A DNA stretch of 38,769 nucleotides from an uncultured Candidatus Saccharibacteria bacterium (lineage in GTDB: Bacteria > Patescibacteriota > Saccharimonadia > Saccharimonadales > Saccharimonadaceae): contig CAMJDZ010000006.1 of NCBI GenBank assembly GCA_946404545.1, positions 1 to 38,769 of the forward strand. Direction: 5' to 3'. Position numbers and translations under genes: made by a program. Positions 1 through 38,769 of this stretch are shown piece by piece. Every line of letters starts with the position of its first letter. The stretch's first letter is position 1. Below the pieces are notes generated by a model that was given only the letters and a program-made list of their open reading frames with translations, was not told the origin of the DNA and did not search any database.

Positions 1-1
1 A

Positions 2-85
2 TGGTGCCCGAGACTGGACTCGAACCAGCACGCCGAAGGCATATGCTCCTAAGGCATACGTGTATACCAATTTCACCACTCGGGC
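2..85 (-). tRNA. tRNA-Leu (anticodon UAG)
   Basis: Read on the minus strand this folds as a full class II tRNA. It has a 7-bp acceptor stem (GCCCGAG/CTCGGGC), a D arm, an anticodon stem TATGC/GCATA with loop CTTAGGA (anticodon TAG), an extra variable arm with a TTCG turn, and a T arm with loop TTCGAGT. The 3' CCA is encoded. The long variable arm plus the TAG anticodon indicates leucine. Confidence 0.96.
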
Positions 86-93
86 ATGACAAA

Positions 94-102
94 ATTATAG
101 CA
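94..102 (-). promoter_or_regulatory. Extended -10 promoter of tRNA-Leu
   Basis: On the minus strand this reads TGC-TATAAT. The hexamer is at 94-99, so transcription should start near 87, one or two bases before the mature tRNA. Confidence 0.7.
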
Positions 103-129
103 AAAAGCCGGCAAAAATCATAATAGTTA

Positions 130-138
130 TGCTAAAAT
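130..138 (+). promoter_or_regulatory. Extended -10 promoter of the FAD oxidase gene
   Basis: TGC-TAAAAT, hexamer at 133-138, gives a predicted start near 145 and a leader of about 20 nt carrying the AAAGGGTGG ribosome site. It is divergent from the tRNA-Leu promoter 31 bp away. Confidence 0.65.
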
Positions 139-164
139 AAATAACAGATGTTAAAGGGTGGTTT

Positions 165-1763
165 ATGAATCGCATTGCGATCTATCTGAACAAATGTTTG
201 GACGGTGTTGTTTATTCGGCGCCGGGTATTTTGGATGACTATGCGACCGACCGCTCGCTTCTCAAAATTCATCCACGCGTGGTGGCTTTGCCGGAAAATA
301 CAATGGACTTGCGCCGCCTCGTGCGTTTTTCGCATCAGCTACATCAGAAGAAAATTAATCTCCCAATCACTATGCGCGGATCTGGCCATAGTAAGACCGG
401 CTCGGATATCGGTAGCGGCATCGTCGTGTCGACCGAGCGCATGAACGCGATTCAAGAAGTTGATATTCGTCAGCGCCTCGTACGCGTGCAATGCGGCGTA
501 CGCCTTGGCGAGCTCAAAAAAGCCCTCAGCCTCTGTGGTCTTGATTTACCAGTCATGGGTAATCCGTTCGAAACGATTGGCGGCCTGATTGCAAAGGCGG
601 CGAGCGCCAGCAACAATACCGATCCAGGCACAATTAGCGACTTTATCGACCGCGTAGAGGTTGTTTTGAGCGACGGTAGTGTGGCGGAATTCCGCGCTTT
701 GTCGCATCATTTTGCGCGCCGCATGACAGTTGGCGACAAGTTTGAGAATGAGATTTATGCGAAAATTTCTGATTTGATTGAAGAGGAAAGTGACTCGGTT
801 GGCAAGATTATTGATAACAAGCTGAATCGTTTTGGCTATTCTGGCCTCGGCAGCGTGAAGCAAAAGCACAGCTTCAGCCTCGTGCCGCTCATCTGCGGTT
901 CTGAAGGCACGCTCGGCATTGTTTCTGAGGTGATTTTACGCGTCGAACCAGTCTTTGAGAGCCCAGACTACGTCGCAATCCCATGCAAGACCGCCACGAT
1001 TTACAAGTCCGTCTGCACGGAGCTCAAGCGCCTTCGCTTTACGGATATCATCGTCTACGATACGGAGCTATTTAACGAAGTCGAAACGACCGGCAAATTC
1101 AGCCGCTTCTTCCGCAAGGTTTCCGATGACGGTTTCCTCGTGGTTGCAAACGCCAAGGATGACTCATTGCGCGATCGCAAACGCAAGTTTACTAAGCTTC
1201 GCCGCGTGTTGCCAGATAGCATTTCGATTATTCGCCAGGACGAGAGCAACGAACGCGACTTTATCGAGCTCGACCGTATCCTTGACGCCTATTTGAACGA
1301 TAGCGCTGCCGGCTCTTATCATTTGCCGCTCGTGGATGGCGTCTATATTCCGCCAGCCAACCAGGTCGAATTCTTCAATAAACTCAATGATCTTTCAAAG
1401 GAACTAAAACTCAAGCTTGCTATCTTTGGCTCAGCCGACTTTAATACTTTCTCGGTCCGCCCGGGTTTCAAGCCTTCCACGGCCGAAGGTCGCAAGGAGA
1501 TCATTCGCTTCCTTACCTCTTATCTGAAACTCATTTCGTCCGTCGAAGGTTACCCGTGCGGCGAGGCGCCAGAAGGCCGCTTCATGGCGATTTTTGCTAA
1601 GAAATTTGAAGATGAACGCACGCTCGACCTCTATCGCCGTATCAAGGAAATCTTCGATCCGAATGGCATTTTGAATCCAGGTATCAAGCACGAAACTGAC
1701 GTTCATAACACGCTCAAGCATTTCCGCAGCGACTACAACCAGGGCATCGAAGAAAAGGAATAA
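165..1763 (+). CDS. FAD-binding oxidoreductase, GlcD/vanillyl-alcohol-oxidase type
   Basis: This 532-residue protein has the layout of FAD-linked oxidases such as glycolate oxidase GlcD or D-lactate dehydrogenase. The N-terminal FAD-binding domain (about 35-260) has the loop RGSGHSKTG (71-79), GGLIAKAAS (139-147) and GSEGTLGI (245-252), which contact flavin in this family. A C-terminal FAD-oxidase domain follows and ends in DPNGILNPGIKHE, the usual closing motif. There is no signal peptide or membrane helix, so it should act in the cytoplasm or at the membrane surface, oxidising a 2-hydroxy acid or similar substrate. The substrate cannot be told from sequence. ATG 165 was chosen because AAAGGGTGG lies 6-11 nt upstream. 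It appears to be a single-gene transcript; trigger factor downstream has its own promoter. Confidence 0.85.
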   Translation: MNRIAIYLNKCLDGVVYSAPGILDDYATDRSLLKIHPRVVALPENTMDLRRLVRFSHQLHQKKINLPITMRGSGHSKTGSDIGSGIVVSTERMNAIQEVDIRQRLVRVQCGVRLGELKKALSLCGLDLPVMGNPFETIGGLIAKAASASNNTDPGTISDFIDRVEVVLSDGSVAEFRALSHHFARRMTVGDKFENEIYAKISDLIEEESDSVGKIIDNKLNRFGYSGLGSVKQKHSFSLVPLICGSEGTLGIVSEVILRVEPVFESPDYVAIPCKTATIYKSVCTELKRLRFTDIIVYDTELFNEVETTGKFSRFFRKVSDDGFLVVANAKDDSLRDRKRKFTKLRRVLPDSISIIRQDESNERDFIELDRILDAYLNDSAAGSYHLPLVDGVYIPPANQVEFFNKLNDLSKELKLKLAIFGSADFNTFSVRPGFKPSTAEGRKEIIRFLTSYLKLISSVEGYPCGEAPEGRFMAIFAKKFEDERTLDLYRRIKEIFDPNGILNPGIKHETDVHNTLKHFRSDYNQGIEEKE

Positions 1764-1791
1764 GCTAACGGTTGGGGTTTTTCTCTGTTCG

Positions 1792-1800
1792 TGGTATAAT
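1792..1800 (+). promoter_or_regulatory. Extended -10 promoter of tig, leaderless
   Basis: TGG-TATAAT with the hexamer at 1795-1800. Only 7 nt separate it from the ATG at 1808, so the predicted start of transcription coincides with the start codon and no Shine-Dalgarno site is possible. Confidence 0.75.
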
Positions 1801-1807
1801 TTACCCC

Positions 1808-3088
1808 ATGAAATTTACTACTACTAAGCAGAAAAGCTCTGTGTCCTTCGATGTGGAGTTTGTGAGCGCAGATTTTGAGCCAGCCCGCCTCAAGGCACTT
1901 AGCCGTCTCGCGCGCAATGTCAAAATTCCGGGCTTCCGCAACGGTAAGGCTCCTGCCAGCAAAGTTGAGAGTCACGTTGATCCAAATGAATTAGCAATGA
2001 CCACCTTGGATATTCTCGTCCGCGAGGCTATTCCAAAGATTTATGATGAAGCAAAGGTGCAGCCACTTTCCGCGCCTCATGTCGACATCAAGAAATTTGT
2101 TCCTGGCGAAATGGCAGAGGTTACGATTTCTTCCGATATTATGCCAGAGGTCAAGCTTCCAGACTACAAGAAGCTCAAGGCTAAGTATGTCGCACCAAAG
2201 GTTGCCGAAAAAGATATCGACGATGTCTTGAAGCGTATCGCTGAGAGCCTTGCTGAAACCAAGGCCGTCAAGCGCGCCGCCAAAATGGGTGACGAAGTTA
2301 TTATCGACTTCAAGGGCAAGAAAGATGATGTCGCCTTTGAGGGCGGCTCCGCCAAAGATTTCAAACTCAAGCTCGGCTCCGGCCAGTTTATTCCTGGCTT
2401 CGAAGAGGGTGTTGCTGGCCACGAAGTTGGCGACAAATTTGAGCTTAAGCTCAAGTTCCCAAAGGATTACCACGCAAAGGATCTCGCTGGTGCCGATACG
2501 GTCTTTGAGGTTCTTTTGAAGCAGGTCAACGAAGTCACGGTTCCAGAGATTGACGACAAGCTCGCCAAGAAGACTGGTGCTTTTCCAACCCTCAAAGAGC
2601 TTCGTGCTGATATTAAGCAGAATCTCGAATTGCAGGGCAAAGACAATGCTGATCGCGAATTCAAGGACGCAATGCTCGATGAGCTCGTAAAGGGTTCCAA
2701 GACGGTTGCTCCAGAAGAGCTCGTAAAGGAGCAGGCTGAGGCAATCAAGCAGGATATGCTTCGCAATATTGAGGCTCGTGGCGCTAAGCTCGAGGATTAC
2801 CTCAAGCAGGTCAAGCAGACCGAAGAACAGTGGCTCAAAGAGGTCCATGATGCTGCTGAACAGCGCGTTATCGGCCACCTCGTCGTCGCAAAGCTTGGCG
2901 ATGAGCTCAAGATTGAAGTTACTGAGGAAGAGATTCTCGACCAAATCGACGGCCTCCGCGAAATGTACAAGAAGGACCCTCATATGCTCAAGGAGCTCGA
3001 GGATGAAAAGACTTCTGTTGCGATTCGCAACCGCCTCCGCATCAACAAGACGATGGAAAAACTTGCTCAGCTTAACGGCAAGAAATAA
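1808..3088 (+). CDS. tig: Trigger factor, ribosome-associated chaperone and peptidyl-prolyl isomerase
   Basis: A 426-residue trigger factor of normal length. The N-terminal ribosome-binding domain carries the signature GFRNGKAP (42-49), which docks on uL23 at the exit tunnel. An FKBP-type isomerase domain follows (about 160-240; GDEVIIDFKGK, LGSGQFIPGFEEGV), then a helical C-terminal chaperone domain. It shields nascent chains in the cytosol. A longer frame open from 1772 would start upstream of the -10 box, so it is not used; ATG 1808 gives the canonical N-terminus MKFTTTKQ. The mRNA is predicted to be leaderless. A strong terminator follows at once, so this is a single-gene unit. Confidence 0.97.
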   Translation: MKFTTTKQKSSVSFDVEFVSADFEPARLKALSRLARNVKIPGFRNGKAPASKVESHVDPNELAMTTLDILVREAIPKIYDEAKVQPLSAPHVDIKKFVPGEMAEVTISSDIMPEVKLPDYKKLKAKYVAPKVAEKDIDDVLKRIAESLAETKAVKRAAKMGDEVIIDFKGKKDDVAFEGGSAKDFKLKLGSGQFIPGFEEGVAGHEVGDKFELKLKFPKDYHAKDLAGADTVFEVLLKQVNEVTVPEIDDKLAKKTGAFPTLKELRADIKQNLELQGKDNADREFKDAMLDELVKGSKTVAPEELVKEQAEAIKQDMLRNIEARGAKLEDYLKQVKQTEEQWLKEVHDAAEQRVIGHLVVAKLGDELKIEVTEEEILDQIDGLREMYKKDPHMLKELEDEKTSVAIRNRLRINKTMEKLAQLNGKK

Positions 3089-3096
3089 AATCCCCT

Positions 3097-3126
3097 AAAA
3101 CCGCCCCTTAACGGGGGTGGTTTTTT
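3097..3126 (+). terminator. Intrinsic terminator of tig
   Basis: Hairpin AACCGCCCC/GGGGGTGGTT, 9 bp with one G-U pair, followed by TTTTTT. The T-tract runs directly into the TGC-TAAAAT promoter of the next gene. Confidence 0.85.
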
Positions 3127-3127
3127 G

Positions 3128-3136
3128 TGCTAAAAT
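3128..3136 (+). promoter_or_regulatory. Extended -10 promoter of the first small cassette gene
   Basis: TGC-TAAAAT, hexamer 3131-3136, abutting the tig terminator. The predicted start near 3143 puts ACCTTACAAAAATAC (3148-3162) at the 5' end of the mRNA. Confidence 0.65.
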
Positions 3137-3184
3137 TTTCTCACTGCACCTTACAAAAATACGTTCGAAATGGAGGTGGTAATC

Positions 3185-3532
3185 ATGGGTGTAAGTTACA
3201 GATATCCGTCACCGTTGGAAGATTGGTATTTTCACTGTCCCGAAGATGCTTACGAGGACGCACGCGATTGCGAGCCGGGAGTTCTTCCTGATTTGTTGCG
3301 CGAGTGTATAGACCTTGGCAGTTCTCATTTGGTTGCATCTGGCGGCCCTACCAAGGAGTATCAATATGTCCTCAGGGCGCCATCGCTTGAATGCGACATC
3401 ATTATCCAGAAGTGGATCAAGGCGAACAGCGTTTGTTTTCTTGAGGGAATATACGGAGACAATTCTAGCATCGAACGCCGCGTCCAGCTGGTTGTGACGA
3501 ACAGAGGAAAAACCATCTACCTCATAGAGTAG
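3185..3532 (+). CDS. Small protein of unknown function, cassette paralogue 1
   Basis: A 115-residue, mildly acidic soluble protein with no signal peptide or membrane segment; I do not recognise a family. The start is ATG 3185, because GGAGGTGG (3172-3179) sits about 6 nt upstream; the frame opens earlier at 3170 inside that site. The centre (YQYVLRAPSLE) and the C-terminal strand pair ending in GKTIYLIE resemble the next two genes (LQYTFKEPPYLD and VEWVLESPFYDE; GEIYQI and GKTLYIC), so the three look like diverged paralogues. Its mRNA begins with the same 15-nt element as paralogue 2. It forms a self-contained promoter-gene-terminator unit. Confidence 0.75.
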   Translation: MGVSYRYPSPLEDWYFHCPEDAYEDARDCEPGVLPDLLRECIDLGSSHLVASGGPTKEYQYVLRAPSLECDIIIQKWIKANSVCFLEGIYGDNSSIERRVQLVVTNRGKTIYLIE

Positions 3533-3537
3533 AACGG

Positions 3538-3561
3538 GCCCGCTTTTGGAGCGGGCTTTTT
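3538..3561 (+). terminator. Intrinsic terminator of cassette gene 1
   Basis: GCCCGCT-TTTGG-AGCGGGC hairpin followed by TTTTT. Confidence 0.9.
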
Positions 3562-3573
3562 GTTGCCTCACCC
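3555..3573 (+). repeat. Cassette-boundary direct repeat, copy 1
   Basis: GCTTTTTGTTGCCTCACCC occurs here and again exactly 500 bp downstream at 4055-4073. It joins the terminator T-tract of one small gene to the promoter of the next. The similarity continues weakly through a TTGACATTTT -35 region into the TGCTATAAT box, marking the cassette as a duplicated unit. Confidence 0.8.
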
Positions 3574-3582
3574 ATGTCTATA

Positions 3583-3611
3583 TTGACATTTTATCGCGCT
3601 TGTGCTATAAT
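3583..3611 (+). promoter_or_regulatory. Promoter of cassette gene 2 (TTGACA-17-TATAAT)
   Basis: Consensus -35 TTGACA (3583-3588), 17-bp spacer ending in TGC, -10 TATAAT (3606-3611). The predicted start is near 3618, just before the repeated leader element at 3621-3635. Confidence 0.9.
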
Positions 3612-3654
3612 ATAAATAGTACCTTACAAAAATACTTCAAAGGGGGCGAATAAT

Positions 3655-4026
3655 ATGTCGAAGTATGTAATCAAATCATTGGATAAGTTGTGCTCATGGA
3701 GCATCTTGGCGCCAGGCTCGAAGTTTAAATCTAGCCTGATTATGGTAGAAGCCGTCAGATCGTTTATGGATAATTCAGAAATCTGTAGTTATATCGATTT
3801 TCCCTCTCCTACGATGAACGTTCCGCCGCAAGTTATTCTCCAGTATACATTCAAAGAGCCGCCGTACCTTGACGGCGATAGAGATTTCACCGATTATGTC
3901 GATCAATACGAAACTACGATCGAACGTATCGTAAACTGCGGCGGTGGGGCATTTATGCTCCTTGCGCTTGACGCAGGGTACCAGTTCTTTTATAAGGACG
4001 GAGAAATCTATCAGATAGCAGCTTGA
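3655..4026 (+). CDS. Small protein of unknown function, cassette paralogue 2
   Basis: A 123-residue soluble protein without a recognised domain. The best internal match is to the third cassette protein: an LQYTFKEPPYLDGD centre, then a C-terminal block RIVNCGGGAFMLLAL followed by two short strands and GEIYQI. Paralogue 3 has KVISCGVFIFIAT and GKTLYIC at the same places. ATG 3655 follows AAAGGGGGC with 6-8 nt spacing. It has its own near-consensus promoter and terminator, so expression should be strong and independent of its neighbours. Function unknown; the CG pair is shared only with paralogue 3. Confidence 0.75.
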   Translation: MSKYVIKSLDKLCSWSILAPGSKFKSSLIMVEAVRSFMDNSEICSYIDFPSPTMNVPPQVILQYTFKEPPYLDGDRDFTDYVDQYETTIERIVNCGGGAFMLLALDAGYQFFYKDGEIYQIAA

Positions 4027-4037
4027 AAATGATTTTT

Positions 4038-4061
4038 GCCCACCGTAACGGTGGGCTTTTT
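4038..4061 (+). terminator. Intrinsic terminator of cassette gene 2
   Basis: GCCCACC-GTAAC-GGTGGGC hairpin followed by TTTTT. Confidence 0.9.
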
Positions 4062-4073
4062 GTTGCCTCACCC
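4055..4073 (+). repeat. Cassette-boundary direct repeat, copy 2
   Basis: Second copy of GCTTTTTGTTGCCTCACCC, 500 bp after copy 1, in the same position between a terminator stem and the next TTGACA promoter. Confidence 0.8.
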
Positions 4074-4083
4074 CCTGTCATGA

Positions 4084-4112
4084 TTGACATTTTGGCATAA
4101 GTGTGCTATAAT
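4084..4112 (+). promoter_or_regulatory. Promoter of cassette gene 3 (TTGACA-17-TATAAT)
   Basis: Consensus TTGACA (4084-4089), 17-bp spacer ending in TGC, TATAAT (4107-4112). This is one of the strongest-looking promoters in the window. Confidence 0.9.
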
Positions 4113-4159
4113 AGTATTCATGTACATTTAGAATATTTTAGCTCGAAGGGGGTATCAAA

Positions 4160-4516
4160 ATGAAAGCTAAAAAAAGAGTAGCAATAAAAGCAGATGATTG
4201 GTGTGTGAGGTTAAAAGACCAGAAGTTTGAAAACCATGAGATGAATCTGGAGGTCAAACTCTTTATCGCATCCGCCAAGAATGGCGAAAACCTCATTATT
4301 GAAGGTGACGATGTGGTCGTCGAATGGGTGCTCGAGTCTCCGTTCTATGACGAAGAACCAAGCGGGCTCATTCTTGATCCTGAAATCTCGAACGAGAATC
4401 ACTTCTCAGCAACGCTCAATAAGGTTATTTCGTGCGGTGTATTCATCTTCATCGCGACCCACAAAGGCAAAGAAGTTCAGCTCGTTTTGGACGGAAAAAC
4501 TCTGTATATTTGCTAA
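4160..4516 (+). CDS. Small protein of unknown function, cassette paralogue 3
   Basis: A 118-residue soluble protein with a Lys-rich N-terminus (MKAKKRVAIK) and alternating short beta strands. It matches paralogue 2 in the centre (VVEWVLESPFYDEE) and near the C-terminus (KVISCGVFIFIAT, then VQLVLDGKTLYIC). ATG 4160 follows AAGGGGGTATCAAA, a strong ribosome site. The gene is a complete promoter-gene-terminator unit. I recognise no family; the tandem copies suggest recent duplication with fast divergence, as seen for surface, immunity or effector-like small proteins, but nothing here proves such a role. Confidence 0.75.
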   Translation: MKAKKRVAIKADDWCVRLKDQKFENHEMNLEVKLFIASAKNGENLIIEGDDVVVEWVLESPFYDEEPSGLILDPEISNENHFSATLNKVISCGVFIFIATHKGKEVQLVLDGKTLYIC

Positions 4517-4520
4517 CGAA

Positions 4521-4543
4521 AGCCCGCATGTCGCGGGCTTTTT
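4521..4543 (+). terminator. Terminator between convergent small genes
   Basis: AGCCCGC-ATGTC-GCGGGCT hairpin followed by TTTT on the plus strand. On the minus strand the hairpin lies just past the stop of the 66-residue gene and is followed by only a few T residues, so it is mainly a plus-strand terminator. Confidence 0.85.
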
Positions 4544-4743
4544 CATTGCTTTTTGGCGAGATGCCAATGGTTGCCATATTCACATTTATAGGTCGTCAGG
4601 GAATTGACAGGCAGGCCATGCTCGTATTCGACGAGACGCGCCGAGGCTTCGGCGGTTTCTTCGTCCGGATAGCAAATCTTGTGTTTGTCTCCGACCCAGC
4701 ATTTCTCTGGCTCGTATGGCTGCGGTTTATTCGCGCGCGACAT
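4543..4743 (-). CDS. Small putative zinc-binding protein (66 aa)
   Basis: The 66-residue product has a Cys near residue 15, another at about 24 (KICYPDEETAEASA) and a C-terminal YKCEYGNHWHLAKK. The pattern of a Cys, then a helix rich in E/A/R, then YxC.xGxxWHL is common in small zinc-ribbon-like proteins of Actinobacteria and their phages. It probably folds around one metal ion; a specific function is unknown. On the minus strand it has its own TGG-CATAAT promoter, an AAAGGA ribosome site and an ATG at 4741-4743. A long plus-strand frame overlaps it but lacks any start signal here. It is divergent from another Cys-rich metal-binding gene. Confidence 0.75.
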   Translation of the reverse strand: MSRANKPQPYEPEKCWVGDKHKICYPDEETAEASARLVEYEHGLPVNSLTTYKCEYGNHWHLAKKQ

Positions 4744-4765
4744 TTGGCTGTCCTTTCATCCTATA

Positions 4766-4774
4766 ATTATGCCA
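4766..4774 (-). promoter_or_regulatory. Extended -10 promoter of the 66-aa zinc protein
   Basis: Minus strand TGG-CATAAT, hexamer at 4766-4771. The leader of about 15-20 nt includes AAAGGA. Confidence 0.6.
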
Positions 4775-4797
4775 CACTTTGCGAAGCGACGAAATCA

Positions 4798-4806
4798 TGT
4801 TATGAT
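4798..4806 (+). promoter_or_regulatory. Extended -10 promoter of the YkgJ-like gene
   Basis: TGT-TATGAT, hexamer 4801-4806, predicted start near 4813. Divergent from the promoter at 4766-4774. Confidence 0.55.
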
Positions 4807-4833
4807 ATAAGCATTCTAGCCGAAAGGATGGTG

Positions 4834-5421
4834 ATGTTCATGGGAGAACAGCCAGGGAAGAAACCCAAAGAAAGTAATACTGCGTTCGGAGTAAGTTACG
4901 AAGAGTATTTAAAAAGGAAAAGAAAAAACCAAGCACGAATCTATAGGCATTACGACAAGGACTACAGCAATCCCGAGCTGCAATTTCCTGAGCTTTGCGC
5001 GGAATGTGGCGGAAGCTGCTGTAAAAACTGCGGTTGTACGTTCAGTCCGGACGATTTCGAGGATTTATCCTTTGATAGTCTGAAGGCCGAAATCGAGAAA
5101 GGCTATATTGCGATTGATGCAGTAGATGGAGACCAGTTCGCCATAGCCGGCATCTACAAAATATTGCGGGTACGCAATGTTGGCGAGCCAGTCTATGGCG
5201 GAAGGAGGGGCGGACCTTGCGTTCTGCTCGCCGAGAATGGTTGCAAGCTGGACTTCGAGCATCGTCCTGCTGGCGGCAAATTGATGGTGCCGGCGGAGGC
5301 GACGTATTGTCCGACGTACTATCACACCGATCAAGCCATTCGCGAATGGTCGAAGTATCAAGAGGTACTCGACCGACTTGCTGGTTATTTCTACGAAAAA
5401 GAAATCGAATGCACATTGTAA
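4834..5421 (+). CDS. YkgJ-like Cys-cluster (zinc/iron-chelating) protein
   Basis: This 195-residue protein has the cysteine cluster CAECGGSCCKNCGC early in the chain and further Cys in GGPCVLLAENGCKL and EATYCPTYY. This is the usual distribution in the YkgJ/UPF0153 putative zinc- or iron-chelating family, where the cysteines bind a metal and the function is unsettled. The frame is open back to 4432 but the promoter at 4801-4806 rules that out. ATG 4834 is preferred (AAAGGA at 4823-4828); ATG 4840 is a close alternative. The N-terminus is Lys-rich and soluble. It is convergent with the methyltransferase gene, sharing a bidirectional terminator. Confidence 0.8.
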   Translation: MFMGEQPGKKPKESNTAFGVSYEEYLKRKRKNQARIYRHYDKDYSNPELQFPELCAECGGSCCKNCGCTFSPDDFEDLSFDSLKAEIEKGYIAIDAVDGDQFAIAGIYKILRVRNVGEPVYGGRRGGPCVLLAENGCKLDFEHRPAGGKLMVPAEATYCPTYYHTDQAIREWSKYQEVLDRLAGYFYEKEIECTL

Positions 5422-5451
5422 AAACAGCCGCCCTATTCAGGGCGGCGTTTT
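5421..5451. terminator. Bidirectional terminator overlapping the end of a coding region
   Basis: Perfect 8-bp hairpin GCCGCCCT-ATTC-AGGGCGGC (5427-5446) with AAAA before and TTTT after, so it can act on both strands. On the minus strand the hairpin lies inside the last codons of the methyltransferase and encodes its end (RRPE-stop). Confidence 0.85.
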
Positions 5452-5984
5452 AATTCTAAGAGGACCGTTGGCACGGCTGGCGGCGGCGTGAAGTATTCCG
5501 GCTTCATTGGCAGTCGGATACGTGGCGCGTAGTGCACGAAAAGCTGTTTGCCGAGTTGTGAGGTATAGTGGCGGTCGTTATTGAGGAGTTTAAGCGCGAA
5601 TTGCTTCTGAAGAATTAGATAAATTGCTGTCGGTGGATTCTCGGCCTCATCGAGCTTATGAAGAATCGCGGAGCTGAGATGGAATGGCGGGTTCGTAAAA
5701 ATTTTATATTCGCCTGCTGGCAGCTCCATCTCGAGGAAATCTTTCTCGACAATCTGGACATTTTCGCACTTCGCGACGTTTCTGCGGAGTTTTTCGGCGG
5801 TCTCGTGATCCGGTTCGATGGCAATTACTTGTTTACAGCGGCGGCTGAGCGCGGCGGTAATCACGCCAGAGCCAGCGCCGATATCGAGCACAGTATCGCG
5901 CTTCCTGATGTTGCTATGGCCAATCAAAAATCCTGCGAGTTTTGGCCCGCGTAGGAAATGCTGAGAGAGCTGGTATTTACGCAT
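5433..5984 (-). CDS. Short rRNA adenine methyltransferase of the KsgA/Erm family
   Basis: A 183-residue SAM-dependent methyltransferase. It opens with QLSQHFL, the Erm/KsgA N-terminal signature, then the SAM-binding loop VLDIGAGSG, the acidic end of strand 2 (IAIEPD), motif IV NPPFHLSSAI (catalytic Asn with aromatic Phe) and a closing FTPPPAVPTVLLEL segment. The family modifies N6 of adenines in small-subunit (KsgA) or 23S (Erm) rRNA. At about 180 residues it lacks most of the C-terminal helical domain found in both groups (about 245-270 residues), so its target is uncertain. ATG 5984 lies inside the end of the upstream methyltransferase gene (8-nt overlap), implying translational coupling. 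NPPF rather than NLPY leans toward the Erm-like side. Confidence 0.8.
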   Translation of the reverse strand: MRKYQLSQHFLRGPKLAGFLIGHSNIRKRDTVLDIGAGSGVITAALSRRCKQVIAIEPDHETAEKLRRNVAKCENVQIVEKDFLEMELPAGEYKIFTNPPFHLSSAILHKLDEAENPPTAIYLILQKQFALKLLNNDRHYTSQLGKQLFVHYAPRIRLPMKPEYFTPPPAVPTVLLELKRRPE

Positions 5985-6519
5985 CTGACAAAAGCCCCAA
6001 GCGGCGCACTGCTTCATACATCGCGATAGCGGAAGCGCAGCCAACGTTAATTGAGCGCGTCGAGCCGAGCTGCTCGATATAAAATGCCTGGTCGGCCGCG
6101 TCGAGTAGCTCCTGCGAAATGCCATCCGATTCGGAACCGAATACGAGGATAGAATTTGGCACGAGTTTTACGCCTGCGAGCGGCTTGGATTCCGGGCGAT
6201 TGTTATCGACGGCAACAACTTTCATGCCGCGTGCATGGGCGTCGGCAATAAATTCCTCAACGGTAGCAAAATGATCGATATGAAGGTATTTGTCGGTCAC
6301 CATTGCACCGCGGCGATTGTATTTGCGCTTGCCGATAATATGCACGCGCGAAACATTAAACGCGTTCGCATTACGGACGACGGTGCCGATATTGAAATCA
6401 TGCGCCAAGTTTTCGATAGCGATTTCCAGCGGAATGCGAGACTTATCGAGCTCGGCGACAATCTCCTCGTTTGGGAGGCCTTTGAATTTATCGATTAGAT
6501 TTCTTGTGTCGTTTTCCAT
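5977..6519 (-). CDS. SpoU/TrmH-family RNA 2'-O-methyltransferase
   Basis: This 180-residue SPOUT-fold protein carries the three family motifs: FNIGTVVRNANAF with the catalytic Arg, LVFGSESDGIS, and STRSINVGCASAIAMYE, which form the knotted SAM site of a dimer. It should methylate the 2'-OH of a ribose in tRNA or rRNA; the exact site cannot be assigned. There is no N-terminal substrate-binding extension, so it resembles the minimal TrmL/TrmH type. It is the middle gene of a minus-strand operon, starting inside the end of the YgjV-like gene (32-nt overlap) and ending inside the KsgA/Erm-type gene. Two RNA methyltransferases in one operon point to an RNA-modification unit. Confidence 0.9.
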   Translation of the reverse strand: MENDTRNLIDKFKGLPNEEIVAELDKSRIPLEIAIENLAHDFNIGTVVRNANAFNVSRVHIIGKRKYNRRGAMVTDKYLHIDHFATVEEFIADAHARGMKVVAVDNNRPESKPLAGVKLVPNSILVFGSESDGISQELLDAADQAFYIEQLGSTRSINVGCASAIAMYEAVRRLGLLSDA

Positions 6520-7051
6520 TTTTGCTCTCTTTTAGGGCCTTCACGAAGCCATATACTGACGCGACGCATAGGACAGCCTCTAATACTACGCCAAAGAATG
6601 AACCGACGAAGCCGTTATAAATAATCCAGAGGATGCCGACCGGCACACCCATTGCCTTATAAACAAGCGTGTTCTTTTGCCATATGGAATAGGTGTAGGC
6701 GATTGTTGCGAAGACGGACATTAGACTTAAGAAACCATCATAGGTCGGGATAGTGACGGCGACGATTGCGACAGACGTAACAATGAGTACGACGATGTCG
6801 CGGGCGGTCATAGTCTTTGACTGACCATGGTATTTTTCGTCCCAAAGGGAGTAAATGGAGCGGAGTAAGGCAATCCCGCACATTGCGAGACCAGTCCAGG
6901 CGTGCAAAAAGATATACGCTAGGCTGTTTAGCAAGATCGCGACGATGCTGGCAATCAAAATGTTGCGACGCTTTTTGAACTGATAGCTAGCTATCAAGAC
7001 AAGATACATTAAAATGGTAAATATTTGTGATAAGACGTATTGAAAATCCAT
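6488..7051 (-). CDS. YgjV-like multi-pass inner membrane protein
   Basis: The 187-residue protein has about six hydrophobic segments (starting FTILMYLVLIASYQF, ILIASIVAILLNSLAYIFL, then IVVLIVTSVAIVAVTI and three more) and a basic C-terminal tail. The pattern of helices, GIALLRSIYSLWDEK and later GILWIIYNGFVGSFFG matches the YgjV family of unknown function. It is the first gene of the operon with two RNA methyltransferases. The ATG is 6 nt after a TGC-TAGAAT box, so its mRNA looks leaderless. Confidence 0.75.
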   Translation of the reverse strand: MDFQYVLSQIFTILMYLVLIASYQFKKRRNILIASIVAILLNSLAYIFLHAWTGLAMCGIALLRSIYSLWDEKYHGQSKTMTARDIVVLIVTSVAIVAVTIPTYDGFLSLMSVFATIAYTYSIWQKNTLVYKAMGVPVGILWIIYNGFVGSFFGVVLEAVLCVASVYGFVKALKESKNGKRHKKSNR

Positions 7052-7057
7052 ATTTTT

Positions 7058-7066
7058 ATTCTAGCA
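7058..7066 (-). promoter_or_regulatory. Extended -10 promoter of the YgjV-like operon, leaderless
   Basis: Minus strand TGC-TAGAAT, hexamer 7058-7063; 6 nt separate it from the ATG ending at 7051. Confidence 0.6.
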
Positions 7067-7072
7067 AAAATA

Positions 7073-7378
7073 CTAATGCTTTTTGATAGCCTTTTTGCGG
7101 GTGGTCTTTTTCTTGGTGGACTTTTTTGTCGGCTTCTTTTTGGCAATCGGGCCAAGAATGGCAGTTACGAGAGTGTAGAAAACTACATTCATACAGAGCG
7201 AAGCGATGGCGACGAGCGGAACGATTAGTAGCGCGGCGCCGGCTGGCTGGTTAGCGAGATAAACGAGCGTCGCAATGACAACAAAAATCAGTGCGATAGC
7301 CGAATAAATCCAAGTCAAAAGTACGACTTGCTGCTTATCGCGGTAAAGAGAGAGAAAATAGTCCTTGAAACGCTTCAT
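7073..7378 (-). CDS. Small two-helix membrane protein with a Lys-rich tail
   Basis: A 101-residue protein with two predicted membrane helices (about 19-43 and 47-74), separated by a short loop (NQPAG), and a C-terminal tail of about 24 residues almost entirely K/T/R/P. Both ends are probably cytoplasmic by the positive-inside rule, so the tail could bind nucleic acid, ribosomes or acidic lipid. I do not recognise a family. The ATG at 7376-7378 is 8 nt after TGA-TATAAT, so the mRNA looks leaderless. It is divergent from the MurF-like operon. Confidence 0.7.
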   Translation of the reverse strand: MKRFKDYFLSLYRDKQQVVLLTWIYSAIALIFVVIATLVYLANQPAGAALLIVPLVAIASLCMNVVFYTLVTAILGPIAKKKPTKKSTKKKTTRKKAIKKH

Positions 7379-7386
7379 ATCCTATA

Positions 7387-7395
7387 ATTATATCA
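7387..7395 (-). promoter_or_regulatory. Extended -10 promoter of the Lys-tailed membrane protein
   Basis: Minus strand TGA-TATAAT, hexamer 7387-7392; 8 nt to the ATG, leaderless. Confidence 0.65.
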
Positions 7396-7428
7396 CGAAA
7401 CGGCTAAAAAGTCAACAAAGCACAAGTA

Positions 7429-7437
7429 TGGTATAAT
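7429..7437 (+). promoter_or_regulatory. Extended -10 promoter of the MurF-like/FemAB operon, leaderless
   Basis: TGG-TATAAT with hexamer 7432-7437; 8 nt separate it from the ATG at 7446. Confidence 0.7.
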
Positions 7438-7445
7438 TTAAGTAC

Positions 7446-8714
7446 ATGACTTTAGCTTTTAAACTCAAGAAAAAATTCTATTTTGTGGCGGCTGGCTACT
7501 TCAAGTTTTTTGCCAACCACTCGCTCAAGCGCTGGAAGCCACGCGTTATTATCGTTACCGGATCGGCCGGCAAAACTACGATGCTCAACCTCATCGAGTG
7601 TCAGCTTGGTGACAAGGCTCACTATTCGCACAATGCTAACTCCGCTTTCGGCATCGCTTTTGACATCGTCGGCATGCACGGCATTACCGGCAGCAAGCTC
7701 TATTGGCTCGCTCTGATTTTCGGTTTGCCAATTCGCGCGCTTTTCTACCGCCGCAAAGAGAAATATTACGTGGTCGAATGTGATGGCGAGCGCCCGCATG
7801 AGGCTGAATTTGTTGCCAAATGGCTCAAGCCTGAGGTTTCGCTCTGGGTTAGCCTTGGCCGCTCACACGCTGTTTTCTATGAAAACGAGGTCAAAAGCGG
7901 TCGCTTTATCAATATCGACGAGGCGATTGCGCACGAATTTGCGCAGATCCCAAAGAATACCAAGAAGCTTGTTTTGATCGACGGCGACAACGAGGCAATG
8001 CGTGAGAAATGCGAAGGCCTTCTTGCTGACGTGGTTGGCGTTCATAAGAGCCAGCTCAAAGATTACGCAGTCGTGCCAAATCAGGCTACCTTTACGATCG
8101 GCAAAAAGAAATTTGTCTTCAACGAGCCGATGCCGCGAGACGTGACGACCCAGCTTTTGATGCTCGATAAGCTCGCCGATTATCTCGGCGTGAAGGCGAA
8201 TACGGATCTCTCGAATTACAAAATGCCGCCAGCTCGCAGCAATTATCTCGAGGGCAAAAACGGCATTAAGATTATCGATTCGAGCTACAATGCCCACATT
8301 ATCAGCATGACGACCGTGCTCGACATGATGAAAGAAATGAAAGCGCCACACAAGTGGCTCGTGATTGGTGATATTATCGACCAGGGCGCACTCGAGGGCG
8401 ACGAACATAAGAAGCTTGCCGATTTGTTGCTCAACGTCAAGGCGGAAAAGATTATCATGATTGGCCGCCGTACGAAGAAATATACGGCGCCGCTGCTCGA
8501 AGGCAAATGCGATTTTGAGTCCTTCGATAAACCGCAGCAAGCACTTAGCTATCTTGAGAAAAATCTCACGTGCAAAGAAACCGTGATGTTCAAGGGTAGT
8601 CAGTATCTCGAATGGATCGTTGAGAAATTACTTGCTAATCCGGAAGATGTCGTGAAATTGGCGCGCCAAGACGCTGCGCATAAAAAGCGTCGTGCAAGTT
8701 GGGGGCTCAAATAG
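7446..8714 (+). CDS. Mur ligase family protein, MurF-like
   Basis: A 422-residue Mur-type ATP-dependent amide ligase. After a short basic/aromatic N-terminus, the ATP-binding loop VTGSAGKTTM lies at about 38-46. The central domain follows (YYVVECDGERPHEAEF), then the C-terminal domain with IIDSSYNAHIISMTTVLDMM, the position of the DDSYNANP-type motif in MurF. It lacks the full N-terminal UDP-binding domain of canonical MurF (about 450-500 residues), so the substrate may be a lipid- or glycan-linked precursor rather than UDP-MurNAc-tripeptide. It heads an operon with an alpha/beta hydrolase, two FemAB-like transferases, a DUF308 membrane protein and a second, degenerate Mur-like protein, pointing to peptidoglycan side-chain or bridge chemistry. 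Its TAG abuts the next ATG. Confidence 0.8.
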   Translation: MTLAFKLKKKFYFVAAGYFKFFANHSLKRWKPRVIIVTGSAGKTTMLNLIECQLGDKAHYSHNANSAFGIAFDIVGMHGITGSKLYWLALIFGLPIRALFYRRKEKYYVVECDGERPHEAEFVAKWLKPEVSLWVSLGRSHAVFYENEVKSGRFINIDEAIAHEFAQIPKNTKKLVLIDGDNEAMREKCEGLLADVVGVHKSQLKDYAVVPNQATFTIGKKKFVFNEPMPRDVTTQLLMLDKLADYLGVKANTDLSNYKMPPARSNYLEGKNGIKIIDSSYNAHIISMTTVLDMMKEMKAPHKWLVIGDIIDQGALEGDEHKKLADLLLNVKAEKIIMIGRRTKKYTAPLLEGKCDFESFDKPQQALSYLEKNLTCKETVMFKGSQYLEWIVEKLLANPEDVVKLARQDAAHKKRRASWGLK

Positions 8715-9407
8715 ATGAAAAAGTTATATATTTTGCACGGTTGGACCTACAAGCCAGAGCCGTGGCTTGATGTCATAAATGATCTTAAGGCACAGGGTAT
8801 TGACGCGGAATTATTGCGCGTGCCGGGCCTTGGTAAGCCTTCCAAAAAATCATTTACGATTGAGGACTACGTCGCCTGGGCAAAAGAGAATTTGCCGAAA
8901 GGTAGCATTGCGCTTGGTCACAGTAACGGCGGCCGCATTCTCTTGAATTTGCTGAGCAAAGAGCCGGATTATCTCAAGGGAATCATCTTACTTGACGCCG
9001 CTGGCTATTACGAGAAATCTGCCAAGCGTGACATTTCGCGCGGTCTCTCGAAGGCGTTTTCGCCACTCAAAAAATCCAAGTTTGCCCGTAAGTTGGCGCA
9101 CAAGATTTTGGGCGCAAGCGACTATGAGAACGCGCCAGAGAACATGAAGGTCACCCTTACTAATATGCTTGATTCCGACAAGGCTCTCGATATTGCAAAA
9201 GTCACGACGCCGACGCAGATTATATGGGGCTCAGATGATAATATCACGCCGCTTCGCCAAGGCAAGAAAATTCACGAACTCATTAAGGGTTCCGAGCTAA
9301 CCGTCAAGGATGGCTGGCGCCATTCGCATTATCTCGTTTCGACCAAGGAGCTCGCCGATGTGATTGCGGAGAAATTTGTCAAGCTCACAGGAGACAAGAA
9401 ATGTTAA
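8715..9407 (+). CDS. Alpha/beta hydrolase
   Basis: A 230-residue alpha/beta-hydrolase. HGW (8-10) forms the oxyanion-hole strand end, GHSNGG (68-73) is the nucleophile elbow with Ser70, IIWGSDDNITP holds the likely acid, and GWRHSHYL supplies the likely catalytic His. No signal peptide, so it acts in the cytoplasm. The substrate is unknown; the neighbours suggest an ester or amide of cell-wall precursors, but housekeeping esterase activity is equally possible. It starts immediately after the stop of the MurF-like gene and overlaps the next gene by 7 nt (ATGTTAA), so it is translated as part of the operon. Confidence 0.85.
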   Translation: MKKLYILHGWTYKPEPWLDVINDLKAQGIDAELLRVPGLGKPSKKSFTIEDYVAWAKENLPKGSIALGHSNGGRILLNLLSKEPDYLKGIILLDAAGYYEKSAKRDISRGLSKAFSPLKKSKFARKLAHKILGASDYENAPENMKVTLTNMLDSDKALDIAKVTTPTQIIWGSDDNITPLRQGKKIHELIKGSELTVKDGWRHSHYLVSTKELADVIAEKFVKLTGDKKC

Positions 9408-10417
9408 AAGTCGTTGCAATTGAGCCGAAAACGCTCGATGAATTTATATCGAAGCAGCACCCGGAAATGAACTTTTTGCAAATGTCAAATTGGGGCAAAG
9501 TACATGAAGTAGAGGGCGAAAAAGTCAAATATCTCGGCCTCTATGATGGCGAGAAGATTATTGGCTCCGCCGTCGTTATTCGCAAAGACGCGCGCCGTGG
9601 TCGCTATTTTGAAATCCCAGGCGGTCCAGTACTAGATTGGGATGGCCCAATCAAGCCAATTCGCTTCTTTATCGACGAGATCAAAAAGCTCGCCGCTGCT
9701 GAAAAATGTGTTTTCGTGCGCATTCGCCCGAATATTGACAACACGCCAGCGCATCTCGCGACCGCCAAGAAAGTCGGTCTCGTGCCGGCGCCAATGTTAC
9801 TTCACGCCGAAAATACTATCGTGCTCGATATGAGTAAATCCGACGAAGATTTGATGACCGAAATGCGTCGCCAAACGCGCTACGAAGTGCGTCGCTCCGC
9901 GAAACTCGGCATCAAGGTCAGCTACGAAACGACCAAGCAAGCTTTTAATGATTTCTATGATCTTCAACTTCAGACTGCTGAGCGCCAGGGCTTTATTCCT
10001 AGCTCGCGCAACTGTGTTCTCGCGCAGCACGAAGTATATGGCGACATGGCTCGCATCTACACCGCAGAGCTTGATGGCAAGAAGCTTTGCCAGGGCTTGG
10101 TGATTTTTAGTGCGCCGGAAGCAATTTACCATGAAGCCGCATCAACCCCAGATGGCCGCAAATTCCCAGGCGCCTACGCATTGCAATGGCAGATCATTCA
10201 GGACGCAAAGAAGCTCGGCATGAAGCGCTACAACCTCTTTGGCATCGCGCCGCCGAACTCGCCAAATCATCGCTTTGCCGGCGTTACGACTTTTAAGACT
10301 GGCTTTGGCGGTGAGCAGATCGCTTATCTGCCGGCGCAGGATATTGTCGTAAATAAACTTCGCTACAAGCTCGTATGCGCGATTGAAAAAGCCCGCAAAA
10401 AGAAACGTCACCTATAG
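9401..10417 (+). CDS. FemA/FemB-like peptidoglycan bridge aminoacyltransferase, copy 1
   Basis: A 338-residue FemAB/FmhB-family protein with two GNAT-like domains. Typical family segments are NFLQMSNWGKVHEVEGEKV near the N-terminus, GGPVLDWDGP, VFVRIRPN, then MRRQTRYEVRRSAKLGI, the Arg-rich helix, and a C-terminal YNLFGIAPPNSPNHRFAGVTTFKTGFGG. These enzymes use aminoacyl-tRNA to add amino acids to the lysine of the peptidoglycan stem on a lipid-linked precursor. The next gene is a close relative, so the two probably add successive residues or act as a pair. It overlaps the hydrolase by 7 nt; start ATG 9401 follows a GGAG site. Confidence 0.85.
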   Translation: MLKVVAIEPKTLDEFISKQHPEMNFLQMSNWGKVHEVEGEKVKYLGLYDGEKIIGSAVVIRKDARRGRYFEIPGGPVLDWDGPIKPIRFFIDEIKKLAAAEKCVFVRIRPNIDNTPAHLATAKKVGLVPAPMLLHAENTIVLDMSKSDEDLMTEMRRQTRYEVRRSAKLGIKVSYETTKQAFNDFYDLQLQTAERQGFIPSSRNCVLAQHEVYGDMARIYTAELDGKKLCQGLVIFSAPEAIYHEAASTPDGRKFPGAYALQWQIIQDAKKLGMKRYNLFGIAPPNSPNHRFAGVTTFKTGFGGEQIAYLPAQDIVVNKLRYKLVCAIEKARKKKRHL

Positions 10418-10424
10418 GAGAAAT

Positions 10425-11444
10425 ATGAAGATTATTGATGCAACCGACCAGAAGAAATGGGATAAATTCATTACGAGCCATGATGATGCAAACTTTTTGC
10501 AGTCATGGGCATGGGGTGATTTCCATGAAGCGCGCGGCAAAAAAGTCGTTCGCCGCATTGCGCTCGATAATGATGAGAATATCATCGCAGCCTATGTTGG
10601 CCAGGTAGAAACCGCTAAACGTGGTACCTATATGGCAATTGCCGGCGGCCCAATTATGGACTGGAGCAAGAAATCCCTTCGCGAAGCGATTTTTGCCGAC
10701 ATTAAGGCACAGGCTGAAGCGGCAAAATGTGTATTTGTGCGTATTCGCCCACAAATTCTTGAGACCGAAAAGAACCGCAAGCTCTTTAAAGACTTAGGGC
10801 TAAGGCCTGCTCCGATCTATCTATCGGTTGAACTTGCTGGTGTTCTAGATATTTCGAAGCCAGAAGAAGAAATCCTCGCGAATGCTGCGCAGGGCCTTCG
10901 TCGTAAGATTCGCAAGGCTGAGAAAAATGAGATAACCGTCTCGACCAGCACGGATCCAAAAGATATCCACGAATTCTATCAAATCGAGCTCGAGACCGCG
11001 AAGCGCCACGGCTTTGTCGAGTTCTCGGAAAGCTTCCTAACCAAGCAATTCGAAGCCTTCGCAAAATACGACGAGGTAAAACTCTATACTGCGAAACTTG
11101 GCGACGAGATTCTTGCCCAGAACTTCATGATTTTCTACGGCAACGAAGCGAGCTATCACTATGGTGTATCAACGGCGCTCGGCACGAAGTATTCTGGCGC
11201 GCCACTTCTTCATATGCAGGCTATGCGCGACGCCCGCGAACGCGGTATTAAACGCTACAATTTCTGGGGCATCACTGGCCTCGATGAGACTAAGCATCGC
11301 TTCTACGGCGTCAGCCAATTCAAGCGCAGCTTTGGTGTTGAAGAGCTTCAATATCTGCATGCGCACGACATGGTCATTAAGCCGGCAAAATATCGCCTGG
11401 ATTATGCTGTCGAAAAGCTTCGTGCTAAGATTCGCCACGTCTAG
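10425..11444 (+). CDS. FemA/FemB-like peptidoglycan bridge aminoacyltransferase, copy 2
   Basis: A 339-residue paralogue of the preceding gene. It carries the same landmarks: NFLQSWAWGDFHEARGKKV, GGPIMDWSKK, VFVRIRPQ, LRRKIRKAEKNEI and KRYNFWGITGLDETKHRFYGVSQFKRSFG. The real start is ATG 10425, 7 nt after the stop of copy 1 and preceded by AGGAG; the open frame beginning at 10383 lies inside copy 1. Two adjacent FemAB genes resemble femA-femB in staphylococci, where each adds a specific part of the interpeptide bridge, so a multi-residue cross-bridge is the natural inference. Confidence 0.85.
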   Translation: MKIIDATDQKKWDKFITSHDDANFLQSWAWGDFHEARGKKVVRRIALDNDENIIAAYVGQVETAKRGTYMAIAGGPIMDWSKKSLREAIFADIKAQAEAAKCVFVRIRPQILETEKNRKLFKDLGLRPAPIYLSVELAGVLDISKPEEEILANAAQGLRRKIRKAEKNEITVSTSTDPKDIHEFYQIELETAKRHGFVEFSESFLTKQFEAFAKYDEVKLYTAKLGDEILAQNFMIFYGNEASYHYGVSTALGTKYSGAPLLHMQAMRDARERGIKRYNFWGITGLDETKHRFYGVSQFKRSFGVEELQYLHAHDMVIKPAKYRLDYAVEKLRAKIRHV

Positions 11445-11450
11445 AAATTC

Positions 11451-11479
11451 TTGAAAAAAGCTTATGCTTATTGTATCCT
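11451..11479 (+). promoter_or_regulatory. Probable internal promoter before the DUF308 gene
   Basis: TTGAAA (11451-11456), 17-bp spacer, TATCCT (11474-11479). It would give a leader of about 20 nt carrying AAGGAG. The -10 is imperfect. Confidence 0.45.
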
Positions 11480-11507
11480 TAAAGTAGAAATTAAGGAGCT
11501 TTTTCAA

Positions 11508-12137
11508 GTGAGCAACACAACGAAAAAATTTATTGAAAGTCATTGGCTTACATTTGCCATGAAGGGTGCGGTTTCGGTGGTGGCAGGTCTCTGCCTCATG
11601 TTCTCGCGCAACCAAGATACTCATTATCTAACCCAGATTCTCGGCTGGACGATGTTTGGTCTCGCCCTCGTCGAGCTAGCAAACGTCGTTTATCGCAAAA
11701 AACGTTCGCACAACTGGGGCTTCCCGCTATTCTTGGGCTTCTTGGAGCTCGCAATTAGCGTCGCTCTCCTATACACCGTCGATCCAAACATGACGGACGA
11801 AAGCCTCGTCGCTTTGCGCATTGCAATTCTCGCTGGCTACGTCGCCTTCGCATCGATTGTTACGATTGCGATGGGTTTCGTAAGCTTCAATAATATGACC
11901 GACCGCTTTATGTGGATTGTTAACGGCGCAATTGGCGCAGTTCTCGCATTCCTTATGCTCGGTGGCGCAACTAGCGGCTCCGAATCGGTTGGCGCATTCT
12001 TCAATACAAAGGTTCTCGTCTTTGGCACCTACCTCATGGTGAACGGTCTCACCGATCTCTTTTTCGGTGTTCATAGCAAGGATGAAAAGCTCGAAGACAA
12101 AGCTGTTCGCAAAGCAATTAGGAAGGCAAAGAAATAA
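11508..12137 (+). CDS. HdeD/DUF308-like membrane protein
   Basis: A 209-residue protein with six predicted membrane helices, including GAVSVVAGLCLMF, GWTMFGLALVELANVVY, LFLGFLELAISVALLY, IAILAGYVAFASIVTIAMGF, IVNGAIGAVLAFLML and GTYLMVNGLTDLFFG. It ends in a charged tail rich in K, E and R. The repeated paired-helix arrangement matches the HdeD/DUF308 family, whose function is poorly defined. The start is GTG 11508, because AAGGAG (11493-11498) lies 9 nt upstream; the open frame from 11451 overlaps the -35 region. It lies between the FemAB pair and a Mur-like gene, with a one-base overlap (TAATG) to the latter. Confidence 0.75.
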   Translation: MSNTTKKFIESHWLTFAMKGAVSVVAGLCLMFSRNQDTHYLTQILGWTMFGLALVELANVVYRKKRSHNWGFPLFLGFLELAISVALLYTVDPNMTDESLVALRIAILAGYVAFASIVTIAMGFVSFNNMTDRFMWIVNGAIGAVLAFLMLGGATSGSESVGAFFNTKVLVFGTYLMVNGLTDLFFGVHSKDEKLEDKAVRKAIRKAKK

Positions 12138-13084
12138 TGATTTTTGACGCCAAAAGCAAGATGGAGCGGTATTTTCGCCGCAATCCACAGGTAAAGACGA
12201 TTGTTATTGCTGGTTCTTTCGGCCGCAAATCAGCGATTCGCTGCCTCGGTATGGTTCTTGGCCAGGTCTTTACGGTAACGATGGGCGTCAATAAAGCCGC
12301 CGATCCGGACATCGTGTTGCTCGATTATAATTCGATGGTTATGTTCCCGGACATTGACCCAGATATCGTTGTCGTGACGAGTTGCGAGACGGAAGAAGAA
12401 GCGCAAAAGTTCTTTGCGCTCGCGAATCGCGCCAAGCACGTCTTCGTGAACTACAATGACGTACCGCAGAAATTTGCCAAATATCTCAAGAATGCCGAGA
12501 TTACTACTTATGGCGATGAGTTGCCGGCTGATTTCTACTTCGAAAATCACGATTCTGGTCTCGATGGTCAAAAAGGTGACATTGTTAACCCGGAGCGTGA
12601 GCATATTCCGGTTACCGTCAAGCTTATCGGCGAGCATAACATGCGCCCAGTTGTGATGGCTTGTGCTGTCGCAAAACTCTTCCAGGTTGACCGCGACCAT
12701 ATCCTCGCGGGCGTCGATGCAATTCGCCCGGTCCATGGCCGCATGTCGCCAGCGAAGGGTCTTCATAATTCGATTATTCTCGATGATTCGGCTAGCACGT
12801 CCAAGACTTCGATGAAGTACGGCCTCCAGGCGCTCTATAGTATAGACGCGCCGGATCGTATCTTGGTGACCGATGATGTCCGCAAGCTCGCAAAGGTCGA
12901 TTATGACCTCGTTAGCGAGATTCTCATTCTCGGTGGTCAGCCGACTCAAAACGACAACAAAAAGATCAAATTCTTTGCCGCCGATATCGACCTAATTAAC
13001 CATCTCGGCCAGAGGTTGGACGAAAACTGTCTCGTTTTGCTCGAAATTCCGATTCCTGAGATAATTGAATCTTATTTGTGGTAA
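12137..13084 (+). CDS. Mur-ligase-like protein with a degenerate P-loop
   Basis: A 315-residue protein clearly related to MurF. It has an ATP-loop region IVIAGSFGRKSAIR (23-35), HNMRPVVMACAVAKLF in the central domain, VHGRMSPAKG, and IILDDSASTSKTSMKYGLQAL where MurF has DDSYNANPxSM. The loop, however, reads GSFGRKS (26-32) where Mur ligases have GxxGKTT, so the catalytic Lys is replaced by Arg and the next Thr by Lys. The central domain is also shortened. It may have lost ATP hydrolysis and serve as a partner or regulator of the intact MurF-like enzyme encoded 4.7 kb upstream in the same cluster. It overlaps the DUF308 stop by one base. Confidence 0.75.
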   Translation: MIFDAKSKMERYFRRNPQVKTIVIAGSFGRKSAIRCLGMVLGQVFTVTMGVNKAADPDIVLLDYNSMVMFPDIDPDIVVVTSCETEEEAQKFFALANRAKHVFVNYNDVPQKFAKYLKNAEITTYGDELPADFYFENHDSGLDGQKGDIVNPEREHIPVTVKLIGEHNMRPVVMACAVAKLFQVDRDHILAGVDAIRPVHGRMSPAKGLHNSIILDDSASTSKTSMKYGLQALYSIDAPDRILVTDDVRKLAKVDYDLVSEILILGGQPTQNDNKKIKFFAADIDLINHLGQRLDENCLVLLEIPIPEIIESYLW

Positions 13085-13087
13085 AAT
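13079..13087 (+). promoter_or_regulatory. Extended -10 promoter of parA, leaderless
   Basis: TGG-TAAAAT, hexamer 13082-13087, overlapping the last codon and stop of the previous gene. Only 6 nt separate it from the parA ATG. Confidence 0.65.
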
Positions 13088-13093
13088 AGTCTT

Positions 13094-13876
13094 ATGGCAA
13101 AGGTGATTACCGTTACCAATCAAAAAGGAGGTGTTGGCAAGACAACTACGTCTGTCAATCTAGCTTTTTATCTCGCAAAAGCCGGCAAGAAAACGCTGCT
13201 GATTGATTTTGATCCGCAGGGTAATGCTAGCTCTGGTCTTGGTGTTAACGAAAAAAAGTTCGCGAAGACTATTTCTGCTGCGATGACTGGCGAAGCTGAA
13301 ATTAGTAAGATTATCGTTCAGCCAGACAAGAAAAAGGCTAAAAATCTCTTCCTTATCCCGACGACTGTCGAGCTTGCCGATGCTGAGGTTGCGATGAGCG
13401 ATGTGGCGGTTCCAGATCGCTTCTTTGTGCTCAAGCAGGCAATCGCGGAAATCGCCGACAAATATGACTATATTATCATCGATAGCCAGCCAAGCCTTTC
13501 GCTTCTTACGATCAACGGCATGGCGGCCGCAGATTATGTTTTGCTTCCAGTCCAGACGGAGTTTTATGCGCTTCAGGGCGTTACTGAGCTTCTCAAGACA
13601 ATTAATGAAATTCGCAAGAAGGGCATCAATCCAAAACTCAAGCTTCTCGGCGTGCTCGCTACGATGTATGACAAGCGCACGACGCTTAGCTCCGACGTGC
13701 TTGCGAATATCAAGGGTTATTTCAAGAATCACGTTTTCGAAACTACTATTCCGCGCAATGTTCGCCTCGCTGAGGCGCCAAGCCATGGTGTAGCAATCGG
13801 CCAGTACGACCGCTTCTCGAAGGGCGCCAAGGCCTATAAAGCACTCGCTGATGAAGTTTTGGAGCGTACGAAATGA
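13094..13876 (+). CDS. parA: Chromosome-partitioning ATPase ParA/Soj
   Basis: A 260-residue ParA. It has the deviant Walker A motif KGGVGKTT (11-18), LLIDFDPQGNASSGLG for Walker A', and YIIIDSQPSLSLLTING for Walker B. With ParB it segregates replicated origins by cycling on the nucleoid. The length is that of chromosomal Soj proteins, with no N-terminal DNA-binding extension as in plasmid ParA. It begins a tight operon: parB overlaps its end by 4 nt (ATGA) and frr overlaps parB. The mRNA is probably leaderless. Confidence 0.96.
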   Translation: MAKVITVTNQKGGVGKTTTSVNLAFYLAKAGKKTLLIDFDPQGNASSGLGVNEKKFAKTISAAMTGEAEISKIIVQPDKKKAKNLFLIPTTVELADAEVAMSDVAVPDRFFVLKQAIAEIADKYDYIIIDSQPSLSLLTINGMAAADYVLLPVQTEFYALQGVTELLKTINEIRKKGINPKLKLLGVLATMYDKRTTLSSDVLANIKGYFKNHVFETTIPRNVRLAEAPSHGVAIGQYDRFSKGAKAYKALADEVLERTK

Positions 13877-14751
13877 GTGCGCTCAAAGGATTAGGTCGCG
13901 GCCTCGAAAAGCTGATTCCAGACGATTTTGACCCGGTTTTTGACCCGACTGCAGAGGCGGACCGCAAGGAGAGCCAGCTTTCTGAACTTCCACTAAATGA
14001 TATTGTTCCAGATGAAGACCAGCCGCGCCGCAAGTTCGACCAGGCGCAGCTTGATGCGCTTGCCGACTCGATTCGTGAGCATGGTGTTGTTCAGCCTATT
14101 GTCGTTTCTAAAGATGGCAACAAGTATAAGATTGTCGCCGGTGAACGCCGCTGGCGCGCAAGTAAACTTGCTGGCCTAGAAAAGATCCCGGCCGTAATTC
14201 GTACACTCGATGCGCAGAATCGTCTCGAGATTTCCTTGATTGAAAACGTTCAGCGTGCTGACTTGAATGCGATTGAGGTCGCTACGGCTTATGCGAAGCT
14301 TCATGACCAGTTTAATCTCGATAATGCCGCAATCGCTAAACGTGTCGGCAAGAGCGAGACGGCCGTCATTAATACGCTCCGCCTCCTCAATCTTCCAGAC
14401 GAAGCAAAGCATGCGATGCTCGAGCACAAGCTTTCCGAAGGCCAGATGCGCCCGCTCGTAACGCTTACTCCAGCTCAGATTAATGCAGTTTTGCCAAAGA
14501 TTATCGAAGAAGGTTGGTCTGCTCGTCGTGTTGAGCAGTACAAGGCTGACCTCGCAAATCGTGCGAGCACGCCAAAGACGCCAAAGTCTGCTGCAGCTAC
14601 TTCTTCGACTGAACCGTATGTCAAAAATATCACCAAGAAGCTTGGCGTAAAGGTCAAGATCAACACCACCGCTCGCGGCTCAGGTGATATCGTGCTAAAA
14701 TTTAAGAATAAAGAGGAGTTTGAGAAGTTATGTTCGATACTAACCGCGTAA
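13873..14751 (+). CDS. parB: Chromosome-partitioning protein ParB/Spo0J
   Basis: A 292-residue ParB. The N-terminus LKGLGRGLEKLIPDD stimulates ParA in this family. The CTPase/ParB-N domain has PDEDQPRRKFD, QPIVV and the signature GERRWRA (90-96). A helix-turn-helix region follows (AAIAKRVGKSETAVINTLRLLNLP), then a linker with T/P/K/S repeats and a dimerising C-terminus. It binds parS sites and spreads along DNA using CTP. I saw no parS-like palindrome (TGTTTCACGTGAAACA type) in the window. It overlaps parA by 4 nt and frr by 22 nt. Confidence 0.95.
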   Translation: MSALKGLGRGLEKLIPDDFDPVFDPTAEADRKESQLSELPLNDIVPDEDQPRRKFDQAQLDALADSIREHGVVQPIVVSKDGNKYKIVAGERRWRASKLAGLEKIPAVIRTLDAQNRLEISLIENVQRADLNAIEVATAYAKLHDQFNLDNAAIAKRVGKSETAVINTLRLLNLPDEAKHAMLEHKLSEGQMRPLVTLTPAQINAVLPKIIEEGWSARRVEQYKADLANRASTPKTPKSAAATSSTEPYVKNITKKLGVKVKINTTARGSGDIVLKFKNKEEFEKLCSILTA

Positions 14752-15272
14752 AAGCCAAGATGACCGCTACGGTCGAGCGCTTTAAAGAAGAAATGAAAAA
14801 GGTTCGCACCGGTCGTGCGCACCCTGATATGCTTGCCAGTGTTAAGGCTGAGGTTTATGGCCAGTTTATGCCGCTCAATCAGGTTGCAAACATTACCGTT
14901 CAGGGCGCAACCATGCTTTTAATCACCCCGTACGATGTCGCAAATATCGCCAAGATCGCAAGCGCGATCCGCGCAGATCAGGCTTTGGGTCTAAATCCAG
15001 CCGATGACGGTCGTGTAATCCGCGTTCCAATCCCACCGCTCACCGAGGAACGCCGCAGAGAAATCGTTAAGACTGCCAGCGGCAAGGTCGAGGAAGCCAA
15101 GATTTCCTTGCGCCAGGCTCGTGAAGATGCCCGTAAAGAGATCAAGAACCTCGAGCTCGCTGAGGACGCCAAGAAGCGCGCCGAAGCCAGCATTGATGAC
15201 ATGATTAAAGATTTCAATACTGAAATTGATAAACTATTCGCCGAAAAAGAGGCGGAGATTATGAAAATCTAA
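14730..15272 (+). CDS. frr: Ribosome recycling factor
   Basis: A 180-residue RRF of normal length. The three-helix-bundle ends are VRTGRAHPDML and the C-terminal helices rich in E/K/R; domain II holds VYGQFMPLNQVANITV and the loop PYDVANIAKIASAI; PIPPLTEERRREIVK is the classic family motif. It works with EF-G to split ribosomes after termination. The start lies 22 nt inside parB and is preceded by AAGAGGAG, so it is coupled to parB. In many bacteria frr sits beside tsf and pyrH, so the parA-parB-frr linkage is unusual. Confidence 0.96.
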   Translation: MFDTNRVKAKMTATVERFKEEMKKVRTGRAHPDMLASVKAEVYGQFMPLNQVANITVQGATMLLITPYDVANIAKIASAIRADQALGLNPADDGRVIRVPIPPLTEERRREIVKTASGKVEEAKISLRQAREDARKEIKNLELAEDAKKRAEASIDDMIKDFNTEIDKLFAEKEAEIMKI

Positions 15273-15300
15273 GCCGATTTGGCATAAAAAGGGAAGGCAT

Positions 15301-15906
15301 ATGGGCGAAGAAGAACAGCAGGATAATCACAGCCACATTTCAACTAACTACGTAAACTACAAGATTGTTTTGTCGGCAATTTTTAGTGTCCTTCTTGGCG
15401 CGGTTGCTGTTTTGGCGCTCGTCAACTTCGGCATGAACGTTCAGCGCAAGTTCGACGGCGAAGTTGAAGCCGAAGAAAAGAAAGAGCACATCACTGAGAT
15501 TATTGCCGTCGACTACCAGGCTGATACTTTTGGCTATACCGTGCTCGAAGGTAGTGAATCGCTACTCAAGAAGCTTGAAGTGGGCGAGAATGAGAGCTCT
15601 TATACTGTGATTAGTAAGGATGAGCTCGGTAAAGTGACCGAAGCGATTGCTGGTTATGGCGGCGCATCTCCGTTCTATCAGATTGAAGATAGCTTCTTTA
15701 ACTCCAGCTCGGTAATCGTAGTGCCTCTTGAGACGGCTGGTCTTACCGACCTCCAGGTCAAGAGCGTTACGCGCGACGAGAACTACAACATTCAGGTTGA
15801 TCTCGCTTCGACCAAGGACAAGTCCATTGCGGACGTTTCAGGCCGCGTTGTGTTCGTGAAGCTTAGTAATATCCAGCCAAGCTACGTCACAATCAATATC
15901 GATTAA
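15301..15906 (+). CDS. Membrane-anchored protein of unknown function
   Basis: A 201-residue protein with a short polar N-terminus rich in E, Q, D and H, one membrane helix (about 21-45, IVLSAIFSVLLGAVAVLALVNFG) and an extracytoplasmic domain of about 155 residues with alternating charged and beta-rich segments. There are no Cys and no recognised domain. The start at ATG 15301 follows GGGAAGG. It lies 28 nt after frr and may be cotranscribed with parAB-frr. A second single-pass protein with an extracytoplasmic C-terminal domain occurs at 23642-24727, but I saw no clear sequence similarity. Confidence 0.7.
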   Translation: MGEEEQQDNHSHISTNYVNYKIVLSAIFSVLLGAVAVLALVNFGMNVQRKFDGEVEAEEKKEHITEIIAVDYQADTFGYTVLEGSESLLKKLEVGENESSYTVISKDELGKVTEAIAGYGGASPFYQIEDSFFNSSSVIVVPLETAGLTDLQVKSVTRDENYNIQVDLASTKDKSIADVSGRVVFVKLSNIQPSYVTINID

Positions 15907-15912
15907 GCTATA

Positions 15913-15947
15913 AAAAAACCGGCGTTCAATTAAGAACACCGGTTTTT
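15913..15947. terminator. Bidirectional terminator
   Basis: AACCGG-C-GTTC/GAAC-A-CCGGTT hairpin with one internal mismatch and loop AATTAA, flanked by an A-run and a T-run. It separates convergent genes. Confidence 0.8.
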
Positions 15948-15971
15948 GTTGAGATTATGTCGCGTTAATAC

Positions 15972-16493
15972 TTAGACCGCTACTTTTCTGCAGCGTAAAT
16001 GAAGCCTCGGTATCCACTTTTTCTGCAATTCGGCCCAGCTCTTTATGATCGGGCGAAGAGCGATGCAAATTTCGCGTTCGCTCATCGTGTTTCTGCAACA
16101 AACTAGCAAGACGATATCAAGTGACGTCTTGTTCGTTTCGTGCTCGTGGACTGGATAGCAAATACTGGTGCCGTAATCGGAAATATAGAGATGATCCTCA
16201 TTGTGCAGCTTAATTACCGGTAAACGCGCCGTATTTGTCGCAATCTCGTCGAGCACTTCATTCGGGATGTTTTCCAGGAGATCCATCTCCTTGTTTTGAT
16301 TGAAATGATAAAGCCTGATAGACGACTCTTGAGGCTTTCCTTCGCGAATCCACTCGAGCGCAGGTGTAGTATGGGCTCTCGGGCAGATTAGTAATCCACC
16401 GTAGTCTATGCCTTGTTGCTCGGCGAGCCGGATCGCTTCTTGTCCAATCAAATCCGCCAGTTCGTTGTACGTACAAGTTGCAAAAGTACTCAT
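15972..16493 (-). CDS. Accessory protein of unknown function (173 aa)
   Basis: A 173-residue soluble protein. The N-terminal half is helical (YNELADLIGQEAIRLAEQQG). A middle beta-rich part contains GGLLICPRAHTTPALEWI and HLYISDYGTSICYPVHEHE, and the C-terminus is basic and aromatic (SWAELQKKWIPRLHLRCRK). The His/Cys content could hint at metal binding or an enzyme, but no motif is diagnostic and I recognise no family. The start is ATG 16491-16493, preceded by AAGGAGG. The promoter lies inside the terminator loop of the upstream LCP gene. Style (strong ribosome site, own terminator) matches the other accessory singletons in the window. Confidence 0.65.
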   Translation of the reverse strand: MSTFATCTYNELADLIGQEAIRLAEQQGIDYGGLLICPRAHTTPALEWIREGKPQESSIRLYHFNQNKEMDLLENIPNEVLDEIATNTARLPVIKLHNEDHLYISDYGTSICYPVHEHETNKTSLDIVLLVCCRNTMSEREICIALRPIIKSWAELQKKWIPRLHLRCRKVAV

Positions 16494-16542
16494 AAAGAAG
16501 TACCTCCTTCAGATAGTATAGTCGGGCAATTTCTCAACAAAA

Positions 16543-16588
16543 TAAAAAAGAACTCCCCGCGATTGGTCGATTATATCATGGGGAGTTC
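16543..16588 (-). terminator. Terminator of the LCP gene, with a promoter in its loop
   Basis: On the minus strand GAACTCCCC/GGGGAGTTC (9 bp, perfect) encloses a 21-nt loop and is followed by a T-tract. The loop holds TGA-TATAAT. Confidence 0.8.
16570..16578 (-). promoter_or_regulatory. Extended -10 promoter of the 173-aa accessory gene
   Basis: Minus strand TGA-TATAAT, hexamer 16570-16575, inside the terminator loop. A transcript starting near 16563 contains only one arm of the hairpin, so the same DNA would stop upstream RNA but not this one. Confidence 0.55.
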
Positions 16589-16599
16589 TAGAGGTCAAG

Positions 16600-18417
16600 C
16601 TATTCGGTCTTTAGGTATTCCTGAATCTTCGTGATGGCCGCGTCAACGGTCTTTTGGTCTGGAATCATGACGTAGAGCTTCTGGCTGCCGCCGCTATAAG
16701 TAGCCGCGCTAGAGCCTCTACCGTCAACGCTAATGGATTCGATTTCCCATTTACGCATTGTATTGAGCTGCATCTTTGCGAAATTGGTGATTTCGTCATA
16801 GCTAAGGCTGGTCTGGAAGGTGCCCTTGATTGCGTCGAGCAAACGGTTGTAGTTCATGATGTACTTCGTGGAGGTTGCCTTGTTGAAGATGGCAGTCAAA
16901 ACGGTTTGCTGGTTCTGGATGCGATGACGGTCGCCGCTCGCGTAGGAGTGACGTTCGCGGGCGAAGTGAAGGGCGCAGCGGCCATCCAAATGGACGTTGC
17001 CCTTTGCGATAATGCAATAATCGCTACCCCAGGTCCTTATTCTCTGGTCAGAGTAGATGTCGATGCCGTCTACTGCGTCAACGAGCTTCTCGACGGTCGT
17101 GAAGCTTACCTTGATAGTGCTATTAATCGTAACGCCGCCAAAGAGGTCAGACATCGTGTTTTTGCTCATATCGATACCGTAAATGCCGGCATGAGTGAGC
17201 TTGTCTTTTGTGCCAGTCGTACCGTGGAGTTGGACGTAGTAATCGCGCGGCACGGAAACTAGCAAGATTTTGCCGAGCTTTGGATTGACGACGGCAAGCA
17301 TATTGACGTCGCTACGAGCGGTCGCACGAACGCCATTGCGGGAGTCGGTACCGGAGATATACATGACGAATGGCTGATTCTGGATGTCGACCGTAGCCAT
17401 TTTCTCGTCTTCCTTCTCGACCTCGATATTAAAGGTATAGACAATCTTTAGTTTCTTGTAATCCTCTGGAGAATCGTCCTTGAGGATATCGAGGTAGCTA
17501 GTAGCGAGAACGATACCGTCAATAGCCTTGCTCTCGAGATTCACGAAGAGATTCGTGAGGTTTTCATAGTCAGTGCCAGTATACTTTATCTCATTGCTGA
17601 GTGTCTCTTTTGTCTGTTTGAGATGAAGGTCAGTTAGCTGGAAGCCGAGCTTCTTGTTGGCGAGGTCTTCTTTCGACTTAATTGTGCTATCCTTGAGCAC
17701 AGCAATCGAATATTCGATCTGCTCAGTGTTATCTGCGGTAATTTCCTCGATAAAGGTCACGACGTTATTGATATGATAATACGCGTAGCCATAGGCGCCG
17801 GCGAGCAAAAGTGCGAGAACAATGCAGAAAATGCGGGTACCTTTCAAAGCTTTGCGCTTGGTGAGTTTGCGGAGAGTGAAAAGGAAAATCAGCGACATTG
17901 CCACGATAATAGCGTAGTTCTGCCATTCCTGAAGAATATTCAGCTTCAAGAGACCATAAATAAGGAGACCACCTGCGCCGGCTTCAGCGGGGAGGGCGAT
18001 AATCGAAAGAATAATCTCGATTTTACCGCGAGGCTTTTTGGCCTTGTCGAGCTTCTTTTTGTCCTTTGATATTTCACGAATATCGTCCATCTTGGTTGCG
18101 TCCGGATCAGACTCTTCTAGGCGGTCGATTTCGTTCATAATTTCATCATTCTCGCTGGACGGGAGATCGGCTGGCGCTTCAGCTGGTGCTGGCTCGTCGT
18201 TAATAACGATTGGCGCGCTGGTTTCCTTAATAGCGAGTTTCTTCTTGAGCGGAGCAGGTGTAGTAGCCGGCTTCTTAGTGCGGCGTACATCTACTTTAAT
18301 TCCGTCTGTAGTCTTGGTTGCAGACTTCTGTGTCTTTTTGGCAGCGGGCTTGTTTGCCACTCTGTTTTTTGGCGTGCCCTTAATGCCGTCAACCGATTTA
18401 GCTGATTTGCTTGGCAT
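16600..18417 (-). CDS. LytR-CpsA-Psr (LCP) family surface polymer ligase
   Basis: A 605-residue LCP protein. A cytoplasmic N-terminus of about 130 residues is Lys/Ala/Pro-rich, then acidic. Three membrane helices follow (about 132-158, 167-185, 194-215). Next comes an extracytoplasmic segment of about 120 residues (220-345, with ...VLKDSTIKSKEDLANKKLGFQ) resembling a solute-binding fold. The LCP domain proper is in the C-terminal half: YISGTDSRNGVRATARSDVNMLAVVNP, VSVPRDYYVQL, DKLTHAGIYG, LDGRCALHFARERH, DRHRIQNQQ. The family transfers teichoic acid or capsule precursors from lipid carrier to peptidoglycan. The Arg/Asp residues binding the pyrophosphate are present. ATG 18417 follows AAGGAG. 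It is the last gene of a licD-tagD-acyltransferase-LCP run. Confidence 0.9.
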   Translation of the reverse strand: MPSKSAKSVDGIKGTPKNRVANKPAAKKTQKSATKTTDGIKVDVRRTKKPATTPAPLKKKLAIKETSAPIVINDEPAPAEAPADLPSSENDEIMNEIDRLEESDPDATKMDDIREISKDKKKLDKAKKPRGKIEIILSIIALPAEAGAGGLLIYGLLKLNILQEWQNYAIIVAMSLIFLFTLRKLTKRKALKGTRIFCIVLALLLAGAYGYAYYHINNVVTFIEEITADNTEQIEYSIAVLKDSTIKSKEDLANKKLGFQLTDLHLKQTKETLSNEIKYTGTDYENLTNLFVNLESKAIDGIVLATSYLDILKDDSPEDYKKLKIVYTFNIEVEKEDEKMATVDIQNQPFVMYISGTDSRNGVRATARSDVNMLAVVNPKLGKILLVSVPRDYYVQLHGTTGTKDKLTHAGIYGIDMSKNTMSDLFGGVTINSTIKVSFTTVEKLVDAVDGIDIYSDQRIRTWGSDYCIIAKGNVHLDGRCALHFARERHSYASGDRHRIQNQQTVLTAIFNKATSTKYIMNYNRLLDAIKGTFQTSLSYDEITNFAKMQLNTMRKWEIESISVDGRGSSAATYSGGSQKLYVMIPDQKTVDAAITKIQEYLKTE

Positions 18418-18483
18418 GACTCTCCTTATTTTTAGTCAATGTTTCACTCCACAAAAACAGTCGCAGACTATTAATGCTTATTA

Positions 18484-19587
18484 TTATTTTACCACATTAC
18501 GGCGTAGTTTACCGCTGATGAAGGCTGTAAACTTTATGATTGCCGGGAGTATGACGTAGTTATATAAAATGGCTAGAATGACAGTCGTTACAAACATACC
18601 AAGCGTGCGGACGCGACGGCTCTGATCGCCGAGAACGGAATATTTATTGAAGATACGAATGATGACCTGGTGCATAATATAGAACGAAAATTGGATTGCG
18701 CCGAAGAGGCGGAAAATCTTGAGCCCCAGAACCTTGCTGATAATGCCGGCATCGCAGGCCATGATGATAATCAGCGGTACGTAAATGCAGAGATAGTTGC
18801 CGACGAGCCAGGAGCTTCTGAATCCATATAGGACTGCGACCGAGATAGCGATAATGGCCAACTCGAGGGCAGAAGCGGTTAAGAGGCGCTTTTTTGGCGC
18901 AAGCGCATCGAACTTTGCTTTCAGCCACTTCCAGACTGGTACCGCGAGAATACCAAGGTAGAACTCGCAAGCGCGGACTGGCGGGAAGACATGCGAACTG
19001 ACCGTGAAGATTTCGTTCGGATAGTGCTTCATGGTAAATTCGGCTGCAATGCGGATGATTACCGTGATAATAATCGCGATAATGATATGTTTCTTGCCGC
19101 GGCGAATCGTTTTGCAGAGTAGTGGCGCCATGAAATAACAGAACAGTAATGCCGAAAGGAACCAGGTTGCGCCGTTAAATGAGAAATAGTTCGTCGAATC
19201 TGGCTGCCAGGCTTGGAGTAAAAGGAGATTCAAAACGAAGCGAATAAAAGTGGTGCCCGAGAAAATCGGTACAGTAAACAGGAATAGCATTACGACTGCG
19301 CAAAGCGCATGCAGGAGCCAGACTTGTTTGAATTTCTTGAGAAAATAACTAATCGAATCCTTCCAGGTTGGTTCACTAGGATTTTTGACCTTTAGGCTAT
19401 TGTAGCCAACGAGAAAGCCGGAGGCGACAAATAGAAATAGACAGGCCTGGGCACCCAAGTCGATTGTCGGATTAATGATTGGCGAATGTAGCCAGAAAAT
19501 GGCGAGCATCGCAAGAACTTTAAGGCCAGTTAACGAGTTAATCTTTGGCAAAGCCTTCGTTGCCACCGCTTTGCGTGATTCCGTCAT
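18484..19587 (-). CDS. Acyltransferase-3 family membrane protein (OafA-like)
   Basis: A 367-residue, roughly ten-helix membrane protein. Family signs are the N-terminal LTGLKVLAMLAIFWLHSP, with the His early in helix 1 that is essential in acyltransferase-3 enzymes, FFVASGFLVGY, GATWFLSALLFCYFMAPLL and the C-terminal helices ending before FISGKLRRNVVK. These proteins O-acylate extracellular sugars or peptidoglycan using cytoplasmic acyl donors. The position between a TagD-type enzyme and an LCP ligase suggests it decorates the same polymer. ATGA overlaps the upstream stop by 4 nt. Confidence 0.85.
   Translation of the reverse strand: MTESRKAVATKALPKINSLTGLKVLAMLAIFWLHSPIINPTIDLGAQACLFLFVASGFLVGYNSLKVKNPSEPTWKDSISYFLKKFKQVWLLHALCAVVMLFLFTVPIFSGTTFIRFVLNLLLLQAWQPDSTNYFSFNGATWFLSALLFCYFMAPLLCKTIRRGKKHIIIAIIITVIIRIAAEFTMKHYPNEIFTVSSHVFPPVRACEFYLGILAVPVWKWLKAKFDALAPKKRLLTASALELAIIAISVAVLYGFRSSWLVGNYLCIYVPLIIIMACDAGIISKVLGLKIFRLFGAIQFSFYIMHQVIIRIFNKYSVLGDQSRRVRTLGMFVTTVILAILYNYVILPAIIKFTAFISGKLRRNVVK
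18486..18494 (-). promoter_or_regulatory. Extended -10 promoter of the LCP gene
   Basis: Minus strand TGG-TAAAAT, hexamer 18486-18491. It overlaps the final codons and stop of the acyltransferase gene, and gives a leader of about 60 nt. Confidence 0.55.
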
Positions 19588-20015
19588 AGGTTCTTCATCT
19601 TTGCTTTAATGTCGGTTGTGCTGATGCCCTTGGTGTATGGGAAATACTCAATCGAGGCGCCGAGTTTGGCAAATTGCTCTTCTGTCTTTTTGTAGCGCTC
19701 GGAACCCTTCCAGTCGTCACCGGAGAAGAGTACGTCAAATTTGAATTTCTTGAGCGCGAGCATCTTGTCGTTGGTCGTCTCGATATCGACCACCTCGGCC
19801 TTATCGACGACTTTGAGCGCTTCAATGATTCTGGCGCGCTGATCGGCTGGGAAAACCGGCTCTTTTTGCTTAATTTCGCGCACGTAGCGATCGTCGCAGA
19901 CGCCAACAATCAAAATATCGCACATTTCTTTGCAGCGCTCTAGCAAATTTAAGTGACCGACATGGAATACGTCGAAAACGCCACAAGTATAACCTACATG
20001 GTATTTCTTGCTCAT
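19584..20015 (-). CDS. tagD: Glycerol-3-phosphate cytidylyltransferase-like protein
   Basis: A 143-residue nucleotidyltransferase with the two hallmark motifs: HVGH at 18-21 (HxGH, CTP binding and catalysis) and ISTTDIK near the C-terminus (131-137), matching the RxxxISTT signature of TagD and related CTases. It is full length. TagD makes CDP-glycerol for wall teichoic acid; relatives make CDP-ribitol, CDP-choline or CDP-ethanolamine, which would suit the neighbouring LicD. The start at 20015 follows GGAG, with the TGT-TAAAAT promoter at 20040-20048. The polymer's exact alcohol cannot be told. Confidence 0.85.
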   Translation of the reverse strand: MSKKYHVGYTCGVFDVFHVGHLNLLERCKEMCDILIVGVCDDRYVREIKQKEPVFPADQRARIIEALKVVDKAEVVDIETTNDKMLALKKFKFDVLFSGDDWKGSERYKKTEEQFAKLGASIEYFPYTKGISTTDIKAKMKNL

Positions 20016-20039
20016 AATAACTCCACTTTTCTTTATTCT

Positions 20040-20048
20040 ATTTTAACA
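20040..20048 (-). promoter_or_regulatory. Extended -10 promoter of the cytidylyltransferase gene
   Basis: Minus strand TGT-TAAAAT, hexamer 20040-20045; leader of about 18 nt containing GGAG. Confidence 0.6.
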
Positions 20049-20062
20049 CACCGAGTTTTTGA

Positions 20063-20956
20063 CTAAAGCCAGTAGTCCTCTTTTTTGATGCTACCGTTAC
20101 GTAGCTTCTTGAGGACTTTTTTGTAATCTTCGGTGGTGGAGAAAAGCACGCCATTATGATCGGACGAGACTTGTTTTGGTGTCATGTAATCTTTGCCGTA
20201 GAAAAGCGTCAGGATTTCATCGGCGTTGGCTGGGCCAGGCAAAGTCGTATTCTCAAACTTCATCTCAATCATGTTTTCAAAATAACTCTCAGGCAGCGCC
20301 TTGCGGTACTCGCTGATGTCTGGGTAAAGAGAAACTTTGGCGAGCTTGTAGGATTTCTTTGGGATATTGCGAATAATTTTCTCATACTCTTTATAAAGTT
20401 TTACGCAATCTAAATGGAAGATTCTGAGCGCAGAAACAGCGGCATTTTTGACGAAATTGCCGCGTTTGCGCGGATCGACCGAGGCGCGCATAAGCATGCC
20501 GAGGGTCTTTAGCTTACGAATAATCTTTTTGTTGGTCTTTGGGTTAATGGAAATATAGTCAATCGGAAAAATGTCGACGAAGATGCCCTGATGGAAGTCG
20601 AAAGCGTCGCCGTTGTCTTCGAGAATCGCGGTCGTGCCGTCGAGGCGAAGCTGTGCGTGCGGATGATAATAGCCCTTGTCGGTATATGGAGTCTGGAAAT
20701 GGAAAGGCTTCTTGAACTCCTTTTTGGCGATTTCTTGGAGCTTATCGTAATCCTCGCGCATCATCACAAAATCAATATCGTCGTCCCAGGGAATGAATCC
20801 GCCATGGCGGACGGCGCCAAGTAGTGTGCCGCTATCGATAAAAATCTTTAAGTTATTTTTCTTGCAAACGCGGATGAGCTCTTTGGCGAGCTTCATTTCG
20901 GCGTTCCAAACGGCTTTGCGTTTCTTGGTAATCTTGAATTCTGTAGTTTTGGCCAT
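20063..20956 (-). CDS. LicD family phosphotransferase
   Basis: A 297-residue LicD-type protein. The fold's nucleotidyltransferase-like core is visible as FIDSGTLLGAVRHGGFIPWDDDIDFVM (39-65): GTLLGAVRHGG binds the substrate phosphate and the DDDID cluster binds metal. The remainder is Lys-rich with FHFQTPYTDKGYYHPHAQLRL and IDIFPIDYI-like elements. LicD transfers phosphocholine or a related phospho-group from a CDP-alcohol to surface glycans. The start is ATG 20956, 6 nt after TGT-TATAAT (leaderless); an open frame upstream to 21022 precedes the promoter. With the TagD-like, acyltransferase and LCP genes it forms a polymer decoration set. Confidence 0.88.
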   Translation of the reverse strand: MAKTTEFKITKKRKAVWNAEMKLAKELIRVCKKNNLKIFIDSGTLLGAVRHGGFIPWDDDIDFVMMREDYDKLQEIAKKEFKKPFHFQTPYTDKGYYHPHAQLRLDGTTAILEDNGDAFDFHQGIFVDIFPIDYISINPKTNKKIIRKLKTLGMLMRASVDPRKRGNFVKNAAVSALRIFHLDCVKLYKEYEKIIRNIPKKSYKLAKVSLYPDISEYRKALPESYFENMIEMKFENTTLPGPANADEILTLFYGKDYMTPKQVSSDHNGVLFSTTEDYKKVLKKLRNGSIKKEDYWL

Positions 20957-20962
20957 GTGGTA

Positions 20963-20971
20963 ATTATAACA
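20963..20971 (-). promoter_or_regulatory. Extended -10 promoter of licD, leaderless
   Basis: Minus strand TGT-TATAAT, hexamer 20963-20968; 6 nt separate it from the ATG ending at 20956. Confidence 0.7.
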
Positions 20972-20975
20972 CGCA

Positions 20976-21008
20976 TGAATAAAGCCCCGGACGACGTCGC
21001 CCAGGGCT
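20976..21008 (-). terminator. Terminator of the 72-aa gene
   Basis: On the minus strand a near-perfect 12-bp hairpin beginning AGCCC and ending GGGCT (20983-21008), with two G-U pairs and a 2-nt loop, then TTTATT. It lies just upstream of the licD promoter. Confidence 0.8.
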
Positions 21009-21015
21009 TGAGGTG

Positions 21016-21234
21016 CTAGCAATACTCGTTCAGGCTGATTGTATAGTGCCCGAAGTTATTGCTCGGATCGTTCACGATTCTCGTTGCGTAATTATTGGCG
21101 CCATTCGTGGCTTCCTTACGTGAATGCGCGAGAATTGGACAGTTGGGAATCACTTTGAGTGGTTCCGTACTTGTTTTTGTCCTAAAGAACGATACCTTGA
21201 ATTTGAAAATTTGATCTTTACGGCTTGCTTGCAT
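21016..21234 (-). CDS. Small basic protein of unknown function (72 aa)
   Basis: A 72-residue basic, soluble protein (starts MQASRKDQIFKFKVSFFRTKT; ends GHYTISLNEYC). No domain recognised. The case for a real gene is its signals rather than its sequence: GTGAGGTG lies 9 nt before the ATG, a TGA-TAAAAT promoter lies about 110 nt upstream, and a strong terminator follows 8 nt after the stop. The long leader holds a CGGGC-GCATA-GCCCG hairpin (about 21276-21290), which may be regulatory. The architecture matches the other accessory singletons. Confidence 0.6.
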   Translation of the reverse strand: MQASRKDQIFKFKVSFFRTKTSTEPLKVIPNCPILAHSRKEATNGANNYATRIVNDPSNNFGHYTISLNEYC

Positions 21235-21343
21235 CTGCTTTTCACCTCACTATCCATATGTATCTATATCGGACGGGCTATGCGCCCGGAAAGCGGTAGT
21301 TAGCTATCCCAACCCATATCGAGGGCGATCAAACGTGGAATCA

Positions 21344-21352
21344 ATTTTATCA
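21344..21352 (-). promoter_or_regulatory. Extended -10 promoter with a long leader
   Basis: Minus strand TGA-TAAAAT, hexamer 21344-21349. The start near 21337 leaves about 100 nt of untranslated leader before the ATG at 21234. Confidence 0.5.
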
Positions 21353-21391
21353 TGTTTTAAAAAGGAATGCAATAATTAATGCCAACAAAAA

Positions 21392-21466
<75 letters not shown>

Positions 21467-21478
21467 AACCTGTCATTG

Positions 21479-21487
21479 ATTTTAGCA
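21479..21487 (-). promoter_or_regulatory. Extended -10 promoter of tRNA-Thr
   Basis: Minus strand TGC-TAAAAT, hexamer 21479-21484; predicted start near 21472, about 6 nt before the tRNA. Confidence 0.65.
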
Positions 21488-21542
21488 TAAACTCTGGCGA
21501 AATTCAAGCGTAATGCGCCACCTTGAAAAATGTCCGTAAATA

Positions 21543-21551
21543 TGCTATAAT
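21543..21551 (+). promoter_or_regulatory. Extended -10 promoter of the 150-aa gene
   Basis: TGC-TATAAT, hexamer 21546-21551. The predicted start near 21558 excludes the ATG at 21523 as a start codon. Confidence 0.7.
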
Positions 21552-21609
21552 AATAGTATTGAGTGGTCGCAAAGTGTGGCCAAGTATTTTTCAGAAAGAG
21601 GTGATTTGT

Positions 21610-22062
21610 TTGAAAATTAAACTTAGGGTTGAGTATAAGCAGCCGTTTAATGGCGACAACAATCAGATTGCGAATAGAATAAGCGAAATCGAAGAAATCT
21701 GTTGCGAAGAGTTGGCAAAAATTCGTGCAAACGTGCCTGAATATGACTACTGTGTCGACGTTGGCGTTACGGGAAGTCCCGAGATGGTCGAGAATATGGA
21801 CATGTACGACGCGTACAGTGCGAGATTTGCGACGGTCGACTATGGCATAAATTCTACCCGGAAGGACAGGATTACCGGATGTCTCGTTGGTTCCGACAAT
21901 TATGCTACCTTTGATGGGACTGTACTAGTGGATGTCTATGGGCTATGTATCGAGGTGGCCATTCAGTGTCATGGTTCACCATCCCCTAGCGACATAGGCA
22001 AGATGAAGAGTCGTCTCGAGCGCCTCAAAAACGCTCTTAAGGACAGAATTTTCGGCGCCTAA
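21610..22062 (+). CDS. Accessory protein of unknown function (150 aa)
   Basis: A 150-residue soluble protein beginning with a beta strand (KIKLRVEYKQPF), then an acidic helix (ISEIEEICCEELAKIRA), more strands with VDVGVTG and LVDVYGLCIEVAIQCHG, and a basic C-terminal helix (KSRLERLKNALKDRIFG). No family recognised. The start is TTG 21610: AGAGGTGA lies just upstream, and the promoter is downstream of the first ATG in the frame. The ribosome site and spacer closely resemble those of the CYTH gene at 33066, which also uses TTG. Confidence 0.65.
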   Translation: MKIKLRVEYKQPFNGDNNQIANRISEIEEICCEELAKIRANVPEYDYCVDVGVTGSPEMVENMDMYDAYSARFATVDYGINSTRKDRITGCLVGSDNYATFDGTVLVDVYGLCIEVAIQCHGSPSPSDIGKMKSRLERLKNALKDRIFGA

Positions 22063-22070
22063 GCCTCATA

Positions 22071-22098
22071 TAAACCCGCTACAATCGTAGCGGGTTTA
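22071..22098. terminator. Bidirectional terminator between convergent genes
   Basis: Perfect 12-bp hairpin TAAACCCGCTAC-AATC-GTAGCGGGTTTA. On the minus strand it includes the trxB stop codon (22096-22098). Confidence 0.85.
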
Positions 22099-22986
22099 TT
22101 GTTTGTTCAAAAAATCAATCGCGGCTTCGGCGGCGGCGGCGCCATCAGCGGTTGCGGTCACGATCTGACGCAATGCCTTGGTGCGGATGTCGCCCGCGAC
22201 GAATACGCCCGGAATGCTAGTATTGCACGATTCGTCCGAGACAATAAAGCCGTCCTCGCTCTTATCACCGCTAAAGAAATCACACTTCGGCTCGCGGCCA
22301 ATTGAAACAAAGAGTCCATCGACGTCGACTTTGCGTCCATCGGAAAACTCGACGCCTGTCAGGCGATTATCGCCAAGCAATTTATTAACTTCCTCACCAA
22401 GTAGTATTTGTACTTTCGGATTGTCGCGTAGTGCGTCTACGGCATCGCCAGCGGCGCGCAATTTGTCGTGATGGTGAATTAGGTAAACCTTTGAGGCAAT
22501 ATCGGCAAGATAGAGCGCGCTATAAACGGCGGAATAGCCGCCACCGTAAACAGCGACCGTCTTATCTTTGTAGAAGGCGCCATCGCAGGTCGCGCAATAA
22601 GAAATGCCGCGTCCAATCAATTCATCTTCGCGCTCGATGCCAAGTTTGCGCGGAGTGGTGCCGGTTGCGACAATAATCGAACGAGCAGAGTATTTTTCGT
22701 CTTCGCCAATAATCTCGAAACCGTCGTCGACGGGTTCGATCGCAGTGATTCTATCGAATTCAATCTCGGCGCCCAAATCGGTGACTTGCTTCTCCATATT
22801 TTGTGCTAATTCCGGGCCGGAAACAGAGGCTAGGGCAGGATAATTTGTAATTTTGTCGGTATTCAAAATCTGGCCGCCACAAGCAGTCGCCTCGAGTAGC
22901 AGTGTCTTTTTGCCGGCACGGCGAGCATAAATCGCTGCCGTAAGCCCCGCCGGTCCGCCCCCGATAATTGCGATATCGTACATCAT
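22096..22986 (-). CDS. trxB: Thioredoxin reductase
   Basis: A 296-residue TrxB. It has the FAD-binding GGGPAGLTAAIYARRAG at the N-terminus, the NADPH-binding VAVYGGGYSAVYSALYLA, the redox pair CATC (131-134), and the C-terminal GVFVAGDIRTKALRQIVTATADGAAAA. It passes electrons from NADPH to thioredoxin. The gene overlaps trxA by 4 nt (ATGA) with trxA upstream, so the pair is translated together. A second ATG 3 nt later is an equally good start. Confidence 0.95.
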   Translation of the reverse strand: MMYDIAIIGGGPAGLTAAIYARRAGKKTLLLEATACGGQILNTDKITNYPALASVSGPELAQNMEKQVTDLGAEIEFDRITAIEPVDDGFEIIGEDEKYSARSIIVATGTTPRKLGIEREDELIGRGISYCATCDGAFYKDKTVAVYGGGYSAVYSALYLADIASKVYLIHHHDKLRAAGDAVDALRDNPKVQILLGEEVNKLLGDNRLTGVEFSDGRKVDVDGLFVSIGREPKCDFFSGDKSEDGFIVSDESCNTSIPGVFVAGDIRTKALRQIVTATADGAAAAEAAIDFLNKQ

Positions 22987-23297
22987 TTCACTCCTAGAAT
23001 CTTCATTAAGCGCTTCTTTGGCTGCAGACCGACTCGGCGTTCATACTCTGCGCCGTCGCGAAAAAATACGAGACAAGGAATCGAAGAAACCCCATAAGCG
23101 CCAGCGAGTGGCTCTTCGGCATCAACATCGACCGTCACAATTTTGCATTCGTCTGTTTCGTCGGCTAGATCTTCCAAAATCGGGTGCAGCGCTTGGCACG
23201 GTGGGCACCAAGTTGCGTTAAAATCCACTAAAACCGGCACTTTCGCGTCGAGCACTTCGGCCTCGAAATTATCCGCCGTCCCTTCTATAATCTTCAT
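22983..23297 (-). CDS. trxA: Thioredoxin
   Basis: A 104-residue thioredoxin with the active site WCPPC (30-34) in place of the usual WCGPC, the cis-Pro loop SIPCLVFF, and normal length. CPPC is also found in some thioredoxins and TlpA-like proteins and usually shifts the redox potential. It is cytoplasmic (no signal peptide) and reduces disulfides in target proteins, recharged by TrxB encoded next. The ATG is 6 nt after TGA-TATAAT, so the mRNA looks leaderless. Confidence 0.93.
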   Translation of the reverse strand: MKIIEGTADNFEAEVLDAKVPVLVDFNATWCPPCQALHPILEDLADETDECKIVTVDVDAEEPLAGAYGVSSIPCLVFFRDGAEYERRVGLQPKKRLMKILGVK

Positions 23298-23303
23298 AAC
23301 TCC

Positions 23304-23312
23304 ATTATATCA
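23304..23312 (-). promoter_or_regulatory. Extended -10 promoter of trxA-trxB, leaderless
   Basis: Minus strand TGA-TATAAT, hexamer 23304-23309; 6 nt to the ATG ending at 23297. Confidence 0.7.
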
Positions 23313-23343
23313 GCCGCGAACTGTTGCGGTAACATAAAATTTG

Positions 23344-23352
23344 TGCTAAAAT
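23344..23352 (+). promoter_or_regulatory. Extended -10 promoter of rpmG
   Basis: TGC-TAAAAT, hexamer 23347-23352; 10 nt to the ATG, so the leader is at most a few bases. Confidence 0.65.
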
Positions 23353-23362
23353 AGTACGCAAT

Positions 23363-23572
23363 ATGGCAAAGAAAAATAATACCAAGCGCAAGCTTGTCGG
23401 TCTAGTTTCTGAGGAATCTGGTATTCGCCTTTATTACACGAAGAAGAACACCATGAACACTCCTGACAAACTCAGCCTTCGCAAGTACGATCCAGTACTT
23501 CGCAAGCACGTTGTCTTCACCGAGACCAAGAAGAACCTCGGCCGCAACGAAGTCAAGGAAAAGAAACGCTAA
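23363..23572 (+). CDS. rpmG: Ribosomal protein bL33, cysteine-free form
   Basis: A 69-residue bL33. The family core is clear in [35 protein letters not shown], which matches the zinc-ribbon region of L33. All four zinc-binding Cys are missing: the CxxC positions read SEES and DPVL. This C-minus form is found where zinc is spared. The protein is longer than usual by a basic C-terminal tail. It sits in the 50S subunit near the E site. It is a single-gene unit with its own promoter and terminator. Confidence 0.88.
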
Positions 23573-23607
23573 ATACGCCCATCGCCTCTTGCGGGGCGTA
23601 TTTTTTA
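23573..23607 (+). terminator. Terminator of rpmG
   Basis: ATACGCCC/GGGGCGTAT hairpin followed by TTTTTT. The next promoter begins within about 10 nt. Confidence 0.85.
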
Positions 23608-23608
23608 T

Positions 23609-23617
23609 TGCTAAAAT
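23609..23617 (+). promoter_or_regulatory. Extended -10 promoter of the 361-aa membrane protein
   Basis: TGC-TAAAAT, hexamer 23612-23617; leader of about 18 nt containing AAGGAG. Confidence 0.65.
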
Positions 23618-23641
23618 TATAAGCATAAGGAGAATCACTTA

Positions 23642-24727
23642 ATGAGCGATGAAGAAAATCGTTTTGTCCGAAGCCAGGGCGGCCACGACGCAAACGAATT
23701 GCACAATCATGGTGGGCAAGATGATGCTCGCGAAGATAAAACCGAACGCGAAGACCTCGAAGATGCTATTGAAGCGCTTGATGAAGATGAAGGCCGCGTC
23801 GAGGTGAAGTCTACTAAGAAAATTGATGTCTTTGACGATGATATAGAAGTTCCTGTCGACCCAGCAGACATTGAGCCGGAAGTCGACCCGGAGGACCCGA
23901 TCGAAGAGAAGAAGATTGCCGAAGCAAAGAAAATTGAAGCCGAAAAGGCAGAAGAAGCTGCCGAAGAGGCCATCGAAGAAGATGCTAAGGCCGAAGAAGA
24001 TGATTGGAAAGACAAAGAGGAGAACAAAGCATATATGAAGATTGATTCCGTAGAAGAACCGAAAGCAAAGACCGGCGCAGGCTGGAAAGTAGCAACTATT
24101 ATCTTTGCATTACTCGCCATCGCTGGCTGTGGTGCCGCTGCATATCTATTCCTATTTGATGGTACGACTAAGTTCCTCGGTCGCGAGGTTGTTTCGAAGG
24201 TTGAAGGCACTAAGACGCCGGCTACCCCAGGTACGGCAGACCAGCCGACCGATACGCCAATCGCAGCTCCAGCTAATACGCGCTATATCTATCTTGATGG
24301 CTACGATTACGCGCTCAAGGTTCCTGATACGCTCACCTACTTGAGCTTCAATTACGATCAGTTCAACATGGGCGATGCTAGCAGCAGCACCTTTGATGGC
24401 AACTACAGTACGCTCACTGTCAGCGCCGCTGTTACTGGCGTCGACCATCAGAGCGCGCCTGAATTTATCGAAGATGGCGTCGAGGATGAATTCGTAATTC
24501 TCGGTTCCATTACCATTGGTAGAGTTAATCCAGCCTTCAAGGATAACAATCTCCTTGGTGAGCCAGTCCTTACTGGCATCGGTTCTGACGGCGGGCGCAA
24601 CGTTTATTATGATCATCCTCAGCAGCTTCACAGCACAAGCAAATGGTCGGCCGATTGGGAAACCAAGACTATTACTGAGATTGAAAAGTGGCTTACTAGC
24701 AAAGATAACTACATCAAGCTTAAATAG
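23642..24727 (+). CDS. Single-pass membrane protein with an acidic cytoplasmic domain
   Basis: A 361-residue protein. The first 140 residues are very acidic with E/D/K/A-rich coiled-coil-like stretches (DPEDPIEEKKIAEAKKIEAEKAEEAAEE). One membrane helix follows (about 147-169, WKVATIIFALLAIAGCGAAAYLFLF), then a 190-residue extracytoplasmic domain with a T/P-rich stalk and many aromatic and acidic residues. No enzyme motif or sorting signal is visible and I recognise no family. The design resembles cell-surface anchored proteins of other Saccharibacteria, with the charged domain inside. It has its own promoter and AAGGAG site; the terminator is shared with rplA. Confidence 0.72.
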   Translation: MSDEENRFVRSQGGHDANELHNHGGQDDAREDKTEREDLEDAIEALDEDEGRVEVKSTKKIDVFDDDIEVPVDPADIEPEVDPEDPIEEKKIAEAKKIEAEKAEEAAEEAIEEDAKAEEDDWKDKEENKAYMKIDSVEEPKAKTGAGWKVATIIFALLAIAGCGAAAYLFLFDGTTKFLGREVVSKVEGTKTPATPGTADQPTDTPIAAPANTRYIYLDGYDYALKVPDTLTYLSFNYDQFNMGDASSSTFDGNYSTLTVSAAVTGVDHQSAPEFIEDGVEDEFVILGSITIGRVNPAFKDNNLLGEPVLTGIGSDGGRNVYYDHPQQLHSTSKWSADWETKTITEIEKWLTSKDNYIKLK

Positions 24728-24736
24728 TAAGACAAA

Positions 24737-24767
24737 CAAAAAGTTCCGGTTATACCGGAACTTTTTT
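24737..24767. terminator. Bidirectional terminator
   Basis: Perfect 10-bp hairpin AAGTTCCGGT-TAT-ACCGGAACTT, with A and T runs on both sides; serves the 361-aa gene and rplA. Confidence 0.9.
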
Positions 24768-24779
24768 GATACATCTAGA

Positions 24780-25709
24780 TTAGTTGTAGATGTTTTCGAC
24801 CTGGATGCTTGGACCCATGGTGGTGCTGATGAAGACGGACTTCACGTACTGACCCTTGATGGATGCAGGCTTCTGGCTCTTCAAGCTCTCGATGAAAGCG
24901 TTGATGTTTTCGGCAATCTTGTCAGCACCGAAGCTAACCTTACCGAGACCAACGTGGACGATAGCTTGCTTGTCGACGCGGTATTCAATCTTACCAGCCT
25001 TAGCTTCCTTGACGGCCTTCTCGATATCGGTGGTAACGGTACCAGCCTTTGGATTTGGCATGAGGCCCTTTGGACCGAGCAAGCGAGCGTACTTACCAAG
25101 CTTTGGCATGTACTGTGGGGTAGAGATAAGAACGTCGAAATCGAGCTGTTCTTTATCGAGGCGTTTGGTGAACTCTTCATCCTCTGCGATATCTGCACCA
25201 GCAGCCTTTGCAGCCTTAGCAGCATCAAGTGGAGCAAACACTGCGACGCGGACGGTCTTACCAGTACCAGCTGGAAGAGTGACCGTAGCGCGGATGTTCT
25301 GATCGGCCTGACGTGGATCGACGCCGAGGCGGAAATGCATCTCAACGGTAGCGTCAAACTTTACTGGGCTGGTCTCGATAGCGAGCTTGATAGCGTCAGT
25401 AAGGTTGTAAACTTTGCCTTTCTCAATCTTTTCGATGGCCTTGCGGTAGTTCTTGCCGCGGCGTTCGAGGCGAGAGCGAGTAACTGGCTTTGGACCAGCT
25501 TTCTTTTCTGGTTCAGCAGCCTTTTCAGCCTTGCGAGCCTGGCGCTCTTCTTCGGCCTTGACTTCTTCTACGTGTTTCTTAGATTTTTTACCAGCTTTTG
25601 CGAATTTTTCTTCTTCGGCTGGAGCTTCAGTTTCGACTGGAGCTTCTTCGACTACAGGGGTTTCGACCTCTGGAGTCTCAAGTTTTTCGGCATCTTTCTT
25701 AGTTGCCAT
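24780..25709 (-). CDS. rplA: Ribosomal protein uL1 with a long N-terminal extension
   Basis: A 309-residue uL1; the usual length is about 230. The L1 core starts near residue 80 (RGKNYRKAIEKIEKGKVYNLTDAIKL) and holds typical segments, such as TVTLPAGTGKTVRVAVFA, LLGPKGLMPNPKAGTVT and IVHVGLGKVSFG. The first 75-80 residues are a low-complexity E/A/P then K/A/E tail of unknown use. L1 builds the mobile stalk that moves E-site tRNA and often represses its own mRNA. ATG 25709 follows AAAGGA; a frame open to 25730 lies upstream without a better signal. The TTGACT-17-TATACT promoter is strong. A cdsA-like gene lies between it and rplK. Confidence 0.93.
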   Translation of the reverse strand: MATKKDAEKLETPEVETPVVEEAPVETEAPAEEEKFAKAGKKSKKHVEEVKAEEERQARKAEKAAEPEKKAGPKPVTRSRLERRGKNYRKAIEKIEKGKVYNLTDAIKLAIETSPVKFDATVEMHFRLGVDPRQADQNIRATVTLPAGTGKTVRVAVFAPLDAAKAAKAAGADIAEDEEFTKRLDKEQLDFDVLISTPQYMPKLGKYARLLGPKGLMPNPKAGTVTTDIEKAVKEAKAGKIEYRVDKQAIVHVGLGKVSFGADKIAENINAFIESLKSQKPASIKGQYVKSVFISTTMGPSIQVENIYN

Positions 25710-25769
25710 GAAATTCCTTTCGCGGTACAAACGGCTTTTCGCCTCCCGACCTTAAATTTAACTTGTTCT

Positions 25770-25798
25770 AGTATATCAAAATTACCTCTGATAGTCAA
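25770..25798 (-). promoter_or_regulatory. Promoter of rplA (TTGACT-17-TATACT)
   Basis: Minus strand -35 TTGACT (25793-25798), 17-bp spacer, -10 TATACT (25770-25775). The leader of about 55 nt contains GGC-GAAAA-GCC, a small hairpin that could be an autoregulatory site. Confidence 0.85.
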
Positions 25799-25806
25799 GG
25801 ACCACG

Positions 25807-25836
25807 AAAAAGTGCCGTAGATTACTTCCACGGCAC
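25807..25836 (-). terminator. Terminator of the cdsA-like gene
   Basis: Minus strand GTGCCGT/ACGGCAC hairpin followed by TTTTT. The stop codon of the gene lies in the hairpin loop. Confidence 0.8.
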
Positions 25837-26505
25837 CATGATAATGGTGAATAGAACGATATTTAAAGATATCGAGTCCATTCGATCGAGATAACCACCG
25901 TGACCACGGATTGGATACTCGATTAGCTTAAAGACGGGCATATTCCGAATCCCGTCGCCGCTATCTTTGACCTGGAGCTGACGCTTAGTAGCGGAGCCGA
26001 GCAGGTCGCCAATTTCTGACGCAAGGCCACCAAGGAGGAAATAAACGATTAAAGCCGGTGTGATTGCAATCTTTAGTAAGAAACAAACCGGTATTGCGAG
26101 CAGGGTGAAAACGATGCCGCCAATATATCCTTCAATGGTCTTGTTGGGTGAAATTGCTGACGTGAACCACGCCTTGTGTCTGCCGAAAAGCTTTCCGCAC
26201 GTAAAAGCGCCTGTATCGGATAATGAACAGACGATAATGATAAGGAGAAGCTCTTCTTTCTTCAAGAGAATGCAGAAAATCGCAGCGAAGTAGACGATTG
26301 TGTATTCGAATCGCCATGCGTCGTGTGGTTTACATGCACTCGGTTTAACCTGGTATGGCTTGAGGTCGGAAATCGCAGAGATTTCGGCCAAGCACATCAT
26401 CAGGCAGACGCAGAAGAAGAATGGGAACCATTCGCCATTGAGCCCAAAGTAAAAGATAGCCAAAGCTATAATTATCCAAAGAGCGCCAATCAATCTACCT
26501 TTCAT
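25822..26505 (-). CDS. cdsA: Phosphatidate cytidylyltransferase (CdsA-like)
   Basis: A 227-residue membrane protein with about six to seven helices ending in the CdsA signature. ...SATKRQLQVKD is followed, after an insertion, by IRGHGGYLDRMDS. The family signature is S-x(n)-KRxxxxKD-x(6-7)-PGHGGxxDRxDS. Here about 16 residues separate KD and GHGG, more than usual. Also seen are SDTGAFTCGKLFGRH and SPNKTIEGYIGG, both family segments. The enzyme makes CDP-diacylglycerol from phosphatidic acid. It is short compared with E. coli CdsA (about 285). ATG 26505 follows AGAGGTGG; the frame opens 9 nt earlier at a GTG inside that site. It sits between rplK and rplA, an unusual place. Confidence 0.85.
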   Translation of the reverse strand: MKGRLIGALWIIIALAIFYFGLNGEWFPFFFCVCLMMCLAEISAISDLKPYQVKPSACKPHDAWRFEYTIVYFAAIFCILLKKEELLLIIIVCSLSDTGAFTCGKLFGRHKAWFTSAISPNKTIEGYIGGIVFTLLAIPVCFLLKIAITPALIVYFLLGGLASEIGDLLGSATKRQLQVKDSGDGIRNMPVFKLIEYPIRGHGGYLDRMDSISLNIVLFTIIMVPWK

Positions 26506-26554
26506 GAAAACCACCTCTTTTCCTAAGAATTTCGTAGACGATTCAGATTGGCAT

Positions 26555-26563
26555 ATTATAACA
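26555..26563 (-). promoter_or_regulatory. Extended -10 promoter of the cdsA-like gene
   Basis: Minus strand TGT-TATAAT, hexamer 26555-26560, fused to the T-tract of the rplK terminator. Confidence 0.65.
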
Positions 26564-26592
26564 AAAAAGCACCCCTGTTGTCCAGAGGTGCT
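26563..26592 (-). terminator. Terminator of rplK
   Basis: Minus strand AGCACCTCTG/CAGGGGTGCT hairpin (one G-U pair) followed by TTTTTT. Its T-tract runs into the next -10 box. Confidence 0.85.
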
Positions 26593-26601
26593 TTTCTTGT
26601 C

Positions 26602-27027
26602 TTAGTCGACAACTTCGACGCCCATCGAGCGTGCGGTGCCGGCAATAATCTTGCAAGCGCCAGCTTCGTCGATAGCGTTGAGCTGACCTTTCTTGACCTC
26701 AGCGATTTCCTTGATCTGAGCCATGGTAATCTTACCAACTTTCTCAGTGTTTGGACGACCGCTGCCTTTTTCGAGCTTGATCTTTTCGCGGATCAAATCG
26801 TCAACTGGCTGGCCAAGGCACTTCCAATCGAAAGTGCGGTCATCATAGACAGCAATGTGAACAATCACATTCTTGCCCATGAATTCTTTGGTGGCTTCGT
26901 TGAATGGGTTAATGAAGTCCATCATATTGAGACCCCACTGACCGAGCGTGCTACCTACTGGAGGACCGGCCGTCGCCTTACCACCAGGGATGCGCAACTT
27001 CAAGTTGCCAATAACCTGTTTTGCCAT
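26602..27027 (-). CDS. rplK: Ribosomal protein uL11
   Basis: A 141-residue uL11 of normal length. The N-terminal domain binding factors has LKLRIPGGKATAGPPVGSTLGQWGLNMMDFINPFNEAT, and the C-terminal rRNA-binding domain has GSGRPNTEKVGKITMAQIKEIAEVK and AGTARSMGVEVV. It forms the base of the L10-L7/L12 stalk. In most bacteria it follows nusG and precedes rplA; here nusG is 7.8 kb upstream beyond an accessory island and a cdsA-like gene precedes rplA. The ATG follows AAGGAAAA. The leader holds two inverted repeats. Confidence 0.96.
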   Translation of the reverse strand: MAKQVIGNLKLRIPGGKATAGPPVGSTLGQWGLNMMDFINPFNEATKEFMGKNVIVHIAVYDDRTFDWKCLGQPVDDLIREKIKLEKGSGRPNTEKVGKITMAQIKEIAEVKKGQLNAIDEAGACKIIAGTARSMGVEVVD

Positions 27028-27041
27028 GTTATTAATTTTCC

Positions 27042-27084
27042 TTTTGCCGGTATTTGAAGCGCTTCACCGGCGATTACGATTAAT
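27042..27084 (-). promoter_or_regulatory. Structured leader of rplK
   Basis: The mRNA leader has the near-perfect palindrome ACGATTA-T-TAATCGT, then GCCGGT...ACCGGC enclosing GAAGCGCTTC. These could form hairpins just before the ribosome site; a ribosomal-protein autoregulation leader is possible but not proven. Confidence 0.45.
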
Positions 27085-27104
27085 AATCGTGCGTAACGCG
27101 GTCT

Positions 27105-27110
27105 ATTATA
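27105..27110 (-). promoter_or_regulatory. -10 promoter element of rplK
   Basis: Minus strand TATAAT (27105-27110) preceded by CGG, giving a start near 27098 and a leader of about 70 nt. Confidence 0.55.
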
Positions 27111-27148
27111 CCGGATTTTGGCGTTTTTTGCAAGGAGAAGGTGCCCTA

Positions 27149-27177
27149 TTGAAAAAAATAGCAAAATATGGCATAAT
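27149..27177 (+). promoter_or_regulatory. Promoter of the nucleotidyltransferase-like gene
   Basis: TTGAAA (27149-27154), 17-bp spacer ending in TGG, CATAAT (27172-27177); leader of about 30 nt with AAAGGGGG. Confidence 0.75.
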
Positions 27178-27214
27178 AACATCACTGTTGTACATTACAA
27201 GAAAGGGGGATTTT

Positions 27215-28375
27215 ATGGTTAACTATCTAAAGCCGTATATCGAAACACGTTACGAAGAGGCCGAGCCGGATTCCTGTCAAAGGAAGTCGGCTGCGATGAG
27301 GATTTGTGATTATCTCAAAGATCCTTCAGGATCAAAGAGAGTCGATTATTACAAAGCCTGCACTGAACTATTAAGAAAACCGGAAGCAAGGCGCCTTGCG
27401 CTGTATCTTCCACTTAGTACGCTCGAAGCGGCGCCCAGGGAATTTATAGATGTATACCGCGATGCATGGTATGAACTCTTGTATGTCTATGACGTGCGGG
27501 AAAATTTCCATTTTGGCGACTGTTTCGAAGTCGATGCGCGACCGGAAGAAGGTTTGCAGCGAGTATCGAAGTCTGCACACTTGACTCCATGGTTGCTCAA
27601 GAATAGCTACATTTCGGCGTATGAGCTTCAGACAATCATTGAAGGGGCTAGTCGCAGAAATAACTACATCATGTTGCAGAGCTTCAAAGATGTGATGACC
27701 TACTGTGTCGAGCAGAATCTAATCAAGCAGAAAGACCGTATTGAGAAAATTCGCGAGATACTGTGCTATTTACCCAATCGTACACGCCAGGAACCGCTCT
27801 ACGTCTCAGAAAGCCGTAAGAAGTGGCTTGACGAGAAAGGGCAGCCATTCGTGGCTCTCACGCCATGCGCGAAGCTGGAAGGACCGTTCTCGGATAATCT
27901 GCACATCATAATGCCTAGGCTGGAAGAAATCGCGTCTTCGCTTGAGCCGGAAAAAGTCGTGTTGGTGAACGGTTCGCTGATAAAGGGTTACGCCAGCGTA
28001 AACTCTGACATCGATCCGTATCTGCTCGACGATTTACTCGTAGTCGGGAAGTACTATCCCGGCAACTCAGAAGGCATTCATATCTACTATGATAGTGTTT
28101 GGTTGGGAGGTTCGAAGGCGCAGGAGCGCATGGAAGTCGCAAGACGCGCCGTCATTGCAAGATATAAGGATATCGACGAGTTTGCTCGTCGTCGCTGCAT
28201 TGAAAGGCTTGAGAGTGATCTTTTGCTGTATCGTCTGCTCCACAAGGGATTCGCTAGATTCTACAATTGGAAGGGAAATGGCATTCCTAAGGAAATGGAC
28301 GGCGATTGTCCGTTCTATGACGATGAATACCGTAAAATCGCCACAATGCTCTTTGCTAAATACGTTTGGCTATAA
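27215..28375 (+). CDS. Protein with a minimal nucleotidyltransferase motif (386 aa)
   Basis: A 386-residue soluble protein. The first 240 residues are mostly helical and not recognised (LYLPLSTLEAAPREFIDVYRDAWYELLY; RKSAAMRICDYLKDP). At about 248-275 is VVLVNGSLIKGYASVNSDIDPYLLDDLLVVG, which fits the DNA polymerase-beta type nucleotidyltransferase pattern GS-x10-DxD (G253 S254, D265, D267). The third carboxylate cannot be placed with confidence. Such domains transfer an NMP to proteins, RNA, drugs or toxins. ATG 27215 follows AAAGGGGG. The gene faces the four-gene operon across a shared terminator. Its link to that operon is by position only; a HEPN partner, common for MNT toxin-antitoxin pairs, is not seen. 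Confidence 0.7.
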   Translation: MVNYLKPYIETRYEEAEPDSCQRKSAAMRICDYLKDPSGSKRVDYYKACTELLRKPEARRLALYLPLSTLEAAPREFIDVYRDAWYELLYVYDVRENFHFGDCFEVDARPEEGLQRVSKSAHLTPWLLKNSYISAYELQTIIEGASRRNNYIMLQSFKDVMTYCVEQNLIKQKDRIEKIREILCYLPNRTRQEPLYVSESRKKWLDEKGQPFVALTPCAKLEGPFSDNLHIIMPRLEEIASSLEPEKVVLVNGSLIKGYASVNSDIDPYLLDDLLVVGKYYPGNSEGIHIYYDSVWLGGSKAQERMEVARRAVIARYKDIDEFARRRCIERLESDLLLYRLLHKGFARFYNWKGNGIPKEMDGDCPFYDDEYRKIATMLFAKYVWL

Positions 28376-28385
28376 AAGGGCAAGA

Positions 28386-28416
28386 AAAAGACCCCCGTAC
28401 TTGGGGGTCTTCTTTT
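28386..28416. terminator. Bidirectional terminator
   Basis: Perfect 9-bp hairpin AAGACCCCC-GTACTT-GGGGGTCTT with an A-run before and T-rich sequence after; between the convergent nucleotidyltransferase-like gene and the four-gene operon. Confidence 0.9.
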
Positions 28417-28439
28417 GCGTTTTGATTTTACTTTGGAAA

Positions 28440-29687
28440 TTACAGAATATCACTGCCGGTGATGCTCTTTCCTCCTCTGCTTCTCTTGAGGCCGAGAGAA
28501 TTCCAGTCAATCTGAGAGCCGAGGCTCCAAAGTGATGCCAAATAGCGCACTTCAAGATCCGGCGAAACTTCGTCCAGCTTCACGAATGCGAGAACATACT
28601 GTGAGAGAGCCTGCTCGAGGCGTACGTAGGAACCAGAAACGTCCAAATTGAGCTTCTTGAGCATATTTTCGCGGTTTTCTGCGCCAAGTAACTTCGGAAG
28701 ACGATTATCGTTAAGACGCGAGAGAATATCTCTGGCGACAAGGGCTAAGGCGGAAGCGGACTGTATGCCGCAGCCAGCGAATGTCTTGTTAATTTTGTTT
28801 ACGAACTCATCTCTTGCTGCGCGCAATGCGGCAGTATCCGGCGGCTGCATCATGCCGAGACCTGCGTTTCCTCCAGTGATGACGGCAGCAAATGCCATCA
28901 TATCAGAGAAACTATCCTTGTATGTAGAATACCAGCTATCGAGGGCGCGGAAACTAGTAACAATCGCCGGCAAGAAGAACTCATCGACTCTCCGGAGGAA
29001 CTGTTGACGGCGCTGCTTATTGATAATTGTTCCATTGCAACCCTTGATGGTTGCGAAGATGTCGGAATAATCATGGCGCGTCAGCATGTCGCAGAAGCTA
29101 TAGAATACCTCAGTATCTACAGGTTCATCGATGGACAAAGAATATTTTTCCATCTCATCAATAATGGTGCTAGGAGCATCGTATAAGCCAACCTTTGCGG
29201 CTAATGCGGCCTTGATTGCAGCGATATACGTAGCGTCGTTGACTCTAAGTACACCGCCCGTCTTCAGGCTTTCCAGCCACGCATCATCTGCCGGTACGGC
29301 CGGGAGAATCGCGCTTACTGCGCCGGGGAAGACAAAACCTGAGGCGGCATTGGGTGTCGCTGCGGGCTTAGCTTCGGTCTGGAAATCACTGATAAGCTTA
29401 CGTGCTTTAACGAGCTTCATGCCGGCTCCTACCAGGTCGCTATCGTTCAGCTGCTTCAGGTCATCGACGGTTTCAACGCCGAGATCGAGAATCTTCTGAA
29501 TCGTGGCACTGTCTGCGCCGTACTCTGTAAGCTTCTGTTCAACAGGGCTTGCTGCAGTGGGCGTCGGTGCCGGAATTGCGGGTGCCGGTGTAGCGTCTAC
29601 GACCGGAGCATCGGGTGTTGCGGGGTCTGCTGCAACTACTTCTACTACAGGTTCTTCTGCTGTTGTGTTCTTAATCTCTTCACTCAT
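28440..29687 (-). CDS. Accessory protein with a SAM-like helical domain, operon gene 4
   Basis: A 415-residue protein. Residues 1-60 are low complexity (A/P/V/T/E-rich linker or disordered tail). Residues of about 62-110 (VEQKLTEYG...ILDLGVETVDDLKQLNDSDLVGAGMKLVKARKLISDF) look like a SAM-like or helix-hairpin-helix domain. The remaining 300 residues are largely helical, with a small G/N/M-rich region (AVITGGNAGLGMMQPP), and are unfamiliar. The C-terminus is basic (GLKRSRGGKS). A SAM domain usually mediates oligomerisation or nucleic-acid contact. It is last in the operon: ATG 29687 follows AGGAGGT, and the stop TAG of the PurA-like gene is part of TAGGAGG, so translation is coupled. Confidence 0.65.
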   Translation of the reverse strand: MSEEIKNTTAEEPVVEVVAADPATPDAPVVDATPAPAIPAPTPTAASPVEQKLTEYGADSATIQKILDLGVETVDDLKQLNDSDLVGAGMKLVKARKLISDFQTEAKPAATPNAASGFVFPGAVSAILPAVPADDAWLESLKTGGVLRVNDATYIAAIKAALAAKVGLYDAPSTIIDEMEKYSLSIDEPVDTEVFYSFCDMLTRHDYSDIFATIKGCNGTIINKQRRQQFLRRVDEFFLPAIVTSFRALDSWYSTYKDSFSDMMAFAAVITGGNAGLGMMQPPDTAALRAARDEFVNKINKTFAGCGIQSASALALVARDILSRLNDNRLPKLLGAENRENMLKKLNLDVSGSYVRLEQALSQYVLAFVKLDEVSPDLEVRYLASLWSLGSQIDWNSLGLKRSRGGKSITGSDIL

Positions 29688-29698
29688 GGCTATACCTC

Positions 29699-30949
29699 CT
29701 AAATGAAATCTTGGGCGCGTAATCTGTCGCGCTCTGTTGGGCCAATTGAGAGTAATTCTAGAGATAAACCAATGCGCGAATCGACGATTTTCTCGACGAA
29801 ACGCCAAAGGTCTATTCCGGTTAGTTTGGAATCGATCGGGATAACGTCGTCGTTGATTTTCCAGCTTCCCATTTCGAGAATCTGGTCAAACCAAGTCAGG
29901 CACAACCCATCGAAACTCGTGTCTTTGCATGCCGCGAGGGCATGCTGGATGAGGTTGATGTCGAGAGGACCGGCACGTACTTCGCCTTGCCAGCGATTAT
30001 TCGCTTTATGGCTATCGGGAAGCATTTGCTCGGTAAACTCTGGGTCGTATGTCGGCATTGGGCCAGCACCATGCCTAATTTCATAGGCGCGATGTACGGC
30101 ATAATGCCTAATTCGACCGGTAAAACCGGCATTTCTCATCATCTCTTCTGTGAATTTCGGTAGGGTGCGAATGGCGCTAGTGTGCGGCTTAAAGCCCTCT
30201 ACTGCGTCAGTTAAAACACCGTGCGAACATTCTATTACAGCAGAACCATCGTGATTGTTGATTGCTTCAGATAAGGATGTAATGCTAAGCATTTGGCCTA
30301 CTTTCTCAAATTCATTGATGTTGTAGTCCAAGAAGCCGTCATCATTAAGCAAATCGAAGCATTCCGCGACGTGTTCCGCGTCTTCGTCCAGATAATTTTC
30401 GGGCTTGTATTGATAGCAAGCTCGGTAAAATTTGAGTTGTGCGAAAAGTTTATCGGCAATCTTATTGTGGTCAGTCAATTCGCGGGCGCGAATTGACATT
30501 TTGTCTCCAGATTGCTGAAACATGCGGTAAGCCTGGCCAACGCCAGTACCGATTGTGCCGCGCGGATTCTTTCCTCGGAGAAGCTCATTCAATCGTGAGG
30601 ATATCCAGTGGAAAGGGGTAGCGCAGATGCATTCTGGGTCGCAGCTGAGAAGCCGGAAAGGATCAATAACCCCATCGTGCTCTAAAGCTCTTGACTCATT
30701 AATAAGGCCAATAGGCATGATAACGAGTTGCGGTGACAGAAATGTCGGAATCGCTTCAAAAGTGCCACATCCCCATTGGGAAAAATTAAAATTTTCACCG
30801 TTGGAACAGCGAACACCGTGCGAACCTTGTGCTCCGCCACGCTTAATGACTAATGAAATGTCATCTTCGTTGCAGAAAACATTTACGACCTTGCCTTTAC
30901 CGCCGTCACCCGGACCGAGGTCTGTAACGATACTTACATCATTAAGCAT
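29699..30949 (-). CDS. Divergent adenylosuccinate synthetase (PurA) paralogue, operon gene 3
   Basis: A 416-residue protein with the PurA fold. GDGGKGK (14-20) replaces GDEGKGK and keeps the catalytic Asp. SHG (43-45) keeps the His that acts with GTP. GTIGTGVGQAY (131-141) replaces GTTGRGIGPAY, ECSHG (240-244) replaces EGAQG, RHGAGPMPT (292-300) is near normal and SIGP near the end matches STGP. The Arg-rich loop for aspartate (GRRRRTGWLD) reads QGEVRAGPLD, and LTKLD reads LTWFD. PurA ligates aspartate to IMP using GTP; by eye several IMP, aspartate and guanine contacts are changed, so a different substrate is likely. Phage PurZ is one known diverged relative, but I cannot equate them. ATG 30949 follows AGGAGGTG. 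It starts 23 nt after the vWA gene. Confidence 0.85.
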   Translation of the reverse strand: MLNDVSIVTDLGPGDGGKGKVVNVFCNEDDISLVIKRGGAQGSHGVRCSNGENFNFSQWGCGTFEAIPTFLSPQLVIMPIGLINESRALEHDGVIDPFRLLSCDPECICATPFHWISSRLNELLRGKNPRGTIGTGVGQAYRMFQQSGDKMSIRARELTDHNKIADKLFAQLKFYRACYQYKPENYLDEDAEHVAECFDLLNDDGFLDYNINEFEKVGQMLSITSLSEAINNHDGSAVIECSHGVLTDAVEGFKPHTSAIRTLPKFTEEMMRNAGFTGRIRHYAVHRAYEIRHGAGPMPTYDPEFTEQMLPDSHKANNRWQGEVRAGPLDINLIQHALAACKDTSFDGLCLTWFDQILEMGSWKINDDVIPIDSKLTGIDLWRFVEKIVDSRIGLSLELLSIGPTERDRLRAQDFI

Positions 30950-30972
30950 GGGCCTTCACCTCCTGGCGGGGG

Positions 30973-32082
30973 TTAAAGATACTTGATTATGTCAGCTACC
31001 GTTTCCTCGGCTTCTTCATCTTCCGTGAGTTCACCCGGCTGAATCGGCCAGAGGTCACCCTTCTTTGCGAAGATGTCACCGGCCTTTGGTACTGGGTGCT
31101 TCGTAGCATGTCTCAGCTTCGTCTGTGCGCCGATCTCGATATTGGAGAGCTGCTTGATCAGTTCAGAATCCATATCGTCTCCGAAACGTTCTTTCAGCTC
31201 TGTTATCTCGACAGTACCTTCAGTAAGCCCGATAATCGCTGATAATATCATCGGCAACTTCTCAGTTGAATCGATGAGGATTACGGATTTTCTGCCATAA
31301 AGGTCACGATAGCAATCGTAGGCTTCACCTGAATGACGATGGTAGCGGTTGTTTACGATTAACACGAACGCATGAGCTTTATCCTTGAGGTCGCTAACGA
31401 CGCCGTTGATTGACTTTATCGCGCCCTTCATTTCTTTGAGCTCTTTATCAAAGATATTTTCGCCAAAGATACGCTTAATTTGCCTTTCGTCAATATCGTA
31501 ATGGCAGGGCTCATCAGTAATGATGAAATGGTAGCCCTTCAGTCCGATGTTGTTCGTGTATGCATTTGTAAGATAAGCGCGCGCGAACATAGAGTACTGA
31601 GGATCTTCGCCGCCATTACCGCCTCCGGCTCGTTGCGGAGCCATTGCATTCAGATATCTTACAATCTTTGGCGCCTCCATCTCGAATTGTGGCCTGCACA
31701 AAACAAAGTCATCCTCGCAGTCTCCAAAGATGCCTAAGCAAAGCTGTGGGTCGCATCCCGGAAGAACCTTCGAAATCGCATCATACATGTCGGGCAAAAC
31801 CCTCATTTGATTATCGACTTCGTCTTGCATTGAGCCAGTAGTATCGCAGCTCACCTCGATATCCATCGGACAGCCGAGCTTCGCTACCCAATGTTTCTTT
31901 TCGGCTACTAGCCTTATCATCGAGTAACGAACCGGCTTAATGGCTGGATCAACAATTGGATTCAGCTTACCGGATTCGCGAGCTTCTAGCTCCGCCGTTG
32001 CGGTAACACCGTTATCGTCCGTAATGCCTAAATCCTCACGTGCTTGCAAATAATCGCTTTTAGAAAATACTCTTTCGCCCAT
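30973..32082 (-). CDS. vWA (MIDAS) domain protein, operon gene 2
   Basis: A 369-residue protein with a von Willebrand A fold. The metal-ion site DTTGSM (80-85, a DxTGS MIDAS variant) follows MDIEVSC. Later family elements are LGIFGDCEDDF, GGGNGGEDPQ (153-162) and FIITDEPCH (186-194), which match vWA proteins paired with kinase-like partners in bacterial accessory operons. The first 70 residues are unfamiliar and the C-terminal third has an acidic tail (EDEEAEETVADIIKYL). It is soluble with no transmembrane helix. The ATG overlaps the stop of the kinase-like gene by one base (TAATG) with AGGAGG in the preceding codons, so the two proteins are produced together. Confidence 0.82.
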   Translation of the reverse strand: MGERVFSKSDYLQAREDLGITDDNGVTATAELEARESGKLNPIVDPAIKPVRYSMIRLVAEKKHWVAKLGCPMDIEVSCDTTGSMQDEVDNQMRVLPDMYDAISKVLPGCDPQLCLGIFGDCEDDFVLCRPQFEMEAPKIVRYLNAMAPQRAGGGNGGEDPQYSMFARAYLTNAYTNNIGLKGYHFIITDEPCHYDIDERQIKRIFGENIFDKELKEMKGAIKSINGVVSDLKDKAHAFVLIVNNRYHRHSGEAYDCYRDLYGRKSVILIDSTEKLPMILSAIIGLTEGTVEITELKERFGDDMDSELIKQLSNIEIGAQTKLRHATKHPVPKAGDIFAKKGDLWPIQPGELTEDEEAEETVADIIKYL

Positions 32083-32894
32083 TATTCTTCCTCCTCTTTT
32101 TGTTTCTGCCAGGCGATTGTTCCGCGGACGCGGTAAGTAAACGGATAATACACTCCACGTCCCCAGAGCTCACTAGCGAGCGCATAGAGATCGGAGTGTG
32201 CATCGTAAAACTCACTGCGACCATGTTCTGAAAAATCTTTGAGCAGATTGTATAATCTCTGCTCGGCTTCATCATTAACGACTATCCATTCGAGGAAAAA
32301 CTTCGCAATTGCCTTGATATGACCGTCGGCAATCGAGTCGTCATCTCCACCAGAATAGTTGTAATAGATTACGCGGTGGCGTTCTGGCCCGATGAGGAAA
32401 TCCTCTGGGTAGAAATCCGGGTATCTGGCGACGGTCTCTTCTCCATCCATTTTGTCCTTCTCGAACAAGATATAAAACTTCAGGATTCGTCCCATCATCC
32501 AGACACAGCTGCGTGCGTCGATTTCGTAATCAGCCTTTAGCTTCGAAAGAGGAAGCAATTTGCTGAGCTTCGTATCTGGCGCACGGTAAACATTGATCCT
32601 TCGGTCACCTTGAGACGCTTCGACAAACGTCGACAAAAGGCTGGCAAACAGTAAGTCAAAGCGCGAACGTTTCCCGCCACCAAGGCTGGTTTCGTACTCG
32701 TCTATCTCCTGACTGTTCGCGGCTAAGCGAGTAAATGTCGCCGCATCTTCATTGAGAACGTCGTTATCCTCAAAAGTCTTGGCAACTTTCAGAATAACGG
32801 GCCCATCTTTGTCCGAATTACCAAGGTAGACCCTAAACCTCTTCGTTTGTGCAAAGAAGTCGTTCGGGTCGACTTCGATACCTCGAATCTTCAT
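32082..32894 (-). CDS. Kinase-like protein, probable pseudokinase, operon gene 1
   Basis: A 270-residue protein whose order of elements follows a protein-kinase fold. VILKVAK (33-39) fits the beta-3 strand with Lys36, and LNEDAATFTRL (47-57) fits helix C with a Glu/Asp. YPEDFLIGPERHRVIYYNYSG (162-182) fits the catalytic loop and metal strand. In related bacterial proteins this block reads HGxxxPexvLihPexHxvvLvDWxyS. Here the HG positions are changed and the DFG/DW Asp is Asn (YYNY), so catalysis is doubtful. It is first in the operon with vWA, PurA-like and SAM-like genes. The start at 32894 follows AAGGAAG. It is very likely a partner or scaffold for the vWA protein rather than an active kinase. 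Confidence 0.62.
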   Translation of the reverse strand: MKIRGIEVDPNDFFAQTKRFRVYLGNSDKDGPVILKVAKTFEDNDVLNEDAATFTRLAANSQEIDEYETSLGGGKRSRFDLLFASLLSTFVEASQGDRRINVYRAPDTKLSKLLPLSKLKADYEIDARSCVWMMGRILKFYILFEKDKMDGEETVARYPDFYPEDFLIGPERHRVIYYNYSGGDDDSIADGHIKAIAKFFLEWIVVNDEAEQRLYNLLKDFSEHGRSEFYDAHSDLYALASELWGRGVYYPFTYRVRGTIAWQKQKEEEE

Positions 32895-32943
32895 GTTGCA
32901 TCACTTCCTTCCATATGTAAAATCAAAACTGTAAAATAACAAA

Positions 32944-32959
32944 ACTCCTCTTGAGGAGT
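32944..32959. repeat. Palindrome between divergent promoters
   Basis: ACTCCTC-TT-GAGGAGT, a perfect 7-bp inverted repeat. It covers the predicted 5' end of the four-gene operon mRNA, and its position between two divergent promoters fits either an operator or a 5' hairpin. Confidence 0.55.
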
Positions 32960-32968
32960 ATCTCTATA

Positions 32969-32977
32969 ATTATAACA
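32969..32977 (-). promoter_or_regulatory. Extended -10 promoter of the four-gene operon
   Basis: Minus strand TGT-TATAAT, hexamer 32969-32974; predicted start near 32962 and a leader of about 68 nt. Confidence 0.65.
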
Positions 32978-32992
32978 TATTTTTGCAGATTA

Positions 32993-33001
32993 TGCTATAC
33001 T
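32993..33001 (+). promoter_or_regulatory. Extended -10 promoter of the P-loop/CYTH gene
   Basis: TGC-TATACT, hexamer 32996-33001, divergent from the operon promoter 20 bp away. Leader of about 58 nt carrying AGGAGG. Confidence 0.65.
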
Positions 33002-33065
33002 ATATCCGGACGTCGGGAAGGATTTTTCCTGATGTACTTTAAAACGGTTACAGGAGGTGATTTAT

Positions 33066-34190
33066 TTGCTGAACAAAAAGATCTGTAAGTTTGTACTTAC
33101 GGGTGGTCCTTGCGGTGGCAAAACGTCGGCGTTGAGCTGGATCTCGAACTTCTATACGAAGCTCGGCTGGAAGGTTCTCATAGTAAACGAAGCAGCCACG
33201 GAACTCATTACGTCGGGAATAAAGCCGACACATTTCAAGGATCCGCTGTATTTTCAGGAGATGATTCTTAAGACCCAGCTCGCAAAGGAAGAGCGCATGA
33301 CGCAGGCGGCACTCATGATGGAGAACGAAAAAATCATGATTGTTTGCGATCGTGGGCTTTATGATAACAAGGCCTATGTTAGCCCAAGCGAGTTCGAACA
33401 GGTCGTAGCTCGTGTTGGGCGCGGGGTAGTGTCTGCCGCAGTCGCCGAGTATGATGCCGTATTTCATCTTGTCACGACAGCCGATGGCGCAATTGAGTGT
33501 TACACGTTGCAGAATAACGATGCGCGCTCAGAGACGCCCGAAGAGGCTGTTAAGCTTGACGTGAAGACGCAGAATGCCTGGGTTGGCCATCCGCACCTGC
33601 GCATTATCAAGAACGAAGGCGATCTTGACACGAAGTTGAAGACGTTGTTGAAGCAGATATCCGTAATGCTTGGCGAGCCGATGCCCTATGAAATAGAGCG
33701 CAAGTATCTGATCAAGATGCCTGATCTCGACTATCTGCGCGCGCTGCCAAATTGCCAGGAAGGCGAGATTATGCAGACCTATCTTAAAGGCGACTTATTT
33801 GATGACGAAGTTCGTGTCCGTCAGCGTGCATATGGTGGAGATTTTATCTTTACCAAGACCATCAAGCGTAGCACGAGCGACAAGGCCGTCAGAATCGAGC
33901 TCGAACGTCGTATCAGTCGCGAAGAATATGTTAGCGAACTGATGAATGCGATCCCGGGACTGAACTCGATTCACAAGAATAGATTCTGCATCATGCAGCG
34001 CGATTCGGGTCAGTATCTCGAGATAGATATTTACCCGACCTCTGATGAATTTGCGATTCTCGAGGTAGAATTTGTATCTCCCGATGGCAAGCTGATTGCG
34101 CCCGATTATCTTGAAGTCATCAAGGAAGTTACCGATGACGAGAGGTATTACAATCGCAATATCGCCGCCAACGGCAACTGTTTACCGTAA
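33066..34190 (+). CDS. P-loop kinase-CYTH fusion protein
   Basis: A 374-residue fusion. The N-terminal P-loop domain has TGGPCGGKTS (12-21, Walker A), IMIVCDRGLYD (90-100) and an AAA_28/NadR-kinase-like layout. From about 205 a CYTH (triphosphate tunnel) domain begins with EIERKYLI (ExExK signature, 209-213), then VRVRQRAYGGDFIFTKTIKR and IELERRISREEY with the usual acidic and basic tunnel residues. CYTH domains bind triphosphates; this fusion architecture is also known in animal Ttd14-like proteins. Start TTG 33066 sits 8 nt after AGGAGG; an in-frame GTG at 33057 overlaps that site. It shares a divergent promoter region with the four-gene operon, suggesting joint control. Confidence 0.85.
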   Translation: MLNKKICKFVLTGGPCGGKTSALSWISNFYTKLGWKVLIVNEAATELITSGIKPTHFKDPLYFQEMILKTQLAKEERMTQAALMMENEKIMIVCDRGLYDNKAYVSPSEFEQVVARVGRGVVSAAVAEYDAVFHLVTTADGAIECYTLQNNDARSETPEEAVKLDVKTQNAWVGHPHLRIIKNEGDLDTKLKTLLKQISVMLGEPMPYEIERKYLIKMPDLDYLRALPNCQEGEIMQTYLKGDLFDDEVRVRQRAYGGDFIFTKTIKRSTSDKAVRIELERRISREEYVSELMNAIPGLNSIHKNRFCIMQRDSGQYLEIDIYPTSDEFAILEVEFVSPDGKLIAPDYLEVIKEVTDDERYYNRNIAANGNCLP

Positions 34191-34197
34191 AAACATT

Positions 34198-34225
34198 AAA
34201 CCCGCTCAATTTGAGCGGGTTTTCT
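34198..34225. terminator. Bidirectional terminator
   Basis: AAACCCGCTC/GAGCGGGTTT hairpin, followed on either strand by T-rich sequence; between the CYTH gene and the 159-aa gene. Confidence 0.85.
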
Positions 34226-34239
34226 GTTGCTGATGGGGG

Positions 34240-34719
34240 TTAGTCGTACTTTTCGCGGAAAGCTTCCTTGATTTTCTGTTGTATATAAATAGAATTAACG
34301 ATACTTACTCCGCCCAACTTGTCGGCTTTCTGATTAGTCTCGTAGCATACTGTTATATCTAATAAAACTAATGGATCTTCGAGTCTGACGTCTTCGCCTT
34401 CGTCGAAATTCGGGGCAATACGAATTGTATTTATGCCGCCATTCGCGAAGAGTTCTTCAAGCCTCCTCGCGAGCCTTCTTGTTTTGCTAGTACTAATATC
34501 TCTGTAGTTCGTGAGATAAGTACAGAACAACTCGGTTGGAGCTGCAGCTAAATCTGACCCGAGCCTATATTTTCCTTTTACAATGATGATAGTTTCTCCG
34601 TCATCATTGATATTCCCGAGTGTTTCTGAGATAAGATCAATCGATTTTTCCATAATCTTGTCGCTAGCTTCGCTGTATTGCGAAGATAACGACTCGGTAT
34701 TCATAACATGTAGTTTCAT
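34240..34719 (-). CDS. Accessory protein of unknown function (159 aa)
   Basis: A 159-residue soluble protein. It has an N-terminal helical part (YSEASDKIMEKSIDLISETLG), a beta strand pair (ETIIIVKGKYRLG), a basic segment (STSKTRRLARRLEELFA), then strand-rich DPLVLLDITVCYET and a C-terminal helix (QQKIKEAFREKYD). No family recognised. ATG 34719 is preceded by AGGAGG; the promoter is excellent (TTGACT-17-TATAAT). Together with the CYTH gene it closes the nusG side of the accessory island. Confidence 0.65.
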   Translation of the reverse strand: MKLHVMNTESLSSQYSEASDKIMEKSIDLISETLGNINDDGETIIIVKGKYRLGSDLAAAPTELFCTYLTNYRDISTSKTRRLARRLEELFANGGINTIRIAPNFDEGEDVRLEDPLVLLDITVCYETNQKADKLGGVSIVNSIYIQQKIKEAFREKYD

Positions 34720-34749
34720 ACGGAACCTCCTAAGGTACAAGATAGTAAT

Positions 34750-34778
34750 ATTATAACACCCCCAATCAGAAAAGTCAA
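34750..34778 (-). promoter_or_regulatory. Promoter of the 159-aa gene (TTGACT-17-TATAAT)
   Basis: Minus strand -35 TTGACT (34773-34778), 17-bp spacer ending TGT, TATAAT (34750-34755). It begins about 8 bp past the nusG terminator. Confidence 0.9.
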
Positions 34779-34785
34779 GGACATC

Positions 34786-34811
34786 AAAAAGCCACCAACT
34801 GAGTGGTGGCT
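34786..34811 (-). terminator. Terminator of secE-nusG
   Basis: Minus strand AGCCACCA/TGGTGGCT hairpin followed by TTTT. It separates nusG from the accessory island. Confidence 0.85.
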
Positions 34812-34825
34812 CTTTGGTAGACTAA

Positions 34826-35377
34826 TTAATCGTCAATCTTCTTGACCTGAAGAGCGTCAAGCTCGACAGCGGTTTCGCGGCCAAACATGGAGACGAGAAC
34901 CTTGAGTTTACCCTTGTTGGAGTCAATCTCAGAAATCGTACCTTCGAAGCCCTTGAATGGACCATCGGTAACGGAGACGACCTCGCCAGCAGAGTAGTTG
35001 ACGGTGAACTTTGGATCATCAACGCCCATGCGCTTCTTGATCTTCTCAATTTCCTTCTTGGAAACTGGGGTTGGCTGAGTGCCAGTACCGACGAAGCCGG
35101 TAACGCCTGGGGTGTTGCGGATAATATACCAAGTGGCATCGGAGAGCTTCATTTCGACGAGCACGTAGCCCTGGAAAATCTTTTTCTCAACGATACGGCG
35201 CTTGCCGTTCTTGATATCAATTTGCTTTTCTTTTGGTACCATTACGTCGAAAATCTTGTCGGCGAAATCGATACTGTCGAGGCGCTGGCGAATCGAGTCA
35301 GCAACCTTGTCTTCGTAGCCGGAGTAGGTGCTCACAGCGTACCAAGCGCGCGTACCATCATAACGGTTAACGGCCAT
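34826..35377 (-). CDS. nusG: Transcription antitermination factor NusG
   Basis: A 183-residue NusG. The NGN domain starts WYAVSTYSGYEDKVADSIRQRL and contains IFQGYVLVEMKLSDATWYIIRNTPGVTGFVG. The KOW domain is GEVVSVTDGPFKGFEGTISEIDSNKGKLKVLVSMFGRET. It binds RNA polymerase and couples transcription with translation or Rho. It lies just 3 nt downstream of secE and is cotranscribed. A hairpin terminator closes the secE-nusG unit, so rplK is not in the same transcript here. Confidence 0.97.
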   Translation of the reverse strand: MAVNRYDGTRAWYAVSTYSGYEDKVADSIRQRLDSIDFADKIFDVMVPKEKQIDIKNGKRRIVEKKIFQGYVLVEMKLSDATWYIIRNTPGVTGFVGTGTQPTPVSKKEIEKIKKRMGVDDPKFTVNYSAGEVVSVTDGPFKGFEGTISEIDSNKGKLKVLVSMFGRETAVELDALQVKKIDD

Positions 35378-35380
35378 AAA

Positions 35381-35764
35381 TTATTTTCCTCCCAAGAGTT
35401 GGTTAAAGATTAATTGTAGAAGCGCATCGAGCAGCATGATTGCGACTGCGAGGATGACGACATAAATAATAACCGAAAGGGTCATCTTCCAAGTTTCTTT
35501 GCGATTTGGCCAGCGGACCTGGCGAAGTTCGCGGAAAGCGCCACGGAAGTAGCCAACTTTCTTATCTTTGCCTTCAGCTTTCTTCAAAGACTTCTTTGCG
35601 TCTTTGTCGGCAGCTATTTCGGCTTTTTTAGCGGCGATTTTTGTCTTTTTACTCTCGCTGTTCTTAGCTTTGACGCTAACTTTGCGAGTAATTTTCTCGG
35701 CATCTTCAGACTTGGTCTTTGGACCGTCGTCTTTTGCCTTGATTCTGGTGACTTTCGTTGCCAT
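35381..35764 (-). CDS. secE: Preprotein translocase subunit SecE with an N-terminal extension
   Basis: A 127-residue SecE. The conserved core is the amphipathic helix FRELRQVRWPNRKETWKMT, followed by one membrane helix (SVIIYVVILAVAIMLLDALLQLIF), together about 55 residues, the size of the usual single-helix Gram-positive form. The first 70 residues are a Lys/Ala/Glu-rich tail with many KK, not present in most SecE. It clamps SecY in the membrane. The start follows GGAGT. Confidence 0.92.
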   Translation of the reverse strand: MATKVTRIKAKDDGPKTKSEDAEKITRKVSVKAKNSESKKTKIAAKKAEIAADKDAKKSLKKAEGKDKKVGYFRGAFRELRQVRWPNRKETWKMTLSVIIYVVILAVAIMLLDALLQLIFNQLLGGK

Positions 35765-35782
35765 ATTTACTCCATTAAAAAT

Positions 35783-35814
35783 AGTCCTGTACGGACTCTG
35801 TCAAGAGTATAGCA
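35783..35814 (-). promoter_or_regulatory. secE promoter and leader hairpin
   Basis: Minus strand TGC-TATACT (hexamer 35806-35811). The leader then has AGTCC-GTACA-GGACT followed by ATTTTT, a weak attenuator-like hairpin. Confidence 0.5.
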
Positions 35815-35816
35815 TA

Positions 35817-37544
35817 CTAAAAGAGATAATTCAAATAATCTTTCATCATTCTGGAGCCAGAAATAATCGCAAGATAAGCGACTAATTCCTTGCGTACCCA
35901 ATATTCGAGATCAAAATCATTGTTCCAGGCTGCAGCGGCGGCTTCCATCTGGCGATAAAGCTCGGTGCACTCTTCGGCTTCAGTCTTACCTTTAATGCTG
36001 AGATAGTTATCGGAAGGCATATCGGCGACACCGCCATCGTGGGTCGAAATGAGGAGACCGAGGTTGGCAATATCCTTCATCCAGCTCGTACCGCAGGCCT
36101 CAAGGCCGACAATCGGCGTATTAATGGAGCTATTAGCGCCAACAGATAGTGCGAAGCCTAATTCTTCGTCGTAATCTGGCAAATAATGTACGCGCTCACG
36201 CAAAACCGGATGCTTATCGATGAGGTGAAGAAGCTTCATGAGACGGTCAAACATGCGGTTGTCGCCCATATGGACGCGGCCAGCAAGGATGTAGTGCGCA
36301 TTATTCTGCTCGAGAATCTCGGCGAGTCGCTCTGGGTTTTCAAATGGCAACCATGGACGCTTGTAATCGACGAAGCGACGCTTGAAATCAAAGAGCATCG
36401 CGTCTTCTGGGATTTGGACAGGTTTACCGTACTGATCGGTGCGGTTTGCGAGGATCTCGTTGAGCTTTTTACGGCCGGCGAGCTTTAGCTTGCGAATATC
36501 GGCGGCGGAAACCGCATTTACGGCTTCTTCAAGCTTTTCCTCTGGTGGCAAATCGAACTTATCGAGAATGTTCTTATCGTAGAAGTACTCCATGATTTCC
36601 GGAAGCACCCAAGTGCGCATATGAATACCGTTCGTGACAGATTTGAACTTAATCTTATTGCCGTTAATATCGTGGTAATTTGCGACCCGTGCGTGCAATT
36701 TGCTCACACCGCTGCGAAGCTCGGCAATTTCGACGGTCGGCGTAGAGAGTTGAATACGGCCATTCGTGAACTTATCCGAGAGCCAGCGCTTGACGGCGAC
36801 ACTCTTGATATTCGGAAAAACGTACTGCTCGAACTGGGAATAATTGAAGCTCGCTTCCGCTGCCTGCACGAGCGTGTGGTTCGTGTAGAGCGTGTGTTTG
36901 CGGGTATAGACTACTGCTTCATAGAAATCCATGCCGGAGCTCACAAGCTCATCGAGACGGGCTACGGCGGCAAAGAAAGTGGCGACTTCGTTAAGTTGAA
37001 TGACGGCTGGGCGCAAACCGACGAGCTTGAGTGCTTGATAGCCGCCAAAACCCAGCGCCACCTCCTGATAGAGGCGATGATCGGAACCGGATTCGCCGGA
37101 ATATAGCTCACCAAAATTCGGCTCAGTGATGCAAAGGAAACGGGAAGAGCCGAGTTGTTTTTCGATTACTTCGAGCTCGACAGCAGTTGTTGAAGTCTTG
37201 ATGCGGACCGTATCGATAAATTCAAAGCCATAATCTCGGTAGTGCTGCTCGGTATGAAAATCAATCTGCTTCATGTCTTCCATGCGCTGATGTGATTCCC
37301 ACGGATAGAATGGGGTAACGAGCACGAATGGCACGGAAAGCTGCTCGGCAACACGGCGCATATCTGCTGCGAGTACGCCTAGGCCGCCGCCACCACGAAT
37401 ACCGTTGCTTTTATCATAAGTCTCAATCGTCCAATAACAATAAGGGCGCTCTGGCGAGAGCTTGTGGGTCATCTTTTCGCGCTTAATCGCCGAGTAAAAC
37501 TCCTCGACGTCCTCAACGCTCTCTAATGGTTGAAATCTTTCCAC
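35817..37544 (-). CDS. Alpha-glucan phosphorylase (GT35), short form
   Basis: A 575-residue glycogen/starch phosphorylase-like enzyme. GT35 landmarks are GGGGLGVLAADMRRVAE, YTNHTLVQAAEASF, NGIHMRTW, FVDYKRPWLPF, and the PLP region GANSSINTPIVGLEACGTSWMKDIANLGLLISTHDGG, with the PLP Lys at about 490. It is much shorter than muscle or E. coli forms (about 800-840), matching the compact alpha-glucan phosphorylases. It releases glucose-1-phosphate from stored or scavenged glucan. GTG 37544 follows AAGGAAAAGG. It has its own TGC-TAAAAT promoter. Confidence 0.85.
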   Translation of the reverse strand: MERFQPLESVEDVEEFYSAIKREKMTHKLSPERPYCYWTIETYDKSNGIRGGGGLGVLAADMRRVAEQLSVPFVLVTPFYPWESHQRMEDMKQIDFHTEQHYRDYGFEFIDTVRIKTSTTAVELEVIEKQLGSSRFLCITEPNFGELYSGESGSDHRLYQEVALGFGGYQALKLVGLRPAVIQLNEVATFFAAVARLDELVSSGMDFYEAVVYTRKHTLYTNHTLVQAAEASFNYSQFEQYVFPNIKSVAVKRWLSDKFTNGRIQLSTPTVEIAELRSGVSKLHARVANYHDINGNKIKFKSVTNGIHMRTWVLPEIMEYFYDKNILDKFDLPPEEKLEEAVNAVSAADIRKLKLAGRKKLNEILANRTDQYGKPVQIPEDAMLFDFKRRFVDYKRPWLPFENPERLAEILEQNNAHYILAGRVHMGDNRMFDRLMKLLHLIDKHPVLRERVHYLPDYDEELGFALSVGANSSINTPIVGLEACGTSWMKDIANLGLLISTHDGGVADMPSDNYLSIKGKTEAEECTELYRQMEAAAAAWNNDFDLEYWVRKELVAYLAIISGSRMMKDYLNYLF

Positions 37545-37579
37545 CCTTTTCCTTAACGTTATGCTTAAAAACTATCCTT

Positions 37580-37588
37580 ATTTTAGCA
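37580..37588 (-). promoter_or_regulatory. Extended -10 promoter of the glucan phosphorylase gene
   Basis: Minus strand TGC-TAAAAT, hexamer 37580-37585; predicted start near 37573. Confidence 0.65.
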
Positions 37589-37590
37589 CG

Positions 37591-37623
37591 AAAAAAGGCC
37601 GCAAAACAAGAATTGCGACCTTT
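37591..37623 (-). terminator. Terminator of the PlsC-like gene
   Basis: Minus strand AAAGGTCGCAA/TTGCGGCCTTT hairpin (one G-U pair) followed by TTTTTT. Confidence 0.85.
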
Positions 37624-37626
37624 CTA

Positions 37627-38622
37627 TCAGCCAGGTTTGACGATTCGATCTTTGGCTTCGTTGACTTCGAATTCGTACGCGATACGCTTCATGAAGCTAC
37701 GCTCAATACATCTTGCGTCACACGCCGCTTCACGCGCCTCGAGCTCTTCTGCGACCGTCTTTGCGCCAATCTCTTTACAGATGATGAACTTGTAGTTCAT
37801 GAGCAAATTCAGGCCTCTCGTGGCGAATTTCGGCGGGATGATAGCAACCGGCACGAAGCCAAATTCCTCGACGTTCAGCTTGACTAGCTTCAGCGCAAGC
37901 ATCGACATTGTCGCCGGCGAAATCGGCTTCTTGCCGTCGGAAATAGCTTGGCTTTCAAACAAGTATTTCTTGCGAGTTGCGCTAGGCGCTACGAGCACAA
38001 TCTGGCCATCCTTGACGAACTCGGCGCAACGATCGACGTAAGCGCCGGTGAAAGCGCGTGTCAGGATGCTTATCCGCGCCCTCGCCTCGATTGTCTTGGC
38101 GTGCCTCAGTAGCTTGTTCTTTGCTGACGGTGTAATAATCGGCGTCAACTCAAAACCGTACTGACGGAGCTCGTCAATTACCGGCACTAAAGCTTCGTAC
38201 CAGATGAGATTTACTGGGAAAAGGTAAGTCCGATCCGGATAATAAGCCATGCAGAGATACATCAAGCGGATAATCTCGCCAAGTGACGGATGATTGAATC
38301 CAATTACGAGACCGTGCTTAGACTCAGGAAAATCCGTCTCGCCTATGATTACCAAAGGCGCGCCGCTCTTAAAGATGCGACAAAGCGTGTATTTGTTTGC
38401 GTCCATCTCGTCGATAGCTGGATCTTTCTCGCGGATTTTTTGGGCTTTCTTTTTGGTAATGCTAATAAAAAAACGGCACGCCAACCGTACCCAGAAATTC
38501 GCGAAATTCAACGCGCCGCAACCGAAACTTCTCAAAAGGGAGAAACGGGCCGCAGCGAGATCGCCAATCAAATCACGAGGTTGTATCTGACTGATTTCTA
38601 AAATTGAGAGCTTTTTTCTCAA
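37627..38622 (-). CDS. PlsC-like acyltransferase
   Basis: A 331-residue protein with an acyltransferase core. GLVIGFNHPSLGEIIRL is the NHxxxxD-like motif with Glu in place of Asp. FPVNLIWYEA and IVLVAPSATRKKYLF (EGTR position) follow. The N-terminus has one hydrophobic stretch (FANFWVRLACRFFISI), so it probably associates with the membrane. It should acylate lysophosphatidic acid or a related lipid, but the altered motif leaves the donor and acceptor open. The start chosen is TTG 38622, after GGGGGTGGG; an in-frame GTG 9 nt upstream overlaps the ribosome site. A CdsA-like gene elsewhere in the window fits the same lipid pathway. Confidence 0.75.
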   Translation of the reverse strand: MRKKLSILEISQIQPRDLIGDLAAARFSLLRSFGCGALNFANFWVRLACRFFISITKKKAQKIREKDPAIDEMDANKYTLCRIFKSGAPLVIIGETDFPESKHGLVIGFNHPSLGEIIRLMYLCMAYYPDRTYLFPVNLIWYEALVPVIDELRQYGFELTPIITPSAKNKLLRHAKTIEARARISILTRAFTGAYVDRCAEFVKDGQIVLVAPSATRKKYLFESQAISDGKKPISPATMSMLALKLVKLNVEEFGFVPVAIIPPKFATRGLNLLMNYKFIICKEIGAKTVAEELEAREAACDARCIERSFMKRIAYEFEVNEAKDRIVKPG

Positions 38623-38663
38623 TTGACCCACCCCCTTTCAAAGTACTTCTTGTGGATACCGCT

Positions 38664-38669
38664 ATTATA
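38664..38669 (-). promoter_or_regulatory. -10 promoter element of the PlsC-like gene
   Basis: Minus strand TATAAT, hexamer 38664-38669, preceded by TG directly; leader of about 35 nt with AAAGGGGG. Confidence 0.6.
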
Positions 38670-38696
38670 CAATATTTTGCATATTTTTTCAGCTCG

Positions 38697-38705
38697 TGCT
38701 ATAAT
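38697..38705 (+). promoter_or_regulatory. Extended -10 promoter of tRNA-Gln
   Basis: TGC-TATAAT, hexamer 38700-38705; predicted start near 38712, about 7 nt before the tRNA. Confidence 0.7.
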
Positions 38706-38718
38706 CCTATTTGTCCGT

Positions 38719-38769
38719 TGGGGATTCGCCAAGTGGTAAGGCAGTGGGTTCTGGTCCCACCATTCGGGG
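38719..38769 (+). tRNA. tRNA-Gln (anticodon CUG), truncated by the window end
   Basis: Begins TGGGGAT (acceptor 5' strand), D arm, anticodon stem GTGGG/CCCAC with loop TTCTGGT (anticodon CTG), then the variable region CATTCGGGG typical of tRNA-Gln. The T arm and 3' acceptor strand fall outside the window. Confidence 0.9.

Follow-up and report, generated by a model that had tools for sequence, protein, structure and literature searches.

In Escherichia coli, adenylosuccinate synthetase (PurA) transfers a phosphoryl group from GTP to O6 of IMP, a step driven by Asp13 and His41. The IMP phosphate is held by Thr129, Arg131 and Arg143, and aspartate by Arg303 and the Thr300-Thr301 loop. The related enzyme PurZ carries Ser at position 13, and a 2026 tree of phage PF00709 proteins defines it by this residue (PMC12884076). 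Systems that combine an ADP-ribosylglycohydrolase with a Nudix regulator and a vWA chaperone have also been described (PMC9503650). We analyzed a 38,769-nucleotide stretch of DNA (the window) from an uncultured Candidatus Saccharibacteria bacterium, which contains a gene for a PurA-like protein. The main point beyond a preliminary description of this gene is that its product is one component of a conserved system of three genes (the triad): J-domain/pseudokinase, vWA and PurA-like.

The PurA-like protein has the whole fold of PurA and keeps Asp13, Lys16, His41, Asp333 and Gly416 (E. coli numbering). It differs from PurA in that its clade, which is separate in the tree and coupled to vWA and pseudokinase genes, has other residues at the IMP-phosphate and aspartate-carboxylate positions, lacks Arg303 through a deletion and has His for Val273. 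PurZ and PurZ0 offer a likeness as phage PurA-fold enzymes with a changed substrate (Z 33 to the PurA-like model); however, PurZ keeps the tip of the aspartate loop, which the clade has lost, and the partner genes differ. With the vWA chaperone and conflict systems (MoxR-vWA, TerY-type and those of PMC9503650), the triad has in common a vWA protein with an intact MIDAS and a putative NTP-dependent enzyme, but it has no MoxR ATPase or phosphatase core, and its enzyme is PurA-like. The TerY-P triad (vWA, kinase and PP2C phosphatase) was considered and rejected: the third gene here is PurA-like, and no PP2C was present among the first 25 recurrent neighbour families. A Nudix-HTH regulator in some triad loci and an ADP-ribosylglycohydrolase gene in one Patescibacteria locus (L160) recall the PMC9503650 systems, which are a thematic parallel without a PurA-like enzyme. 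The terms "adenylosuccinate" and "PurA" were both absent from the texts of PMC9503650, PMC7159879 and PMC7824862.

In PHROGs, the window protein (P0001) and gp263 of mycobacteriophage Sebata both matched phrog_1211, and the vWA and kinase partners from the window and Sebata matched phrog_2971 and phrog_3043; all three are mycobacteriophage gene families. PHROGs, however, lists them as unrelated, assigns the vWA family no known function and gives the enzyme a PurZ-like name. Phage records annotate the enzyme of this clade as PurA-like or as "2-aminooxy adenylosuccinate synthetase". The papers searched, which included few subscription titles, contained no account of the triad. The PurA-like enzyme is a novel version of the PurA fold, and the three-gene system may be more than that.

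The gene and the motifs of its product, as aligned with E. coli PurA, are located as follows.

29699..30949, minus strand: PurA-like gene (416 aa), the main subject, identified by ORF, PF00709, residue alignment and AF2 fold.
30890..30910, minus strand: P-loop-like GDGGKGK, residues 14-20; Asp15 corresponds to E. coli Asp13 and Lys18 to Lys16, both kept.
30818..30820, minus strand: His44, corresponding to catalytic His41 and kept; in GGAQGSH, Gln41 replaces Asn38.
30527..30559, minus strand: GTIGTGVGQAY, residues 131-141, replacing the IMP-phosphate segment GTTGRGIGPAY.
30206..30232, minus strand: ECSHGVLTD, residues 240-248; Gln224 changed to His.
30059..30076, minus strand: RHGAGP, residues 292-297; clade-invariant His293 (55/55) where E. 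coli has Val273.
29960..29992, minus strand: WQGEVRAGPLD, residues 320-330, replacing the aspartate loop TTGRRRRTGWLD; Arg303 deleted (55/55).
29885..29896, minus strand: TWFD, residues 352-355; Lys331 changed to Trp, Asp333 kept.

The coordinates given in the preliminary description were correct, with the ORF on the minus strand; the plus strand across 29699-30949 is full of stops. The protein matched PF00709 with 99.7 bits (E=2e-28; cut-off 27 bits), and a PDB sequence search matched PurA chains at no more than 56 bits. Scores with the NCBIfam purA/PRK equivalog models were 28-67 bits, below cut-offs of 368-700 (for example, 62.1 vs 395.55 bits and 66.8 vs 402 bits). The gene had been called a paralogue of purA. 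This label is wrong for the source genome (801 kb, 94.6% complete), because no other PF00709 gene was found there; the gene is a lone homologue. A scan of genome contigs gave only two close relatives.

Residues were compared in an alignment of 55 clade members, E. coli PurA, four canonical PurAs of relatives and S-2L PurZ. The catalytic Asp13 and His41, reported earlier as kept, were present together with Lys16 (D15, H44 and K18 in the window), and each of the three is kept in 53-54 of the 55 members (Asp13 in 53/55). Most of the residue changes proposed earlier were borne out. In the TTGRGIGPAY segment, T129 is changed to I and R131 to T, with T128 kept; clade-wide, Thr129 becomes Cys, Val or Ile, and Arg131 and Arg143 are lost, Arg131 being variable also in two of the four canonical PurA relatives aligned. 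The Gln of EGAQG is His in the window (ECSHG, Q224->H), and position 224 is Gln in 33/55 and His in 22/55 members, most of those outside Saccharibacteria retaining Gln. The aspartate loop is changed from ATTGRRRRTGWLD to NRWQGEVRAGPLD (T300->W, T301->Q, R303 deleted); in the clade, Thr300 is replaced by Trp, Phe or Tyr, Thr301 by Gln (53/55), and Arg303 is deleted in every member. The view that the guanine motif TKLD was changed as a whole was half right, because Lys331 alone is replaced and the GTP-discriminating Asp333 is kept, here and in 54/55 members. N38->Q (Gln in 52/55), the loss of R143 and V273->H had not been noticed before. The PurA ligands Thr129, Arg131, Arg143, Thr300, Thr301 and Arg303 are all replaced or deleted, and the clade signature comprises Gln38, His273, [WFY]300-Gln301-Gly and the Arg303 deletion.

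It had been proposed that shifts in a careful alignment might show the residues to be conserved. Alignment with PurA and PurZ did not restore them, and the changes were common to the 55 homologues. Because they are conserved over these homologues and purifying selection acts on the gene (dN/dS = 0.17, vs a 95%-identical relative), the replacements are not alignment slips; they are held across the whole clade and are therefore not drift in one protein. Judged from the alignment, the gene is a true relative of PurA in which the predicted substrate-holding residues are swapped for the clade's own conserved set.

The AF2 model of the protein had a pLDDT of 95.5 and gave Z 30-40 with PurA structures and Z 27-34 with PurZ/PurZ0; the best matches were E. 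coli PurA entries (Z 40, 379 residues aligned, 21% identity). Over aligned columns, the protein shares 23% identity with E. coli PurA, 27% with Sebata gp263, 31% with a Rhodococcus copy and 15% with S-2L PurZ. In the tree, the clade was split from canonical PurA and PurZ on a long branch with support 1.000, and S-2L PurZ, the one PurZ included, grouped with canonical PurA across that branch. The parallel with PurZ drawn in the preliminary description holds as an analogy only: PurZ has Ser13 (PMC12884076; S-2L PurZ aligned), whereas the clade has Asp13.

Two other groups of sequences were noted. Three IMG/VR "viral" contigs (L069, L070 and L071) carry saccharibacterial-type copies (57, 40 and 44% identity) inside the saccharibacterial branch, and they are either viruses of Saccharibacteria or misfiled host contigs. 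Saccharibacteria also have a second PurA-like variant, divergent and unaccompanied by vWA or pseudokinase genes, at L047:6775-8220 and L048:6564-8039, with a contig-edge fragment at L050:1-753. Its neighbour is an ABC-F-type gene of 547 aa that encodes two ABC ATPase domains. Both complete copies have lost the P-loop Asp and Lys, and one has also lost the catalytic His; judged by these losses, the variant is a probable pseudoenzyme.

In the window, the two partner genes lie upstream of the PurA-like gene on the same strand; start and stop codons of the triad overlap or almost abut, and there are Shine-Dalgarno-like sequences. The same block was found in ~17 loci of genus relatives, usually together with an HhH/SAM-like gene downstream and a nucleotidyltransferase-like gene in convergent orientation. 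The features of the block outside the PurA-like gene are listed below.

30973..32082, minus strand: vWA-fold gene (369 aa) with conserved MIDAS DxTGS and Asp190, from AF2, fold search and homologue alignment.
32082..32894, minus strand: pseudokinase-like gene (270 aa) without the J domain of its homologues, from homologue alignment.
28440..29687, minus strand: Saccharibacteria-specific companion gene (415 aa) with a weak N-terminal helix-hairpin-helix/SAM-like match.
27215..28375, plus strand: convergent Saccharibacteria-specific companion gene (386 aa) with a GS..KGY...SD.D motif.
28388..28411, strand unassigned: strong stem-loop between the convergent genes, an intrinsic terminator.

Outside Saccharibacteria, the best phage matches were in ~190 cluster C mycobacteriophages. 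Sebata has the same gene order, with gp260 (kinase), gp261 (hypothetical) and gp263 (PurA-like); gp261 matched the window vWA protein with E=2e-8, and gp260 the kinase-like protein with E=7e-10. The full triad was also present on actinobacterial and proteobacterial plasmids, megaplasmids among them (Rhodococcus, Tsukamurella, Variovorax, Agrobacterium, Acetobacter and Rhizobium), and in three more Patescibacteria genomes, and a vWA-PurA pair in Vibrio phages, Rhizobium phages and a Methylorubrum megaplasmid. A profile scan of IMG/VR gave 316 matches, 80 of which were kept; 57/80 had all three genes, and 19/80 had the vWA and PurA-like genes. Viral contigs, phages and plasmids that had no less than 4.5 kb of upstream sequence gave 70 non-redundant loci; the vWA gene was present in 70/70 and the pseudokinase gene in 53/70. 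Gene order in phages was mostly pseudokinase-vWA-PurA, with the pseudokinase or vWA gene after PurA in some. The association was also seen from the vWA side: a plasmid search with the vWA protein alone returned 21 records, 20 of them from the same strains as the PurA-like search, and phage searches with the two proteins gave equal numbers of Mycobacterium, Rhizobium and Vibrio records. These findings show that coupling of the clade to the vWA protein is near-obligatory and that coupling to the J-domain pseudokinase holds in most loci. In one Patescibacteria genome (G199; L159:5088-10184), three vWA-family genes, one of them a fragment, surround a single PurA-like gene.

The AF2 model of the vWA protein matched integrin I-like domains (Z ~15 over 190-200 residues), and its MIDAS residues (DxSxS/T...D) were nearly invariant among homologues. 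It had no Pfam vWA match, and sequence profile searches of the PDB found no relative, although the fold search did. The N-terminal HPD motif of a J domain was present in 45-46 of 54 non-saccharibacterial kinase-like homologues; the HRD Asp was lost in 53/54, and the DFG Phe was changed to Trp in 51/54. The saccharibacterial copies have lost the HRD His and DFG as well and have no J domain. By these residues, the kinase-like partner is predicted to be a pseudokinase. PADLOC matched none of the five cassette proteins of the window, and for the vWA, pseudokinase, HhH and NTase-like proteins the NCBIfam and Pfam searches were uninformative.

The saccharibacterial version of the triad has lost the J domain and gained two lineage-specific genes. 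All five cassette genes are under purifying selection (dN/dS 0.06-0.24). The motif of the 386-aa companion (27215..28375) is weakly suggestive of a Pol-beta-type nucleotidyltransferase, and the stem-loop at 28388..28411 possibly terminates transcription in both directions. The genes nusG and rplK lie ~7.8 kb apart in the window (26602-35377) and in its closest relative (G008), with the block and other genes between them; the gap is 55-370 bp in G013, G018, G031 and G042 and ~1.4 kb in G002 and G003. In other carriers, the block occupies other genomic sites. This variable spacing, together with the presence of the block elsewhere, indicates that it is an inserted mobile or horizontally acquired cassette. 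A 377-aa ORF at 33057-34190, which by eye has a P-loop ATPase-like N-terminus and a CYTH-like triphosphate-binding C-terminus, adjoins the cassette in the window and in L030.

Genes related to NAD occurred beside several triads. An NrtR-type NUDIX-WHD gene lies downstream of the triad in Rhodococcus and Tsukamurella, upstream on the opposite strand in Agrobacterium, Acetobacter and Rhizobium, and also in the Patescibacteria locus L160 and several phage loci. The gene order in L160 (1-13000) is NrtR, cytidylyltransferase-like, pseudokinase, vWA, a 317-aa gene without a Pfam match, PurA-like, isochorismatase-family, NAD-kinase-like and ADP-ribosylglycohydrolase; in L161, a pyruvate-kinase-like gene stands between the PurA-like and vWA genes in place of the 317-aa gene. 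Neighbour clustering placed a NAMPT-type gene beside five phage copies (by Pfam for the L104 copy) and a NADAR-type family (by eye; annotated so in L062) beside four. Pfam families counted over 145 phage and plasmid neighbours included NAPRT/NAMPT, TROVE, R2K ATP-grasp, radical SAM and AAA, none of them dominant. NAD-type neighbours were absent from the window and from most phage loci. The background was an RNR-centred control set of only 7 loci; because this set is too small, the association is taken as suggestive only. It suggests, but does not prove, that the substrate or trigger of the triad belongs to NAD/ADP-ribose metabolism.

From the residue pattern, we consider it probable (roughly 60%) that the PurA-like protein is a GTP-dependent ligase-type enzyme acting on a substrate pair other than IMP and aspartate, with chaperone-like vWA/pseudokinase partners and possibly a place in NAD/ADP-ribose biology. 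The catalytic set for GTP-dependent phosphoryl activation of oxygen (Asp13, Lys16, His41 and Asp333) is intact, and the substrate residues are lost; this combination points most strongly to a reaction in which GTP serves for activation and an amine is ligated, with a different substrate pair. The preliminary description had proposed the same chemistry with a different substrate or nucleotide. The first part agrees with the kept catalytic residues and the clade-wide replacement of the IMP/aspartate residues, but with Asp333 retained in 54/55 members, GTP probably remains the nucleotide. The fold could instead be a catalytically silent or GTPase-switch part, regulatory or scaffolding, of a vWA/J-domain chaperone complex that performs no ligation. 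The loss of substrate-binding residues and the degeneracy of the partner kinase are in keeping with such a role, and the loss of P-loop and His residues in the two ABC-F-adjacent relatives makes a non-catalytic role possible for the fold. We regard it as a minority reading, however, given Asp13, Lys16 and His41 in 53-54/55 members and a newly gained invariant pocket set (His273 and Gln301), which suggests a selected ligand site.

An ordinary adenylosuccinate synthetase that binds IMP and aspartate through relocated residues would have the same fold and catalytic residues, and the gene is the sole PF00709 gene of its genome. Yet Arg303 is deleted in 55/55, R131 and R143 are lost, the equivalog cut-offs are missed by a wide margin, the canonical PurA of saccharibacterial relatives keeps nearly all the usual motifs, and coupling to vWA is obligatory, unlike that of canonical purA in E. 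coli; such an activity is unlikely. PurB (TIGR00928) had no match in the triad genomes, but this absence does not discriminate, because three relatives with canonical PurA (G047, G070 and G083) also had none; in these, either the lyase is divergent or the pathway is incomplete. A PurZ/PurZ0-type enzyme, which would convert dGMP and aspartate to 2-aminoadenylosuccinate for Z-DNA, is suggested by the names in phrog_1211 and RefSeq phage records ("2-aminooxy adenylosuccinate synthetase"). It is very improbable here: the clade keeps Asp in 53/55 (Asp15 in the window) where PurZ has Ser and is without the aspartate-loop residues of PurZ, PurZ groups with PurA in the tree, and no datZ/mazZ-type partners were found among the recurrent neighbours.

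For a ligase on a different substrate pair, the kept residues suggest that GTP would activate a carbonyl or lactam oxygen, to which an amine would then be ligated. The lost 5'-phosphate site would fit a nucleotide without a free 5' phosphate, such as a dinucleotide or an ADP-ribose-like or macromolecule-linked one. The metal site of the vWA protein may bind a protein partner and the J-domain pseudokinase may recruit Hsp70, so that the pair would deliver, fold or gate the enzyme or its target. As a tentative and rather doubtful extension, the PurA-fold ligase might add an amine to, or otherwise modify, an ADP-ribose-type or macromolecule-linked nucleotide presented by the vWA/J-domain pair; large phages, megaplasmids and epibiotic bacteria would use the triad in NAD-centred conflict, and the extra saccharibacterial genes would redirect it.

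The clade described here is a third one of the PurA fold, found in ~190 sequenced mycobacteriophages and 316 IMG/VR matches and mostly annotated as the ordinary enzyme, whose substrate residues are missing from it. Together with its partner genes it occurs in very small host-dependent bacteria, on megaplasmids and in large phages numbering in the hundreds. The three-gene context makes its role accessible to tests, and cluster C mycobacteriophages and Rhodococcus megaplasmids offer experimental access without Saccharibacteria culture. In the triad, a nucleotide-ligase fold is combined with a chaperone-like pair (vWA and J-domain pseudokinase). With this clade, the chemistry of the PurA fold would reach past IMP and dGMP, and the triad may be relevant to NAD-based phage-bacterium contests.
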